Assembly: GCF_026151205.1 (NCBI RefSeq)
Contig: NC_087079.1
Coordinates: 13,169,945-13,233,944 of the forward strand
Direction: 5' to 3'
DNA: 64,000 nucleotides
DNA from: Bolinopsis microptera
Lineage: Eukaryota > Ctenophora > Tentaculata > Lobata > Bolinopsidae
How positions within the stretch are numbered: position 1 is the stretch's first letter; each line of letters starts with the position of its first letter. The position numbers were made by a program, and so were the translations under genes. Of the stretch, positions 1-64,000 are shown piece after piece. Below the pieces are notes generated by a model. That model had not been told where the DNA came from. It saw only the letters and a list, made by a program, of their open reading frames with translations, and did not search any database.

Positions 1-288
1 AAAACTCAACTGGGCTCTCCTGTGTCACCAAACTAGACCAATAATTAATTTTAGATTATTATATTTTTCTATATTTGTATAATAAGTATATTGACGTAGT
101 GGATGGTTGAGGGGGTTTCAAGCACAGGTCACTCTCAAATCCTAAAGATAAGCAGTGGCCTCCGGCAATTGAAACCTCTTCAAACCTCCCCTGATTTATT
201 TATTATTGATATTGTTTGATTGTGCCGTAAAAATAAATATTTGTTTTATTAAATATTTGTTTTATTATAGTTGCCCTGGCGAGCGTAC

Positions 289-436
289 CTATAGTTCTGA
301 GATAGTATCCAGATTGGTGGTACACCTGAACTCGTCCATTTCCCGCGTCTGCTATAAAGATGTTATCATTCCTGTCGACAGCTAACCCAAACGGATAACA
401 GAAATCTGTTTCGTTATCTCGAGCAGTTGCGAAAAA
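289..436 (-). CDS. NHL-repeat exon of a TRIM/NHL-type protein (partial gene)
   Basis: The minus strand reads 49 codons plus one base between an AG acceptor just above 436 and a GT donor just below 289. The translation contains one clear NHL beta-propeller blade (PFGLAVDRNDNIFIADAGN, then RVQVY and a G-Y-Y-L-R-T-I end), the form seen in TRIM2/TRIM3/TRIM71-like and other NHL proteins. The blade's GLAVD and IFIADAGN strands are intact. No further blade was found to the right, and the next exon would lie left of the window. I cannot tell which NHL family it belongs to, because the RING, B-box or other partner domains are not in view. NHL propellers usually bind RNA or protein. Confidence 0.65.
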
Positions 437-1829
437 CTGAAACGTAAGAGTCTCCATCAGGCTGAGGCTGATATCTTGAGATTAGACTGAGTCAGTCTAA
501 ACGTGGGGGAACAGTGTTTTCTGAGCTGACCCTTGAGTCGTAATTATTACGAGTAAAAGCAGTGAAAAGACGATACATTTTTCTTTAATTGATAATCACG
601 AAATTTATAAGTTTGTCAACCTTAGCTCTGTGTCCCAAATTCTTTTCTTCACACACTACGTCTTCGTGGGGGTGGTCAGCTGCAGGTAAGTTTGAAAAGT
701 TTTTATACCCTTTACTCATTAGTCATTATCTCCTGGGTAATTACTAATTAGTCATTACATCCTGGATAATTAATTAATTGATTGATTAATTAATCAATAT
801 TTAATTTTATTTACTGGTGCCTCCTTTGTGCACAGATTATTCCATGTTATCATGGGTTTCTTAATCAATTAGTGCTTTCTGATTAATGAAATTAGTTATG
901 ACCATATTTGAATATATTACTGATTAGCAATGCTTGCCGAAAGTCTATTAATTAACCAAGAAGTATTTTATCGCTCAAGCGGTTGCTCGATTTTGTGGCA
1001 GATTTTATCACTACAAGATTAAATACTTGAAGGCTCTTTTAATGAGAAAACATTGTCATAAAATGAAAAAAAACGTAAAATATTAAATATCGTGCACATT
1101 TTTGTACAAAAACTCTGATATGAAACTCATTTAATTCGAGCTATTAATTGTCGTAAAAAATAATATTCATTCTCACCCCTGGTGCTAAAAACCGATCTAA
1201 TAGCCTTCAATATTATTTTCACATGGCTTCACAATATGTGTACAATATTCGCAAAATTCAAATATTTCTAACGTAAATCCACTTTGTACATTAATTGTAT
1301 TAAAACCCAAAAAATATCTTTCCGGTTGGTTGAATGCAACATATTCAAGTAATGGAAAAGGAAGGAAGATGCTAGCAATTTCTGTTTAAAGAAGTCTATC
1401 GGAGCCCTTTATTTGTTATATAATATGACCAGGTCCAGTCAATAAAGCCCCTTTCAATTAGGTGACCAGGTCAGGTGAGAATGTGTAATTAGTGTTGCCA
1501 GCACTCATGAGAGCGTGGTACCGTGTGGGTCACTGTTCTATCAAATCTTCATATCATTTACACGCACAATGATGTGTTATATAATATTTGTTGGTTATTG
1601 TACCAAATTTCCTATCAAACGCTAACAGTTGAAACATGTATCTAGTCACTATATTTGACAATTTCTTCAGAGTCTTCATGATTTCAAATTTTCTGCCAAT
1701 ATATGAACAACCCAAAATACACAATCAATGTAACCTTATATCTTCATTTTCAACAGCTGACTAACTCTCAATACCCCCAATAAATTAACAAATTCATCTC
1801 TTGATCCTTAAAACAAAATTTTCAGGAAA
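437..1829. other. Intergenic or intronic AT-rich DNA, no gene seen
   Basis: No convincing coding exon, RNA gene or repeat was recognised. The stretch is AT-rich with short TTAAT-rich runs. A plus-strand CAG/GTAAGT donor-like site near 685-695 has no supporting open frame and may be chance. The stretch could be an intron of the NHL gene. Confidence 0.5.
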
Positions 1830-4800
1830 TCAGGCGGACATTGTGTCGTTTTGTGTTGGTACAGCTTGCAGTGTGGGATTAGCTGATGTCAAACCGATGG
1901 CTGATTTCTTCTGCAGATGCCGCTCCATTCTGAAATTATCACAATATGAGACACCTTGATTAAGTCAAAGCCCCCCGAATACATTTCAGAAAGAATTCAT
2001 TCACGATAACTTATTTACATAATATATTTTACATAAATTTATTATCAAACCAGACAACATTTTAATATTCTAGCGCAACTAAAACCGTTAATTTACAAAA
2101 GTCACGAACGTTATAATTCACAAGAATTGTACAAATAAGAAGAGACGTGAGAGTTCTGACCTGTTGTACCACTTCTCTATCTTTGTATTCTGAATAGCAT
2201 CTTCCCAGCATGGCATACCGTAGAAAGCGCTGCACATTCCGTACATCTCTATATCTGCTAGGTTAGGCTGGTCCCCTCCCTGGAACTTCTTCCCTTTCAT
2301 GGCTGAAGAATTTACGTTCAACGGATTGATATTTAATTGGGTAACCTCAATTTTACCACTTACTGAACCTGTTACAAACCTAGAAATTATTAATTAATCA
2401 TTTTGAAAGCCTGTCTATCTGAAAAGTTAGGTTAAATATGTCGTCTTCAGAGTTCGGATATAAGATCGGGAACCGGACAATAGGGCGGTATTTTCATAGA
2501 AGGGTGGACACGAGGGCGGATCACATGACTAACTTTAACATGGATCGGGGGCCAGCTTTTGGCGTGGGATGTACCTAAATTGTAGTATGCGAAAGTAACA
2601 TGACCATAATTTAATATATGTGGTACACCCTGTATATATGAATATAATCCAAACTCGAGAAGCCTATAGGTAGGCCAGAAATTAAGTGCTGCCGGGAGAG
2701 ATTTATATTTCTATTACCTTATATTATATTTCTAGAACATATAATAATAATAGAACCCTATATTAATTCTAGAACCTTATATTTCTAAAACTTGGTCCAG
2801 AATTCGTTTTTTTTTTCTAAATATCAAAATGGAATGAATTGACAAATAAACGAATAAACAGATAAATTTAATCACATCTGAGCCAGTTGTTGAGACCGCT
2901 GTACAGCTCGATTCTAACATCCCTGTCAAGATTGTGGCGTTTCCTCAGACGTTTGCCGATCATGTACATAGCTCCAGCACCCACGTAACGAATGTACGAT
3001 CTGAAAAGGTGGCATTAATTACACTTAGAGGTGACGCTATGACTAGGCTATCCACTCCGATAATCGTAACCGATAATTATCTCCGATAATTCGTTAAAAA
3101 AAGTTATCTGTTTATCTAGATAAAATGTATTTTTATCGGTATACAAATTCACTAGAAATTACCGAAAATACTGCCACAATACAGTGAAATTTTAAAGAAA
3201 TATTAGTAGTTTTGCCTCTCTCTGTTCCCAAGTTATCCAAGAAACAGTCCCAAACGTCTTCTAGTATGATAGAAGAGGTAGTTTACCTGGATGTGAGCTT
3301 AAGAGATTTATTTACGTTTGTATACCTGTAGAACTGTATGAACTGCAGAAATCCAGAGAAGGTTATTGACATTGTTCTCTTGAGGGTGCTGGCGTTTTAC
3401 CTTACAACCATTCTGGAGACGGGCACAAGCATGTTACTGTTAACAGAAGTCAAAAATATCGGCAGGGCACTCAATTGAATTCCGGACGTGTTCTGGGGGT
3501 GAAACATTGTCTTCAAGAGAAGGAATCTGTAGCTCCAAGTTATCAACAGGATAAGGAATCGGTTCACTGAATCACTTTAAATGCTTTACTGTTTTGAAGA
3601 GAACTGGTAGTACACTACTGTTCTCAGGAGAAGGAAACCGTTGGTCTACTGTTTTAAGGAAAATTGGTGCGTTACTGTTCTCAGGAGAAGGAAACCCTTT
3701 GTCTACTGTTTTGAAGAGAACTGGTACACTACTGTTCTTAGGAGAAGAAAACCGTTGGTCTACTGTTTTGAAGAGAACTGGTGCACTACTGTTCTTAGGA
3801 GAAGGAAACTAGCGCTATACTGTTTTCTGGAGAATGTTCACAACTGTTCTCAAGAAAACTGGTGCTCTAGTATTTTAAAGAGAATTGGTGCACAACTGTT
3901 CTCTGGAGAAGAAAACTGATGCTCTAGTATTTTAAAGAGAATTGGTGCACAACTGTTCGCGGAGAAGAAAACTGATGCTCTAGTTTTTTCAAAAGAAAGG
4001 AAGTGGTACTTTACCAAGATAACTGGTAAAACAGTCATAAAGCTCGACAATTAGTTTTTGTGAAATTTGGAAAACATTTTGGCTTTGGCCTTCAGCAGAA
4101 AAAATTATCGGTTTCATCGGTTTTATCTAGATAAAACCTAAATCTTTATCTGTTTATCTAGATACAACATTTCATACCGATAATGGATAGCCTCACTATG
4201 ACCACCTCATAAACAGAGGCATTTAAACTATTAACCATCGTATTTAACCAGGATGAAACCATGCATATTAGGTCCTGGTTTTACGAAGTTTAACTTTGCG
4301 ATGACGCAAAATACGATTATATTTTACTCTACAAGCAAGTTAAATCGCTGAACAAAACAGTTGGAACAGTTAAAATTCCTATTCTGAGAAATGAACGGTA
4401 CCGAGCGATAGATCACGTGCAAACGAGAACACGTACCCAGAGTACGCGGCACTCTGAGTGCTCTGCAGCCTTCAGATCACGATCTTAAGTTTACAAACTT
4501 TTCCATGGACAATGGACATTTTAAACCCCATTGATCCTAAGCTATACCCAAAGTGTAGTTTAACTAACATACTTTTCAAAGTCAGACAAGTTGCCGTTAG
4601 TTAAAGATAAGCTACAAGTTAACATACTTTTCAAAGTCAGACAAGTTGCCGTTAGTAAAAGGTAAGCTACAAGTTAACATACTTTTCAAAGTCAGAGAAG
4701 TTGCCGTTAGTAAAAGGTAAGCTACAAGTTAACATACTTTTCAAAGTCAGACAAGTTGCCGTTAGTAAAAGGTAAGCTACAAGTTAACATACTTTTCAAA

Positions 4801-7800
4801 GTCAGAGAAGTTGCCGTTAGTAAAGGGTAAGCTACAAGTTAACATACTTTTCAAAGTCAGAGAAGTTGCCGTTGGTAGTGAAGTAGTCGAATGCAGTGAG
4901 GGCCTCCTTCCAAGTTCTGTACACGTTTGGGGAGATCAAGTGAACAAAATGGGTGTCTATCCACCTCCTCCATTTAGCTTCGTTTAACATCAACTGTAAG
5001 GTTATCATCATTACAATTTGCTGTCTTTTCAAAACAAGAAACATCAACTGTAAGGTTATCATCATTACAATTTGCTGTCTTTTCAAAACAAGAAACATCA
5101 ACTGTAAGGTTATCATCATTACAATTTGCTGTCTTTTCAAAAAGTCAAAACAAGAAACATCAACTGTAAGGTTATCATCATTCCAATTTGCTGTCTTTTC
5201 AAAACAAGAAACATCAACTGTAAGGTTATCATCATTACAATTTGCTGTCTTTTCAAAACAAGAAACATCAACTGTAAGGTTATCATCATTCCAATTTGCT
5301 GTCTTTTCAAAACAAGAAACATCAACTGTAAGGTTATCATCATTCCAATTTGCTGTCTTTTCAAAACAAGAAACATCAACTGTAAGGTTATCATCATTCC
5401 AATTTGCTGTCTTTTCAAAACAATTATGACGTATTGTAATTAAATTTGAGATACCGTGCGCAGTATAATCAAACCTTTATTTCTTACCCTTTAAATAGTT
5501 GAAAACTATCAATGAAAACATGTGAAATGTATAATGTATAATGTATAATGTATAATGTGAAATGTTTTCTTGTACTCACATCATGCGCATCCTCATCGTA
5601 CCCCATCACTCTGTACTTGTTAGGATACGTTATCTCTTCTTTACCTGCGACATTGCAGATAAGTCGCTCAGTTTCAGAGACAAATTGTTACTGAATCTTA
5701 AATAGATATATGATGTATCTACAGAAAAAGCTATTATGGCTGAAATAAAAAACAAAATCTGATGAATTTCATAAATTTCTATCGCAAGGAATGCAGATTG
5801 CAGCGCCAAGATAAAAACTCCACCTTTTTTGTAAGAATGCCACGCAGTGTAAAGGTTACAGTATACACCATAAATCTTATCAGTTACCGTTACCAGTTCC
5901 TCCTTTTCAGTACTCTTAATATGAACTGAGGGAACGGGGTATATATTTATATAATTATATAATTATATAATTACATAATTTTATATCATGTTGGGTTGAT
6001 TTCTTTCCTCAAACTTTTACTTAGAATTTAAAATATACGCGAATAATCAATAATAATATATTCAATATTAATATATTCTCCGGGAGACTACTTAATAACC
6101 TACTTTAGATCTGATGACACGCACAGCTCAATAAAGTGTCTTGGTATTACATTTATTAGAGATGTGGGTGAATAAAACCATTTTAGGTATAAGTCATAAC
6201 TCTAGAACCTTCTAAAATCTTCTAGAACCTTTAGTCCTTTAGTAATATTTCAAGAAAAGTTAGATTTTTATTGACGAGTAAGAGTATATCATTAATATTT
6301 AGAGAACCCACAATTTGTATGTTCCCACTTCCCACCAGTATACCGCACCTTTATTAGTATCCTCAATACCCTGACTGACAGCAGGGTACCACTCAATAAC
6401 CTCGCTGATCGGGGTACCCTGAGTGAAGTGAGTGTGAAGAATACTCGTGATCAGAGTTGATTCCTTCAGCTGGATACCGTCCGCTACTAACAGCGGCACT
6501 TTCTTGTAGTCCGAGATGGCTTTTGTTTCTTTCTTCGTCACTGGGTTCACCTGGGATTTCCAGGACGTTTAACGTTAGCAAGATGTTTAATTTTAGAGTT
6601 ATTAGACGTTTGTTAAATCAAACTTATATATGAGAATATTTCTATGGAATGAGACGATTTGAGTAAGATTAAAACTTTACAGCGATACCCATGAAATTAC
6701 TATACATTGCAGGGGATTATGTTCTTGAGGAGACGTGTTCTGTTTAATATGACTAAACCATATGATAAGGAAAACCTGTTTAAATCAACACCTTTCAACT
6801 CTAATCTGAACATGTTGGAAGATAAAGCCAACAAATAGTTCGTAATTTACAGGCCAGATGGCTGGTTGCGTGAGCTCACAATAGAACAGCTAACCTCCGT
6901 CTTATCGTTTGTGCAACTCTAATTGAATAGCGGATTTGAGATGCAGTTAAAATCGGCGTGCTTTAAATAATGGTATGCTTGTCGACAACGTAATTCAAAG
7001 CATATCCCAATATTGATCAATACGATTTTACTGAAGATAATTAAACTGATTTTTATCTCTGAATCCGAGGCAATAGTTTGATGTGATGTTTGCAAAATTG
7101 CATAATTTTTCATCTGCCGCACATTTAGCCTAATTTGTCTGTTCCACATATTTTTGCATATTTTGGTCATTCCTGCAGAATTCTTGCTAAGCTGCACATT
7201 TTATTATTAGCGTGAAAAATATACTTTAATTCCTAAGATTTCGGACATGTTGGAAGACTGTTTTGAAGCAAAGACTTTGGGTACATTTCGGGAGCTAGAT
7301 CTGGAAATTTCAGAAGGATCGTGTCAATGAAAGGAGTTTTCCTTAATTATTTTCGTAATTTATCAAGGTTTTCTAATATCTTATTTTCATGATTTGATTC
7401 TCACTTTTATGTTAAACATGGATTGTTTTTTTCAATTTTTGAAATTACCAGCACCTTCATCGGCTAATAGCTGCACTGATCATTTCAGACTTATTTTGCT
7501 TACCATTTTAGACGGATGAAGTACCGCATTTAATTTAACAGAAATAACATACCACAAATAACATTCCACAAATAACATTCCACAACATAAGCATTTACCT
7601 CAACAATCTGAAATTCTTCACCACACGAGTGAAGGTAGGCTCTAACTTTGCTGCAGAAGGGACAATTGGAGTACTGATACAGCACGAATCTGGCATCCGG
7701 TCTTTCAAGCGCCTCCTGTTGTTAAACTGTTGTTAAACTCTTTAAAATAACGATTACAGTAAAACCCCGATATACCGTGCCCCGATTTACCTCGGACTCC

Positions 7801-8422
7801 GATATACCATGCCCCGATTTACCGCGGACCCCGATATACCATGCCCCGATTTACCGCGGACCCCGATATACCGTTCCCGGATTTACCGCAAACCCCGATA
7901 TACCATGGCCATTTCCTTTCCCCCAAATAGGGCTAAACATACATAATGTAAACCAAACAAAACCCTGATTTACCACAGACCCCGATTTACCGCGTATGTT
8001 TCCTTTCCCCCAAACTCCGCGGTAAATCAGGGTTTTACTGTACTAATTTCTGTTAATCCTGTTGTCCGCGTGATCAGTATTACTATCTGTAGATGCATAA
8101 TGTTATCCGAGGATATGACCAACTGCTTGCATAAAAACAAAAGTTATTTAAATTTTTAAACTCACAGTCTATAAAAAGATACACCATGAATAGACTATTC
8201 ATCAGATCTCCAACTTACTTTAGCTCGAGCACTTTTAGTGTAATACCACATGCACCAACAACCCACAGTTGCAGCCCCCATGGCTATGATAGGCCTCATG
8301 AAGGGGCCTACAAATGATCTGGGGACGTGTTCCCTCCGACCATGCGGGTTGAAATCCCTGGTAAACTGCCTGGCTGCCCTGGTGAACCGCTGAACAGCGA
8401 ACATATCTGTGCTATTGAACAT
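1830..8422 (-). CDS. PTGES2: Prostaglandin E synthase 2 homologue, 8 exons, complete
   Basis: Exons on the minus strand: 8219-8422, 7599-7715, 6349-6550, 5580-5644, 4848-4993, 2876-3000, 2161-2302, 1830-1929. All borders are GT..AG, phases agree throughout, and the total is 1101 nt for 366 residues; the vertebrate protein is about 377. PTGES2 isomerises PGH2 to PGE2 and binds haem and glutathione; it is Golgi-membrane bound before proteolytic release. Exon 1 has a hydrophobic segment (residues about 41-61) after a basic N-terminus. Exon 2 holds the glutaredoxin-like active site YQYSNCPFCSKVRAYL. Exon 3 has KKVPLLVADG, and exon 5 has the GST-like motif VHLISPNVYRT. Exon 7 has GGDQPNLADIEMYG, and exon 8 supplies the C-terminal tail after WYNR. 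The start is the first ATG of exon 1, with none better upstream. The least certain border is the exon 5 acceptor, because tandem copies of the same site exist. Introns carry several elements, listed separately. Confidence 0.93.
3044..4194. mobile_element. Non-autonomous hAT-like DNA transposon in PTGES2 intron 5
   Basis: The ends are inverted: TAGGCTATCCA at the left, and its complement (TGGATAGCCTC) at the right. Flanking 8 bp sequences GCTATGAC (3036-3043) and ACTATGAC (4195-4202) differ at one base, and an 8 bp target duplication is typical of hAT. Subterminal regions rich in TATCTAGATAAA and CGATAA are also inverted relative to each other. No transposase frame is present. The interior is filled by a 57 bp minisatellite. 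Confidence 0.75.
3589..4010. repeat. Degenerate ~57 bp minisatellite inside the hAT-like element
   Basis: About seven imperfect copies of a unit starting CTGTTTTGAAGAGAACTGG and containing GTTCTCAGGAGAAGGAAA. Starts lie near 3589, 3649, 3706, 3763, 3820, 3863 and 3919. Because 57 is a multiple of three, the array leaves short open frames in several frames. These are not genes. Confidence 0.8.
4566..4870. repeat. 55 bp minisatellite copying the 5' splice site of PTGES2 exon 5
   Basis: Six tandem copies start at 4566, 4621, 4676, 4731, 4786 and 4841. The copy at 4841 overlaps the true end of exon 5. On the minus strand every unit repeats the last ~30 nt of the exon followed by the donor GTATGT, so five decoy donors follow the real one. 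A single C/G variation (GTCAGACAAG or GTCAGAGAAG) distinguishes copies. Reading past the real donor meets a TAG within a few codons. Confidence 0.92.
4987..5420. repeat. 54 bp minisatellite copying the 3' splice site of PTGES2 exon 5
   Basis: Eight copies start at 4987, 5041, 5095, 5157, 5211, 5265, 5319 and 5373. The spacing is 54 bp except one 62 bp step at 5095-5157. On the minus strand each unit contains the acceptor AACCTTACAG followed by TTGATGTT, the same bases that begin exon 5. The first three units upstream of the exon are open in the exon's frame, 18 codons each, coding a hydrophobic repeat containing QLMFLVLKRQQIVMMITL. The 62 bp unit then shifts the frame. Confidence 0.92.
5525..5995. 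repeat. AT-rich microsatellites in PTGES2 intron 3
   Basis: A run of TATAATG/TATAATGTA units lies at about 5529-5562, close to the donor of exon 4. A TATAATTATA-type run lies at about 5940-5985. Nothing else is recognised in the intron. Confidence 0.7.
6551..7598. other. PTGES2 intron 2, no further feature seen
   Basis: AT-rich intron between the exon 2 donor and the exon 3 acceptor. A minus-strand open frame at 6919-7197 has no recognisable domain and no splice support, and is treated as chance. Confidence 0.6.
7757..8040. mobile_element. pogo/Tigger-like MITE in PTGES2 intron 1
   Basis: 284 bp element with inverted ends CAGTAAAACCC and GGGTTTTACTG, flanked by TA on both sides (7755-7756 and 8041-8042). 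This is the Tc1/mariner target preference, and the CAGT-AACCCCGAT-type end is the Tigger form. The interior is a short tandem array of a ~32 bp unit (GATATACC, CCCCGATTTACCGCGGACC). There is no coding capacity. Confidence 0.85.
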
Positions 8423-9369
8423 ATGAAGTGTTACTTATGATAATGTCGCATAATGATAGCATGTATCAGCTGCATCTTTATCTCAAGACACAGTCTAGAC
8501 TATTAAGGTTAACATATCATAACAGCAGATATATTATGCATATTAAAAGTAAGAGAGATATATAAGTTTTTGTTACTCTGCTTGCCCCCTGTTAAACACT
8601 CATTGACTCATCAAAAAGAACAGATAACATGTAGAATAGCTGAGCTGTGTCACCACACGTCGTTAAAAAGATGAACTTTTTTTCAATTGTCTTTAGTAAA
8701 CTTGTGGTTACTTCAGCTGCAGGATAACTTTAATAATATAGTTGGTCGTGATGAGGTTTATTGCTTTGTCAACAGAGTTAGATTTTGTGGAGCGAGATTT
8801 ATGATTTTGACCTCGGTTCAAGTTTTATGGCTTTGCCGCCTGATGGCATTTGATTAATCAGATATTACACAAAGAGAATGATTGTTAATTGTGTTAAAGT
8901 GTTACCATTGTTAAGTAACCACATACCACACAGTATCATAGTAAGTAAGTATCTTAAATGTGTTAACAGTAGTAAAAGTAGAAACTTTAGTAGTAGAAAT
9001 AGACACATATTCCTATACTCCTACGATTTATTTGCCTGATTCTTGTTTCGTTTAGTACATTATAATTATGTTCTGGAAATCGTTTTTTGTGGAAACTACC
9101 AGCAGTTTCATCAGGTTTTAGCTGCACTGATGGCTTTGTGGCCTGATGGCACTGTATTATTCGGATATTATACAAAGAGCATGATGGCTAACCGTTTAAA
9201 AGTGTAATCATTGTTAAGTAACCACATACCACATTACCACACAATATCATTATAGTAAGTATCTTAAATGTGTTAAAGAAGAAACTTAGGTCACACATTT
9301 TCCTATACTCCTACGATTTATTTGTCTGATTCTTGTTTGATTTGGTATATATATGTTGTAACAAGTAAA
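8423..9369. repeat. Divergent intergenic region with a ~300 bp imperfect duplication
   Basis: This 947 bp lies between two head-to-head genes and should contain both promoters. Blocks repeat in order about 300 bp apart. TTGTTAAGTAACCACATACC occurs near 8909 and 9213, AGTATCTTAAATGTGTTAA near 8949 and 9260, and TCCTATACTCCTACGATTTA near 9011 and 9301. A further shared block around 8835-8895 matches 9135-9190. The second copy ends within about 20-40 bp of the downstream start codon, so the duplication may have duplicated the proximal promoter. Confidence 0.7.
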
Positions 9370-10251
9370 ATGCGTTGCAAAGGTACAGAAGATTGTCCCA
9401 ACAGATGTTGTGTGCACAAGGAACACGCCTTCATCATGCAAACACAAAGCTACACAGAAACACAAGATGCATTCAAGACAGCACTCGAGAAATTCGATTT
9501 GGGCAAAACAGTGGATGGCATGGCAAATGGGTTCTCAGAGATCAACTTGCATTCGGCAGTTCTAGATGATACAGGGAAGAAGCTGCCTCCGATTAAACCA
9601 GCAGTTCGGACTGTAAAATTGAGTATAAGAGAAATGTTGAGGGATGGCTCCTTTAAATCTCCCTCTAGAGCTGTTCTGAGAAAGACGGTTAAACAAATTC
9701 AGGAGGCACAGCGGTTAAAGGAGACCGCAAGAAGGCGTGCTTTAATGGATAAATTGAAAGGGAGAACACTTGCCCAAGCTAAGCTGAACAAGATGACTAG
9801 GTTCATGGCTAATCTAGCTGCCGAGGAAAAGGAATCGATGAAAAGAAACCGGAGGTTGGAGATGGGTCTTCCTCCCGACATGAAATTTAAATCCTCTCTT
9901 GCTAAAATAAGAGTGGCAAATGTGTTTCAGACGACAACAATCTCCAGTCAACAGGAGAGTGTTGAACCGGTAAAGCTGCCAAAGATTGTTAAAACAAGTA
10001 TAGAGAAATTAAAGGTCGAAGATAATATCATTGAGTCAGCTAACGATGAAGTAAAGATTTGTAGCTCTTACGGGGGATTTCTTTCTAATGAAGTTGGTCA
10101 CTCAGAATCTACGTTGAACTTACCGTATATTTCAGCGCAGGAGGAAATATTGGGGGAAGTACCTTCTAGACCTGCATATTTTACTAAAGAAAAGAAAATA
10201 AAAGTTCCTGCACATCTTGAACGATTCAGATACATGAGAATAAAAAATTAA
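9370..10251 (+). CDS. Intronless basic, helical protein of unknown family
   Basis: 293 residues from the ATG at 9370 (A at -3); an alternative start is the ATG at 9436. I do not recognise the family. The first 20 residues hold a small cysteine cluster (C at 3, 8, 12 and 13). Residues about 70-180 are highly charged and predicted helical or coiled (RKTVKQIQEAQRLKETARRR and following). The tail is basic and aromatic (RPAYFTKEKKIKVPAHLERF). There is no signal peptide or membrane span. Long length, ordinary codon use and a stop just before AT-rich 3' sequence argue for a real gene. The lack of introns could mean a retrocopy. The gene diverges from PTGES2, 0.95 kb away. Confidence 0.7.
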   Translation: MRCKGTEDCPNRCCVHKEHAFIMQTQSYTETQDAFKTALEKFDLGKTVDGMANGFSEINLHSAVLDDTGKKLPPIKPAVRTVKLSIREMLRDGSFKSPSRAVLRKTVKQIQEAQRLKETARRRALMDKLKGRTLAQAKLNKMTRFMANLAAEEKESMKRNRRLEMGLPPDMKFKSSLAKIRVANVFQTTTISSQQESVEPVKLPKIVKTSIEKLKVEDNIIESANDEVKICSSYGGFLSNEVGHSESTLNLPYISAQEEILGEVPSRPAYFTKEKKIKVPAHLERFRYMRIKN

Positions 10252-11651
10252 AGCTTGTGTTTATGATTTTAGTAAATCTGATATATGTTAATTTTGATAG
10301 GAGTTCAAAAGTTATGATTATCACATTATGCCAAAACCCTATGAGAGACAGACTCTTATAAAGAAAAAGAGTAAGTCAATGTTCAAAGTAACTAAATATA
10401 CCATATTCAATATTGGTGTTCTAAAAAGTTTTAATTGGAAAATCTAAACTTATTCAATTCAAACTACATCAAAAATCATAACAAAATGAATCTTGTACAT
10501 ATAAAATAGACGAATTGTGCATGTTACATATTACATTTTTGATTATAAGTTATTAGAGGATAAATATTGAACATGGCGAAGTTGCTTAGAATGATATGTT
10601 GACTATAGGCTCTCCTGAAAAGAGCTATCCAGAATATACATTAAATTAATGTTGTCTGATAATCCAGTGTGCTGATTAAGGTTAACGTTTTTGTCTTACA
10701 ATCCTTTTACGAATTGAACATAGGCATGTATAAATTAACTATCAATATTGCAACATATTTTGATATTCAAACTGGGCTAATATTGTTGTCTTGCCATATT
10801 TTAAAGAAATAAGCACTTGAGACGCATGATAACTATTTCAATTTTAACAGAACTTACAACTTCATGATTGATGTTCCATATAATTAGCAAAATAAAAATG
10901 TAATATAATTCAACAAAGACGGTCTTGTAATTCAAGGCCCACTATGCTATTCAAGGAATTAATACCGCAGATGAGAACTTATTATTGCAGCAAACTAAGT
11001 AATTTTTAATTGCCAAATCAATTTTTAAAAATTCAAACAGGCTATGAGGACAATCAGTCCAGCCACCCATAAAGGTCACATAACCATATCTGGAGTACCA
11101 CATTGTATAGATTTATGTAATATGAACCTCAAGGGTTAATTACATCGTCAAACAAGGGGGGGGGGGGGGGCAGGTGTGAGGTGAGTTGGCTTAAGAAGTC
11201 GTAGGTATAATCAAAGTCTACAATCTAAAAGACTGACTCTGTGTTCTGGTGACAAGTGGTGTATCAAATGGCCCCCGGATCTCGGAGGAGGATGAGGGCC
11301 ATCAGATTGTGGAAATTCTTTTTTGAATTTTAGGTCTTTTTAGCAAGCATTTGCCTGATTTGGCAGCAAAGGTTGACATGTTCAGGTCAACCTTATGTTT
11401 AGTCGACACGAAAAAGAAATTTTTTGTAAAGGCACCAAATAATTTCAGCAAATTTTTTTTTTGCTGTCCGTACAAAAAATAAATGCCTGCACTTAACTTA
11501 CATAAGTTAAATTTATTGCAGAATTGCTCATGCTCACAGTAAAAGTACATAACAAACAATCCAACTACACAGAAAGAGGCGAAAAATCATATACAAAGAT
11601 AGTTCACATTATCACCATTCTACTTCAAGGCCAAAGCTTTGTGCTTCAGAG
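10252..11651. other. AT-rich intergenic DNA with a G tract
   Basis: No gene recognised. A run of about 15 G lies at 11156-11170. Short polyT runs near 11450-11462 and small chance frames are present. Confidence 0.6.
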
Positions 11652-11877
11652 CAGTGGCGTAACGAAGGGCCCTGCTGACCCTGCTGTGCGGGGGGCGCCA
11701 TCTGGGGGGGGGCGCCAAATCATTGTTCGAATATGGGACAATTTTGATAAACAAAATTAATTACTAGCAAAACTGCGCATTTTCCTCTAGAAAATGCGCA
11801 GTTTTAGCTGGCGTATCCTCTAAAATCACCTAATTTGTCTAATTTTAGGGATGCTAAAAGGGGACATTACGCCACTG
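11652..11877. mobile_element. 226 bp hAT MITE with perfect 8 bp target duplication
   Basis: Inverted ends CAGTGGCGTAAC and its complement (ending TTACGCCACTG). Perfect 8 bp duplication CTTCAGAG at 11644-11651 and 11878-11885. The CAG-initial TIR and 8 bp duplication identify hAT. The interior matches the two ends of the larger element at 12187-13165 joined together: ACTAGCAAAACTGCG, then CTCTAAAATCACCTAATTTG. This is therefore the short version without the insertion. Confidence 0.92.
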
Positions 11878-12186
11878 CTTCAGAGTTCTTATCTTTAGCA
11901 TAATAATTACCCTAACTTTACTGGGGTACAAGGATCTGTATGGGGTCGAAAACGACCATGGAGAGAAAAATAAAATAATTGAATTAAAAATTTTAAAAAT
12001 GTGTACTTTATCACGAAATCGATGAGTGAACTTAGATAACATTTCTCAATATTCGTTGGCCACAAGCGACTATATCAAATATAAACCTGCACAAGACTCA
12101 AGAGATGCAACTCAATAAAGCATTCAGAGCGCTAAATGTTATTTAGATAAAAAAAGATCTTATTAACAGTATATAGGTAAGGTAGG

Positions 12187-13165
12187 CAGTGGCGTAACCA
12201 AGAGCCCTGCTGACCCAGCTGTACAGGGGAGGCTCCATCTTAGGGGGGCGCAAAATCATCGTTTGAATGTGGGACAATTTTGAAAAACTTAACTGAGTTA
12301 CTAGCAAAACAGCGTGTTTTGCTCTAGAAACACACTTTTTTAAATATTTTACCAGCATATTCTCTAAAATCTTTTTTTTTTTCTTTTTTTTTTAAACCTT
12401 ATTAAGTATAAATTATTCAAACAATATACACATAATATAGCAATGACCCTATATAAAATCAACCCTTTAAGAATTCAAAAAATTCCCTTAACAATCAAAA
12501 AATTTGTTTACCCTTGGCCTTGTGGCTCCAAGTTAAGATCTAGACTGTTTATATCAACAATGTTTTTTCTCGCACCTCTGTCTCCACGGAGAGAAATCAC
12601 TGTTGTTCTGAGGATTTCAAAGCGAAGGCGCTTTCTTATGTATCCTACAGCGTCTGAGTACCTCTGGCCAGTGTGGTACTCCATCTTACTGGCCAGCTTC
12701 TTGACCAGTCCCTCAGCTTCACCACCCATTCCACCAGAAGTCGAGAACACTAAAGGTGTGAAGCTTCCTTTCTCCACTTCAAGAACCCTTGCATTGTAAC
12801 ATCGCTTTTTCTCATTTTCATGGGACAGGTACATTGCTGGTATCGCGATCGGTTTGCTTGCATTGGAGGGGGCTGGGGCATGAAATACCCTTACATCAAA
12901 AAATCCCCTCTCTGAAGCATTCCAAATCGATCTTGCAGAAATGTCCAGCCTGGCTTGGTCTCCTAGGACTGTTCCCTTTGGTAACTCTAGACCATCAACT
13001 GGAAGAAGAACTGGCTCAGTCTGCACATCCTTGCATTTCACAGTTCTCATTAGTTCTGCAAAATCACCTAATTTGTTCAATTTTAGGGAGGGGCGCCTAA
13101 AAGGAGGGGGTGCCAACAGGGGGGCGCATTTTCGGCGGGGGTGCCAACAGGCAACGTTATGCCAA
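12187..13165. mobile_element. Related hAT-like element carrying a nested retro-insertion
   Basis: The left end CAGTGGCGTAACCAAG matches the 226 bp MITE. The right end is decayed (GCAACGTTATGCC). Sequence up to 12371 and from 13060 aligns with the MITE, and the 688 bp between is absent from the MITE. No clear 8 bp target duplication remains. Short GGCGCC-rich stretches near the right end are expanded relative to the short copy. Confidence 0.75.
12372..13059 (-). pseudogene. 5'-truncated, poly-A-tailed retro-insertion; C-terminal part of a multicopy invertebrate protein
   Basis: The segment is bounded by AAAATC at 12366-12371 and 13060-13065, read as a 6 bp target duplication. On the minus strand it ends in a ~20 nt A tract (12372-12393 on plus, with one interruption), as expected of LINE-mediated retroposition. 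The coding frame runs from 13059 to the stop at 12508. It continues into hAT sequence upstream, giving a chance longer frame to 13116. The translation contains DQARLDISARSIW, ERGFFDVRVFHAPAPS, then HENEKKRCYN and VEKGSFTPLVFSTSGGMGGE. I know this pattern from proteins repeated many times in invertebrate genomes, often beside reverse transcriptase. The function is unknown to me. No stops interrupt it, so the insertion may be young. Confidence 0.72.
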
Positions 13166-13788
13166 AAGTATAATTATATTAATAAGTCTTTATTGTTCAC
13201 GACTTAAGACACATTCAATATTTTCTAACAGCAATATTTTGTTAATCATCCCACTTATCGTTCTACCTACCATTACACCTACCATCCCACCTGCTTCAAA
13301 CATAATATATAATAATGCTTCAAACACTGACATCAAAGAATAATCAAAATCATAAATGAGATGCTGTATGTTGTCTACTTGCGTTTGTTTACTTTATGGA
13401 ACACAACTAATAAAGGACTGGCAAAAGAGGGTAAGCCTTCACTCGACAGGCAATTAAAATCATATCGTTCAAGACAAAATGTCTTGCATCAACAACAAAC
13501 AACTAACCAAATGCTCAGTCTTTAGTCAACAGAATTTGGAATGAAGGATAATTATATTTTAAAACATTACAGCATAACTCTTTCTATGATTAATTTTACC
13601 TACATCATACCTGTTTGCTGTTTAAAAAAGCAACTGTAGTGGGCCATTGACTAACGGAAGCTTTGTTCATTATTTGAAGATTCCCGAATATTTGATATTG
13701 GATTATTGGTTGATGCAATAAAAGTTATTTTATTTTTTATGATACAGCTTCAATGGCAAATAGAACACCCCGACGCGCACGCCGCACA
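13166..13788. other. AT-rich spacer, no gene seen
   Basis: No coding exon or RNA gene recognised. Between the hAT-like copy and the next TIR element. Confidence 0.6.
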
Positions 13789-15979
13789 GATGGGACCTCC
13801 TTTGGACGTTTTTATTGCTTATTCTGATAGGAAACGTTTAATAGCCGAATTAAAATGAAAATTTTTATTAGAGTTATTAATAATGGTACAGTCCGCTTGC
13901 AATTTGTCTAGCTCACATGTACAATACAAAATTTGTGTCTTCACGTATTATAATTTTGACATAGTAGTAGTTTTAAAAAATATCTTTCTAAAAAGATGCA
14001 AAAAAAGTCAACATTTTCGAGATTAAAATGGTCATAATTTGAACAATGTTTATAGTAGAAAAATAAAAATGTTACCTGCCGATACCACTGAAAATTACCA
14101 ATGCGCTGGTTTTAAAAACCGCGCGCACTTTCACGTGCGCGCGTGTGAAAACATAAATTGAAAATGTTTGCGGAGGATGTCGATCCAAGCCAGCAGCGTC
14201 AGTTCTTTGTACAGTCAAAGTTGACGCGAAACACTTTTTTGATCTTTCCGTACGTTTAAAATAATTATTCTTTAGCTAAAAGCTCCATTACTTCTATGTT
14301 CCATTTAATCTATTACTTTTTCTTTGTCATTTTAACTTGATTCATTTATCATATTTCAAAAACTCTTGCTTATGATGAAAATTTAGCCGATAACAACCGT
14401 GCAACTTTCCGAAATTTGACGTCGCAGACACAGGTCACAGACTTCGAACAATGGTATGTACCTTGATCTAGATAAGCTTTACTTCATAACACTAATTCCT
14501 GCCCTCATTTTGATAAACTGTACCGGCCAAATCATATTAGTAATTGTATTCTTTTAAAATATCTCTTCAGTCAGCAATATAATCCACAAAACTGAATCCT
14601 GGCACTCATTTCAGGTTCTTAAACGGCCAAATAACGTGTTTTACACTTATCCAACTATTTACACCTTTTTAAACCCCTTTAAAGTCAGCAATATAATCCA
14701 CAAAACTGACTCCTGGCACTCATTTCAGGATCTTAAACGGCCAGACAATGTCCTACTGTCCTAGGTGGATGAAAAGAATTAGGAAGCTTCTAGTATCGAA
14801 AATTGCCTTCATCTACCGCTACGTAAGTTCCGAATTTCATAAACTTCTGGAATAATCATTTTCAGAGTCACAACAAAGAAAAAAACAAAATTATTAAGTT
14901 CAACTAAATTTCACAGTTGCCTTAAGATTTGAAATCGACGCTGTAAGATGGGACCTCCCATTGACCACTAAACGCTAAGGAAAAGTACATAAGTGACGCG
15001 CAATAAAAGCGCGGGAATTTTCTAGTGTCTTTTGAAACATTTTTAATGTAGGCTGTAACTAATTCTTAATCTAATTAAGACATAACTTTCTTTGGAACAT
15101 TTTCATTGCTTACAGTTAACAATATATCTGGTTAAAATGGCTTTTAAGCCTTTCATTTCAAGACTCAGTGGAAGCAATTATTTCTAATATTACGCCCTCG
15201 ACGAGTTAAGACGGGACCGCGGGGTCCCGTCTTAAGAATAAGAATCTATCATGTATTTCATATGTGTATATTATTTATTTCTTAGCTTCATTTCAGATTT
15301 ATTTTCAGAAGTGGAAACCATTGAAACAGTAATCAGACCCGATACTCCAACATGTAAAATGAATCTCCTGTTTGCTCTGGATTCAAATGAAAGTGATAAT
15401 TTTGAATAAAGGGTTTACTACTCACTGACCTTTGTTTCGTGTGATAGAATTAAAGTCAGTCTAAAAACTGACTGTGAATACTATTAAAGTTATTTGTAAT
15501 GAACTTGAAGCCTAAATATTGTTTCAAGAGGGTATTATTGACGTATTCTATTGCGCTACTAAAACTAGAAATTATCGTCGCAACATCTCTTTCGTTCTAG
15601 CTTCACTCATTTTTTAAATTAGGTTAATGTGTACATAAAAATTATATTGTATTGTAGATAAGATATTCGGCTATCGGAGTATAATATATATAAGGTCAAA
15701 AAGCAAACAAAACTTTTAACAAAATATGATATCCGCAATTGAACTACTAATCTTTGACGCTTATTTGTTTAAAAAGTTGGTTATGTGCAAAGTCTTTTAA
15801 TCATATTAACTATAAAATTTTACCAATTTTTATGAATCTTTCACAGTAATGTTAGCCAATTAATTTGCAATCACATTGTATCATAATTAATAACTCAAAT
15901 AAAAAGTTGTTATCTTCATTCGGCTACAAAACGTTTCCTATCAGAATAAGCAATAAAAACGTCCAAAGGAGGTCCCATC
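13789..15979. mobile_element. 2.2 kb non-autonomous DNA transposon with ~50 bp TIRs
   Basis: The left end begins GATGGGACCTCCTTTGGACG and the right end is its exact complement (15960-15979). Identity continues about 50 bp inward through TTATTCTGATAGGAAACG. Flanking GC-rich palindromic sequence (GCGCACGCC, GCGCGCGCC) obscures any target duplication. No transposase frame is present. The interior holds a ~120 bp tandem duplication (14571-14640 and 14693-14760) with a more divergent third copy near 14490, each containing GGCCAAA/GGCCAGA. It also holds a perfect hairpin at 15206-15235 and a GATGGGACCTCCC block near 14948 that echoes the termini. Superfamily not assigned. Confidence 0.8.
15206..15235. 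repeat. Perfect 13 bp-stem hairpin inside the 2.2 kb element
   Basis: TTAAGACGGGACC, a 4 nt loop GCGG, then the exact complement. The GGGACC core is shared with the element's terminal repeats, which suggests a transposase or host factor binding block, or a hairpin left by an internal inversion. Confidence 0.85.
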
Positions 15980-17037
15980 TGCGCGCGCCAGGGTGTAGAA
16001 GGGCTTACAAATTTATTCAAGTACAGGATACAAATTTGCGCCGTAGGATCAGGACAATTTCACTTTTGTAATTTACCTAGTTTTATATTGTCATACGTTG
16101 TATGACCCGCCGTGCACGAAGTGCGCGGCTCCCCCTGTATCGTCAGGACCATAGTGAAACGGCCGTGGGGGTCGCAACGTGATACAAGTTTTAAATTTCA
16201 TTGTTTGCTTTTCTCGCGGATATGAGAGAAGAAAATAAATGAATGTGAGCAGAAGAAATGGTGCGCAAAGTAATTTTATAGTTTGTTTTATTTATTTAGA
16301 TGATAATATAGATATTTTTATTTTGTATATCTATTTGCCCCAATTTGCGGCGCCTAACGCGCACAAGTAACAAGTGTGCGGCAAGTTTGCCGTAAAAATC
16401 GTTCTCGTAATGTAAAACAATTTGTTTTAGACTCGACTCAACGCAAAGTAAATGTACATCATGTTGTACTGGGCGGCGCTCAGACTATCATTCCGCCGAA
16501 TCTCTATAATTATGAACATAGTCATAAATATAATAACCTGGGGTCCCCAGGTAAATTAGGTTGTAAAGCTAATTCAAAATATATGCGGTCGGTGTGGATC
16601 CACTTGTTATTTGTTATGTTAACAAATGTTACTCCATACTCGTCTAAATTTCTTCCAAGTAGCGCGCCGCTTTCCGTGGAGGCAGGTGCCATGCTACGAA
16701 ATAGCGCGCGCCGGACTAGTCCATTAACAATGGACAATTTGTGCTTATACCTCTTGATCTGCGCGCATTAACAATAAACGTTTATTTCGCATACTTTTAA
16801 AGCGCACACTATGCAATATATCTCCACCGAAAGCACATTCAATTTGATATGTATGAAAGAGTTTTATAATATAACTAGAAAACCCGTGGTCACAGGGAGG
16901 AACTTAATAATATTCTTTGCACTTTGGCAGTCAGTTTTAATCGTGTCATTTCGCCGATCTGTCGCTGTGAAAAGCCTCATTGAGTGCGCGGCGCGGCACA
17001 GTAACGCATCGCACAACAAGCTTTTTACCTATAGTAT
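15980..17037. repeat. GC-rich dispersed repeat, left part
   Basis: No gene recognised. Several blocks recur inverted at 51.4-52.1 kb. CATACGTTGTATGACCCGCC followed by GTGCACGAAGTGCGCGG at about 16093-16130 matches 51905-51945. CATTTCGCCGATCTGTCG near 16946 matches 51788. A CTCGTCTAAATTTCTTC and GTAGCGCGC block near 16638 recurs in the same orientation near 19228. The element's ends cannot be placed. Confidence 0.7.
16467..16557 (+). repeat. Double-palindrome dispersed repeat, copy 1
   Basis: Starts TACTGGGCGGCGCTCAG, then ATCATTCCGCC, a variable middle rich in ATGAACAT, and ends in CCTGGGGTCCCCAGG followed by TAAA. It is one of five copies in the window. Confidence 0.88.
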
Positions 17038-17988
17038 AGGCTCTTACGGGCATTGTCTGCTCGATACGCTAGGGACCCCAGATACACCTTACTAGACGTA
17101 TTTTTGACCGTAGAATCGATTTAAAGTGGTTTTAAGATGATTGGACTGACTTTTTTGGGGGTAAAATCGCAAAAACCGATTTTTGGGCAAAAAATAGGCC
17201 AAAAAACCATGTTTTTTGATATTTTGAACAAGTTAATTTTGTTGGCATGTCGGCAAAACTTGCATGGAGATAGCTAAAACACAGCCGCACAAGATGGTTT
17301 AAAAATTTGAAAAATCCCTCTATTTTTTTGGGGGTAAAAATCCAAAAAAGTGGTAAAAATTTTGACTTTTTTGCTTGAAGTTTGAATAATTTTTTGCAGT
17401 TGTATTAAATTTGACACACGCTGTAACCCCTTTTGAGCGCGCCGGCCGGCCGGCCGGCCGGCGTGCACGCTTCGCGTGCACGAGAGGTATACAACGTGTA
17501 GCAATATTAAATCAACCCAAAAATAGTCACATCGTGTTTGCCTAAATTTTTCCTTTCCGAGAAGTACCCACTTCATATACTTTATCGAAGTTTGAATATT
17601 GTCACTCCGCAAGCGTTTTTGCCAAATTTTCGACGCGCACTACGCGCAAAAGCATTTAGTTGTTATCAATTGACATCCGCGCGTTCATCATAAATTTCAA
17701 ACAGCTATAACTCAGCGAGATTATGTCCGTTCTAGCTCATATTTTCACACCAAATAGAAAACAATGTAATCTTATTGCTGACAAAATATGAATATAATTA
17801 CTTTATTTGCCTTAGAGTAATAGACTGTCAAAGTTTACAACGCGCATTGGTATAGCACGTGACTAATAAGGCCAAATTTATACTTCGTAACATATCATCG
17901 ATTCTTAGACATCATACTATTGTGTCCAATTAGCGGTTAGGTCTCTAAACTCGTAGCAGAAAACACGTCTTTTTGCCCGTAAGAGCCT
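17038..17988. mobile_element. ~0.95 kb TIR element with GC-rich core
   Basis: 15 bp perfect inverted ends AGGCTCTTACGGGCA (17038-17052) and complement (17974-17988). No coding capacity and no clear target duplication. The interior contains a GGCC-repeat block (17441-17462). A perfect 9 bp-stem hairpin follows at 17462-17482 (CGTGCACGC, TTC, GCGTGCACG), in otherwise AT-rich sequence. Confidence 0.65.
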
Positions 17989-19199
17989 CTACTACTAATT
18001 TGCACTTGGGCGGTCGTACAAACATTGTACAAAGATAATTCTCGTTGATTTTGCATTATTATATTTATAACGTGTATCGATGATCGACGGCGGGGAATCG
18101 TTTAAGATCATTTTAGCATTTAAATACACCTCGACAAAGGTTACTCACGCATTATTGTGCTTTTTACGTATAAATAAGACAATAGCCTTTTTGAGCTTGG
18201 TATTTCTTTTTAAAAAATATTCCAATTGATTTATAATTACATAAATGCATGTATTGATTCTAATAGACAGTTTTTGGGTTTTTCCAAATAGTTTCTGATT
18301 ATTCTGATTTGCGACAAATGATATTGCACTGTTAGGATAAACGACGTTTCAAAGTAACAACTTCTTATTCATGCTGACAAAATTGGTAAATATGTGAGAA
18401 AACTGTCTCATAAAATTTATTAATCAAAAATGGCTAAACGACAACAAATTGTTCAAATACTCGACTAAAATTAGAATCAAAATCTATATATATACAACAC
18501 TACTCGATCTGCTATTCAATAAACTTAAAACATCCACTAAACAGCAAATACGTGATTGTGATCGTGTGATGGAATGACATGTACAGTGATAACAGATGAT
18601 TTAAGATGTAAGTGATAACAGATGATAAGGTAAAAGATACAATACATGTGAGATGGTGTATACACAATGTGAGTGAAAATATAGTGAATGGTTACTGATT
18701 GTGAGCGAGCTAGATGTGAAAAAACATTAAAACTTACTACTGCTAGAAAACTTAAACTGTATGCAATAAAAAGGGAATGAAACTAAAATATCTAAAATTC
18801 TTCAGTACTAGCTATGATAAAACGTTTAATAGTATCCAGTTCTTCTCTCTTGTTAATTGTAGGGTTCAGATTAATAATAAACATCGCTTCAAAAATCTTT
18901 CTTCTGACAGTATTGGGTTCAATTCTTAAAATATCTACTTCTAAACTGGGATTTAACCCCTCATGACAGCTCGAATAATGTATGGCAAAAGCTTGACTAA
19001 CATTAGAAGGGGTAGCAGGGTAGGTAGCGTATTGATTCTAAATATATTGCAAGCAATTTGATCTCGATTTATGAAGTTTAAAAGAAGTTAATGCAATGTA
19101 CGTAATTTGTGGAGTGTGCTTTACTGCTTTCATATCAATTTCGGTGGAGATATATATTGCGCCTACTTTTAACTAATTCATAATTGCATTCTAAAGACA
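17989..19199. other. AT-rich spacer with short direct repeats
   Basis: No gene recognised. Around 18580-18740 a GTGATAACAGATGAT motif repeats twice, and related GTGAGTGAAAATA-type words follow. Confidence 0.5.
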
Positions 19200-19737
19200 T
19201 TAGCTGAGAAAAGTTTGACGGATGTTACTCGTCTAAATTTCTTCGAAGTAGCGCGCGCCGCTTTCTTCTCGAAATGGCCCGACGGCAAGTGCTACGAAGT
19301 AGCGCGCGCCGGGCCAGATCATTAACAATGGTCAAAGAAAAGCGAGCGTGCTAAATCACTTTACAGTTGATCTTCGAGATTGTTCTAAAAGGGCCCCCGA
19401 CAGTTGAAACCAACTTCCATCGATGTATTTTCGGACGCTGATTCCGAATCACCTCCCATGACATAGGGTTAAAATGCTCCCCTGACGAGATATTGGCGAA
19501 AAAAAGTCTCGATCACGTGATATGACCGTATTATATAAAGCTAAGAAGTTAGTCTAATTTCTCGTTAGGGTTAGGGTTTCAGCATATGCTTTTGTTAAGG
19601 ATTGGGTTAGGGTTAGGGTTGGGATCAGACTAGATGGTCAGAGTTTCGAAAAGTCGTTCAGGGCCAGCTAGAGAACGGGTCGAAAAAGTCACGTGACAGT
19701 CGAGTGTAGAATGATCAATCATCATCCTGAGAAAAGC
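19200..19737. repeat. Dispersed repeat with interstitial TTAGGG telomere-like tracts
   Basis: Repeats the GTAGCGCGCGCC blocks of 16.6 kb. At 19566-19622 there are two short TTAGGG runs. At 19689-19720 a TCACGTGACAGTCGAGTGTAG word matches, inverted, 52085-52110. The second copy also carries CCCTAA runs (51620-51660, 51960-51980), so the telomere-like sequence belongs to the repeat and is not a chromosome-end relic. Confidence 0.7.
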
Positions 19738-20306
19738 ATGTTGTATGTTGTATGTTGTATGTTGTATGTTGTATGTTGTATGTTGTATGTTGTATGTTGT
19801 ATGTTGTATGTTGTATGTTGTATGTTGTATGTTGTATGTTGTATGTTGTATGTTGTATGTTGTATGTTGTATGTTGTATGTTGTATGTTGTATGTTGTAT
19901 GTTGTATGTTGTATGTTGTATGTTGTATGTTGTATGTTGTATGTTGTATGTTGTATGTTGTATGTTCTATGTTCTATGTTCTATGTTCTATGTTCTATGT
20001 TCTATGTTCTATGTTCTATGTTCTATGTTCTATGTTGTATGTTGTATGTTGTATGTTGTATGTTGTATGTTGTATGTTGTATGTTGTATGTTGTATGTTG
20101 TATGTTGTATGTTGTATGTTGTATGTTATATGTTGTATGTTGTATGTTGTACGTTGTACGTTGTACGTTGTACGTTGTACGTTCTATGTTCTATGTTCTA
20201 TGTTCTATGTTCTATGTTCTATGTTCTATGTTCTATGTTCTATGTTCTATGTTCTATGTTCTATGTTCTATGTTCTATGTTCTATGTTCTATGTTCTATG
20301 TTCTAT
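19738..20306. repeat. Heptamer satellite (GTTGTAT)n with block variants
   Basis: About 81 tandem heptamers. Order: a long GTTGTAT block to ~19965, a GTTCTAT block to ~20034, GTTGTAT again to ~20150, about five GTTGTAC units, then GTTCTAT to the end. Because seven is not a multiple of three and the unit lacks stops, all three plus frames stay open (MLYVVCC-type). These are not proteins. Confidence 0.97.
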
Positions 20307-20462
20307 TATCTTGGCGACGACCTCTCTCCATTTATATCATTTACACAATCGTCCTTGACTTCATTCTTCGATTAGCAATTAGCAACACCTTACACCAATA
20401 GGGCTTCACAATGGCTTCAAAGTTGGCACTAACAACAATCAATTTGAATTTCGCCAACGACA

Positions 20463-20540
20463 TTACTGGGCGGCGCTCAGCCTTTCATTCCACCATATCT
20501 TCAATTTGTTTTCATGAACACAAAAGCCGGAGGTCCCCAG
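20463..20540 (+). repeat. Double-palindrome dispersed repeat, copy 2
   Basis: TTACTGGGCGGCGCTCAGCC at the start and GGTCCCCAGGTAC at the end. The middle has diverged from copies 1 and 4. Confidence 0.85.
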
Positions 20541-20602
20541 GTACAAGGTAACGACAACACAGCTACAATAACATAAACCCGCCACGCAAAGGGTTTATAT
20601 AA

Positions 20603-20710
20603 CAGATCATCCCGCGCTAGCGGGATGATCTGATAAACACATACGAGTGCGCGCAGCGCACGAGTTTTGTGTTAATATGTAATCCCGAAGCGCCAGCTGA
20701 GGGATTACAT
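20603..20710. repeat. Cluster of three hairpins
   Basis: First, 20603-20632: CAGATCATCCCGC, loop GCTA, exact complement. Second, around 20647-20662: GTGCGC AGC GCAC. Third, 20677-20710: ATGTAATCCC, 14 nt loop, exact complement. No coding frame explains them. They are consistent with hairpin ends of a mobile element. Confidence 0.8.
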
Positions 20711-20840
20711 TTATTTAGCCCTGAGCGTGAAGTGTTTATGGATTATAATTATCTCCGGCGATTTCGACAAGGGATTGTCGAAAGCAGGAACACGATTGGA
20801 AAGCAGTTCATCAATCTGAATGTCAAACCGATCTGTCATA

Positions 20841-21350
20841 GTGGAGCAATAGCTTGAACGTTAGCAGGAACAAGAGCTGGAAGGAGAGCAAGCAAAACAA
20901 TACTATTTTTAGGGCACGGACAAGGGTAGCTGGCTAGTCGCCAACTTCTCACGCCACGCGTTGGAGAAATTCCAAGAATTAGCTGCTTTGGCAACGTTCC
21001 CAGGAATTTGCGTGTAAAAGAAGTGGACGGTTACGATGTTTCATATCACGTGGTGCGCTTTCGTGTCACGTGGTATAGACTCGGCGTATGCTATTGGTGG
21101 CACGTGGTACGCACGTGACGCGCCCACGTGATCGCGCGTCTAACTGTTCTACTATTATCGAGTTCTAATCAGCAGTATCATTGATTATTGTAAGTCGGAG
21201 AATTGAATGATAAACATCAGTTACGACTAAAAAGCGGGCCGGGTTTATACAAATTTCCGGGGCGGGATGTTATCACCTTGAGATGTTTATCTAACAGCGG
21301 GCCGGGCTGAGTGATAATATGATCCCGCGTCGAAATCCCGGAGATATTTA
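20841..21350. promoter_or_regulatory. CACGTG (E-box) cluster in GC-rich repeat
   Basis: Five CACGTG palindromes within 84 bp (21047, 21067, 21101, 21112, 21125). GGGCCGGG and CGGGATGTTATCA blocks follow at 21236-21330. CACGTG is the site of bHLH-Zip factors such as Myc, MITF and USF. No adjacent host gene is seen, so the cluster is probably a property of the dispersed repeat. Confidence 0.5.
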
Positions 21351-22050
21351 TAGTAACCGACAGCCGTCTATGCCAAAGCGTCTCTGACATCAATCAGACC
21401 AAATACATGTTACAAGACATTTGTTTATTTATTATTGTGTGTTGTGATAATAATAGTGATAACAAATATTTCTATTAATTTGCAGTAAAAAGTACCTACT
21501 CAACAGCTTCTTTATCTCAAACCCATCTTATGGCCTACTTTATCACAAGGACGACTTCACAAGCTAGTTTTCCTGACGTCCTACAAGAAGATACAGGATT
21601 GAAACTTGATCAGTTTCGTTTGCTCGTTTGTGATGGTGATAAATGAAAAAAAGCGCTGCGACGAAACTGGTTTCAGTCTATGAATGAATCGACCAAGGTG
21701 GACAGGAATTTTGTCTTTCTAATTTTGTTATTGTTAAATTTGTGGCGTAACACGATACGTCCGACAATTCGGTAATTTGTTGCTTCGATGGTGTGAATCG
21801 CTGATATGGGTGGGGTTTCAATACAGTAATCAATTTCATGTTGTGTTATAACTTATATTGTATGATGTAACTTTATTTCTAAAGTAATACACGACAACAC
21901 AGCTACAGTAACCGACAGCCGTCTATGCCAAAGCGTCTCTGACATCAATCAGACCAAATGCATGTTACAAGACATTTGTTTATTTATTATTGTGTGTTGT
22001 GATAATAATAGTGATAACAAATAGTTCTATTAATTTGCAGTAAAAAGTAC

Positions 22051-22121
22051 TGCGTCGGCCGGGAATCGAACCCGGGCCTCCCGCGTGGCAGGCGAGAATT
22101 GTACCACTCAACCACCGACGC
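22051..22121 (-). tRNA. tRNA-Gly, anticodon GCC
   Basis: 71 nt including the discriminator A. Acceptor stem GCGTCGG pairs perfectly with CCGACGC. The D arm, anticodon arm with CTGCCACG, and T arm GGTTCGATTCC are canonical, with intact A and B boxes. Downstream on the minus strand a TTTTT Pol III terminator follows within ten bases. Confidence 0.97.
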
Positions 22122-22555
22122 TGTTCTACAACTTGTGAATATATTTTCCATTAATAGTATAAACTAATAATAAACTTACTCTGCTCTGCTCTATATCATC
22201 AATGAAGCATAATAAGATTAAACCAACAAGTCACCTAAGTATTACGTAATGAAAAGTGCTCGCCAATTGTCCTTTTTCTTTACAAATTCTCTAAGAATCT
22301 AAGTTTTAGAAATTCTTCAACGTTTGTTATTAAGCTTAAATCTTTAGAATCCAGGTAAGATATTAATGAGTTAAATAAATGGATTTCGACCTTTCCTATT
22401 CTAAAACTCATAAGCCAAAGCAAACCTTAAGGGTGACATCCAGAGTAATGTTCATTGGTTCGTAACACATATCGAAATAAGTCCAACTATTGAGTAGTTC
22501 AATTTGTCAAAGATTACAATGACATTTTTCCTTTACATTTTCGGTAAAAAGTACT
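22122..22555. other. AT-rich spacer after the tRNA, nothing recognised
   Basis: No gene or repeat recognised between the tRNA gene's 5' side and the LINE remnant. A third GTAAAAAGTACTGCG word occurs near 22544-22558, matching the tRNA-adjacent end of block A'. Confidence 0.5.
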
Positions 22556-22989
22556 GCGTTGAAGCTTGTCAAATCAGATGAGAGGGTCTTCGTGATCGGC
22601 AAACCTCAAGAAGAAGTGTACGACTTCAAATACCTTGGATCCTACATAACTTCAACTAGCACACATCAATATTTATGAACGGCCTTGCCTAAAAAGCATG
22701 CAGAGTCTGGATGGTATCTGGAATTCTAACATTTAGAGGAAGATCAAGACGAACATTTTCAAAACCGCAGTTGAATCCGTTCTTCTGTACGGCGCTGAAA
22801 CGCAGACTCTTAATGCTTAAGAAGGCCACGACTATAAAACTAAAAGCACTGAACGGTGCTTTTACAAGAATGCTCAAATGGCCTTTGACATCTCTTGGAA
22901 TCGGAAATTCCATACAATGTCCCACCGTAGACAGGTACCATAAAGACACGAAGACTTCATCTTCCAGAACAAGTCTACTAACTGGACTA
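22556..22989 (+). pseudogene. LINE reverse transcriptase C-terminal remnant
   Basis: The conceptual translation, with frameshifts and a stop, shows VYDFKYLGSYITST, then SLDGIWNSNI, and VESVLLYGAETQTL. These are the usual post-catalytic RT landmarks of non-LTR elements (KYLGS, LLYGAETWTL). The catalytic FADD block is absent. It is followed by the B' repeat, presumably the LINE 3' end. Confidence 0.75.
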
Positions 22990-23389
22990 ACCTACTCAAC
23001 AGCTTCTTTATCTCAAACCCATCTTATGGCCTACTTTATCACAAGGACGACTTCACAAGCTAGTTTTCCTGACGTCCTACAAGAAGATACAGGATTGAAA
23101 CTTGATCAGTTTCGTTTGCTCGTTTGTGATGATGATAAATGAAAAAAAGCGCTGCGACGAAACTGGTTTCAGTCTATGAATGAATCGACCAAGGTGGACA
23201 GGAATTTTGTCTTTCTAATTTTGTTATTGTTAAATTTGTGGCGTAACACGATACGTCCGACAATTCGGTAATTTGTTGCTTCGATGGTGTGAATCGCTGA
23301 TATGGGTGGGGTTTCAATACAGTAATCAATTTCATGTTGTGTTATAACTTATATTGTATGATGTAACTTTATTTCTAAAGTAATACACT

Positions 23390-24772
23390 TTTCTTTCAAC
23401 TGCTGCAGTGATTTTTACTTTTAGCAAACCTTTTCAAGCAACAATCGATATATACTAAAAGTAAAAGACTCCAAATAATAATGAATGAAATTTGTAAATT
23501 AAGTACTATTTGTACTTACTCTTAGCAACACCATTTGTCTTAATTTACAGGCATTTCGTGGATGTGATTTACGTAGCAGAATTTATGGATATTATGGCCG
23601 TAATTTTCACGAAACTAAGTCTTGTATGCAAAAAATGTTGCGAATTCATTAGGAAGCCATATTTTGCTGTTAGCTTTTCTTTGCATTCCCCATCAGTCTA
23701 TACAACAACAGATCATTGCAGGGGTGGGTCCTGTGTACAACAATTAGTAATGAGGAATGTTTGCACGTTGAGTAGCTGGAGCGCTCGAGAATTTATCGTC
23801 CCAGAAACAATTTCAATTATTTCAAGCTGACTAAATTTTCATTTATCTATGAAATCATCACACTTTAGGATTCGTTTTTTGCATTCAATGTAGCCTTTCA
23901 TTGGTATAGTAATGCGGCATTATAGATTATGATATAACGTCATGATTATTTCCAGGATTAAATTCAAACGCCTACCAACAGATATTCCCATCTTATCCGT
24001 TCAAAGTGTTGCAATAATCTTGCTCTACCGTATAGTATGAATTACGAACTTGTCCGTAATTAGCACCTACATAAGAAGCTGAAACAAAGATTGCCACATC
24101 TCTGAAGATGTTATCGCCGTTGTCCTCACAAACATATAATTATAATTGTTCTTCTCCTGCCGACATAACAGACTTGATCTAAATTCTAACGTTCCTAAAA
24201 CATCTGACTGTATTTTTGGCTTAATGATCTGTCATCCCGATTCAAATGATCCAAAATGTCGATTAGGAAAATGCTTGGTTGCGTTTCTGAAGCCAATCTG
24301 CAACTCTTGTCCTTTTATAACAGTGATCAGGTAACGCATTAAAGCAAAGGCGTTGAATTTTGCTGCTAATTGATCTTTGATGATATCAATAAAAACGTCA
24401 AAGATTCCAATTACATAAAAGGTTCAAACAAATTTAACATCAAAACTTCTCAATAAAAACGAATCGCTGACTCGATAAGATTGGTAAGCACTTTAGGACT
24501 GATATACAAGTCCAGCTAGGTGTCAATTTCGGCACCTGTTTTCAGTAATACTATTAGTCAACAGGGCGTGACTCTTATCAAAGAGACTTAATTGGGCCTC
24601 GATAACAGCTTTTATACAACACTTACTTGGCTGTTTCAGTGCTGTATTTCTGTTTGAGGCCCCGTTTTAAATCTCAGTTTCTATCGTAAGTTTGGCTATC
24701 GTAAGAAAGCCATCAAATACATAAAGGTTAGTAAAAAGTTAACTTAGCTTCAATAAAATCATTGAAAATGTG
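23390..24772. other. AT-rich DNA, no gene seen
   Basis: Small open frames at 23510-23830 and 24146-24334 lack recognisable domains or supporting splice sites and were not called. Confidence 0.5.
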
Positions 24773-24776
24773 TTAA

Positions 24777-24943
24777 GGTGCCCAAACAATTAAACAAAAT
24801 TAATCACATAATATCACGTAATTATGGGGGCGTTTCGTTAAAAATAGAAGGCATTTAGGGTTGGTGAGGTGGGTATGAATATATTGCTGCGTCCTTTCAG
24901 GGGGTGAAATGACAATGAAGTAGGCTGTGTTTGGGCACCCTTC
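24777..24943. mobile_element. 167 bp TTAA-flanked MITE
   Basis: Inverted ends GGTGCCCAAACA and TGTTTGGGCACC, flanked by TTAA at 24773-24776 and 24944-24947. There is a 4 bp slip at the right end (CTTC before TTAA). TTAA insertion is used by piggyBac and Kolobok. The TTAAGGTGC start resembles the Kolobok end at 57053. Confidence 0.75.
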
Positions 24944-24947
24944 TTAA

Positions 24948-25944
24948 ATTAATAGTTTAACGTTTCCTTAAACAAGTTCACAACGTTCAACTCGTTAATC
25001 AAATCTACGTTCCAGCGCTCAACTTGAGAATCCGAGAAGTTCTCTTCAGCCGTTTATATCAAAATTAAACAAATATAAAGTGAAGAAACAAGCTTTAAGA
25101 TTTCATTCCTGTCTCACTAAGACTATCCGATGGTGGATGTAACTTCTAAAATATATATACAACATAATTATGCAAAATTTCCCTTATGAAAATTAGTCAG
25201 TACCTCATCGGTCTTTATTCAAATGGTCTTAAAAATTGAAAGTTGAAACCCTTGCCTTCCAATTTAAATTCACCTAAGAAGAGGGCGACAATATCAATCC
25301 AAATTTGTATGTAGCGTTAGTGTTACTCAGTACTCAATCAAGTGAATGAATAAAATATTTATAAGATTTGAGGATCTGTTACACTTTAATAATCTTTCGA
25401 TTGATTATTAATGCAAGTTTGAAGCTGAACTAAATTCCTCCGCTAATTTAAGAACCGATTGAAATTAAGACCTTTCAAATAATGGCCCATGAGGTACATC
25501 CGATTCATAGTGTATAACAAATGGCAGAATGGTCAGTTCATGCTTGCATGACGTAATGTAAATGAACAAAAATGTGCAAACTGTGACAATAATTAACGAT
25601 CCATAGTAGTCCTATGAAACTGAACTACATTAGAAGTCTGATTTTCACACGATTATCCTAGATATAAATAAAAAGAGGCATATCATGTCCTGAATTCGGG
25701 GCTAGATTCTGAGAATTGGCTGCTATTCCTATACCCTAAGAGTTCTTTTATTCTTTACATTGGCTCTCACTCGTCTTCCGGAGCCTACGATCAGTCTTTA
25801 CGTTCTTTACACGGTCGTCAGACTTAACAACTAACTGTTGTCAAACTCATAATAACATCGTCGTAACAAATCGTACCAACACTTCCGAGCAGTCAGCTGG
25901 GAGGGTAAAAGCCGTGTCGCGCCGCACGGTCACACGTGCACCGT
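24948..25944. other. AT-rich DNA, presumed 3' flank of the secreted-protein gene
   Basis: No gene, repeat or RNA recognised. Confidence 0.5.
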
Positions 25945-28900
25945 TCAGCGCTTCAGGTTATCTATGACATAGTCGGCTAACAGTTTCTCAGGCACACATT
26001 CTGTGCGACTCTCGGCACAGAAATCAAAAACAAGGTTGTCGCAGTAGCGTACGCCGCACGGCTGTTGGATGCCGTTGTTGAAGCACATCTTACTGCCGCA
26101 CGGTATTCGGGTTCCTGTGTTGTGACGGCATCTGCGGAGGATCAGGTCGTTACATTTTGAGGAAAGTCAGATAAATATAACGATCCATCTGAATTTTCAG
26201 TCCATCAATTTCTAAGTTTGCTGTTTTGGAATTCTATCAAGGTTGTGGTTTCTCAATTTTCGCAAATTAACCTCACAATTCGTGCGGAAAGGTAAGTTTT
26301 GCCACAGAAATTTAGTAACTTTTAAACATCTGGGCGGAATTCACGTCACGATCGACATACGATTTGTTACAGCTTAGGGGTCAACTACATTGAAACGTGT
26401 GTTTCTTGGACCACTGGTATTTTAAATTTTCAGGAAACAAGTTCTATTTTACGGGCGAAAAATGGCGTGATTTAGATGCTACAGCGAACGGTACATTAGA
26501 AACGTCTGGTCGGGGTCCCCATATGTCGAGCACATTTTTACCAATTTTCATTTCAAAATTCAAATAAACTTTACATCAATGTATTACAGTTACATTTAGG
26601 AAAGACCACAATATCTCCTGTGAGGCAAAAAACATAGAAAAAGAGAGCTAGAAAAAATTATTAGCACTTGGTAAATATATCTAACCTGCAAGGTCTCTCG
26701 TTGACTTGTTTGAGAAGCTTAGCGTCCATCACCTGGTGGTATTGCAGGTGTTTCTCATGCCATTCATGTAGCACACTGCACTGTGGAGTCCTCTTTGCAG
26801 GGCATCTCTTTGTCGACTTCTTCTTCCTCTTACTTCCTCCTCCTTGACGTCCTTTTCTCCTACGCTTCTTCTCAACTTTGGTCTCCACCAACCTCCTCAT
26901 TCGATCTGAAGAAAGGAACACATTAAAATTGACAAAGCAAATTGATAGGCTTCTGAACTTGCATAGCCTCAAAATCTACGACGCAGTGATGTGCAGTACC
27001 TAGCACAGTCATTTATGTGTTGATCATCTGCTTTTCTGTGGATTTGTTGATTAACTCACCAAACTATTCTATCAAATTTAGTGAACTCTTATAATTAACT
27101 CATCTAAGTGATCTTCTCGTCACTTGTCATCTATCAAACTAAAAACATTACCGTTTTACGTTCAGTCTCGCCTTGAGCCATCAACAGCATACACTTATTG
27201 AAAGAAGTGACAGTGACATTGATGTGTAATTGAACCTATCAAAACAACTGGCAGTGACATATAGTGAACTTTTAATAGGCGTGGGTGTATTGGCTTTGAC
27301 AGGTACTCTTTTTCTCACGATCCAGATAGTTGCACACGTGACGTGGTAGGACTTCTTTTTAAATTGTACCTTGAGAGTTATCGACAGAAAAGCCCCAACG
27401 TTTTTGTCCTATATATATAGTCATTCTTGTAACCTTAACATTGTTTAAAGCTCAACTCATAATGAGTCTTGTCAGTTTTCTTGGACATATTCCCAGACCT
27501 CTAAATGGGAGCTCTTCAAAGACCTTTAATTAACAGGGGCTTCCATCCTTCAATCTATGTTTTCATGATTCCTGCTGCGGTTTAATTTTTTGAAAGTGGG
27601 TCTTCCGAATGATTTTTACAGAACCTTATATGGCAAGGCTTGCATTAGGATATTTTTGTCGAAGAGAAACCTCTTGACCTACGTATGAGGTTTTCAGAAA
27701 TGAAGTTTAAAACAACAAAATGTTGACCTTGCAAGTGACATTTCCCGATATAGCCCAAAAAACTTGAGATGAGATAGTTCGATATCCTAAAATTCCTAAC
27801 CAAGTAAGGCTTTATTTTCCCTAGTGTGACACGGACTAGTCATCCTGAGTTTCATTTTATGCATTTCCTTGGACTCTCCATCAGTTTAAATCTGATGTTT
27901 GGTGTTCCGAGCATGTATCAAAAAATAATAATTATAGTGATTGGTCATTTTACCCCAACCATGCTAGTGCAGTTGAGGTTTTCGTGGAACGCGGAAAACC
28001 ACGAAAACAGTCCCGGGTCTCCATGATTCTTAGAATCGAAGTGGCCCCACTATAACCATTAACCACACGCAATCAAGACAAATATTAAACAAGAAAATAT
28101 GTGAGGTTACTGACCTATCCCATTGGTTACATATTCCCACTCTGTTTCTGAAGTAAGGAGGACTGAATCTTGACAGAGCTTGCCGAGGTGGCGGTCCACC
28201 AAGCTGAGTGTGGCAGTGTCTCTCTCCGCCACCGTTCCTAGACTAGCCCTCAGCTTGCGAAACTTTCTGGCGTCTGGCTGAAATGAAAACCACGTTATAT
28301 TGTTGTATCGAATTGGTTCGAATTAATCTTATCAAGCGGAAGTTTTTCCGGGATCTTGGGGGACAAAATGTCCGTATGTTGCTCCGTGATATTAAAACGT
28401 CCTTAAATCGGGGGTTTTTTATTGAAAAGGAGGGCTGGTGCCATCAAAACTGTAGCAGAGATTTTGTAAATGTTCCAAGTGGAAAGTTTTAAAGTTTTTG
28501 CTGTCACCGTATCCTCTACGTACCGAGTTGTACCAACTAGACTCAACTATTTGACGCATTTACACCATTTGTTTAACTTCCTCGCATCTAGTCTCCGAAA
28601 AGTAGCACTTAGAAGAAATGCAGGAATTTTCTGATTTCGCTGCTATATGTCGTGACAATACACTTGAGAACGCATAGCACCCAAGAAACGTACCGTTGGG
28701 GGGAACTAAGGCCCTTAGACTTGCCGACTCTAAGTTCACCCGCTATCTTCCTTCATAAGGACTCCCACCAAAGCTTATTCTCTCCGTATCACTCCCCTTG
28801 CTTTCAACGCTTCAGCAACCATCTCTATCTGTTTCCCAAACTTCCTCCGCAAACTTCCTTAATTCACACCCAAATGGACACTATTGTTTAAACTTGACGC

Positions 28901-31038
28901 TAGCCTGAGAAGTACCATTTTGACACTAAACATTTTTTAGAAAAATGAGTCCTTGTGTGACTGACTACTTAACAGTACGATGTATTTGACAGATATCGAC
29001 ATAAAAATCAATATCGTGAAGCAGCAATCTTCTTAACGTTTTCAGAAGTCATAGAACATTGGATGAAAAGAAAATTTTGTTCGTGCTTTTCAATACTCAG
29101 CCAAGAACTATTTAACATTGCCTAATTCCCCTAAATTTGACAGCCAGACTAACGAATGGGTCATTGCAACCAAATGTTTCACTCTAACCATTGTTAGCCT
29201 CCACTGACTAATTTTCGAGGAAAGTACAGAGCACTACAAACTCTTCACTCCAGCTTTGCCACTACCTTCATAACTCTAGAAGTATATAGAAGCACTGGCC
29301 GTCAACACTGCCTTTTAAACCTAGTACTGTCAGCGGTTTGACAAGGTTGGCGACTTGGACAGGTCTCCCGGGCCCTCCTCCACCACCGTACGTACATCAC
29401 GGTATACCACCCCTCTGGGGGACTGCAACAGACCTTACATCCACAAACTTAGCACTGCTTTGGCGGTTAACGCCTTAAAGGTCTTCTTGATCCAACCCCC
29501 GATTAGTCAGCTAATTGTCTGGAGGGAAGGTGACGGAGATGGGGGGTAAAAAGTGCAGAGAAGAAATTTCCGTGGACAGTTGCAGTCTTGGCAGGGGTTA
29601 TTTGAAATTAGCAGCTGTGGAGATTCTAAGCTCATTTAGTGGATGTTATGTTGTTAGATAGTGGTCCTCCCGTAGCCGAGAGGGGGGACACCGCTCATGA
29701 GTACTGTGACGTGACTATTGACGCACTTGACAGTTCCATGGCCATGTGTCATGCCGCAGAGCAGAGAAACCGGTCGCCTAAGAGCCGCGATCGTATTAAA
29801 AACCCCGGCAAAGAAATCTCTCCCCCTGATCAATTGGTCCGAGACGGATATAGGGTAAGAAGGAAGCTATACTTATAGCAAGATATTCCGTAATGGGGGC
29901 AATGGGAATTCAGAACTGCCACCCTCTTTTGGTATTGGTGATGTTAAACTCATACTTGTTAAACAAATTGTTAAGAAAATACTTGGTCCTTACCGTTGCT
30001 CTAGTGTACACTTCTAGAAAACAGTACAGTGTCTCCGTGTCCTTCAGTGTCACATACATGTCACCCTGTAGGAACAAAACCTGTTAATATTTGTGTCTTT
30101 CTTTACTTAACTATGGATATAAATTTGTTGCAAAGATCAAAGTAATATGTTCGATAGTATTCAGTGTAATGTATTGAGTTTTAAATTAAACTCCCGGTTA
30201 TGTAATGTAAAGGCCAGTAAAGTTATGTAAAGCTTTCTTGTAAGATTGCCATAACGCTTTCTCAACTTCGTGAAATACAAAATATCCATTGTATACTATG
30301 TGGAGTTGCAGAACTACATCTGCTCTGATTTACGTAAGATCCCCAATATCTTTAACATCATTTCCATCCGAGTGTTAAGACCATATAAAATTTTGTGTCC
30401 ATGTCCAGCTCTCATCAGGGTTTTAAAGCCAGAGGGTGTTACTCCAAAACACAGATTTTTTGAGCCTTATCCTCCACATAAGTTAAATCGAACGAGCCAG
30501 GCTGTAATTCTAGGAAGTGTTCACTTCATCCTCACTTCATGATCAGAACGCAAAGACTGAACTCTGTGGAAGGTGTGAAAATGTTTCTGCCTCAGCACCT
30601 CCGGAGAAGTGTCCCATTGTTTGATAAGGTTTGGGAAACCATTTGCAGCAGAGTAACGAAATGTTGACACCTCTGCTCGACAGACTGTTGACATGTTTGG
30701 AGTACAGAGCCACTGTTTAACTTTGAGCTTCAACATGACAGCCTCGACTCGGCGGGAAAATTATCCCTGCATAAATCTAAATTCTACTGACATTTGACGG
30801 GAAATGTTCTTAATTAGCAAGTGACAGTAACTGTTATAAAATCAGATAGCATCACGAAAACATAGGGAGTCGAACCCCCATGATAGAACCCCCATGATTA
30901 GATTTTTGCACTTACCCCTTCGCTGAACCAATGAATTTTGGTGTGGTTCTCTTTGAACATCCCACTCCGTCTGGAGTCGTCATTTATCCAACAGAGAGTG
31001 ACTTTAAGTAGGAACACCGTCAGTAGTAATACAAGCAT
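25945..31038 (-). CDS. Predicted secreted cysteine-rich pro-protein, 6 exons, unknown family
   Basis: Exons: 30916-31038, 30536-30712, 29994-30065, 28115-28277, 26686-26905, 25945-26131. Every border is GT..AG and the phases fit (0,0,0,1,2), giving 942 nt and 313 residues. Exon 1 starts MLVLLLTVFLLKVTLCW, a textbook signal peptide. Residues about 42-189 form a pro-region with several cysteines. Residues 190-212 are strongly basic (KKRRRKGR, SKRKKKSTKR), ending at a furin-like site. Residues 213-313 carry ten cysteines (213, 221, 251, 253, 263, 268, 277, 282, 290, 297), including CRCRHNTGTRIPCGSKMC and QQPCGVRYC. I recognise no family; it does not fit the PDGF/VEGF or TGF-beta knot spacing. 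A cleaved extracellular ligand or matrix protein is an inference. A 44 bp minisatellite lies just upstream of the start codon. Confidence 0.75.
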
Positions 31039-31072
31039 CCTATCCGAGTAGAGGTTAGAGGTTAGAGGTTAA

Positions 31073-31846
31073 ATGTTACAAATACTTTGTAGAATATTTG
31101 ATAATACTTCTCATCAGCCACCAATAAAATAGTTGATAATGTTACAAATACTTCTCATCAGCCACCAATAAAATAGTTAATAATGTTACAAATACTTCTC
31201 ATCAGCCACCAATAAAATAGTTGATAATGTTACAAATACTTCTCATCAGCCACCAATAAAATAGTTGATAATGTTACAAATACTTCTCATCAGCCACCAA
31301 TAAAATAGTTGATAATGTTACAAATACTTCTCATCAGCCACCAATAAAATAGTTGATAATGTTACAAATACTTCTCATCAGCCACCAATAAAATAGTTAA
31401 TAATGTTACAAATACTTCTCATCAACCACCAATAAAATAGTTAATAATGTTACAAATACTTCTCATCAGCCACCAATAAAATAGTTGATAATGTTACAAA
31501 TACTTCTCATCAGCCACCAATAAAATAGTTGATAATGTTACAAATACTTCTCATCAGCCACCAATAAAATAGTTGATAATGTTACAAATACTTCTCATCA
31601 GCCACCAATAAAATAGTTAATAATGTTACAAATACTTCTCATCAGCCACCAATAAAATAGTTAATAATGTTACAAATACTTCTCATCAGCCACCAATAAA
31701 ATAGTTAATAATGTTACAAATACTTCTCATCAGCCACCAATAAAATAGTTGATAATGTTACAAATACTTCTCATCAGCCACCAATAAAATAGTTGATAAT
31801 GTTACAAATACTTCTCATCAGCCACCAATAAAATTGTTGATAATGT
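31073..31846. repeat. 44 bp minisatellite immediately upstream of the secreted-protein gene
   Basis: Seventeen copies of a unit containing ACTTCTCATCAGCCACCAAT and AAAATAGTTGATAATG, with starts spaced exactly 44 bp from 31106 to 31810. Variation is almost confined to GTTGATA/GTTAATA and one CAACC/CAGCC. It begins about 35 bp from the start codon on the 5' side, in the promoter or 5' UTR. Confidence 0.96.
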
Positions 31847-31850
31847 GACG

Positions 31851-34800
31851 AAAATTTAATAACCATTGGCTATAGGTGATTCATGACAGGGTTTAAAGTT
31901 TACTTTTAACAGTGAGACAGACAACGTTCAGTCAACAAGTTGTTAAAAAGGTCCACTTTAATCTCATTAGGGCACCGTTAACATATCCAACTAAGACACG
32001 TAGGAGTGGTAATAATCGGGTTATAGAATATTGGATCTTACAGAACAAAGGATTACAGTAGCGGAGATCAAATTAAAACTATTAACAGTGCGTCTCAAGC
32101 TAGAAATATACTTCAACCTCCGAAATAACGATTCGCCTATTGTCGTCAAAATGACGATTTCTATGATATTTGATCGACAAAAAACTTTATGGTTGACGAA
32201 ACGAATTCCGATAAAATGTTCGTTCATGACTGAAAGTAATTTCTTAATTATTGACAGGACAATTCTTTTAAAACTATAACTGATATGATGAGAAAGTTGC
32301 GAATAATTACGAATAATTACAGTAATTATTATTATAACTTTAATCGATTTTTTACAACGTTGTGGGGACAAGTAACACTAACAGTGAAATTGCTATTGGA
32401 TGAAAATTAAAATGTTTAAAACGCCTTGTACAACGTATCGCGAATCGGATTATAGGTTTTGATAAGATTACTTTGGACGATTTCTATTTTGAAACCTAAT
32501 TTTCTGGTTAATGGAGATTATCCGCTGGGCATGGAGACAAATTGACACATTATATTGCATATTAATACTTCAATTTCCGAATATGGATTAAATTTTCTAG
32601 CCAATGATTTACGATTCTATTTGTCGATGCACAGAGTTTTGCATTAAAAAGGTTATAAACAGTTTATTGAACAAGCTGTATCACTAAAAAATACTTTATT
32701 TATTTAACGTTATTCAACATAAAACGATCTGTAAAATTAATTGGAGAAGTGAGAGATTTTCATTTATGAAGACGCAAAATATAACATTTTGTCCCAAATC
32801 AAACTGACAAAACTTTTGAGACAAAACTTTGACTGACTACTATAAACAGTTAAAAACAGAAAAAAATCTGCCAATAAGCTATTCTAACTTGATCAAGCTT
32901 AATACCTACCTTATTGTAGACAATAGGATAGGTATTAGGACTAAAGAATGTGTTGAAGGAAACTTTGAACCACACAAGTTACAAAATTTCAGACTACACC
33001 TTATCTATTAGACAATACCAAGGTAAGAAACCCTCAAGTTCAATCAACAAAATTGAAAAGAAATGATTGTTAAACATTTTAATGAAGGACCTGATGGATT
33101 TGAAACACAGCCGGTAGTTGGTGGTTATTACTCATATGATGGGTGGAAGTAGGATATTGATGTTGTGAACAGGGCGTGCTTGAAAGTGTTTCCAACTGGT
33201 AAATTAAGAAACGTTTTCTATGAAACTTCAGTAACAAGTACCTAACTCATTTTCTAATTACATAATATGGTATTGTAACAAATGTGTCAGCCTTTAAGAA
33301 GAAAACTACTTCCACTTCTAAGCAAATAAGACGTCCGACCAGCAAAATTAGTCCACAACAGGAATGAAACACCGGACATCGCCCGCTTGTAGACTCTAGA
33401 AAGTGTTCTCCTCACGACAACCCGTGCCCACCACTCCAATAAGTATACCAATTTCAGCTGAACTGCCACCCTATTCATCAGTCATGACGCACAACTGAGA
33501 CAGCTTTACAACGAAACTTGGTCGATGCTTCACTTATAGTTGACAGATTTCAGATTTGCCGGTGAAGGTATGATAATTGAATAATTGGTGGAGGAATGCA
33601 TGCGGAGTACTGCATGCCAGATATTCTTTTGAAAGGGATCGAAGGAATGACGTATAAATTCATAACGTAGGTGGAATTTTAAGCACAGTAGTTCAATAAA
33701 AAAAAAGTTGAAACATAGGTGAAAGTTTGCGCACAGCAGGTACAATAAACACGTATAGGTGTAAAGGCGAGTGTGGGGAAATAAGAAATTATTTAGTGGG
33801 CACTAGTTGCTCACACCCACCTTAGTAGCGTAGCTGATAGTTTAATCGTTTTACGGGATCGTGGTAGCTGGAAGACATATTGCTACAGGTAGGTTGGCAG
33901 TTTGTCCTTAGCCCATTGACTGCACCAGACGCTATGTTGCTCCATAAATCTGGATATTCTCTTGCCCCACCCAAGATATAATCCCCACAAGAACCGTTGC
34001 ACTACTACATTTATTCCGATGTGATGAATCCAAACTATATCCTAGCTCGGGTCGTTTTCATATCAATCATCGTAAAAGAAGTTCAACAAAATTGGACCAG
34101 ATAAATTTCTCACTGCAGGCCCTGGATTCTGGAAGCTATAAATCCCGGAATCTATAATAGCCTAGTCCGGGTTGATAGTACTTGTAACATCAACGATTGT
34201 AAAACAAAGTGCGGGGGTGAACTCACAAATCACAACGTTCACTGAGGTTTCTCACAGCTTCTGTCCTCTTTATACCGTTAGTACTGACAGTTACCCGGCC
34301 GGGTACCCACCAAGCACCGGTACTTAGCCTGCTGACAGGATACTGTAGTTTAATGCCCCACCCATACAGTTCCAGCTAGCCAGTCATCGAGATTGAAATG
34401 GCCGTGTAAATTTTATTGATTAATCGATTTTTTAAATTAGGAAGTCATGATCGGCCGCAAAAGGCTAAAACACAGTATTTCACGTTTAGATTTAATTTCA
34501 GTTGACAAATTTATCGCCCGTCCCTAATATATCATATCGTCCTGATACAATACTGGAACCACTTGGTTTATCTTTGAGAAAGAATTTTCCACTTAGGCAT
34601 CAGCCTTTATATTTACGGACCTGAAAAGGGGATTACATCATAAACACGAACACAATGATAGTATAAATGGTATTTTATTATTGTGCAATGCTGCCCGCAC
34701 ATTAAACATCCTGATCTAACAGGGTTAGCCAGCTCAAAGTTCAGTCTATCCAACTCTTCAGACTTTAAAGTTGTATCATCATTTGGCAAGCACCAGTCTT

Positions 34801-35636
34801 TAGCCCTTATTTATCCCGATGACAGGAAATTGTAGTTTGATGCTCCGCCCATACTCAAATACCTAGTTATACTACGGCCACGACTGCTAAAAGCAAATAG
34901 ATTCTGATGAAATTTAGGGGTCATGGCTTTTCGCGGCTGGCGTTTAGTGCTTAGGATTAAAAAGATAAGATGGCAGTCATGTACATTAATCAATTTCAAA
35001 AGATTTGAAAATAGCCAGTCGTGTAGGGCGGCAAATATACAGACTCTTTGCATCTCATTGCAGTATCCAGGCTAAGAATTGTTTTAAAATTCCATGGAAT
35101 AGTTTTAAAATTGTTCCCACGACAAATATCGTATCAAACACATTTTAGTGAAGTGAACTCAAATTCAGGCAATTTCCAGTCAAGTGTTGAGCCTTCCAAG
35201 CACTGGTACCACTTGAATAATTCACTTTGCAAGAATTTGGAGGACATGCTGGCAACTTCACTTTTGTCATTCTTATTATGGTGACAAGAAGTAGACCACA
35301 AGAAAATTCTGTCATTGATGTACAGCCAAATCAAATTTCAAACCAAAGGGATCGTAGATTGACGTAGAAGTGAACCATAATGTCCGGAAGTTGTATGAAA
35401 CCTTAACTATGTAAGTGACCGTCATCGCCGTCATCCTTCATATAACCCCACCAGACTCTACCCCCATATCTTAAGTAGAAAACATTTCCTGGTGGTATGG
35501 CCATCTAAGCAAGCATAACTGCACTTTCCCAATCCCCCAACTAGCTGACTCTTTTAATGGCCCCGTACTCCCAATAACCTTAGTATAAAGACTGCCAATT
35601 AGCATCCAATTATGTGCACAGCAGACAGCTGATTTG
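31851..35636. other. Gene-poor AT-rich DNA
   Basis: No exon with domain or splice support. A diverged duplication is visible: the AGCACCGGTACTTAGCC and TACTGTAGTTTAATGCCCC region around 34310-34370 resembles 34790-34850. Confidence 0.5.
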
Positions 35637-35736
35637 TTTATAAGTTTATAAGCTGCACTACTCCGTCATATCAATATCCCAAGTTTACCATTGCTAATTG
35701 TTCAGGTTGAGATTGCAGACATTGTTGAGCTCCGCC
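35637..35736 (+). promoter_or_regulatory. Probable TATA promoter and 5' UTR of the DWSRNGA repeat gene
   Basis: Two overlapping TATAAG words lie at about 35640-35655 (TTTATAAGTTTATAAGC), roughly 90 bp before the ATG. A start site about 30 bp downstream (near 35675-35685) would leave a 5' UTR of about 55 nt. Confidence 0.45.
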
Positions 35737-36363
35737 ATGAAGACAGTCCTTTTGATAACCTTCCTTCTGATAGCGGCGTGTGGGAGAGTCATTAACTTGA
35801 CTGAAGACGAATCAACGATCCTTAAAAATAATGAGGAGTGGTCCAGAAATGGGGCTATGGAAGACAGCGAAGATTGGTCCAGAAATGGTGCCATGGAAGA
35901 CAACGAAGATTGGTCAAGAAATGGTGCCATGGAAGACAGCGAAGATTGGTCCAGAAATGGTGCCATGGAAGACAGCGAAGATTGGTCCAGAAATGGTGCC
36001 ATGGAAGACAGCGAAGATTGGTCCAGAAATGGTGCGATGGAAGGCAGCGAAGATTGGTCAAGAAATGGTGCCATGAAAGACAACGTAGATTGGTCAAGAA
36101 ATGGTGCCATGAAAGACAACGAAGATTGGTCCAGAAATGGTGCGATGGAAGACAGCGAAGATTGGTCAAGAAATGGTGCCATGAAAGACAACGAAGATTG
36201 GTCAAGAAATAATGCCATGGAAGACAGCGAAGATTGGTCAAGAAATGGTGCCATGAAAGACAAAGAAGATTGGTCAAGAAATGGTGCCATGAAAGACAGC
36301 GAAGATTGGTCCAGAAGTGGTGCTATGGAAGACAGCGAAGATTGGTCCAGAAATGGCGCATAA
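35737..36363 (+). CDS. Predicted secreted protein built from a 12-residue repeat
   Basis: 208 residues from ATG 35737; the frame is open a little further upstream, but this ATG starts the signal peptide. Residues 1-15 (MKTVLLITFLLIAAC) are hydrophobic, and residues 16-32 form a short acidic leader. Residues 33-208 are 14 full copies plus eight residues of EDWSRNGAMEDS. Variants replace E by K, S by N, or G by N or S. DWSR is invariant apart from the first copy (EWSR). Units of 36 bp match closely at DNA level. I recognise no family. A repeated secreted peptide could be a neuropeptide or matrix precursor. It lacks dibasic sites and Gly-Arg amidation signals, and the single Arg per unit is the only obvious cleavage site. 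The antisense frame is a shadow of the repeat. Confidence 0.75.
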   Translation: MKTVLLITFLLIAACGRVINLTEDESTILKNNEEWSRNGAMEDSEDWSRNGAMEDNEDWSRNGAMEDSEDWSRNGAMEDSEDWSRNGAMEDSEDWSRNGAMEGSEDWSRNGAMKDNVDWSRNGAMKDNEDWSRNGAMEDSEDWSRNGAMKDNEDWSRNNAMEDSEDWSRNGAMKDKEDWSRNGAMKDSEDWSRSGAMEDSEDWSRNGA

Positions 36364-39300
36364 AGGATCATAGTAACGGTGCATCTTGGAGCCAAATCGC
36401 TGCATGTTCAGATTGATTCAATATAAGTTGTAGTTTTACATTTTTTAGTAAGATATTTGCACTGGATGCAATTTCTTTTAGCTATCGGCTCTCTTTTAGC
36501 TACCTGCTCTCAGACTATCTTGTTTTAAACTACTATACTCTATATCAGCACTGATATCTGTTAGCAAAATATTCGCGGAGATTTTATTTTCTTGGAGTTT
36601 TTCCCACTTGCAACCTTGATTATAATGACAGTGAATTAGGTTTCGCGAGATAGCTGTAACACGGAATTGTAATTTTAAATGATGTTGTATTTTTTTCTTG
36701 CATTGCAAATGATTGTTCGATTGTTTCCTTCTACTGCCTTCCTAAATTAATATAAAAGAAAAGTACGATGAACAACAGTAATTCCTAAATAAAAGTTACG
36801 TTCCAAACCAAACTAAAATAATGAACAAACCTAATTAGCATTTGATATCAGAGAAATTATTATATCAAACACTCAAACATTTAGTAGCCACGTTCGCAGA
36901 TATAATATGTCAATCTAATGCTTTTTAGCAATGCAACGAATTTATTTTAAAACATAAAAATGTCTCCCAGGATTGCTTTAGTAAATCGGTTGATAAATAA
37001 ACTAATGAATAAATTAATAACTAAATCTTGGTAAAGACATTTTCATAAGATAAATACATTACGAATTTAAAACAATTCATGACTTTGACAATCACTAACT
37101 ATGAACTAATGATTTTCCGTCAAACTGATAATAAAGGATACAAAAATACATGATTAGCATTTAGTAAGGAAAGCATCAATTACTATAAGACATTCTTTGC
37201 ACGGACTAAAGTTGAAGCGATACCACGAATAGAAATGTGTCGTACAATAAATTGCTCATATTTTAGGAATGTTAAATTCCAAATTAATAACTAAAATGAA
37301 CGTTCCTGCAGTGCGTGCACGTGTACGCTCATATCCTTGATCAAATTCATTAGTGACCATTAATTTTGTCACTTTCCCGCCATTTGTACACAAGACAAAT
37401 ATTTTAGTAGACGGAACAGATGACTACAACGGCGGTCAAATATTTGTTGAAAATGCAAGCTTCACTTAAAGTTGTACGAGGGAAAGCCTGGGTCACCTAT
37501 TTATAGCTGCAGGTAGTAGATCAAATATAGTAGGCCATAGAAACTTAGAAACCTTGTTTCACATGGGATACAAAACTTTTTACCCACGCAGTTTATATCC
37601 CGACTTATGACATCCGGTTTAAACTCCGGAATGTTACAGTTTATAGTTTTCATCTAAACCCATCCCTTAGTCTTAACCCGACAAATACAGTAAGCCCCTT
37701 TTCCTTACCCTTACATTAAGCCAGACCCATCTCCATGATCCAAGCCTTAAAACGTAATTTAAACCGACAAGAAAATAAGTTAAACTGAAAAGTTAAAGAC
37801 TCGTTCTTCGGAAACGTAGCACGAAAAGCGTGACATCATTAATTTAACATTTTTCTAATACATTTGCAAGCTTCTAATATGATAAATGTATTTTATTTTT
37901 GACGTGCTTTAAAATTCCAAGTTTTCTTCTCCATGGCGGATTGAAACACCAAGGTTTGGAAACTGTTACGCGACTACCTGAGCCCAATCTTGCGAAACAA
38001 CGATGGAACAAAACATCATTAAATGTAATGTAGTGCTTACGAATTGACGGATCTCTGAACTAATTTGTTGGAAATTTGAACCTATCCACGAGTGAGAATG
38101 AGAGCGAATGAAATCATACAGAGGAACGGACATTACATTACGTTTCATATGAGGTAGTACAAATATAACAGTCCACAATTCTCACCTCACATTTCTCAAG
38201 GAGTATATGCAGGGCCCGGGGCCCGGGGTGCTACCCTCCTAGACTACAAAGCACAGCTATACAATTACAAGCAGACCAAGAGAAATCCTCTTTATAGGTT
38301 GGAGGATTAGATCTCGCTTACCCAGTTCAATTCGTCGGTTAATAATTAGATCTAATTGGTTCACCAAAACTGGTTTTAATCGACAGTAGATGTGAAAGGA
38401 TTATAGAGAATTAATGTAAAAGAATTATAGACAGAGACTGCGAATGACTGATTCCGGATGGAACTAGAATTGAAAATTGCAGAGAAGGCATCGTGAATAT
38501 TATACTAAACGGATAAAAGTAGTGTTTAATTTTATGCTGAATGAATCACGATTCCTTGGCGACGACTCATGATCCCTTAAACTGAAAATGAGTTCTATCG
38601 GATAGAACCTATAGCTGATTAACTAATCGCCGTGTGCGTGACCCTCTCAAATACGCAACTTTTTAGTATTCACTTGTTATTATACAATTAAAGATTTTCT
38701 GGATTCGTTTACTTTTAGTTTTTAGATCAGTTGCCCGGGAAATCCGTTATTATTTTTAAAAGTTTTGTGAAATGTTATAATTTTAATGTTTTGAGCTTGA
38801 ATAGTGAAGATGTCAAGTAAATGAAACTTCAGTCACGTCCACTAAAAATGTCGCAACTCCGTTTCACAGCTTCAGCCGAAAGGTGAGATATAATAGACTA
38901 GACATTTAGGACGAGACTGCTAGACAACGACCTATACGTTCGTGACAATGTTCCTCAAGCTAATTATGAAAATGTTAAGTAACATTTTTGATTGCCACCA
39001 CGGCAAATTAAACTGAAGACAATCGAAAGTTAGATGAAATTAAGGGTGAAACTGTTTCACTGCACAGCAGAGCGTGCTGTCGAGGGGATGAGGTCAGAAT
39101 GTACCAAGGTGTGTAAGTGAGGTCGATTAGAGTACCGAGCTACTGAAGTGAGGTGAAATTAAATGACTCAAAGCTACAAAGTGTGTCTACCGTGCAAAGA
39201 AATCCGCGTCTAGGTCGTAATCAAGTATGAAAATTGAATAATCAGCAAAAGATTACAGGAAAAAGAGGGGAAGCAGTTGAAAAAAGCGATCCTGTTCCTA

Positions 39301-41269
39301 GCTGATGCAGGAATGTTGCGGTGAAATGTCAACAGATACTCAAAAGTGTGGGATCAGACGGTTTACAAGCAAAATTACGGACCGTCGTGAGGGATCAACA
39401 ATCAAACTAGCGGACCAATGAGACTGCAGTATTCAAATCACGGGGAGTGTACGGGGGGATCCCTTCAAATAAGAGGTGAGCTGCTAAGACCGGCTCTTCA
39501 AGGGCCCTGGCCCAGCTGCTAGGGTCGGCGCTTCAAGGGTACTCTGTTAGCAATAACTCTTCTTTGAGGTATGGCACCCTTTCAACTCATTTTCATCAGT
39601 TAAAGTACGATGGTGTACGTACAAACGTCTCCAAAACAGTGTCTATCTTAAAATGAACGTCGGACGTCGCGTCTCGAGCAGAAATGTGAGGGCGGACACT
39701 TTGAGGTTACCAATTATGGACAACCACCAATAAAGGGTGGAACAGAAATGAAGGAATGCAATTTCACACTTGTTCGTTGTAACCGATTGATAATGATATC
39801 TTGAATGACAACAATGGTCACCAAAGGCTAAAACAGACAATTGAATTTCAAAATTATTCAGTGTAGGTGGCCGAAAGTTTCAATTCTAGGATATTTAGGA
39901 CGTGAAATTAAATTAATAAAACCACTACTCATTTTTAAACTGGTGTGTAAAGAAAACTGAATACATTGAAACTTTTGTGAAAGTAAAATTCTTAAAACGA
40001 TAATAATAGGATCGAAATCATAAAAACTAAAAAACCGATGCTGTAGTCTGCTACCAGGTAAAAAAGGCGGGTAAAAAAAATTCTCGTCTTGACAAGATCC
40101 TTTTACGATGTCAAAATCACGTTTTCTAAACATGTATAGCCTCATTTGAAATAATGATGAAGTTTCAGAACAAGCCGCGAGTGTAACGGTTGAACTAATC
40201 ATCTGTGGCTAGCAATGTTAACTGTTTAACATAAGAACGTCTTATCGCCCCACAATCTTCGGTCAGACCTGTCTCATTGGCCTGGAACGCTGAATTAGGG
40301 TCGGCGAAATCAAAGACCAGTTATGGTTAAGCGAGCTGGTAAATGGGACGACAGTGATATGTTACGGGTTCGTTTTGTGGTCACTTCAAATTGAGCATTG
40401 CCAGAGTTCAGCTAGAGTTCTTGCATAGGTTGTAGATAAACGATTGCTTCAGTCTGGTTTGCGAGGTGCTATAATAGAAAAAACGTGCCCCTCAAGACTT
40501 TTCTGGTGTCGCAGCAAATTGTAGCAAGCAGACTTTGCAGTTACTATATCGATCATGCAGACAGCAAAAAAGGGTCTAAAATCAACTTCATTGCTATTTG
40601 AACTTTTATCAAAAATATAAACTAAATCAGGCTTAGAATAGTTTTACTAATGAGTTTGAGTGATCAAATATCGCCAGCCAGGCTCTACAGAATTAAGCAG
40701 AAACTGCGATGTATAGCGATTATCAATCATTCACGGCGAATTAGTCGCTGACTAACGAAGTTCCATCCTTATCATCAGGGATATTTACAAAGGAGTAAAG
40801 TATCAACAATGGCGTCAGTGCATCACACATTGTCCATCATCAAACATTTTAAAACATAACTAGCATTGAACCACAAACTCGTTAAATAAACAAAAATTTG
40901 TGTTACAGAGGTCGTTAAACTTCCTGGCAGCTAGCTAAACGTTCCGCTCTCAAAACAAGCAGAATTTAAGGTTGACGAGAGACCACGTTTGGAAACATTT
41001 GAAAAGGAACTAAAATCTTCCCACAAGAGGTAGACTTGTAAAGTCACCAGCAACAGATCAGGTCTTCAGTCGAGTGGGAGACAAGTTTTTGTGCGGGCTG
41101 AGCAGCGGAAATAAAACGAGAGGGGGGCTGAGAGTTTGAGCTGTGTTTAACTTGCTGTCAAAGTGGCAACATGTAGTGCAATATGGGAAGAGGGGAGATG
41201 GCAATGTCTCAAGTATAGGACAGGGACCTGGAATTGACCCGCTGTGGTTGTGATGACAGGCTCTACCCT
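36364..41269. other. Gene-poor AT-rich DNA
   Basis: No gene supported. An AATAAA at about 36788 could end the transcript of the preceding gene. A GGGCCCGGGGCCCGGGG palindromic GC block lies near 38213. Isolated frames (37966-38178, 39858-40202) show no domain. Confidence 0.5.
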
Positions 41270-41530
41270 TTACTTGATCACATGACCGTTAAGCGTACCA
41301 CGTGACTCGCGGCCGAATCACATGCTCTCTTCCTATTGGCCCCTTGGAGCTTTAACATCTGTCTGTATAAACTATAGTGATGCCGCGTTGCTGTCTGGGT
41401 ATAGGCAGCCCAATAGGGGAGTGGGAGCTGGTCCAGGAGCCAATCAGAAAACCCCGTACGTAGTCAAACGCTGTTTGGTAGTGTGTTACTGTTAGAGCAA
41501 AGCGTCTTAACTTTTGTTTAACTTAAACAT
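41270..41530 (+). promoter_or_regulatory. Promoter-like region (CCAAT boxes, E-boxes, TATA-like)
   Basis: CACATG and CACGTG sites, CCTATTGGCCCC, a TGTATAAACTATAG word and AGCCAATCAG lie within 200 bp of higher GC than the surroundings. No confident downstream exon was found, so this is a weak call. Confidence 0.25.
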
Positions 41531-42683
41531 TGGGCATTAAAAACCAATTCGCATTTTTGCAGCTCAGGCGTCATGCATTCTATGAAATATGGATCCGGGA
41601 ATTAGTCATGTCACGTCACCAAGAAATTACTCATGATCAGTTTCGTATTTAAAAGAACCAATCCCCCGGTAACACCAATTAGTCACCCCTGTACACTTGG
41701 GAAACCGTTATCGGGAAGCAAAATCCAGTGCTCTCTAGCTACTCACTAACTCACCATTGAACCATGAAAGCGGCGGGAACATGATTTGTGGAATGTAGAA
41801 CGTCTTGAAAAATTAAGAGAAGCGTTATAATGGAGCACATTTCCAGAGCTCACTGTTGCAATTCTTAGAAAAATACAATAGATTAAACTTAGTGACATAC
41901 AAAGTGTTTAATATTATAATTTGCCTTCAATCGTGTTAGGGAAAGAGTCAAATATAAGAGGAGGGAGAAATGCAGAAAGCAGGGACAGGGACAGATAGTG
42001 GAACTGGAAGGATGAAAGTGACGAGATGTTGCCCGGAACAGGGTTAAAGTGTGTGAGTATAATTGCAGCAGACAGGAGGACAAGGAAGCACTAGATTTGC
42101 AATCTAGGGCACGGTACAGATTCCGTGTTGTTCAAACCACAGCTATCACGCAATCACTTGTCAGCGGGAAACAAGTATTTTACTTGTCGTTATCAGCCGA
42201 TAATTAAAATTACCATTCACCAAACTTTTAAAGTTAAAAGATGGGAGCATTAGTCCAGATTTGTATACCATTAGCATGATGCAAGATGATTGTAGACCTA
42301 CAGTCTACTCTGGAACATTATTGAGAAGTTTTAAATTCTAGGAATGTGCTAAGAATCCGGTCTGAGCTGTAGCCTCGCCCCAGGAGCTCCGCACCTCACT
42401 CTAGGATCATCCTCGTACAACTGGGAGCTGTTTAAAGGTTCACTTCAGGTTAGACGGCGCGGATAAACTTATCATGTCAAGATCTGCCGTACAAATATCC
42501 TGGAAGTGATCCGGATGAACTCCTGCCTGGAACTCCATGAGGAAAAGTACGGAGCCGATGTTATGAAGAATCTTCAATCTCTGAATAATACGTTCAAGTT
42601 AAAGTTGGGATATATCGATATTGATGCTGGAGTCTGGACACTGATCAGTCGTTATATCGATGTTACTGTACACTTCTACATAT
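41531..42683. other. No confirmed gene; one possible coding stretch
   Basis: The plus frame around 42474-42665 reads as protein-like (TNILEVIRMNSCLELHEEKY and on). It lacks a recognised domain and clean splice borders. The rest is AT-rich with nothing seen. Confidence 0.3.
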
Positions 42684-43558
42684 ATACGTCGGATTAGAAC
42701 TTATGGTAAGACTGGCCTCCAGCTCGCCATTTTTGAGATTCAAGCAAATCGAGGATGTTCAAAGGGTGCAGGATGTTCAGTTCGACAAAATTTTCCTCAC
42801 GCAAATATAATTGTTCCACGAACCTGTTCCAAAGCTGACAAAATGCTCATTTGGATTTAAATTCATTCAGGAACATTTTAAATTGAGTCATCAGTTCGAC
42901 AAAATCAAATTAGATATTGGACACCTTGTTTTTAGTTGCTTCTCAGTCTTTCTGCTATCGTGATCCTCTTTCCAAAAGGGCGTAAACAGTAAAGAAGTTC
43001 ACTATTCCATATTTTACCTACATCCTACATTTTATGTAATGCTATCAGTTATATCTGTAAGCGCCGTGAACTGCTAGCGCTATAATTTATTGATCAGTTG
43101 CAATGCCAACAATTTGTTTACATTGGCACCACCATTGGTTGTCAAGTAAATAACCATCGAGACGATATACCCGCAACTACAAGGAAATATTTTGATAAAA
43201 TTGCCGATATAAAAGAAATTATTGCTTAGTAATGTCGCCCTACAATATGGGTAGCCGGACAGACTTATGACATGAAAATTTCCCTTCACAGGAGTGGACT
43301 CACTCCATTAGAGATAACAGTCTCGCATTTTTGTAAAATAGCATATTTTAACTAGGATATCATCAAGTACCTAAGTATAGAAAGTAATTTGTTCAAAGGT
43401 CGGATGATAATGATATGCATTATTATAGGGCCTACGAAATAATTTCCAACGGTATTTTGTTGAGCTGAACATCCTGCACCCTTTGAACATCCTCGATTTG
43501 CTGGAATCTCAAAAATAAGGAGCTGGAGGCCAGTCTTACAGGTTCTAATCTGACGTAT
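42684..43558. mobile_element. 0.88 kb TIR element with ~105 bp inverted arms
   Basis: The left arm 42684-42792 (ATACGTCGGATTAGAAC, then GTAAGACTGGCCTCCAGCTC and GAGGATGTTCAAAGGGTGCA) is repeated inverted at 43453-43558 with about 90% identity. There is no transposase frame and no clear target duplication. Its right edge lies about 60 bp from the truncated LINE, which may have been cut by this insertion or an associated deletion. Confidence 0.75.
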
Positions 43559-43619
43559 CAGAGCTACTTCAGCTAGTGCATTATGTTCAGTCTGACGTTA
43601 AGACTGGATCTGGAGAAGT

Positions 43620-45870
43620 CATTTTACATTACCTTTGATACCTTTGATCTGCTTCGTCGAAACTCGACAGGCCATCAGAGTTGTTGACCACCCCAGAGAG
43701 AGAAGATACACTGAAATCTGGGGGCACTGAAGGATCTGACCGACATGTATTATGTGACAGAAAGATCTCAAGAAGCTTGTGGTCAGACAATGGTGTAACA
43801 GTCACATAAACGTGTGTCACAAGATTAGGAGCATTGGAGAGAAAAAGATCAAGGCAGTTGTTCAGCTTAGTAGGTTCCAGAATATACTGACTGAGGAAGT
43901 TGTCTGCCATGAAGTCGAAGAGAAGAGCTGCTGACTGATCAGTAGCCGACGATGTACCAGGCAGAATTACACCGGAGTTCCAATCAATCATAGGGAAGTT
44001 GAACTCTCCTAAGGGGCATGTCTCATATGATTCATGGGCAGATATATAGTCAGCAATATAATCTAAGAATGTTTTGAAACTGGCCATTGGAGTATCAGGA
44101 GGATGATAAATAAAATAAAAAGGAGATTAGGACGATAAATATAATAAAAAGGACACATATTATGATCATTTTTGCTGTTTCGCATTTGCAAAGTAATGCT
44201 TGAAAGATCTTACATCAAATGTCTCAGAGCTGACGATGGGAAGGCTTTCGTGAGAATAAAGGAGGACCCCACCACCTACCCTAGTACTTCGATCACATCT
44301 AGAGATATTATAATGTTCAATCTCTAACTATGATTCACGGATATAAGGTTTCAACCATGTTTCAGTAAGAGCAATAAATGGAACAGAGATATGTTTAGAT
44401 TTCTGCTCTACTTTATTCCGGATGTATTGGATTTTCCATCTGGTTGAGCTGCGAGCACTAGGGTTTATGGATTGCACATTTAGCAAGAGTGCTGATGAAA
44501 TCGATCCCATCGAGGAACTGGTGTTGGATTCAGAATTCAGATGCTGCAGGGCTGGAGGCAAATGTAGAAACGTTGGAGTGTGAGCCATCTGGCTTACAGT
44601 TGGAAGCGGATGCGGGAACATTTGGGCATGAGGCGTCTGGTTCGCAGTTGGGAAGAAGCTGCTGAATTTGGACTCTCGACCTGCTATTTGATTCTTCAGG
44701 GAAGTTATTTCCGACCGAAAGTTTGCGTGCATCACTTTGAGCAGGTTCTGTATCTCTAAAAATGAGGTTGAATGTTGGGAGTTGCCGGTATTTTTTGTGA
44801 AGGCTCGTTGGCAACAGAAATACTCTCAGTGCGCCTGTAGCCCCCGATCTGGACGGCTCTCACCACTTGGATATTTGCCGTCCTTCTTCCGGTTATCTTT
44901 ATCTTTGGAAGTGTAATTTTTGCAGTGCTTTGGGTGGTAGAGCTGACACCCAGAACCTAAAATACAGCCCCCACTAGAATCAGTGCCGAAACGTGTAAAC
45001 TTTCTACAGCGCTTAGGATGAAGCTTGCTGTATGTTTCACCCTGGTGGAGAGTCCGTCCACTTATTACATGGGGGCTTTTCCACATTGTGTACTCAACAC
45101 AGATTTTGTCATCCCCACTCGGTTTGTTTGCCGTTTGTTGCTGCTGCTGGTGAATCCATTTTCTTAGATAGTTCATCTGCGGAGATACCCGGCTGTTTAT
45201 TTTCAATCGGAGTTGCCGTCAGTGAAGTGTGAGTTGAAACCGCTACACTAGCAGTTGCAGGATTGCGGTAGCGATTTGCTTTGGAACGCTTGCTGGGCAC
45301 AGGATTATTTTGCATTAAGCTGAGTTTGCAGAGCCACATAGAACCAAAGTACATGAGGTAGCGCTGTTGGTGCCGCGTGGAGATTAGCTGCAACTTTATT
45401 GGTTTGTTCGCAACTGTGAGAGCCTTGAAAGCACAAGAAACATCGCAATACAGGAGAAGTTGGAGACTTCTCCTGTATTGAATTCTTCATCAAACTGCCC
45501 ACAGATGGAAGGAAAAAGAGTTTCTATTTCAAGAATAATGCGCATAGCAAGAGATGGCTTATTACTGTACATTCGACTGCCATTTTCATCAACAGTCGCA
45601 ATCTTCAAAAAGCTTCCACATGCGTCAAGTGTTGGTACCTGAAATCTGGAATCACCATGACCAAGAACAGTTTTGTTAAATAGTGGTTCGGTCCTTAGAA
45701 TTTAGATGGATCATAGGCCGTGAGGACAGACTTCATAAGTGCATCTGCTTTTGGATTCGCCATGAGACCACCAATGACCAACCGAATCTTTTCATCAAAG
45801 TTTTCAATCATAATTGTATACTTTCGTCGGTAATATTATGGAGGGGGAATTATGGGTGTAAAAAATATGG
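43620..45870 (-). pseudogene. Decayed LINE: gag-like ORF1 and endonuclease domain, no RT
   Basis: Read on the minus strand from 45.87 kb. ORF1 pieces are at 44530-45640, with a CFLCFQGSHSC knuckle and a CCCH-type finger (LHPKRCRKF, GSGCQLYHPKHC). ORF2 then starts with the apurinic-type endonuclease: LLNVQSI, ALTETWLKPYI, RVGGGVLLYSHESLP, GEFNFPMIDWNSG, and SDHKLLEIFLS. Several stops and frameshifts break the frames, and GDFN is altered to GEFN. The RT domain expected after SDH is missing because sequence stops near 43620. The CCCH plus endonuclease plan resembles CR1-group LINEs of invertebrates. Confidence 0.8.
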
Positions 45871-45904
45871 ACTGTTATAAATATGGTTCTTTAGCCCGTA
45901 GTTC

Positions 45905-45993
45905 TTACCTGGCCTGGGGACCCCAGGCTATAATGTTCATAAACGAATAGAGATTCGGCGGAATGACAGGCTGAGCGCCGCTCAGTAATGGTA
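45905..45993 (-). repeat. Double-palindrome dispersed repeat, copy 3
   Basis: On the minus strand: TTACTGAGCGGCGCTCAGCC, TCATTCCGCC, TATGAACATTATAG, CCTGGGGTCCCCAGG. The first palindrome, CTGAGCGGCGCTCAG, is perfect in this copy. Confidence 0.88.
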
Positions 45994-46164
45994 GTTACAA
46001 TTCCTCATCGATGCTACTATCTTCATCCTCTTCGTCGGTATGATCTGTGCTTTCCAACTCGGGGGGTTAAATTATGGGGGGTACAAATATGGGGGTAAAA
46101 ACATGGACATAATAAATATGGTTCTTTTGCCCGAAAAGAACCAAATTTGACCCGCATAATATTA

Positions 46165-46256
46165 GCTGGGGACCCCAGGCTATTATATTTATGTTCATAA
46201 TCATGAACATACTCATAGAGATTAGGCGGAATGACAGGCTGAGCGCCGCCCAGTAA
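46165..46256 (-). repeat. Double-palindrome dispersed repeat, copy 4
   Basis: Same layout as copy 3. Flanking sequence is also duplicated: AAATATGGTTCTTTAGCCCG near 45880 and AAATATGGTTCTTTTGCCCG near 46115. Copies 3 and 4 therefore lie within a larger tandem duplication of roughly 240-260 bp. Confidence 0.88.
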
Positions 46257-47060
46257 CCATAATATTTCCCTTTAAGGTAGAGAAATTGCTGATGAGGGAG
46301 TAACACAAACGCAACAAATGTAAACGGCTAATAATACTTTTAGGTAGTGTAATATGGGAAGCTGGTTGCAGCAGGTTTTTAGCGTAATTATCGATCTTTT
46401 AGAATGTTCTAGTTTAGTGTAGAAATACCGTTGGAGCTGGGTGTAAGTTTAGGTAGGTTTAGTGTAATATATTTTGGATGTTTTGCAGACTACCTGCAAC
46501 CTATGGAAGGTGGTCATCGTTGCATTTCTTGTCTCCCGCCGTGCTTAGGGTATGCCTGGTGTCATTGATATCAGTTGATATTGTTAAGTGATGTCTGGTA
46601 TTTATTTTGAAGGGCTTACTACCCTGGAGATTGGAGAGTTTGCTAGAGGTGGAGTTAGTTGTTGAACCGTGGAGAAGAGTAGAGTTTAGAGTGTGGGTCA
46701 CCTTAGTTCCGGTAGAGCATCGCTCCTGATGCCTAGGTTTGCCTTTAGTTGACCTTAATATTCTTGTGCCGATAAGGTTTAATCTAGATGTTTTAGACTT
46801 CATATCTTTGTATATGACAAGGTGAGGTGACTTTATATTTATTTTGTTTTTGCACTCGAACCTACGTGTTATGAGTAAAGGTTGCATGGCGTAGCGATTA
46901 TTATCCAGTTGAGATTCGCTGAGTTTTATTCCTTTGCCGTGTTTTACCCGGGAGATGTTTAGTAATGAACGCTTTGTCGTATCACGTACTACTACGTCAT
47001 GCAGTTTTAATATTACAGCTTTATCTGTAATTTTGTTATTAATACTTCCACGGTTTCAGG
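46257..47060. other. No gene supported
   Basis: A minus-strand frame at 46501-46887 (128 codons) is basic and Ser/Thr-rich with no recognisable domain. It could be an old LINE piece but is not called. Confidence 0.4.
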
Positions 47061-48192
47061 ATGAGTTACCGATGCTACTTCTGTAAGGAGTTTCAGGATG
47101 AGAAGGGACAGCTGCTCATGGAGGCACTATGTAAGAGATGCCAGGGAGAGGAAGGATCTAAGAAGAGAGGAAAAGAGTTGGGCAAGTTGATAAAGAAGAT
47201 AGGGCAGAGGGAAAAGGAGAGGAAAAGATCTGAAGAAGAACTAGAAGGAGAAATAGAATGAAGAAGAACAGCTGGAGCGAGAGTAGGAACTTTGACGAAG
47301 CGATTGTAAATCAGAGTGAGGAGGCGAAAATCAGATTAGGGAGAAAGAGAAACCAAGCACTAGCAGGGGAAAGCTCGGGAGGAGCAATAAGATACTCGGA
47401 TATCTTAATGGGTCAGAAGGGTTTGGAGACAGAGTAGGAAAAGCTAGAGAAAAGAAAGAAGTAGCTGGAGGAGCTGGAAAAGACAGAGAAAAGAAGGAAG
47501 GAGCGGGAAGATCCAAATAAGAGAGAATTGAAGATGAAGCGACTAGAATTGGAGCAGATCATTAAGGAGAGTGAGTAGGAGGTCAGAGCAATAATCAGGA
47601 GAATCAGAAGTAATGCTGGGGAGGAAGAACCCATGGTGGAGGATGCCCCTACGAACACAGAGAGATTACAACCGGAGGCAAGTGGAGAAGCTCTGCCTCT
47701 GGATATGAAGTTCTGCCTCTGAATATGAGGACAAGTTTAGTTCAGAGAACGGGCGTCCAACCCCAGTATCCGAGTAGAGATATTTAGGAGTAAAGATGTA
47801 GTAGAGCACTGAGAGAAGTTGATAAAGGTGTCTAAAGATTGGATGAAGAGGTTGCTGAGAGATGCGAGAACGAAGGACAACGTGGTCGTCATTATGAGGT
47901 TCATCCGGACTCAAATGGAAGGACAGCGTTCGTACCTGACGGAGAGAGTGAGAGAGGAGCTTGGGGTTTGGTTAAGGATGGAAAGATGAGGCCAGGAAAG
48001 GGATATGGGAACTATAAATCAGAGTTGAGGGGTAACATCAAGTTCCTGGGGTGGTACATGGTAGAGATGAACGAGCTGATGGAGACAGTGGAGAAGGCTC
48101 AGAGAATACCATCGGAGATGTTACTGTCAGGGATGCTGGGATTAACGAGGATGTGCACTCTCCACTCTCGTTATTATAACATTGAGGGGTAG
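47061..48192 (+). pseudogene. Decayed Glu/Lys-rich coiled-coil gene (retroelement gag-like?)
   Basis: The first frame (47061-47261) has a CxxC..CxxC pair (CYFC, CKRC) and a charged helix. Its TGA stop overlaps an ATG (47258-47261, ATGA). That second frame runs through RYSDILMGQKGLETE and a long coiled coil (residues around 100-165), interrupted by three in-frame TAG codons and later a TGA near 47720. Further coding-like sequence follows in another frame near 47830-47980 (DWMKRLLRDARTKDNVVVIM). I do not recognise the family. The composition resembles ORF1/gag proteins. The 40 bp minisatellite begins directly after. Confidence 0.5.
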
Positions 48193-48194
48193 AG

Positions 48195-50440
48195 GGTTCA
48201 TACCTGGGTGTATTGAACATATTATTGGGTAATAGGTTCAATGGTTCATACCTGGGTGTATTGAACATATTGTTGGGTAATATGTTCATTGTTCATATCT
48301 GGGTGTATTGAACATAATGTTGGGTAGAAGGTTTATACCTGGGTGTATTGAACATATTGTTGGGTAATAGGTTCATACCTGGGTGTATTGAACATATTGT
48401 TGGGTAATAGGTTCATACCTGGGTGTATTGAACATAATGTTGGGTAATAGGTTCATACCTGGGTGTATTGAACATAATGTTGGGTAATAGGTTCGTACCT
48501 GTGTGTATTGAACATATTGTTGGGTAATATGTTCATTGTTCATATCTGGGTGTATTGAACATAATGTTGGGTAGAAGGTTCATACCTGGGTGTATTGAAC
48601 ATATTGTTGGGTAATAGGTTCATACCTGGGTGTATTGAACATACTGTTGGGTAATATGTTCATTGTTCATATCTGGGTGTATTGAACATAATATTGGGTA
48701 GAAGGTTCATACCTGGGTGTATTGAACATATTGTTGGGTAATAGGTTCATACCTGGGTGTATTGAACATAATGTTGGGTAATAGGTTCAATGGTTCATAC
48801 CTGGGTGTATTGAACATATTGTTGGGTAATATGTTCATTGTTCATATCTGGGTGTATTGAACATAATGTTGGGTAGAAGGTTCATACCTGGGTGTATTGA
48901 ACATATTGTTGGGTAATAGGTTCATACCTGGGTGTATTGAACATATTGTTGGGTAATATGTTCATTGTTCATATCTGGGTGTATTGAACATAATGTTGGG
49001 TAGAAGGTTCATACCTGGGTGTATTGAACATATTGTTGGGTAATAGGTTCATACCTGGGTGTATTGAACATATTGTTGGGTAATAGGTTCATACCTGGGT
49101 GTATTGAACATAATGTTGGGTAATAGGTTCAATGGTTCATACCTGGGTGTATTGAACATATTGTTGGGTAATATGTTCATTGTTCATATCTGGGTGTATT
49201 GAACATAATGTTGGGTAGAAGGTTCATACCTGGGTGTATTGAACATATTGTTGGGTAATAGGTTCATACCTGGGTGTATTGAACATATTGTTGGGGAAAA
49301 GGTTCATACCTGGGTGTATTGAACATAATGTTGGGTAATAGGTTCATACCTGGGTGTATTGAACATAATGTTGGGTAATAGGTTCAATGGTTCATACCTG
49401 GGTGTATTGAACATATTGTTGGGTAATATGTTCATTGTTCATATCTGGGTGTATTGAACATATTATTGGGTAGAAGGTTCATACCTGGGTGTATTGAACA
49501 TATTGTTGGGTAATAGGTTCATACCTGGGTGTATTGAACATATTGTTCGGTAATAGGTTCATACCTGGGTGTATTGAACATAATGTTGGGTAATATGTTC
49601 ATACCTGGGTGTATTGAACATAATGTTGGGTAATAGGTTCATACCTGGGTGTATTGAACATAATGTTAGGTAATAGGTTCATACCTGGGTGTATTGAACA
49701 TAATGTTGGGTAATATGTTCATACCTGGGTGTATTGAACATAATGTTGGGGAAAAGGTTCATACCTGGGTGTATTGAACATAATGTTGGGTAATAGGTTC
49801 ATACCTGGGTGTATTGAACATAATGTTGGGGAAAAGGTTCATACCTGGGTGTATTGAACATAATGTTGGGGAAAAGGTTCATACCTGGGTGTATTGAACA
49901 TAATGTTGGGTAATATGTTCATACCTGGGTGTATTGAACATAATGTTGGGTAATAGGTTCATACCTGGGTGTATTGAACATATTATTGGGTAGAAGGTTC
50001 ATACCTGGGTGTATTGAACATTTTGTTGGGTAATAGGTTCATACCTGGGTGTATTGAACATATTGTTGGGTAATAGGTTCATACCTGGGTGTATTGAACA
50101 TAATGTTGGGTAATATGTTCATACCTGGGTGTATTGAACATAATGTTGGGTAATAGGTTCATACCTGGGTGTATTGAACATAATGTTAGGTAATAGGTTC
50201 ATACCTGGGTGTATTGAACATAATGTTGGGTAATATGTTCATACCTGGGTGTATTGAACATAATGTTGGGGAAAAGGTTCATACCTGGGTGTATTGAACA
50301 TAATGTTGGGTAATAGGTTCATACCTGGGTGTATTGAACATAATGTTGGGGAAAAGGTTCATACCTGGGTGTATTGAACATAATGTTGGGGAAAAGGTTC
50401 ATACCTGGGTGTACTGGATATATAGTGTGGTAGAGGGTTC
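48195..50440. repeat. 40 bp minisatellite, ~2.2 kb
   Basis: More than 50 tandem copies of a unit containing GTTCATACCTGGGTGTATTG and AACATAATGTTGGGTAATAG. Variant units are interspersed in a regular way. ATATTGTTG alternates with ATAATGTTG, TAGAAG and GGAAAAG replace TAATAG, and a longer unit adds TATGTTCATTGTTCATATC. In the first 1.3 kb the long variant recurs periodically, giving a higher-order pattern of roughly 160-300 bp; after ~49.6 kb units are uniform. Confidence 0.97.
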
Positions 50441-50612
50441 GTACCTGGGTGTACAGAGTAGAGGAGAGTTGACAGGGATTGAACATCTAGTGGATAGTGC
50501 AGAAGGTGGATCAACAGCAAGTGCAAAGTGGAGAGTGCAGGAGACGATACTTCATCTTCGTCAGTCAGAGAACATCAGAGCCGTAGGAGGACAGTTTGGA
50601 AAGGACAGTTAG
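50441..50612 (+). pseudogene. Coding-like piece downstream of the minisatellite
   Basis: Open frame RGELTGIEHLVDSAEGGSTA through KWRVQETILHLRQSENIRAV to a stop at 50610-50612. Composition matches the broken gene at 47.1-48.2 kb, so the minisatellite probably expanded inside that gene. No domain recognised. Confidence 0.4.
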
Positions 50613-52235
50613 GAGAGACAATTTAGGAGAGACTAGAGGGTAGCAAGTGTATATATACACACCTGCCATATATATTAGAAAGTTTATTTATTGTATCTCT
50701 TGTAGTGAAACACGTGGATTTATTATGTGATCAGATCACGTGATGTTTATCACGAAGATTTTTATACATTGTTTATTACGAATACGAGCATTTTTAGATG
50801 CGCGTAATTGTTTTTAATAGATGTAGGTTTCACTCGTGAAGGGAATCACGTGACTTAGTTGTATTTGTAATTGTAACGTGAAGTTCATCACGTTTATAGT
50901 TGTATTATTTATTTGTATTGTATGACGTGATGAGTTACACGTACTAGCAGGAACCCGTCTAACCCTAAAATGGTGTCAAGACTCAAGAGACTAAAACAAT
51001 TATTATCTATTTAATTCGCGTTTTTGACACCACTTGGGGTACCAAATTTTGGGCTCTAAAACTCCTATTTTTTGGCCTATTTTTTATTTTTTCATGCTGA
51101 TTTGGAGGCCATTAAAGCATTTGACCCAGTCAAAAAAGTTTCAGTTGTATATCTTTGACGGTTTTTGCAGAAATTCGCGTTAAAGTTGATGCCGTGGTGT
51201 CAGTAAAATGGCACAGATAAATATATATATATATCGTCTCGCTTTATATATAGTAAGATAGTTTTTATTAATGTAATACTAATTTAGCACGTGAAGTTCT
51301 TTTTAAATTCAGAGCACGTGTGTATTTTTCAAAGGGAATTTTAACGGGTAATACTCGTAAAATATCTGTTCAACTCGGCGCGCGTCCTGGTAGGTTGTAA
51401 ACCTACAAGAGGTGTACTACTATTACTTACCTGAGGACCCCAGGCTTTAATGTTGGTAAACAACAGAATAGAGATTAGGCGGAATGACAGGCTGAGCGCG
51501 GCCCAGTAATACTATTACGTGAAATTTGTGTATGTTGTATGGCTTTTACTAATTCGCTCGCCCAAAAATTTCACGTGACTTTGGTTTTTATGGTTTTGCA
51601 GCCGTACAAAACGGTTTTACATTAACCCTAATCCTGCAACCCTAACCCTAACTATAATCCCGAAGCTAACCATAACCCTTACTTGTATCACGTGGTGACC
51701 CCCACCGTCGCTTCACTATAGTCGCTTCACTGTCGCTTCTTGATTCACGATGTCAATCCTTTGCAGCTCGGTGAGGCACAGTGGTGCATTTCGCCGATCT
51801 ACCGATCTGTGGTTGCGAGAAGCATTATTTGATGCGCGCGCGACCCAGTAGTGCATCGCGCTACAATGTCGCTTCACTATAGTCTTCGACGATACAGGGG
51901 GAGCCGTGCACTTCGTGCGCGGCGGGTCATACAACGTATGACAAACCCTTACTACTTACCACAACCCTAACCTTAACCCGAGCCCTATACAACTGAATTC
52001 ATGTTTTACTAGCCTGTCACTGATCACGTGACCAAAACGGTTTTTTCCCATAACTCTCTGTGGAAGCATGGGATGATAATTAATCACTCTACACTCGACT
52101 GTCACGTGACGAAAACGCCGTAATTTCATTGGTTAACCTGATAACGCGCCGCAGATCTCTATAAACACAAATTATTCATCGCGCGTGCAGTAAACTCAAA
52201 TTAAGTCCTTATTTGTTACCGAAATTCAGACTTTC
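50613..52235. repeat. GC-rich, CACGTG-rich dispersed repeat (inverted relative to 16-20.5 kb)
   Basis: No gene. CACGTG sites occur at about 50710, 50732, 50848 and elsewhere. CCCTAA-type runs lie at 51600-51680 and 51955-51985. Blocks at 51685-51950 and 52075-52110 are inverted copies of sequence at 16.1-17.0 and 19.5-19.7 kb. A (TA)n stretch lies near 51222-51234. Confidence 0.7.
51425..51510 (-). repeat. Double-palindrome dispersed repeat, copy 5
   Basis: On the minus strand: TTACTGGGCCGCGCTCAGCC, TCATTCCGCC, variable middle, CCTGGGGTCCTCAGGTAAGT. Confidence 0.85.
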
Positions 52236-55206
52236 GACAAAACTGTACCATAATATGGATTGGTCGAAAATCGAGTGTTTTAGTGAATAACTTATAATAT
52301 ATTTTCAATTTTATCAAGATCTGACCGATAGATTTTCTTTAAACTTTTGAAATAGTTACATGGTTATATGGCGGATAATGTGTGAGCGTTTTGGAGAAAT
52401 TCTATGTGCCAAACTAGAGATATGACTTCAAACACAAGAAAATATCTCCAAATTGGCGGTTTCTAACGGAAATCAGGCATATATTTCAAGATCTGACTGA
52501 TAGATTTTCTTTAAACTTTCCAGATAATTACATGGCTATATGACGGATAATGTGTACGAGTTTGGGAGAATTTCTATGTGCCAAACTTGAGATATGACTT
52601 CAAACACAAGAAAACTGTACCATAATATGGATTGGTCGAAAATCGAGTGTTTTAGTGAATAACTTAGAATATATTTTCAATTTTCTCAAGATCTGACCAA
52701 TAGATTTTCTTTAAACTTTTGAGATAGTTACATGGTTATATGGCGGATAATGTGTGAGAGTTTTCGAGAAATTCTATGTGCCAAACTTGAGATATGACTT
52801 CAAACACAAGAAAATATCTCCAAATTGGCGGTCTCGGCGGAACACAGGAATATATTTCAAGATCTGACTGATAGATTTTCATAAAACTTTCCAGATAATT
52901 ACATGGCTATATGACGGATAATGTGTACGAGTTTGGGCAAATTTCTATGTGCCAAACTTGAGATATGACTTCAAACACAAGAAAATATCTCCAAATTGGC
53001 GGTCTCGGCGGAACACAGGAATATATTTCAAGATCTGACTGATAGATTTTCTTTAAACTTTCCAGATAATTACATGGCTATATGACGGATAATGTGTACG
53101 AGTTTGGGCAAATTTCTATGTGCCAAACTTGAGATATGACTTCAAACACAAGAAAATATCTCCAAATTGGCGGTTTCTAACGGAACACAGGCATATGTTT
53201 CAAGATCTAACTGATAGATTTTCATAAAACTTTCCAGATAATTACATGGCTATATGACGGATAATGTGTACGAGTTTGGGAGAATTTCTATGTGCCAAAC
53301 TTGAGATATGACTTCAAACACAAGAAAATATCTCCAAATTGGCGGTTTCTAACGGAACACAGGCATATATTTCGAGATCTAACCGATAGATTTTCATTAA
53401 ACTTTCCAGATAGTTACATGGCTATAAGACGGATAATCCGTGCAAGTTTGGGCGAATTTCTATGTGCCAAACTTGATATACGACTTCAAACACGACAAAA
53501 CTGTACCATAATATGGATTGGTCGAAAATCGAGTGTTTTAGTGAATAACTTAGAATATATTTTCTATTTTCTCAAGATATGACCAATAGATTTTCTTTAA
53601 ACTTTTGAGATAGTTACATGGTTATATGGCGGATAATGTGTGAGAGTTTCGGAGAAATTCTATGTGCCAAACTTGAGATATGACTTCAAACACAAGAAAA
53701 TATCTCCAAATTGGCGGTTTCTAACGGAACACAGGCATATATTTCGAGATCTAACTGATAGATTTTCATAACACTTTCCAGATAGTTACATGGCTATAAG
53801 ACGGATAATCCGTGCAAGTTTGGGCGAATTTCTATGTGCCAAACTTGATATATGACTTCAAACACGACAAAACTGTACCATAATATGGATTGGTCGAAAA
53901 TCGAGTGTTTTAGTGAATAACTTAGAATATATTTTCTATTTTCTCAAGATATGACCAATAGATTTTCTTTAAACTTTTGAGATAGTTACATGGTTATATG
54001 GCGGATAATGTGTGAGAGTTTTGGAGAAATTCTATGTGCCAAACTTGAGATATGACTTCAAACACAAGAAAATATCTCCAAATTGGCGGTTTCTAACGGA
54101 ACACAGGCATATATTTCGAGATCTAACTGATAGATTTTCATAACACTTTCCAGATAGTTACATGGCTATAAGACGGATAATCCGTGCAAGTTTGGGCGAA
54201 TTTCTATGTGCCAAACTTGATATATGACTTCAAACACGACAAAACTGTACCATAATATGGATTGGTCGAAAATCGAGTGTTTTAGTGAATAACTTAAAAT
54301 ATATTTTCGATTTTCTCAAGATCTGAACGATAGATTTTCTTTAAACTTTTGAGATAGTTACATGGTTATATGGCAGATAATGTGTGAGAGTTTTGGAGAA
54401 ATTCTATGTGCCAAACTTGAGATATGACTTCAAACACAAGAAAATATCTCCAAATTGGCGGTTTCTAACGGAACACAGGCATATATTTCGAGATCTAACT
54501 GATAGATTTTCATAACACTTTCCAGATAGTTACATGGCTATAAGACGGATAATCCGTGCAAGTTTGGGCGAATTTCTATGTGCCAAACTTGATATATGAC
54601 TTCAAACACGACAAAACTGTACCATAATATGGATTGGTCGAAAATCGAGTGTTTTAGTGAATAACTTAAAATATATTTTCGATTTTCTCAAGATCTGAAC
54701 GATAGATTTTCTTTAAACTTTTGAGATAGTTACATGGTTATATGGCAGATAATGTGTGAGAGTTTTGGAGAAATTCTATGTGCCAAACTTGAGATATGAC
54801 TTCAAACACAAGAAAATATCTCCAAATTGGCGGTTTCTAACGGAACACAGGCATATATTTCGAGATCTAACCGATAGATTTTCATTAAACTTTCCAGATA
54901 GTTACATGGCTATAAGACGGATAATCCGTGCAAGTTTGGGCGAATTTCTATGTGCCAAACTTGATATACGACTTCAAACACGACAAAACTGTACCATAAT
55001 ATGGATTGGTCGAAAATCGAGTGTTTTAGTGAATAACTTAGAATATATTTTCTATTTTCTCAAGATATGACCAATAGATTTTCTTTAAACTTTTGAGATA
55101 GTTACATGGTTATATGGCGGATAATGTGTGAGAGTTTTGGAGAAATTCTATGTGCCAAACTTGAGATATGACTTCAAACACAAGAAAATATCTCCAAATT
55201 GGCGGT
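52236..55206 (+). repeat. AT-rich satellite with ~372 bp higher-order unit
   Basis: Two related monomer types alternate. One starts with ACTGTACCATAATATGG and contains GTCGAAAATCGAGTGTTTTAG. The other starts with AAATATCTCCAAATTGGCGG. Both contain a TTTCTATGTGCCAAACTTGA core and GACTTCAAACAC. The first type recurs at about 52240, 52613, 53498, 53870, 54240, 54613 and 54984, so dimers are ~372 bp. Between 52613 and 53498 extra single monomers (~171 bp) are inserted. Open frames inside are chance. Confidence 0.96.
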
Positions 55207-55275
55207 TTTCGCACTGCTTATCTCTTGATAATTGCACCGCTACTGCGCTGCTAGCTTGTTGTGCTGATCTTTACG

Positions 55276-56139
55276 ATGGCAGATTTGGACTTGGAAAGTA
55301 TCAATTACATGTGGAATGAGATGTTCACCTGGAGCAAAGAGACTCTGAAGAAATTTGGCAAGCCGTACGGAAAGTTAAAGGACATTGCGGACGCTAAGAA
55401 CTTCAACAGACTGAATAAGCCGGAGATTGTTGATGTGTGTGGTCGATCTTTTGAGTATACGAACTATCTTATGGAGACCGTTGAAGCGTATAAGAATGTG
55501 TTGACCAGACTTCAGGGTCAGTTAATTGAGAAGCAAGAGCAGGTTATCAGTGTTCAGGCCGAGCTATCAGCTTGCAAGACTGAGAAACTTGAAGCGATGA
55601 AGAAAACTGTGTCAAGTTCAGTTGCTGATTCAGTGAAAGCGGAGTTCCAATCTTACAGCTCTATCGTTCAAAGTTTTCCAGCACAGTCTCCAGTAATCAG
55701 CCCAGAAGCATTGACGTCTGTAGTCAAGACTATTGTTGCAGAGGAGGACCGCAGCAGGAACCTTCTTATCTTCGGTCTGCCTGAGGAAAAAGAAGAGAAG
55801 CTCGAATCTCAAGTCAGTGAAGTTCTGGAAACTATTGGCATAAAGCCAAAAGTAGAGGCTCAGAGAATAGGAAAAAAGAAAACGGTTGACTCAACGCGAC
55901 CAGTTAAAGTTATTACCTCAAACTCGCTCATCGTTGATCAGATTCTGAGGAATGCCAGGAACCTGCGGCAGAGTGAGAAGTTTAAGACAGTTTTCTTGAG
56001 CCCTGATCGGTCTGTCGAACAGAGGAAGCTCCGGAAAGATCTGGTACAGGACATGAAGAAGCGGGCACTTGCAGAACCGACCAAAAAGTTTTACATAAAG
56101 AACGGGCAAATTTATTGTGCCGATGAGAGCAACGGTTGA
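55276..56139 (+). CDS. LINE ORF1 protein (coiled coil + RRM-like RNA-binding)
   Basis: 287 residues from the ATG at 55276. Residues about 60-115 form a coiled coil (YKNVLTRLQGQLIEKQEQ). Residues about 155-240 form an RRM-like domain beginning RSRNLLIFGLPEEKEEK, with FLSPDRSVEQRKLRKDL. A C-terminal segment ends TKKFYIKNGQIYC. This is the layout of non-LTR ORF1 RNA chaperones that package the element RNA. A 70 bp leader separates it from the satellite, into which the element apparently inserted. The frame is intact, but no ORF2 (endonuclease/RT) follows; sequence is interrupted within ~200 bp by a poly-A SINE. Confidence 0.85.
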   Translation: MADLDLESINYMWNEMFTWSKETLKKFGKPYGKLKDIADAKNFNRLNKPEIVDVCGRSFEYTNYLMETVEAYKNVLTRLQGQLIEKQEQVISVQAELSACKTEKLEAMKKTVSSSVADSVKAEFQSYSSIVQSFPAQSPVISPEALTSVVKTIVAEEDRSRNLLIFGLPEEKEEKLESQVSEVLETIGIKPKVEAQRIGKKKTVDSTRPVKVITSNSLIVDQILRNARNLRQSEKFKTVFLSPDRSVEQRKLRKDLVQDMKKRALAEPTKKFYIKNGQIYCADESNG

Positions 56140-56332
56140 CAACTTTTTTTGAGTGTGTGTTTCGTGTGCTGTTTTGATATGTTTTGGACCATGTTTGTGA
56201 GGGACATATTGGTAGCTGTAGTTATTTTCTAAACAAGACTGAATAGTCTTCAGGCTTTAGCTGAGCTTTAATTTCCGACGCAGTTTTGTTGAGCCACTAG
56301 TCCATGATGGGGAATATAAACAATATATTTAA

Positions 56333-56335
<3 letters not shown>

Positions 56336-56382
<47 letters not shown>

Positions 56383-56605
56383 GAGGAACCTGCCAAACCC
56401 CAGGACACCAGGAGGATACCACCGGCAAAGCGGCTAATAGTACCCTCCGGTCTGTGTTGTACCGAAGAAGCTGAGTTAATCGATCATGACTCGGCTTGCC
56501 AGCCAAGAGGCAAAATCTGAGCGGCACCAAGGGTTCAGAGAGTGTCATTTCAGCTTCTCCGGTGCTGGATGCCCTGGGGTTTCACATGCGCCGTAGCAAA
56601 ATAAA
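56336..56605 (-). mobile_element. SINE or LINE 3' end with 43 nt poly-A tail
   Basis: Plus-strand 56336-56378 is an uninterrupted T tract, a poly-A tail on the minus strand. The body upstream (minus) has CCGGAGGGTACTATTAGCCG and GGCTGGCAAGCCGAGTCATG. The short minus frame here is not a gene. The 5' edge and target duplication are not clear. The perfect tail suggests a recent insertion. Confidence 0.6.
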
Positions 56606-57052
56606 TATAAAAACACACGCACACAATTTTTTTTATTCTTTTAGATAATACGTCGAATAAAGTCAATGGATATAGAGTAATAAATTGCACATAAGATGGA
56701 GAGAAAAAGGAGAGTTACTACTGGTAATAAATGTGACTCTATATCAATACTAGTAGTGGAGATAACTCCACTAGCTACAACTTGTGAAATAAAGGGTAAA
56801 GGTAAGGCACGGCTGAATTTTCGAGAAAATAAATAAACAAGATAAGAGTGTATAGTGGATCCAGAACTTTGGGTATAAAATGGTCATCAAGGTATAACGT
56901 CTTTAAGGCACCGTATAATATCCGGTTTTTCACCTAATAAGAAAAGCTTAAGATGTTTAAGATATCGCTCCCAGAATAGGGGTTCCTTGTTCTGGAAACT
57001 CCTTCCAATAAACCAACAGCAAACCGAATTTATAAATTCGGATATTTAACTC
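56606..57052. other. AT-rich flank, no gene seen
   Basis: Nothing recognised between the SINE and the Kolobok element. Confidence 0.5.
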
Positions 57053-57402
57053 TTAAAGGTGCACACCGCGAATTTTGCAACTTTGGCTAAAATAGCAATA
57101 GGGCGTGAAACAGAAACATTGTGCTATGTTTCGCAGCGTGGGTCTAATTACATCACCCTCAAATTAGCGATCAAAGTTTTCGCTTCCTAGAGAGATGCAG
57201 CGTCTTAGGAAATCAAGGAATGTAAACAGTGTGAATTGTGGCTTAAACATTGCTAATTTTCTGAATTGTTTTGTAAACTGCTGGTTTCCGATCTTATCGG
57301 CCAAAACAAAGGCTGTGTTTCTTCGATATTTTAATAGATGGAATTAATTTGTACACAAATTCTACGCGTTTTATGAGCAAAACTACCCTGACTGTCAAAT
57401 CA

Positions 57403-58098
57403 TTACATATTATCCATTGAGTTACTAAATCCAACGTATTTTCCACTAGGATCGGGATATCGTTCCCGAATTTTGGCAACAACACATTGCGGCAAAACCA
57501 CTCGGTTTCCACGTCCAATAGGCTGTCCCCTGTTTACAAAAATTAGAAAGTTCCTGTAACACAGATGCCTACGCTTCCCATTGTCGAAAACTTGCTCAAG
57601 ATATTTCTGTCTTGCTTCATGATCATTGATTATTGATGCAAATAGCATTCTGTTGTACTGCAATCCTTCTTCAGACATGAGTTGAGCTTGAAAAAATGTT
57701 TGTTCCGTAATGCATCCTCCGGCAGACTCCATAAAATCTTGAACTTCCGGCTTGTCGTGACAGCATACTGCTTCTCTTGGCGGGCACGGTGAACACTGCC
57801 CACATGAACACCAGTCAGTTGAGCTGTTTACAATAGCCTCTCTCTGGGATACATCCAATCTCTCGGCATTTTTATCAGAGACACTTATAGGTTGATTTTG
57901 ATCAGCTGCAATTTGACCACTTAAACCAGTTCTACTTCTATTATCCATACTGAATTCAGAAAAGTCTAACTCCCTCATCTCATTATCATTTTCGCTATCT
58001 TCACTTGGAGAACTGTAAGGATGATCCTGAAAATCACAGATGGTAATTTCGTTGGTAGAAGATGGTTGATCTAGTTCACCAGGAATCCCGTTGTACAT
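57403..58098 (-). CDS. Standalone P2X7 intracellular ('ballast') domain protein, transposon-borne
   Basis: 231 residues, single exon, start at the ATG ending at 58098. The first ~80 residues are acidic and probably disordered. Residues 95-130 hold the zinc-binding cluster (WCSCGQCSPC, then CCHD and C129). Residues 180-224 hold the domain signature CYRNFLIFVNRG, NRVVLPQCVVAKIRERYP, SGKYVGF. This is the cytoplasmic domain of P2X7 (Pfam P2RX7_C), which in vertebrates binds zinc and guanine nucleotides. There is no channel domain or membrane span, so it is not a receptor. It follows the transposase on the same strand inside the Kolobok element. It may be an accessory DNA- or protein-binding factor; that role is an inference. 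Confidence 0.9.
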   Translation of the reverse strand: MYNGIPGELDQPSSTNEITICDFQDHPYSSPSEDSENDNEMRELDFSEFSMDNRSRTGLSGQIAADQNQPISVSDKNAERLDVSQREAIVNSSTDWCSCGQCSPCPPREAVCCHDKPEVQDFMESAGGCITEQTFFQAQLMSEEGLQYNRMLFASIINDHEARQKYLEQVFDNGKRRHLCYRNFLIFVNRGQPIGRGNRVVLPQCVVAKIRERYPDPSGKYVGFSNSMDNM

Positions 58099-58320
58099 AT
58101 TTGTGTGAAAATGAGGAGGCTAATAGATTCGTAGGAAATTTAGAAGGTTAATTTATCATGAAAAATAATATAGTAAAGTGAACAAGTGACACAATCGGTT
58201 TTTATAATCAGTATTAAACGCGGTGGACTGAAAACAGTACACTGGCGATGAAATAAAAGTCAATCTACACAAGAGGTCACTCTAACAAATAAAAAACTAT
58301 TCAATTCAAAATCTAGAACG

Positions 58321-58650
58321 GTAACATCGTTCGAGTATTGAAGAATAATTGAATGTGACTCAAAATACTAAAATAACTGGCGATATTATAACTTGTAACT
58401 AGTGATAAGAGATGGCATATTTAAATAACTAATCGTGTTAACAATAACAAACTACTAGTGCTCAGTATTACCGGTTAAAACGAATGTGTCATGATTGCAC
58501 AAATTCTACGCGTTTTATGTCCAAAACTACCCTGACTGTAAAATCATTATATATTATCCATTGAATTACTGAATCCAGCGTATTTTCCACTTGAGGTCAC
58601 TCTAACAAATAAAACAAAACTATTCCAATCAAAATCTAGATCGGTCAAGC
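58321..58650 (-). repeat. Relic of a second P2RX7_C gene end joined to a copy of the shared 5' flank
   Basis: 58498-58591 repeats 57354-57447, the last ~15 codons plus 3' flank of the P2RX7_C gene. It joins directly at 58498 to 58321-58498, a near copy of 60895-61088, the region upstream of the transposase. GAGGTCACTCTAACAAATAA also repeats at 58275 and 58594. The layout looks like a tandem cassette duplication with an internal deletion. As a result both genes of the element start behind the same ~180 bp sequence. Confidence 0.85.
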
Positions 58651-58705
58651 AAGGTTGACTTTTTTGGAATTTTTAGTCCCGTGATATTCTTAGGAATTGT
58701 TCTTT

Positions 58706-60877
58706 TCACGTACTGACTTTCCTTGACCAGGTGGCTATACTGCGGGGCTCTTTTCCCTCTCCAACATAGTCCCACATTCCTTGCAAGATATCTTTTCTGT
58801 AAGAGTAGTCCTTGTTGATGACTCTGCTTTTGCTTACATATTTCTTTTGGCTCTTAGAATAGGACCAAAATTCTTTTCTGTTGCTGGTTAAGTTCTTATT
58901 GATTTCTATAGCAATAACCATAGAGCCCACTACCATTCTGTTTAGGGAATAGGAAGTCCGTTTAGGCAAGAGCTTTAGTCTCACATTGTGATAAACTTCC
59001 AAAGCCCCTGTGTGTAGAAAGTTACAACACAACTGGATGGAACTTATGAAGCGGGTGCTGGTGAAGTACTTGAATAAAGAGGTGAATTCTTCACTTTCTA
59101 TTTTAAACCACTTTAGCCCCTTTAGCGTCCTGTGTTTTACCCTTGAAGAGTGATCGCAGTGCTTCACTTTATGAAAGTAAGGATATAGCTTTTCAGAGGT
59201 CAAAACAATTTGCTTCTTTCTTTTTTCATTCCGTTCTTTCTGCAGTTGTAGTTTTAGAGGCTCGAAGGGATCGGCTGTCCAGGCGTGATGGTTACTAATG
59301 TGCAGTAAAGTCGAATGAACCCTTTCCACTAACTCTTTCGGGTCCCCTGCACATTTCTTACAGCTATACCAGAAATGATTGACGATAGGGGCAACAAACT
59401 CGGACAGCTTTGGTAGTTTTTTAGACATTTCCATGAGCTTTTTTTTCACCAGCCTCGCTTTGTGCCAAATATCATAGTTGTGAGTAATACTGGTAAAGAA
59501 GGTCCTCATCAGCTTTGCAATCCTCGTATTCTCATCGGTCACGAAGTGTCGGACTTTCAGCCCTTGGCTAACAAGGTTGAGTAGGACTTCCTTGCACGCA
59601 AACGTTTCCAGGTCGCCTCTGTACATTCCCTTTTGGGCGACGAAAAAGTCAAGAATAGCACCTGTCTTGATATCTAGAATGCTATAAGTGCAAAACTTCG
59701 CACACCAACCGGGCGAGTCGAAGTGCCCATCTCCTGCGATGTCAACGTGTTCCAACCCACTGCGACTCTCTAGCAAAGCTGTCCTCATAGACGTCCATTG
59801 GTCAACGATTATAGGGTATAGATTGGTCGTGTTGTTTTTATAGAAACTTGAGCATGTTATGTATGGAACAGATAAACAAGTCATGAACGATTCTAAAACA
59901 CTATAACTCATCCCACACAAAAAAGCTGCAGCAGAAACTACAAGGTTGCACTCATACTTTTTCTGTCTCAGGCGTGAGCTTCTCCAGACTCCTTCGTGAG
60001 GCAGAATACCATAACACCTGTAATTGACCACTATGCCAAATCCAGCACAGTTTATCCTCTTGATGACTGACCGGGCTCCGCATTCGGGACAGAATTTAAA
60101 TAGGGATAGTAGTAAGGGCACGCTTATAATGGCCCAACAAGCGTTTTTTGTGAATGATTCTACGCTTTCATCAATAACTGGCTCATCATCGTCCGTGAGG
60201 TCATCCAGTTCAAGATCATCCAGCTCTATAAAGTCACCTTCTTCGGAAAATGAAGAGTTGATATCTTCATTATGTAAACCCGTGTCAAAGTCATCATCAT
60301 CAACTTCATCAGTAGGTTGGCTATCTTCACTGTCAGTTTCTGAGAAGTAAAGCTCGTCGATCTCCCAAAAAGAATCAGGTTCAATGTTAGAACAGGATTC
60401 GTTGGTTGTATCCTGCTCAATATCTATGCCATCAGTTGACCCTGCCGGTTGCATTTCAACTAATCTTTCTTTAGGAGGTGGTCGTTTTGACATTGTTTGG
60501 ACTAGGGGGTTGGCGAAACTACCAGTCCTTCGATCTGTATTTGGTACACTATCGACTTTCAAGCGAATCAATGTGCGAGTTTCAGGATTGGCTCGAGCAT
60601 GATATCGTTCCAAATCACCCTCTTGAAAGTCATCCAGGAAAAAATGATCAGTACAAACTCTTGTACTAAGGCTGGGTTGCCATGATCGTGAATCTCTATT
60701 CATCCTCACAACCCATTTTTGCTTTAAAGCTTGATTTGTGGGTAGTCTGATGTATCTTAGAAATCCTCTTCCACTGTGATCACTTACTTTGTTTCGGCTA
60801 CTACGATTCGAGCAAGCACCCACAGCACAAAATGATCCTCCTGGTTTCCGTTTCTTCGAAGGTGGTTGTTCAGCCAT
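58706..60877 (-). CDS. THAP-domain Kolobok transposase
   Basis: 723 residues, single uninterrupted exon. The N-terminal THAP zinc finger has C17, C22, W55, C75 and H78-F79, the C2CH pattern that binds transposon ends. Residues ~150-240 are a very acidic linker. A CxxC (263-266) precedes the core. The RNase H-like catalytic region starts at GDGHFDSPGWCAKFCTYS (D383 the likely first acidic residue). HFVTDENTRIAKLM follows (D448 the likely second), then NYDIWHKARLVKKKL. This is the pattern of the large THAP transposase family abundant in invertebrates. The final catalytic Glu cannot be placed with confidence. It cuts and pastes the surrounding element in the nucleus. The start is the first ATG, directly downstream of the shared 5' flank. 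Confidence 0.92.
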   Translation of the reverse strand: MAEQPPSKKRKPGGSFCAVGACSNRSSRNKVSDHSGRGFLRYIRLPTNQALKQKWVVRMNRDSRSWQPSLSTRVCTDHFFLDDFQEGDLERYHARANPETRTLIRLKVDSVPNTDRRTGSFANPLVQTMSKRPPPKERLVEMQPAGSTDGIDIEQDTTNESCSNIEPDSFWEIDELYFSETDSEDSQPTDEVDDDDFDTGLHNEDINSSFSEEGDFIELDDLELDDLTDDDEPVIDESVESFTKNACWAIISVPLLLSLFKFCPECGARSVIKRINCAGFGIVVNYRCYGILPHEGVWRSSRLRQKKYECNLVVSAAAFLCGMSYSVLESFMTCLSVPYITCSSFYKNNTTNLYPIIVDQWTSMRTALLESRSGLEHVDIAGDGHFDSPGWCAKFCTYSILDIKTGAILDFFVAQKGMYRGDLETFACKEVLLNLVSQGLKVRHFVTDENTRIAKLMRTFFTSITHNYDIWHKARLVKKKLMEMSKKLPKLSEFVAPIVNHFWYSCKKCAGDPKELVERVHSTLLHISNHHAWTADPFEPLKLQLQKERNEKRKKQIVLTSEKLYPYFHKVKHCDHSSRVKHRTLKGLKWFKIESEEFTSLFKYFTSTRFISSIQLCCNFLHTGALEVYHNVRLKLLPKRTSYSLNRMVVGSMVIAIEINKNLTSNRKEFWSYSKSQKKYVSKSRVINKDYSYRKDILQGMWDYVGEGKEPRSIATWSRKVST

Positions 60878-61324
60878 TCAGCTACTTTATTTCTGTAACA
60901 TCGTTCGAGTATTGAAGAATGTATTGAAGAATGTATTGAAGAATGTGACTAAGAATACTAAAATAACTCGTGGTATTATAACTTGTAACTAGTGATAAGA
61001 GATGGCAAAGTTAAATAACTAATCGTGTTAACAATAACAAACTACTAGTGCTCAGTATTACCGGTTAAAACGAATGTGTCATGATTGCGTGTAAGAGACA
61101 AAACGTGGCATTGCAAATGTAAACAACGTAATAGTGAGAGGAGAGTAGAGAGAGTGATAGTACGCTGCATCTCTCGAGCGACCCTAATTTTGGTGGCCAA
61201 TTAGAGGGCGACACCCTTACTTGCGTGTCCCTAAATTTTGCGGAAGTTAATATATTCGCTTGACTATCAGATTGAGTTAAAAAACAAAAATGTTAAAATT
61301 TTTTCCCTATCTCGGTGTGCACCT

Positions 61325-61441
61325 TTAATGGTCATAGCTACTTTTAATTTCAGGAATCATACAGATTTTAAAGTACGCTGGTACGATTGTTATCTTATTA
61401 AATTGCTGTTCAATATCTATTTTAGTAAACATTAACTGGGG
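61325..61441. other. Short spacer between Kolobok and palindrome
   Basis: Begins with the right TTAA target copy. No other feature. Confidence 0.6.
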
Positions 61442-61820
61442 TATCACTTCGAGATGGCCAGGCCTACTCTCATGCTGTCTATATGTGATGATTAACTCTG
61501 AAAAACTAGGGACAACTGGGGAATGATCCCAGAACCTCGAGATTTCGCGTCTCTTGCTCTACCAATTGAGCTACTGACCCTGATTCTCAGAGCGAAATCA
61601 CCACTCATATACAGCACAATTTCATGCTTTGAAAGCATGAAATTGTGCTGTATATGAGTGGTGATTTCGCTCTGAGAATCAGGGTCAGTAGCTCAATTGG
61701 TAGAGCAAGAGACGCGAAATCTCGAGGTTCTGGGATCATTCCCCAGTTGTCCCTAGTTTTTCAGAGTTAATCATCACATATAGACAGCATGAGAGTAGGC
61801 CTGGCCATCTCGAAGTGATA
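61442..61820. repeat. 379 bp perfect palindrome with tRNA-like arms
   Basis: Arms of 189 nt are exact complements around the centre base at 61631, with no spacer. Each arm contains a tRNA-like segment (61682-61753 on plus, 61509-61580 on minus). The A box is good (TAGCTCAATTGG), but the B box is poor and only three acceptor pairs form, so it is a tRNA-derived SINE and not a working tRNA. A perfect spacerless palindrome may be a foldback element or a fold-back sequencing or assembly artefact. Confidence 0.95.
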
Positions 61821-61993
61821 ATAATAATTAAAATGTTTCGCAGATTGGCAATTGATCGGTGTAGTTGGTGTTGTACACACTGCACTGATAACGATATCAC
61901 GTTGTACGTGTAATGTAAATATAGTGTGGATAAATGCGAATATATATTCTAAATAACTGATTAACTGGGGTAGTAAAACCCAGTTCCCAATCA

Positions 61994-62274
61994 GAGATCT
62001 AACTGATAGATTTTCATAACACTTTCCAGATAGTTACATGGCTATAAGACGGATAATCCGTGCAAGTTTGGGCGAATTTCTATGTGCCAAACTTGATATA
62101 TGACTTCAAACACGACAAAACTGTACCATAATATGGATTGGTCGAAAATCGAGTGTTTTAGTGAATAACTTAAAATATATTTTCGATTTTCTCAAGATCT
62201 GAACGATCGATTTTCTTTAAACTTTTTAGATGGTTACATGGTTATATGGTGGATAATGTGTGAGAGTGGTAACA
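61994..62274 (+). repeat. Satellite fragment, same orientation as 52.2-55.2 kb
   Basis: Starts inside a monomer (AGATCTAACTGATAGATTTTC) and includes the ACTGTACCATAATATGG monomer. It is cut off by the MULE-derived segment. Confidence 0.95.
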
Positions 62275-62985
62275 CGACTCCTGTCCGACAGCGACATCTG
62301 TCCGACAGCGACATCTGTCCGACTCAGGGTACCAGAAAAAACGACATCTGTCCGAAATTGTGACCTGATTTAAGACATGATCTAAACTGTTACTTGCTAA
62401 ATTGTATACGTAACATGTCCAATTTGAGATATGATCTGAGCCATAGTTTACTACCACAGTTTATTTTCATTTGATGTCGATAAATTGGAAATCCATAGGG
62501 TTGCTGTAGTTGTCGTAATCATCTACAATTCTCTGAAGTTGTCGATCATAACGGATCCATTTGGGTGCACGTGGCTCAGGTAGTTCCCGCCCGTCTCTTT
62601 TGGTTTTCTTCACGTCTGTAAGGGCTTGTTCTGCTTCAAGGAACTTACAAATTGTGGGCTTCAAGCAGGAGAGCATTGAATGGAATCCGTGATTGTGGAT
62701 TGCGATAAGTGATCTCCATACTGCTGTCCTATATGTACTCATGTCCTGTGATCGACAGCTTGTTAGGGTACAGCTAGCACGATCCTGTTCTCAACTAGTC
62801 AATCACGTATCGATGGATCAGATCTTAAGGAATCACATCAGCTTTAGAACGTCACGAGATTACCTGTGAGCTTGTGAAATACGAATGTGAACCGAAATGA
62901 CAATATGATCCGAAATTCGGACAGATGTCGCCAAAAAATACTCCTGTCCGACAGCGACATCTGTCCGAAATCCCTAATTCAGCAC
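62275..62985 (-). mobile_element. MULE-derived segment with transposase C-terminal fragment
   Basis: The minus frame 62467-62742 reads HGFHSMLSCLKPTICKFLEA, then EQALTDVKK, APKWIRYDRQLQRIVDDYDN. This is close to the C-terminal tail of FLYWCH/MULE-type transposases (a short helical region, then YxxxxxRIxxxVxxYD). The zinc finger and catalytic core are missing. The fragment is bounded by repeats of GACATCTGTCCGA: four in plus orientation (62293, 62310, 62343, 62956) and one inverted (62917-62929). It sits inside the satellite, whose orientation differs on its two sides. Confidence 0.55.
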
Positions 62986-64000
62986 ATAAAAATTCTCCCA
63001 AACTCGTACACATTATCCGTCATATAGCTATGTAATTATCTGGAAAGTTTAAAGAAAATCTATCAGTCAGATCTTGAAATATATTCCTGTGTTCCGCCGA
63101 GACCGCCAATTTGGAGATATTTTCTTGTGTTTGAAGTTATATCTCAAGTTTGGCACATAGAATTTCTCCAAAACTCTCACACATTATCCGCCATATAACC
63201 ATGTAACTATCTCAAAAGTTCAAAGAAAATCTATTGGTCAGATCTTGAGAAAATAGAAAATATATTCTAAGTTATTCACTAAAACACTCGATTTTCGACC
63301 AATCCATATTATGGTACAGTTTTGTCGTGTTTGAAGTCATATCTCAAGTTTGGCACATAGAAATTCTCCCAAACTCGTACACATTATCCGTCATATAGCC
63401 ATGTAATTATCTGGAAAGTTTTATGAAAATCTATCAGTTAGATCTCGAAATATATATGCCTGTGTTCCGTTAGAAACCGCCAATTTGGAGATATTTTCTT
63501 GTGTTTGAAGTCATATCTCAAGTTTGGCACATAGAAATTTGCCCAAACTCGTACACATTATCCGTCATATAGCCATGTAATTATCTGGAAAGTTTAAAGA
63601 AAATCTATCAGTCAGATCTTGAAATATATTCCTGTGTTCCGCCTAAAGCGCCAATTTGGAGATATTTTCTTGTGTTTGAAGTCATATATCTCAAGTTTGG
63701 CACATAGAATTTCTCCAAAACTCTTACACATTATCCGCCATATAACCATGTAACTATCTCAAAAGTTTAAAGAAAATCTATTGGTCAGATCTTGAGAAAA
63801 TCGAAAATATATTCTAAGTTATTCACTAAAACACTCGATTTTCGACCAATCCATATTTTGGTACAGTTTTGTCGTGTTTGAAGTCATATCTTAAGTTTGG
63901 CACATAGAAATTTGCCCAAACTCGCACGGATTATCTGTCTTATAGCCATGTAACTATCTGGAAAGTTTAATGCAAATCTATCAGTTAGATCTCGAAATAT
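62986..64000 (-). repeat. Satellite array, inverted orientation, running off the window
   Basis: Same monomers as 52.2-55.2 kb, read on the minus strand (CAAGTTTGGCACATAGAAATT, CCAATCCATATTATGG). Continues to the window edge. Confidence 0.96.

Follow-up and report, generated by a model that had tools for sequence, protein, structure and literature searches.

A two-gene transposon of the Kolobok superfamily, bounded by TTAA on both sides, lies at positions 57053-61328 of the window (the whole 64,000-nucleotide stretch of DNA analysed) from the lobate ctenophore Bolinopsis microptera. It encodes a THAP transposase and KolX, a protein with the ballast domain (P2RX7_C) otherwise known as the cytoplasmic tail of P2X7. 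The best explanation for the whole, to which we give a probability of about 0.65, is that it is a recent copy of an autonomous element of the KolX-bearing (Kol0) type, an assignment made from KolX alone. In kind this is an ordinary finding, informative in its host, its architecture and a likely second capture of the domain. The central interpretation, that ballast-bearing Koloboks are the source of the P2X7 tail, is already in print (Kojima and Bao, 2022). What looks new is KolX in a ctenophore, the build of the window family, a host-gene ballast domain that was probably captured separately, and a contrast between transposon and captured forms at Arg199.

The available text of Kojima and Bao (2022; PMC9587614) ascribes the ballast fold to the KolX of Kol0 Koloboks, derives P2X7 from a P2X4-like gene fused with KolX, takes zebrafish Nanor for a likely domesticated KolX, and reports KolX-bearing Kol0 elements in vertebrates, annelids, cnidarians and sponges. 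According to the accessible part of Rump (2020; PMC7016195), the ballast domain is not seen in Mnemiopsis, and such domains never gave rise to large families. A literature search, mostly without subscription papers, found neither KolX nor the Kolobok-P2X7 link in ctenophores. The matter is of practical weight: P2X7 is a drug target, the function of its tail is unsettled, and that tail derives from a transposon protein family.

Ends and genes of the element

The terminal inverted repeats, TTAA included, are 19 nt long and 95% complementary. A scan for inverted repeats starting with TTAA returned this pair and five others around the element, the arms of which (near 54885/55085 and 63052-63970) belong to a different dispersed repeat; with the 5'-RR..YY-3' rule imposed, 57053/61328 was the sole survivor. 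TTAA target duplication and RR..YY ends are the hallmark of the Kolobok superfamily, and both are present. The arrangement is not due to chance, since a 99% identical copy, with TTAA at each end and KolX in place, lies at C7:15157492-15161755; a search for further copies of the 4.27 kb element had been proposed in the preliminary description. That description had recognized a TTAA-flanked Kolobok with a THAP transposase. The transposase frame has Pfam matches to THAP (39.5 bits) and to PF20700, 'Mutator-like transposase' (40.2 bits), and we regard this identity of the element as very likely.

The stop-to-stop frame of KolX (57403-58119, minus strand) matches P2RX7_C with 64.1 bits (cut-off 23.5; E 2.2e-17). 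It is the sole Pfam domain of the frame, and no P2X channel is joined to it. Translation from the first ATG gives 231 residues, with C21 in addition to the nine cysteines listed beforehand, which bears out the claim of an intact ballast protein on the strand of the transposase. A structure model predicts the ballast fold, as in the P2X7 tail, while the acidic N-terminus (net -13 across 90 residues) is modelled with low confidence. The GDP-coordinating set of rat P2X7 comprises R546, H547, R574, R578 and K583. Equivalents of R546 and R578 are found in all 25 KolX-type rows (among them L035, with an odd N-terminus in its frame, and P0032, the setting of which is not established); H547 is kept in 14/25, R574 and K583 in 0/25.

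In the six-family alignment of transposases, GD.xxDSPG, V(T/N)D, (D/E).WH and FLHTG(A/S)LE are conserved (family D has EIWH in place of DIWH, retaining the H and the spacing). This pattern agrees with a putative DDD/E triad having C/DxxH between the second D and the E, the catalytic residues being picked by eye. The element had been called apparently intact, but the C-terminus of the transposase is out of frame with respect to copy L018 (723 versus 749 residues), the ending of which is also found in L029.

Table 1. Features of the Kolobok element, in window positions.
Feature	Position	Strand	Evidence or remark
Left TTAA and terminal inverted repeat (AGGTGCACACCGCGA)	57053..57071	+	Inverted-repeat scan
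'Tail' K: last KolX codons and post-stop sequence	57354..57447	-	Repeated at 58498-58591
KolX gene, 231 aa and stop	57403..58098	-	ORF; profile search; structure model
P2RX7_C (ballast) match	57427..57900	-	Pfam profile; residues 74-231 of stop-to-stop frame
Transposase-end stub in KolX unit (RSRF-stop and following bases)	58273..58322	-	Homologous to 58593-58645
KolX upstream (putative promoter) region	58321..58498	-	Copy of 60895-61088; promoter role inferred
'Tail' T, behind transposase, with KolX C-terminus stub SGKYAGFSNSMDNI-stop	58498..58591	-	Sequence comparison
Region at or behind ancestral transposase end	58593..58645	-	DRSRF-stop in copy L018
THAP and DDE transposase, 723 aa	58706..60877	-	ORF and Pfam profile search
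THAP domain (residues 17-112)	60542..60829	-	Pfam profile match
Transposase upstream (putative promoter) region	60895..61088	-	Repeat comparison; promoter role inferred
Right terminal inverted repeat and TTAA	61310..61328	-	Inverted-repeat scan

Families in the genome and the build of the window family

The published assembly of B. microptera is given, in the part of its report available, as 13 chromosome-scale scaffolds (PMC10232365). Searched with the P2RX7_C profile, the genome yields 49 matches at E <=0.001, all above the curated cut-off; 20 of them, with about 10 kb each, and a few further ones in part, were grouped by DNA identity. Family A unites the window copy with L018, with L029 and L030, which have no KolX, and with L031, which is older and broken. 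Family B (L020-L022; two on C1, one on C9) is 99.4-99.6% identical over 5.17 kb. The others are C (L016, L017), D (L012-L015, L019), E (L023, L024, L027) and F (L025, L026), with G (L009), H (L011), J (L028) and L010 as single loci.

TTAA inverted repeats (16 nt, at most two mismatches) span KolX at 9/20 loci, one of which, L015, is AT-rich and doubtful, versus 0/49 control windows; when the RR..YY rule is applied to repeats of 12 nt, they do so at 9/21 loci, versus a mean of 1.5 (0 to 4) when right arms are shuffled. In each of families A, B, C, G and H, one or more copies have TTAA-AG at both ends. TTAA is gone from either end of L029, and among five copies of family D only L019 has it on both sides. 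These scans found no TTAA inverted repeats in families E, F, J and M, or at L010; family E ends in TGACGTAAT, with TTAA not on both sides.

Compared with itself, the window element displays three pairs of direct repeats. The end block, of 94 bp, lies at element positions 302-395 and 1446-1539; the upstream block, of about 180-190 bp, at 1269-1446 and 3843-4036; and a third block, of about 50 bp, at 1221-1270 and 1541-1593. In family A, the upstream region is present twice, once for each gene, and each of the two units finishes with a remnant of the gene that it lacks. On the coding strand, SGKYAGFSNSMDNI-stop, behind the transposase, matches the end of KolX itself, SGKYVGFSNSMDNM-stop, and RSRF-stop, with which the L018 transposase ends, is encoded by the 50-bp block that precedes KolX. 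A search of families C, D, G and H found no internal repeats, and those of families B and E are unrelated.

Such reciprocal stubs suggest that an ancestral transposase-KolX unit was doubled, with one gene lost per copy. The ancestor would have had the order upstream region, transposase, KolX, end, as still in families C, D and H; its inside would have been duplicated in tandem, the body of KolX then being lost from one unit and the transposase from the other. We think that this probably happened within one element. The main alternative is that the two units were complementary deletion derivatives, one transposase-only and the other KolX-only, that became fused. Fusion would leave identical-looking stubs, and the genome does contain copies of both sorts (KolX-only: L016 in family C, L013-L015 and L019 in family D; transposase-only: L029, L030), but a separate transposase-only parent predicts a left-end divergence from the window copy (W) as large as that between the two units (about 6%), while L029 and L030 show 3.3% and 2.0%. 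The matches listed include none of family A that is KolX-only with a single unit, and we regard fusion as rather unlikely.

The repeat blocks of the two units differ at about 20/322 sites, and W differs from L029/L030 by 1-3%; the duplication therefore looks older than these copies, which would have lost KolX later. That L029 and L030 be ancestral elements, free of KolX from the start, is less likely, their left end differing less from W than one unit does from the other. Duplication followed by reciprocal loss would be a route by which a two-gene element splits into two separately started units, a build that looks new.

KolX as a probable partner of the transposase

The preliminary description had presented the ballast gene as cargo. 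This is misleading, for KolX tracks the transposase across six families. Relatives of the transposase number at least 61 matches (62/94 candidates scored), and at least 19/49 KolX matches lie within 5 kb of one of them, where random placement expects 0.09; for the other 30/49, no transposase match is listed within 5 kb, these lists being lower bounds. In the six families with usable transposase frames, to which the comparison is limited, distances between transposases (374 columns) and between KolX proteins (174 columns) correlate with r 0.956, a value that 3/720 permutations reach. Other elements thus have the pair, and the preliminary description escapes the refutation that it had set itself, namely that the pair be absent from every other TTAA element. 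The pattern is that of a permanent partner gene, not of a passenger carried by one copy.

In a tree of ballast domains (28 rows, 128 columns), families B, E, F, G, J and M make up one clade (99/99); B and G have head-to-head genes (whole frames), and E and J have matches on opposite strands. Families C, D and H, in which KolX follows the transposase and shares its strand, are grouped at 94/90. The window family, with same-strand order, stands apart, with database proteins. Several deep KolX lineages thus coexist in a single ctenophore genome.

What could such a partner do? Target choice, end binding and nucleotide sensing had been put forward in the preliminary description as things it may do. 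We are inclined to see KolX as an accessory transposition factor, encoded by the element and working with the transposase. The THAP domain would bind the element ends, and the DDE domain would cut and join at TTAA. KolX, whose helical domain is built on zinc and whose tail is acidic, would help assemble the paired-end complex, perhaps as its guanine-nucleotide-dependent component. We propose the latter because the two invariant arginines of KolX match two of the five GDP residues of rat P2X7. The other three, two of them absent throughout, count against it; this dependence is quite speculative, and so is the loose parallel that it would make with the GTP-binding domain within the P-element transposase. 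Further points against our reading as a whole are the 30/49 KolX matches with no listed transposase match nearby, the families in which the scans found no TTAA inverted repeats, the copies that lack KolX, and the absence of the duplication from families C, D, G and H.

KolX might instead be a regulator or protector of the element (for example a repressor, or a decoy against host silencing), retained for the sake of persistence and not of transposition. It is not needed in cis, since there are copies without KolX (L029, L030) as well as many short derivatives; apart from L012, six copies in family D bear KolX, while long parts of the transposase are missing in several; and an acidic N-terminus would suit protein binding. 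Yet the distances of KolX closely follow those of the transposase, as expected of a direct partner. A bias towards retention of KolX in deletion derivatives, which L013-L016 and L019, keeping KolX without most of the transposase, might evoke, was rejected, because the whole KolX frame is kept by only 1/5 derivatives in family C and the short derivatives of family B miss most of both genes; family D alone fits it. KolX is thus not retained as a rule, and a regulatory or protective role seems to us improbable. As for a host gene picked up by a single copy, host genes with a ballast domain do exist (P2X7, and P0037 in B. microptera), but this origin is very hard to sustain when the 99% identical second copy also carries KolX, when the pair recurs across six families with matching distances, and when it is published, in the text available, for Kol0 elements of other phyla (PMC9587614).

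Probable captures of the ballast domain, and known systems

L010 has an uninterrupted frame of 594 residues with P2RX7_C at residues 450-590. The whole of P0037, which NCBI annotates as 'mucin-2-like isoform X1 [Bolinopsis microptera]', is found in a frame of this locus without a single difference. Among the matches listed, no transposase lies within 5 kb, and the scans found no TTAA repeats there. The relatives of P0037 among the matches listed are itself, P0038 (full length, 84%) and P0039, the label of which, 'sb/3464990', we take to resemble Pleurobrachia gene names. Identity of P0037 to P0039 is 59% in the ballast (72/123) and 26% elsewhere (72/282); to P0038 it does not differ between the N-part (352/382) and the ballast (119/128). 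A special retention of the ballast in the host gene, seen only against the distant P0039, was accordingly not upheld.

Arg199 of KolX is R in 24/25 KolX-type rows (K in L026). The captured forms have H, H and E (three host sequences) and F (rat P2X7), hence R in 0/4, these four rows standing for two events at most in a gapped part of the alignment. Residues common to transposon and captured forms, as opposed to those of the transposon only, offer concrete choices of mutants.

The ballast of P0037 is probably a capture separate from that of P2X7. The direction from transposon to host is favoured because the association of KolX with the transposase is deep; the host pair goes with clade II in the ballast tree at 81/61 only, which is no proof. 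We would lay even odds on the broader view that the domain flowed from Koloboks to host genes more than once, a ctenophore KolX-type domain being joined to the long, low-complexity, cytoplasmic-looking P0037, apart from the vertebrate event. On this view, both captured forms have kept the cysteines that bind zinc and both arginines of the nucleotide site but have lost Arg199, which would then mark a function needed for transposition alone. In the same tree, rat P2X7 pairs with P0032 (100/98) on a long branch; a placement among the KolX clades was not upheld, deeper support being weak (76/87). The sole P2X match of the genome (C3:13767908; two candidates in an exon-wise search) is not beside any listed ballast match. 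The earlier proposal that an element gave P2X7 its tail is plausible and has been published since 2022, but nothing here ties the window element itself to vertebrate P2X7; the rat sequence sits on a long branch.

Among known systems, Kol0 (the Kolobok-1_XT type in the available text of PMC9587614) is closest, with its transposase and ballast protein, TTAA targets and RR..YY ends. The window element differs by its ctenophore host and, in family A, by the doubling of the upstream and end blocks together with the reciprocal stubs. The P2X7 ballast, as far as the accessible part of Rump (2020; PMC7016195) describes it, shares with KolX the zinc cysteines, the equivalents of R546 and R578 and, by model, the fold; it is fused to a channel, whereas the KolX of the window is a free transposon protein. 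KolobokP belongs to the same superfamily and has a second protein of its own, but it has long terminal direct repeats and a His-Me nuclease; the window element shows internal direct repeats and terminal inverted repeats only, and its two large frames have no Pfam match to a His-Me finger nuclease. P elements and THAP9, finally, have a THAP domain at the N-terminus of the transposase and a possible link to guanine nucleotides. By contrast, P elements, in what is available of PMC7776569, make 8-bp duplications and hold the GTP-binding domain inside the transposase, while the element described here uses TTAA and a separate protein.

Repeats around the Kolobok element

The Kolobok element, which encodes the transposase and KolX, begins 16 bases beyond a dispersed repeat of which there are about 40 near-identical copies, and it is bracketed on both sides by inverted copies of a separate repeat. 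To the perfect palindrome in the window correspond at least 288 matches of its unit in the genome, often arrayed head-to-head and in tandem with a spacing of about 345 bp (40 of 283 candidates scored).

Features discussed, with coordinates
Feature	Position	Remarks
Dispersed repeat	window 56600-57036	left neighbour of Kolobok element
Repeat with TTAAACTTTnnnAGATAnTTA-like ends	window 54885-55105, 63030-63970	inverted relative orientation
Perfect palindrome	window 61442-61820	189-bp arms, each with a tRNA-Ser(CGA) gene
Family-H element	L011 1419-5713	flanking long frames 957-1433, 5680-8031
305-aa frame	L035 1482-2399 (C3)	ballast domain plus N-terminal stretch
'mucin-2-like isoform X1' host gene	L010 3381-5165 (C7:10030480-10032264)	ballast domain C-terminal

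Ballast domains elsewhere in Bolinopsis

At locus L011 two long frames lie on the same strand, one on each side of the family-H element, which sits as though inserted in a gene. The frame at L035, whose N-terminal stretch was without match in a Pfam search, may be a fusion, a gene or a chance frame. Tyrosine motifs (DEAIYQKLD and DETIYEKID, for example) occur in the mucin-2-like protein; judged by eye, they look like signalling motifs.

Aphid relatives of KolX

KolX-type domains are also present in the aphid proteins P0017 and P0031 (Rhopalosiphum maidis, Melanaphis sacchari), where Arg199 or its motif is retained.
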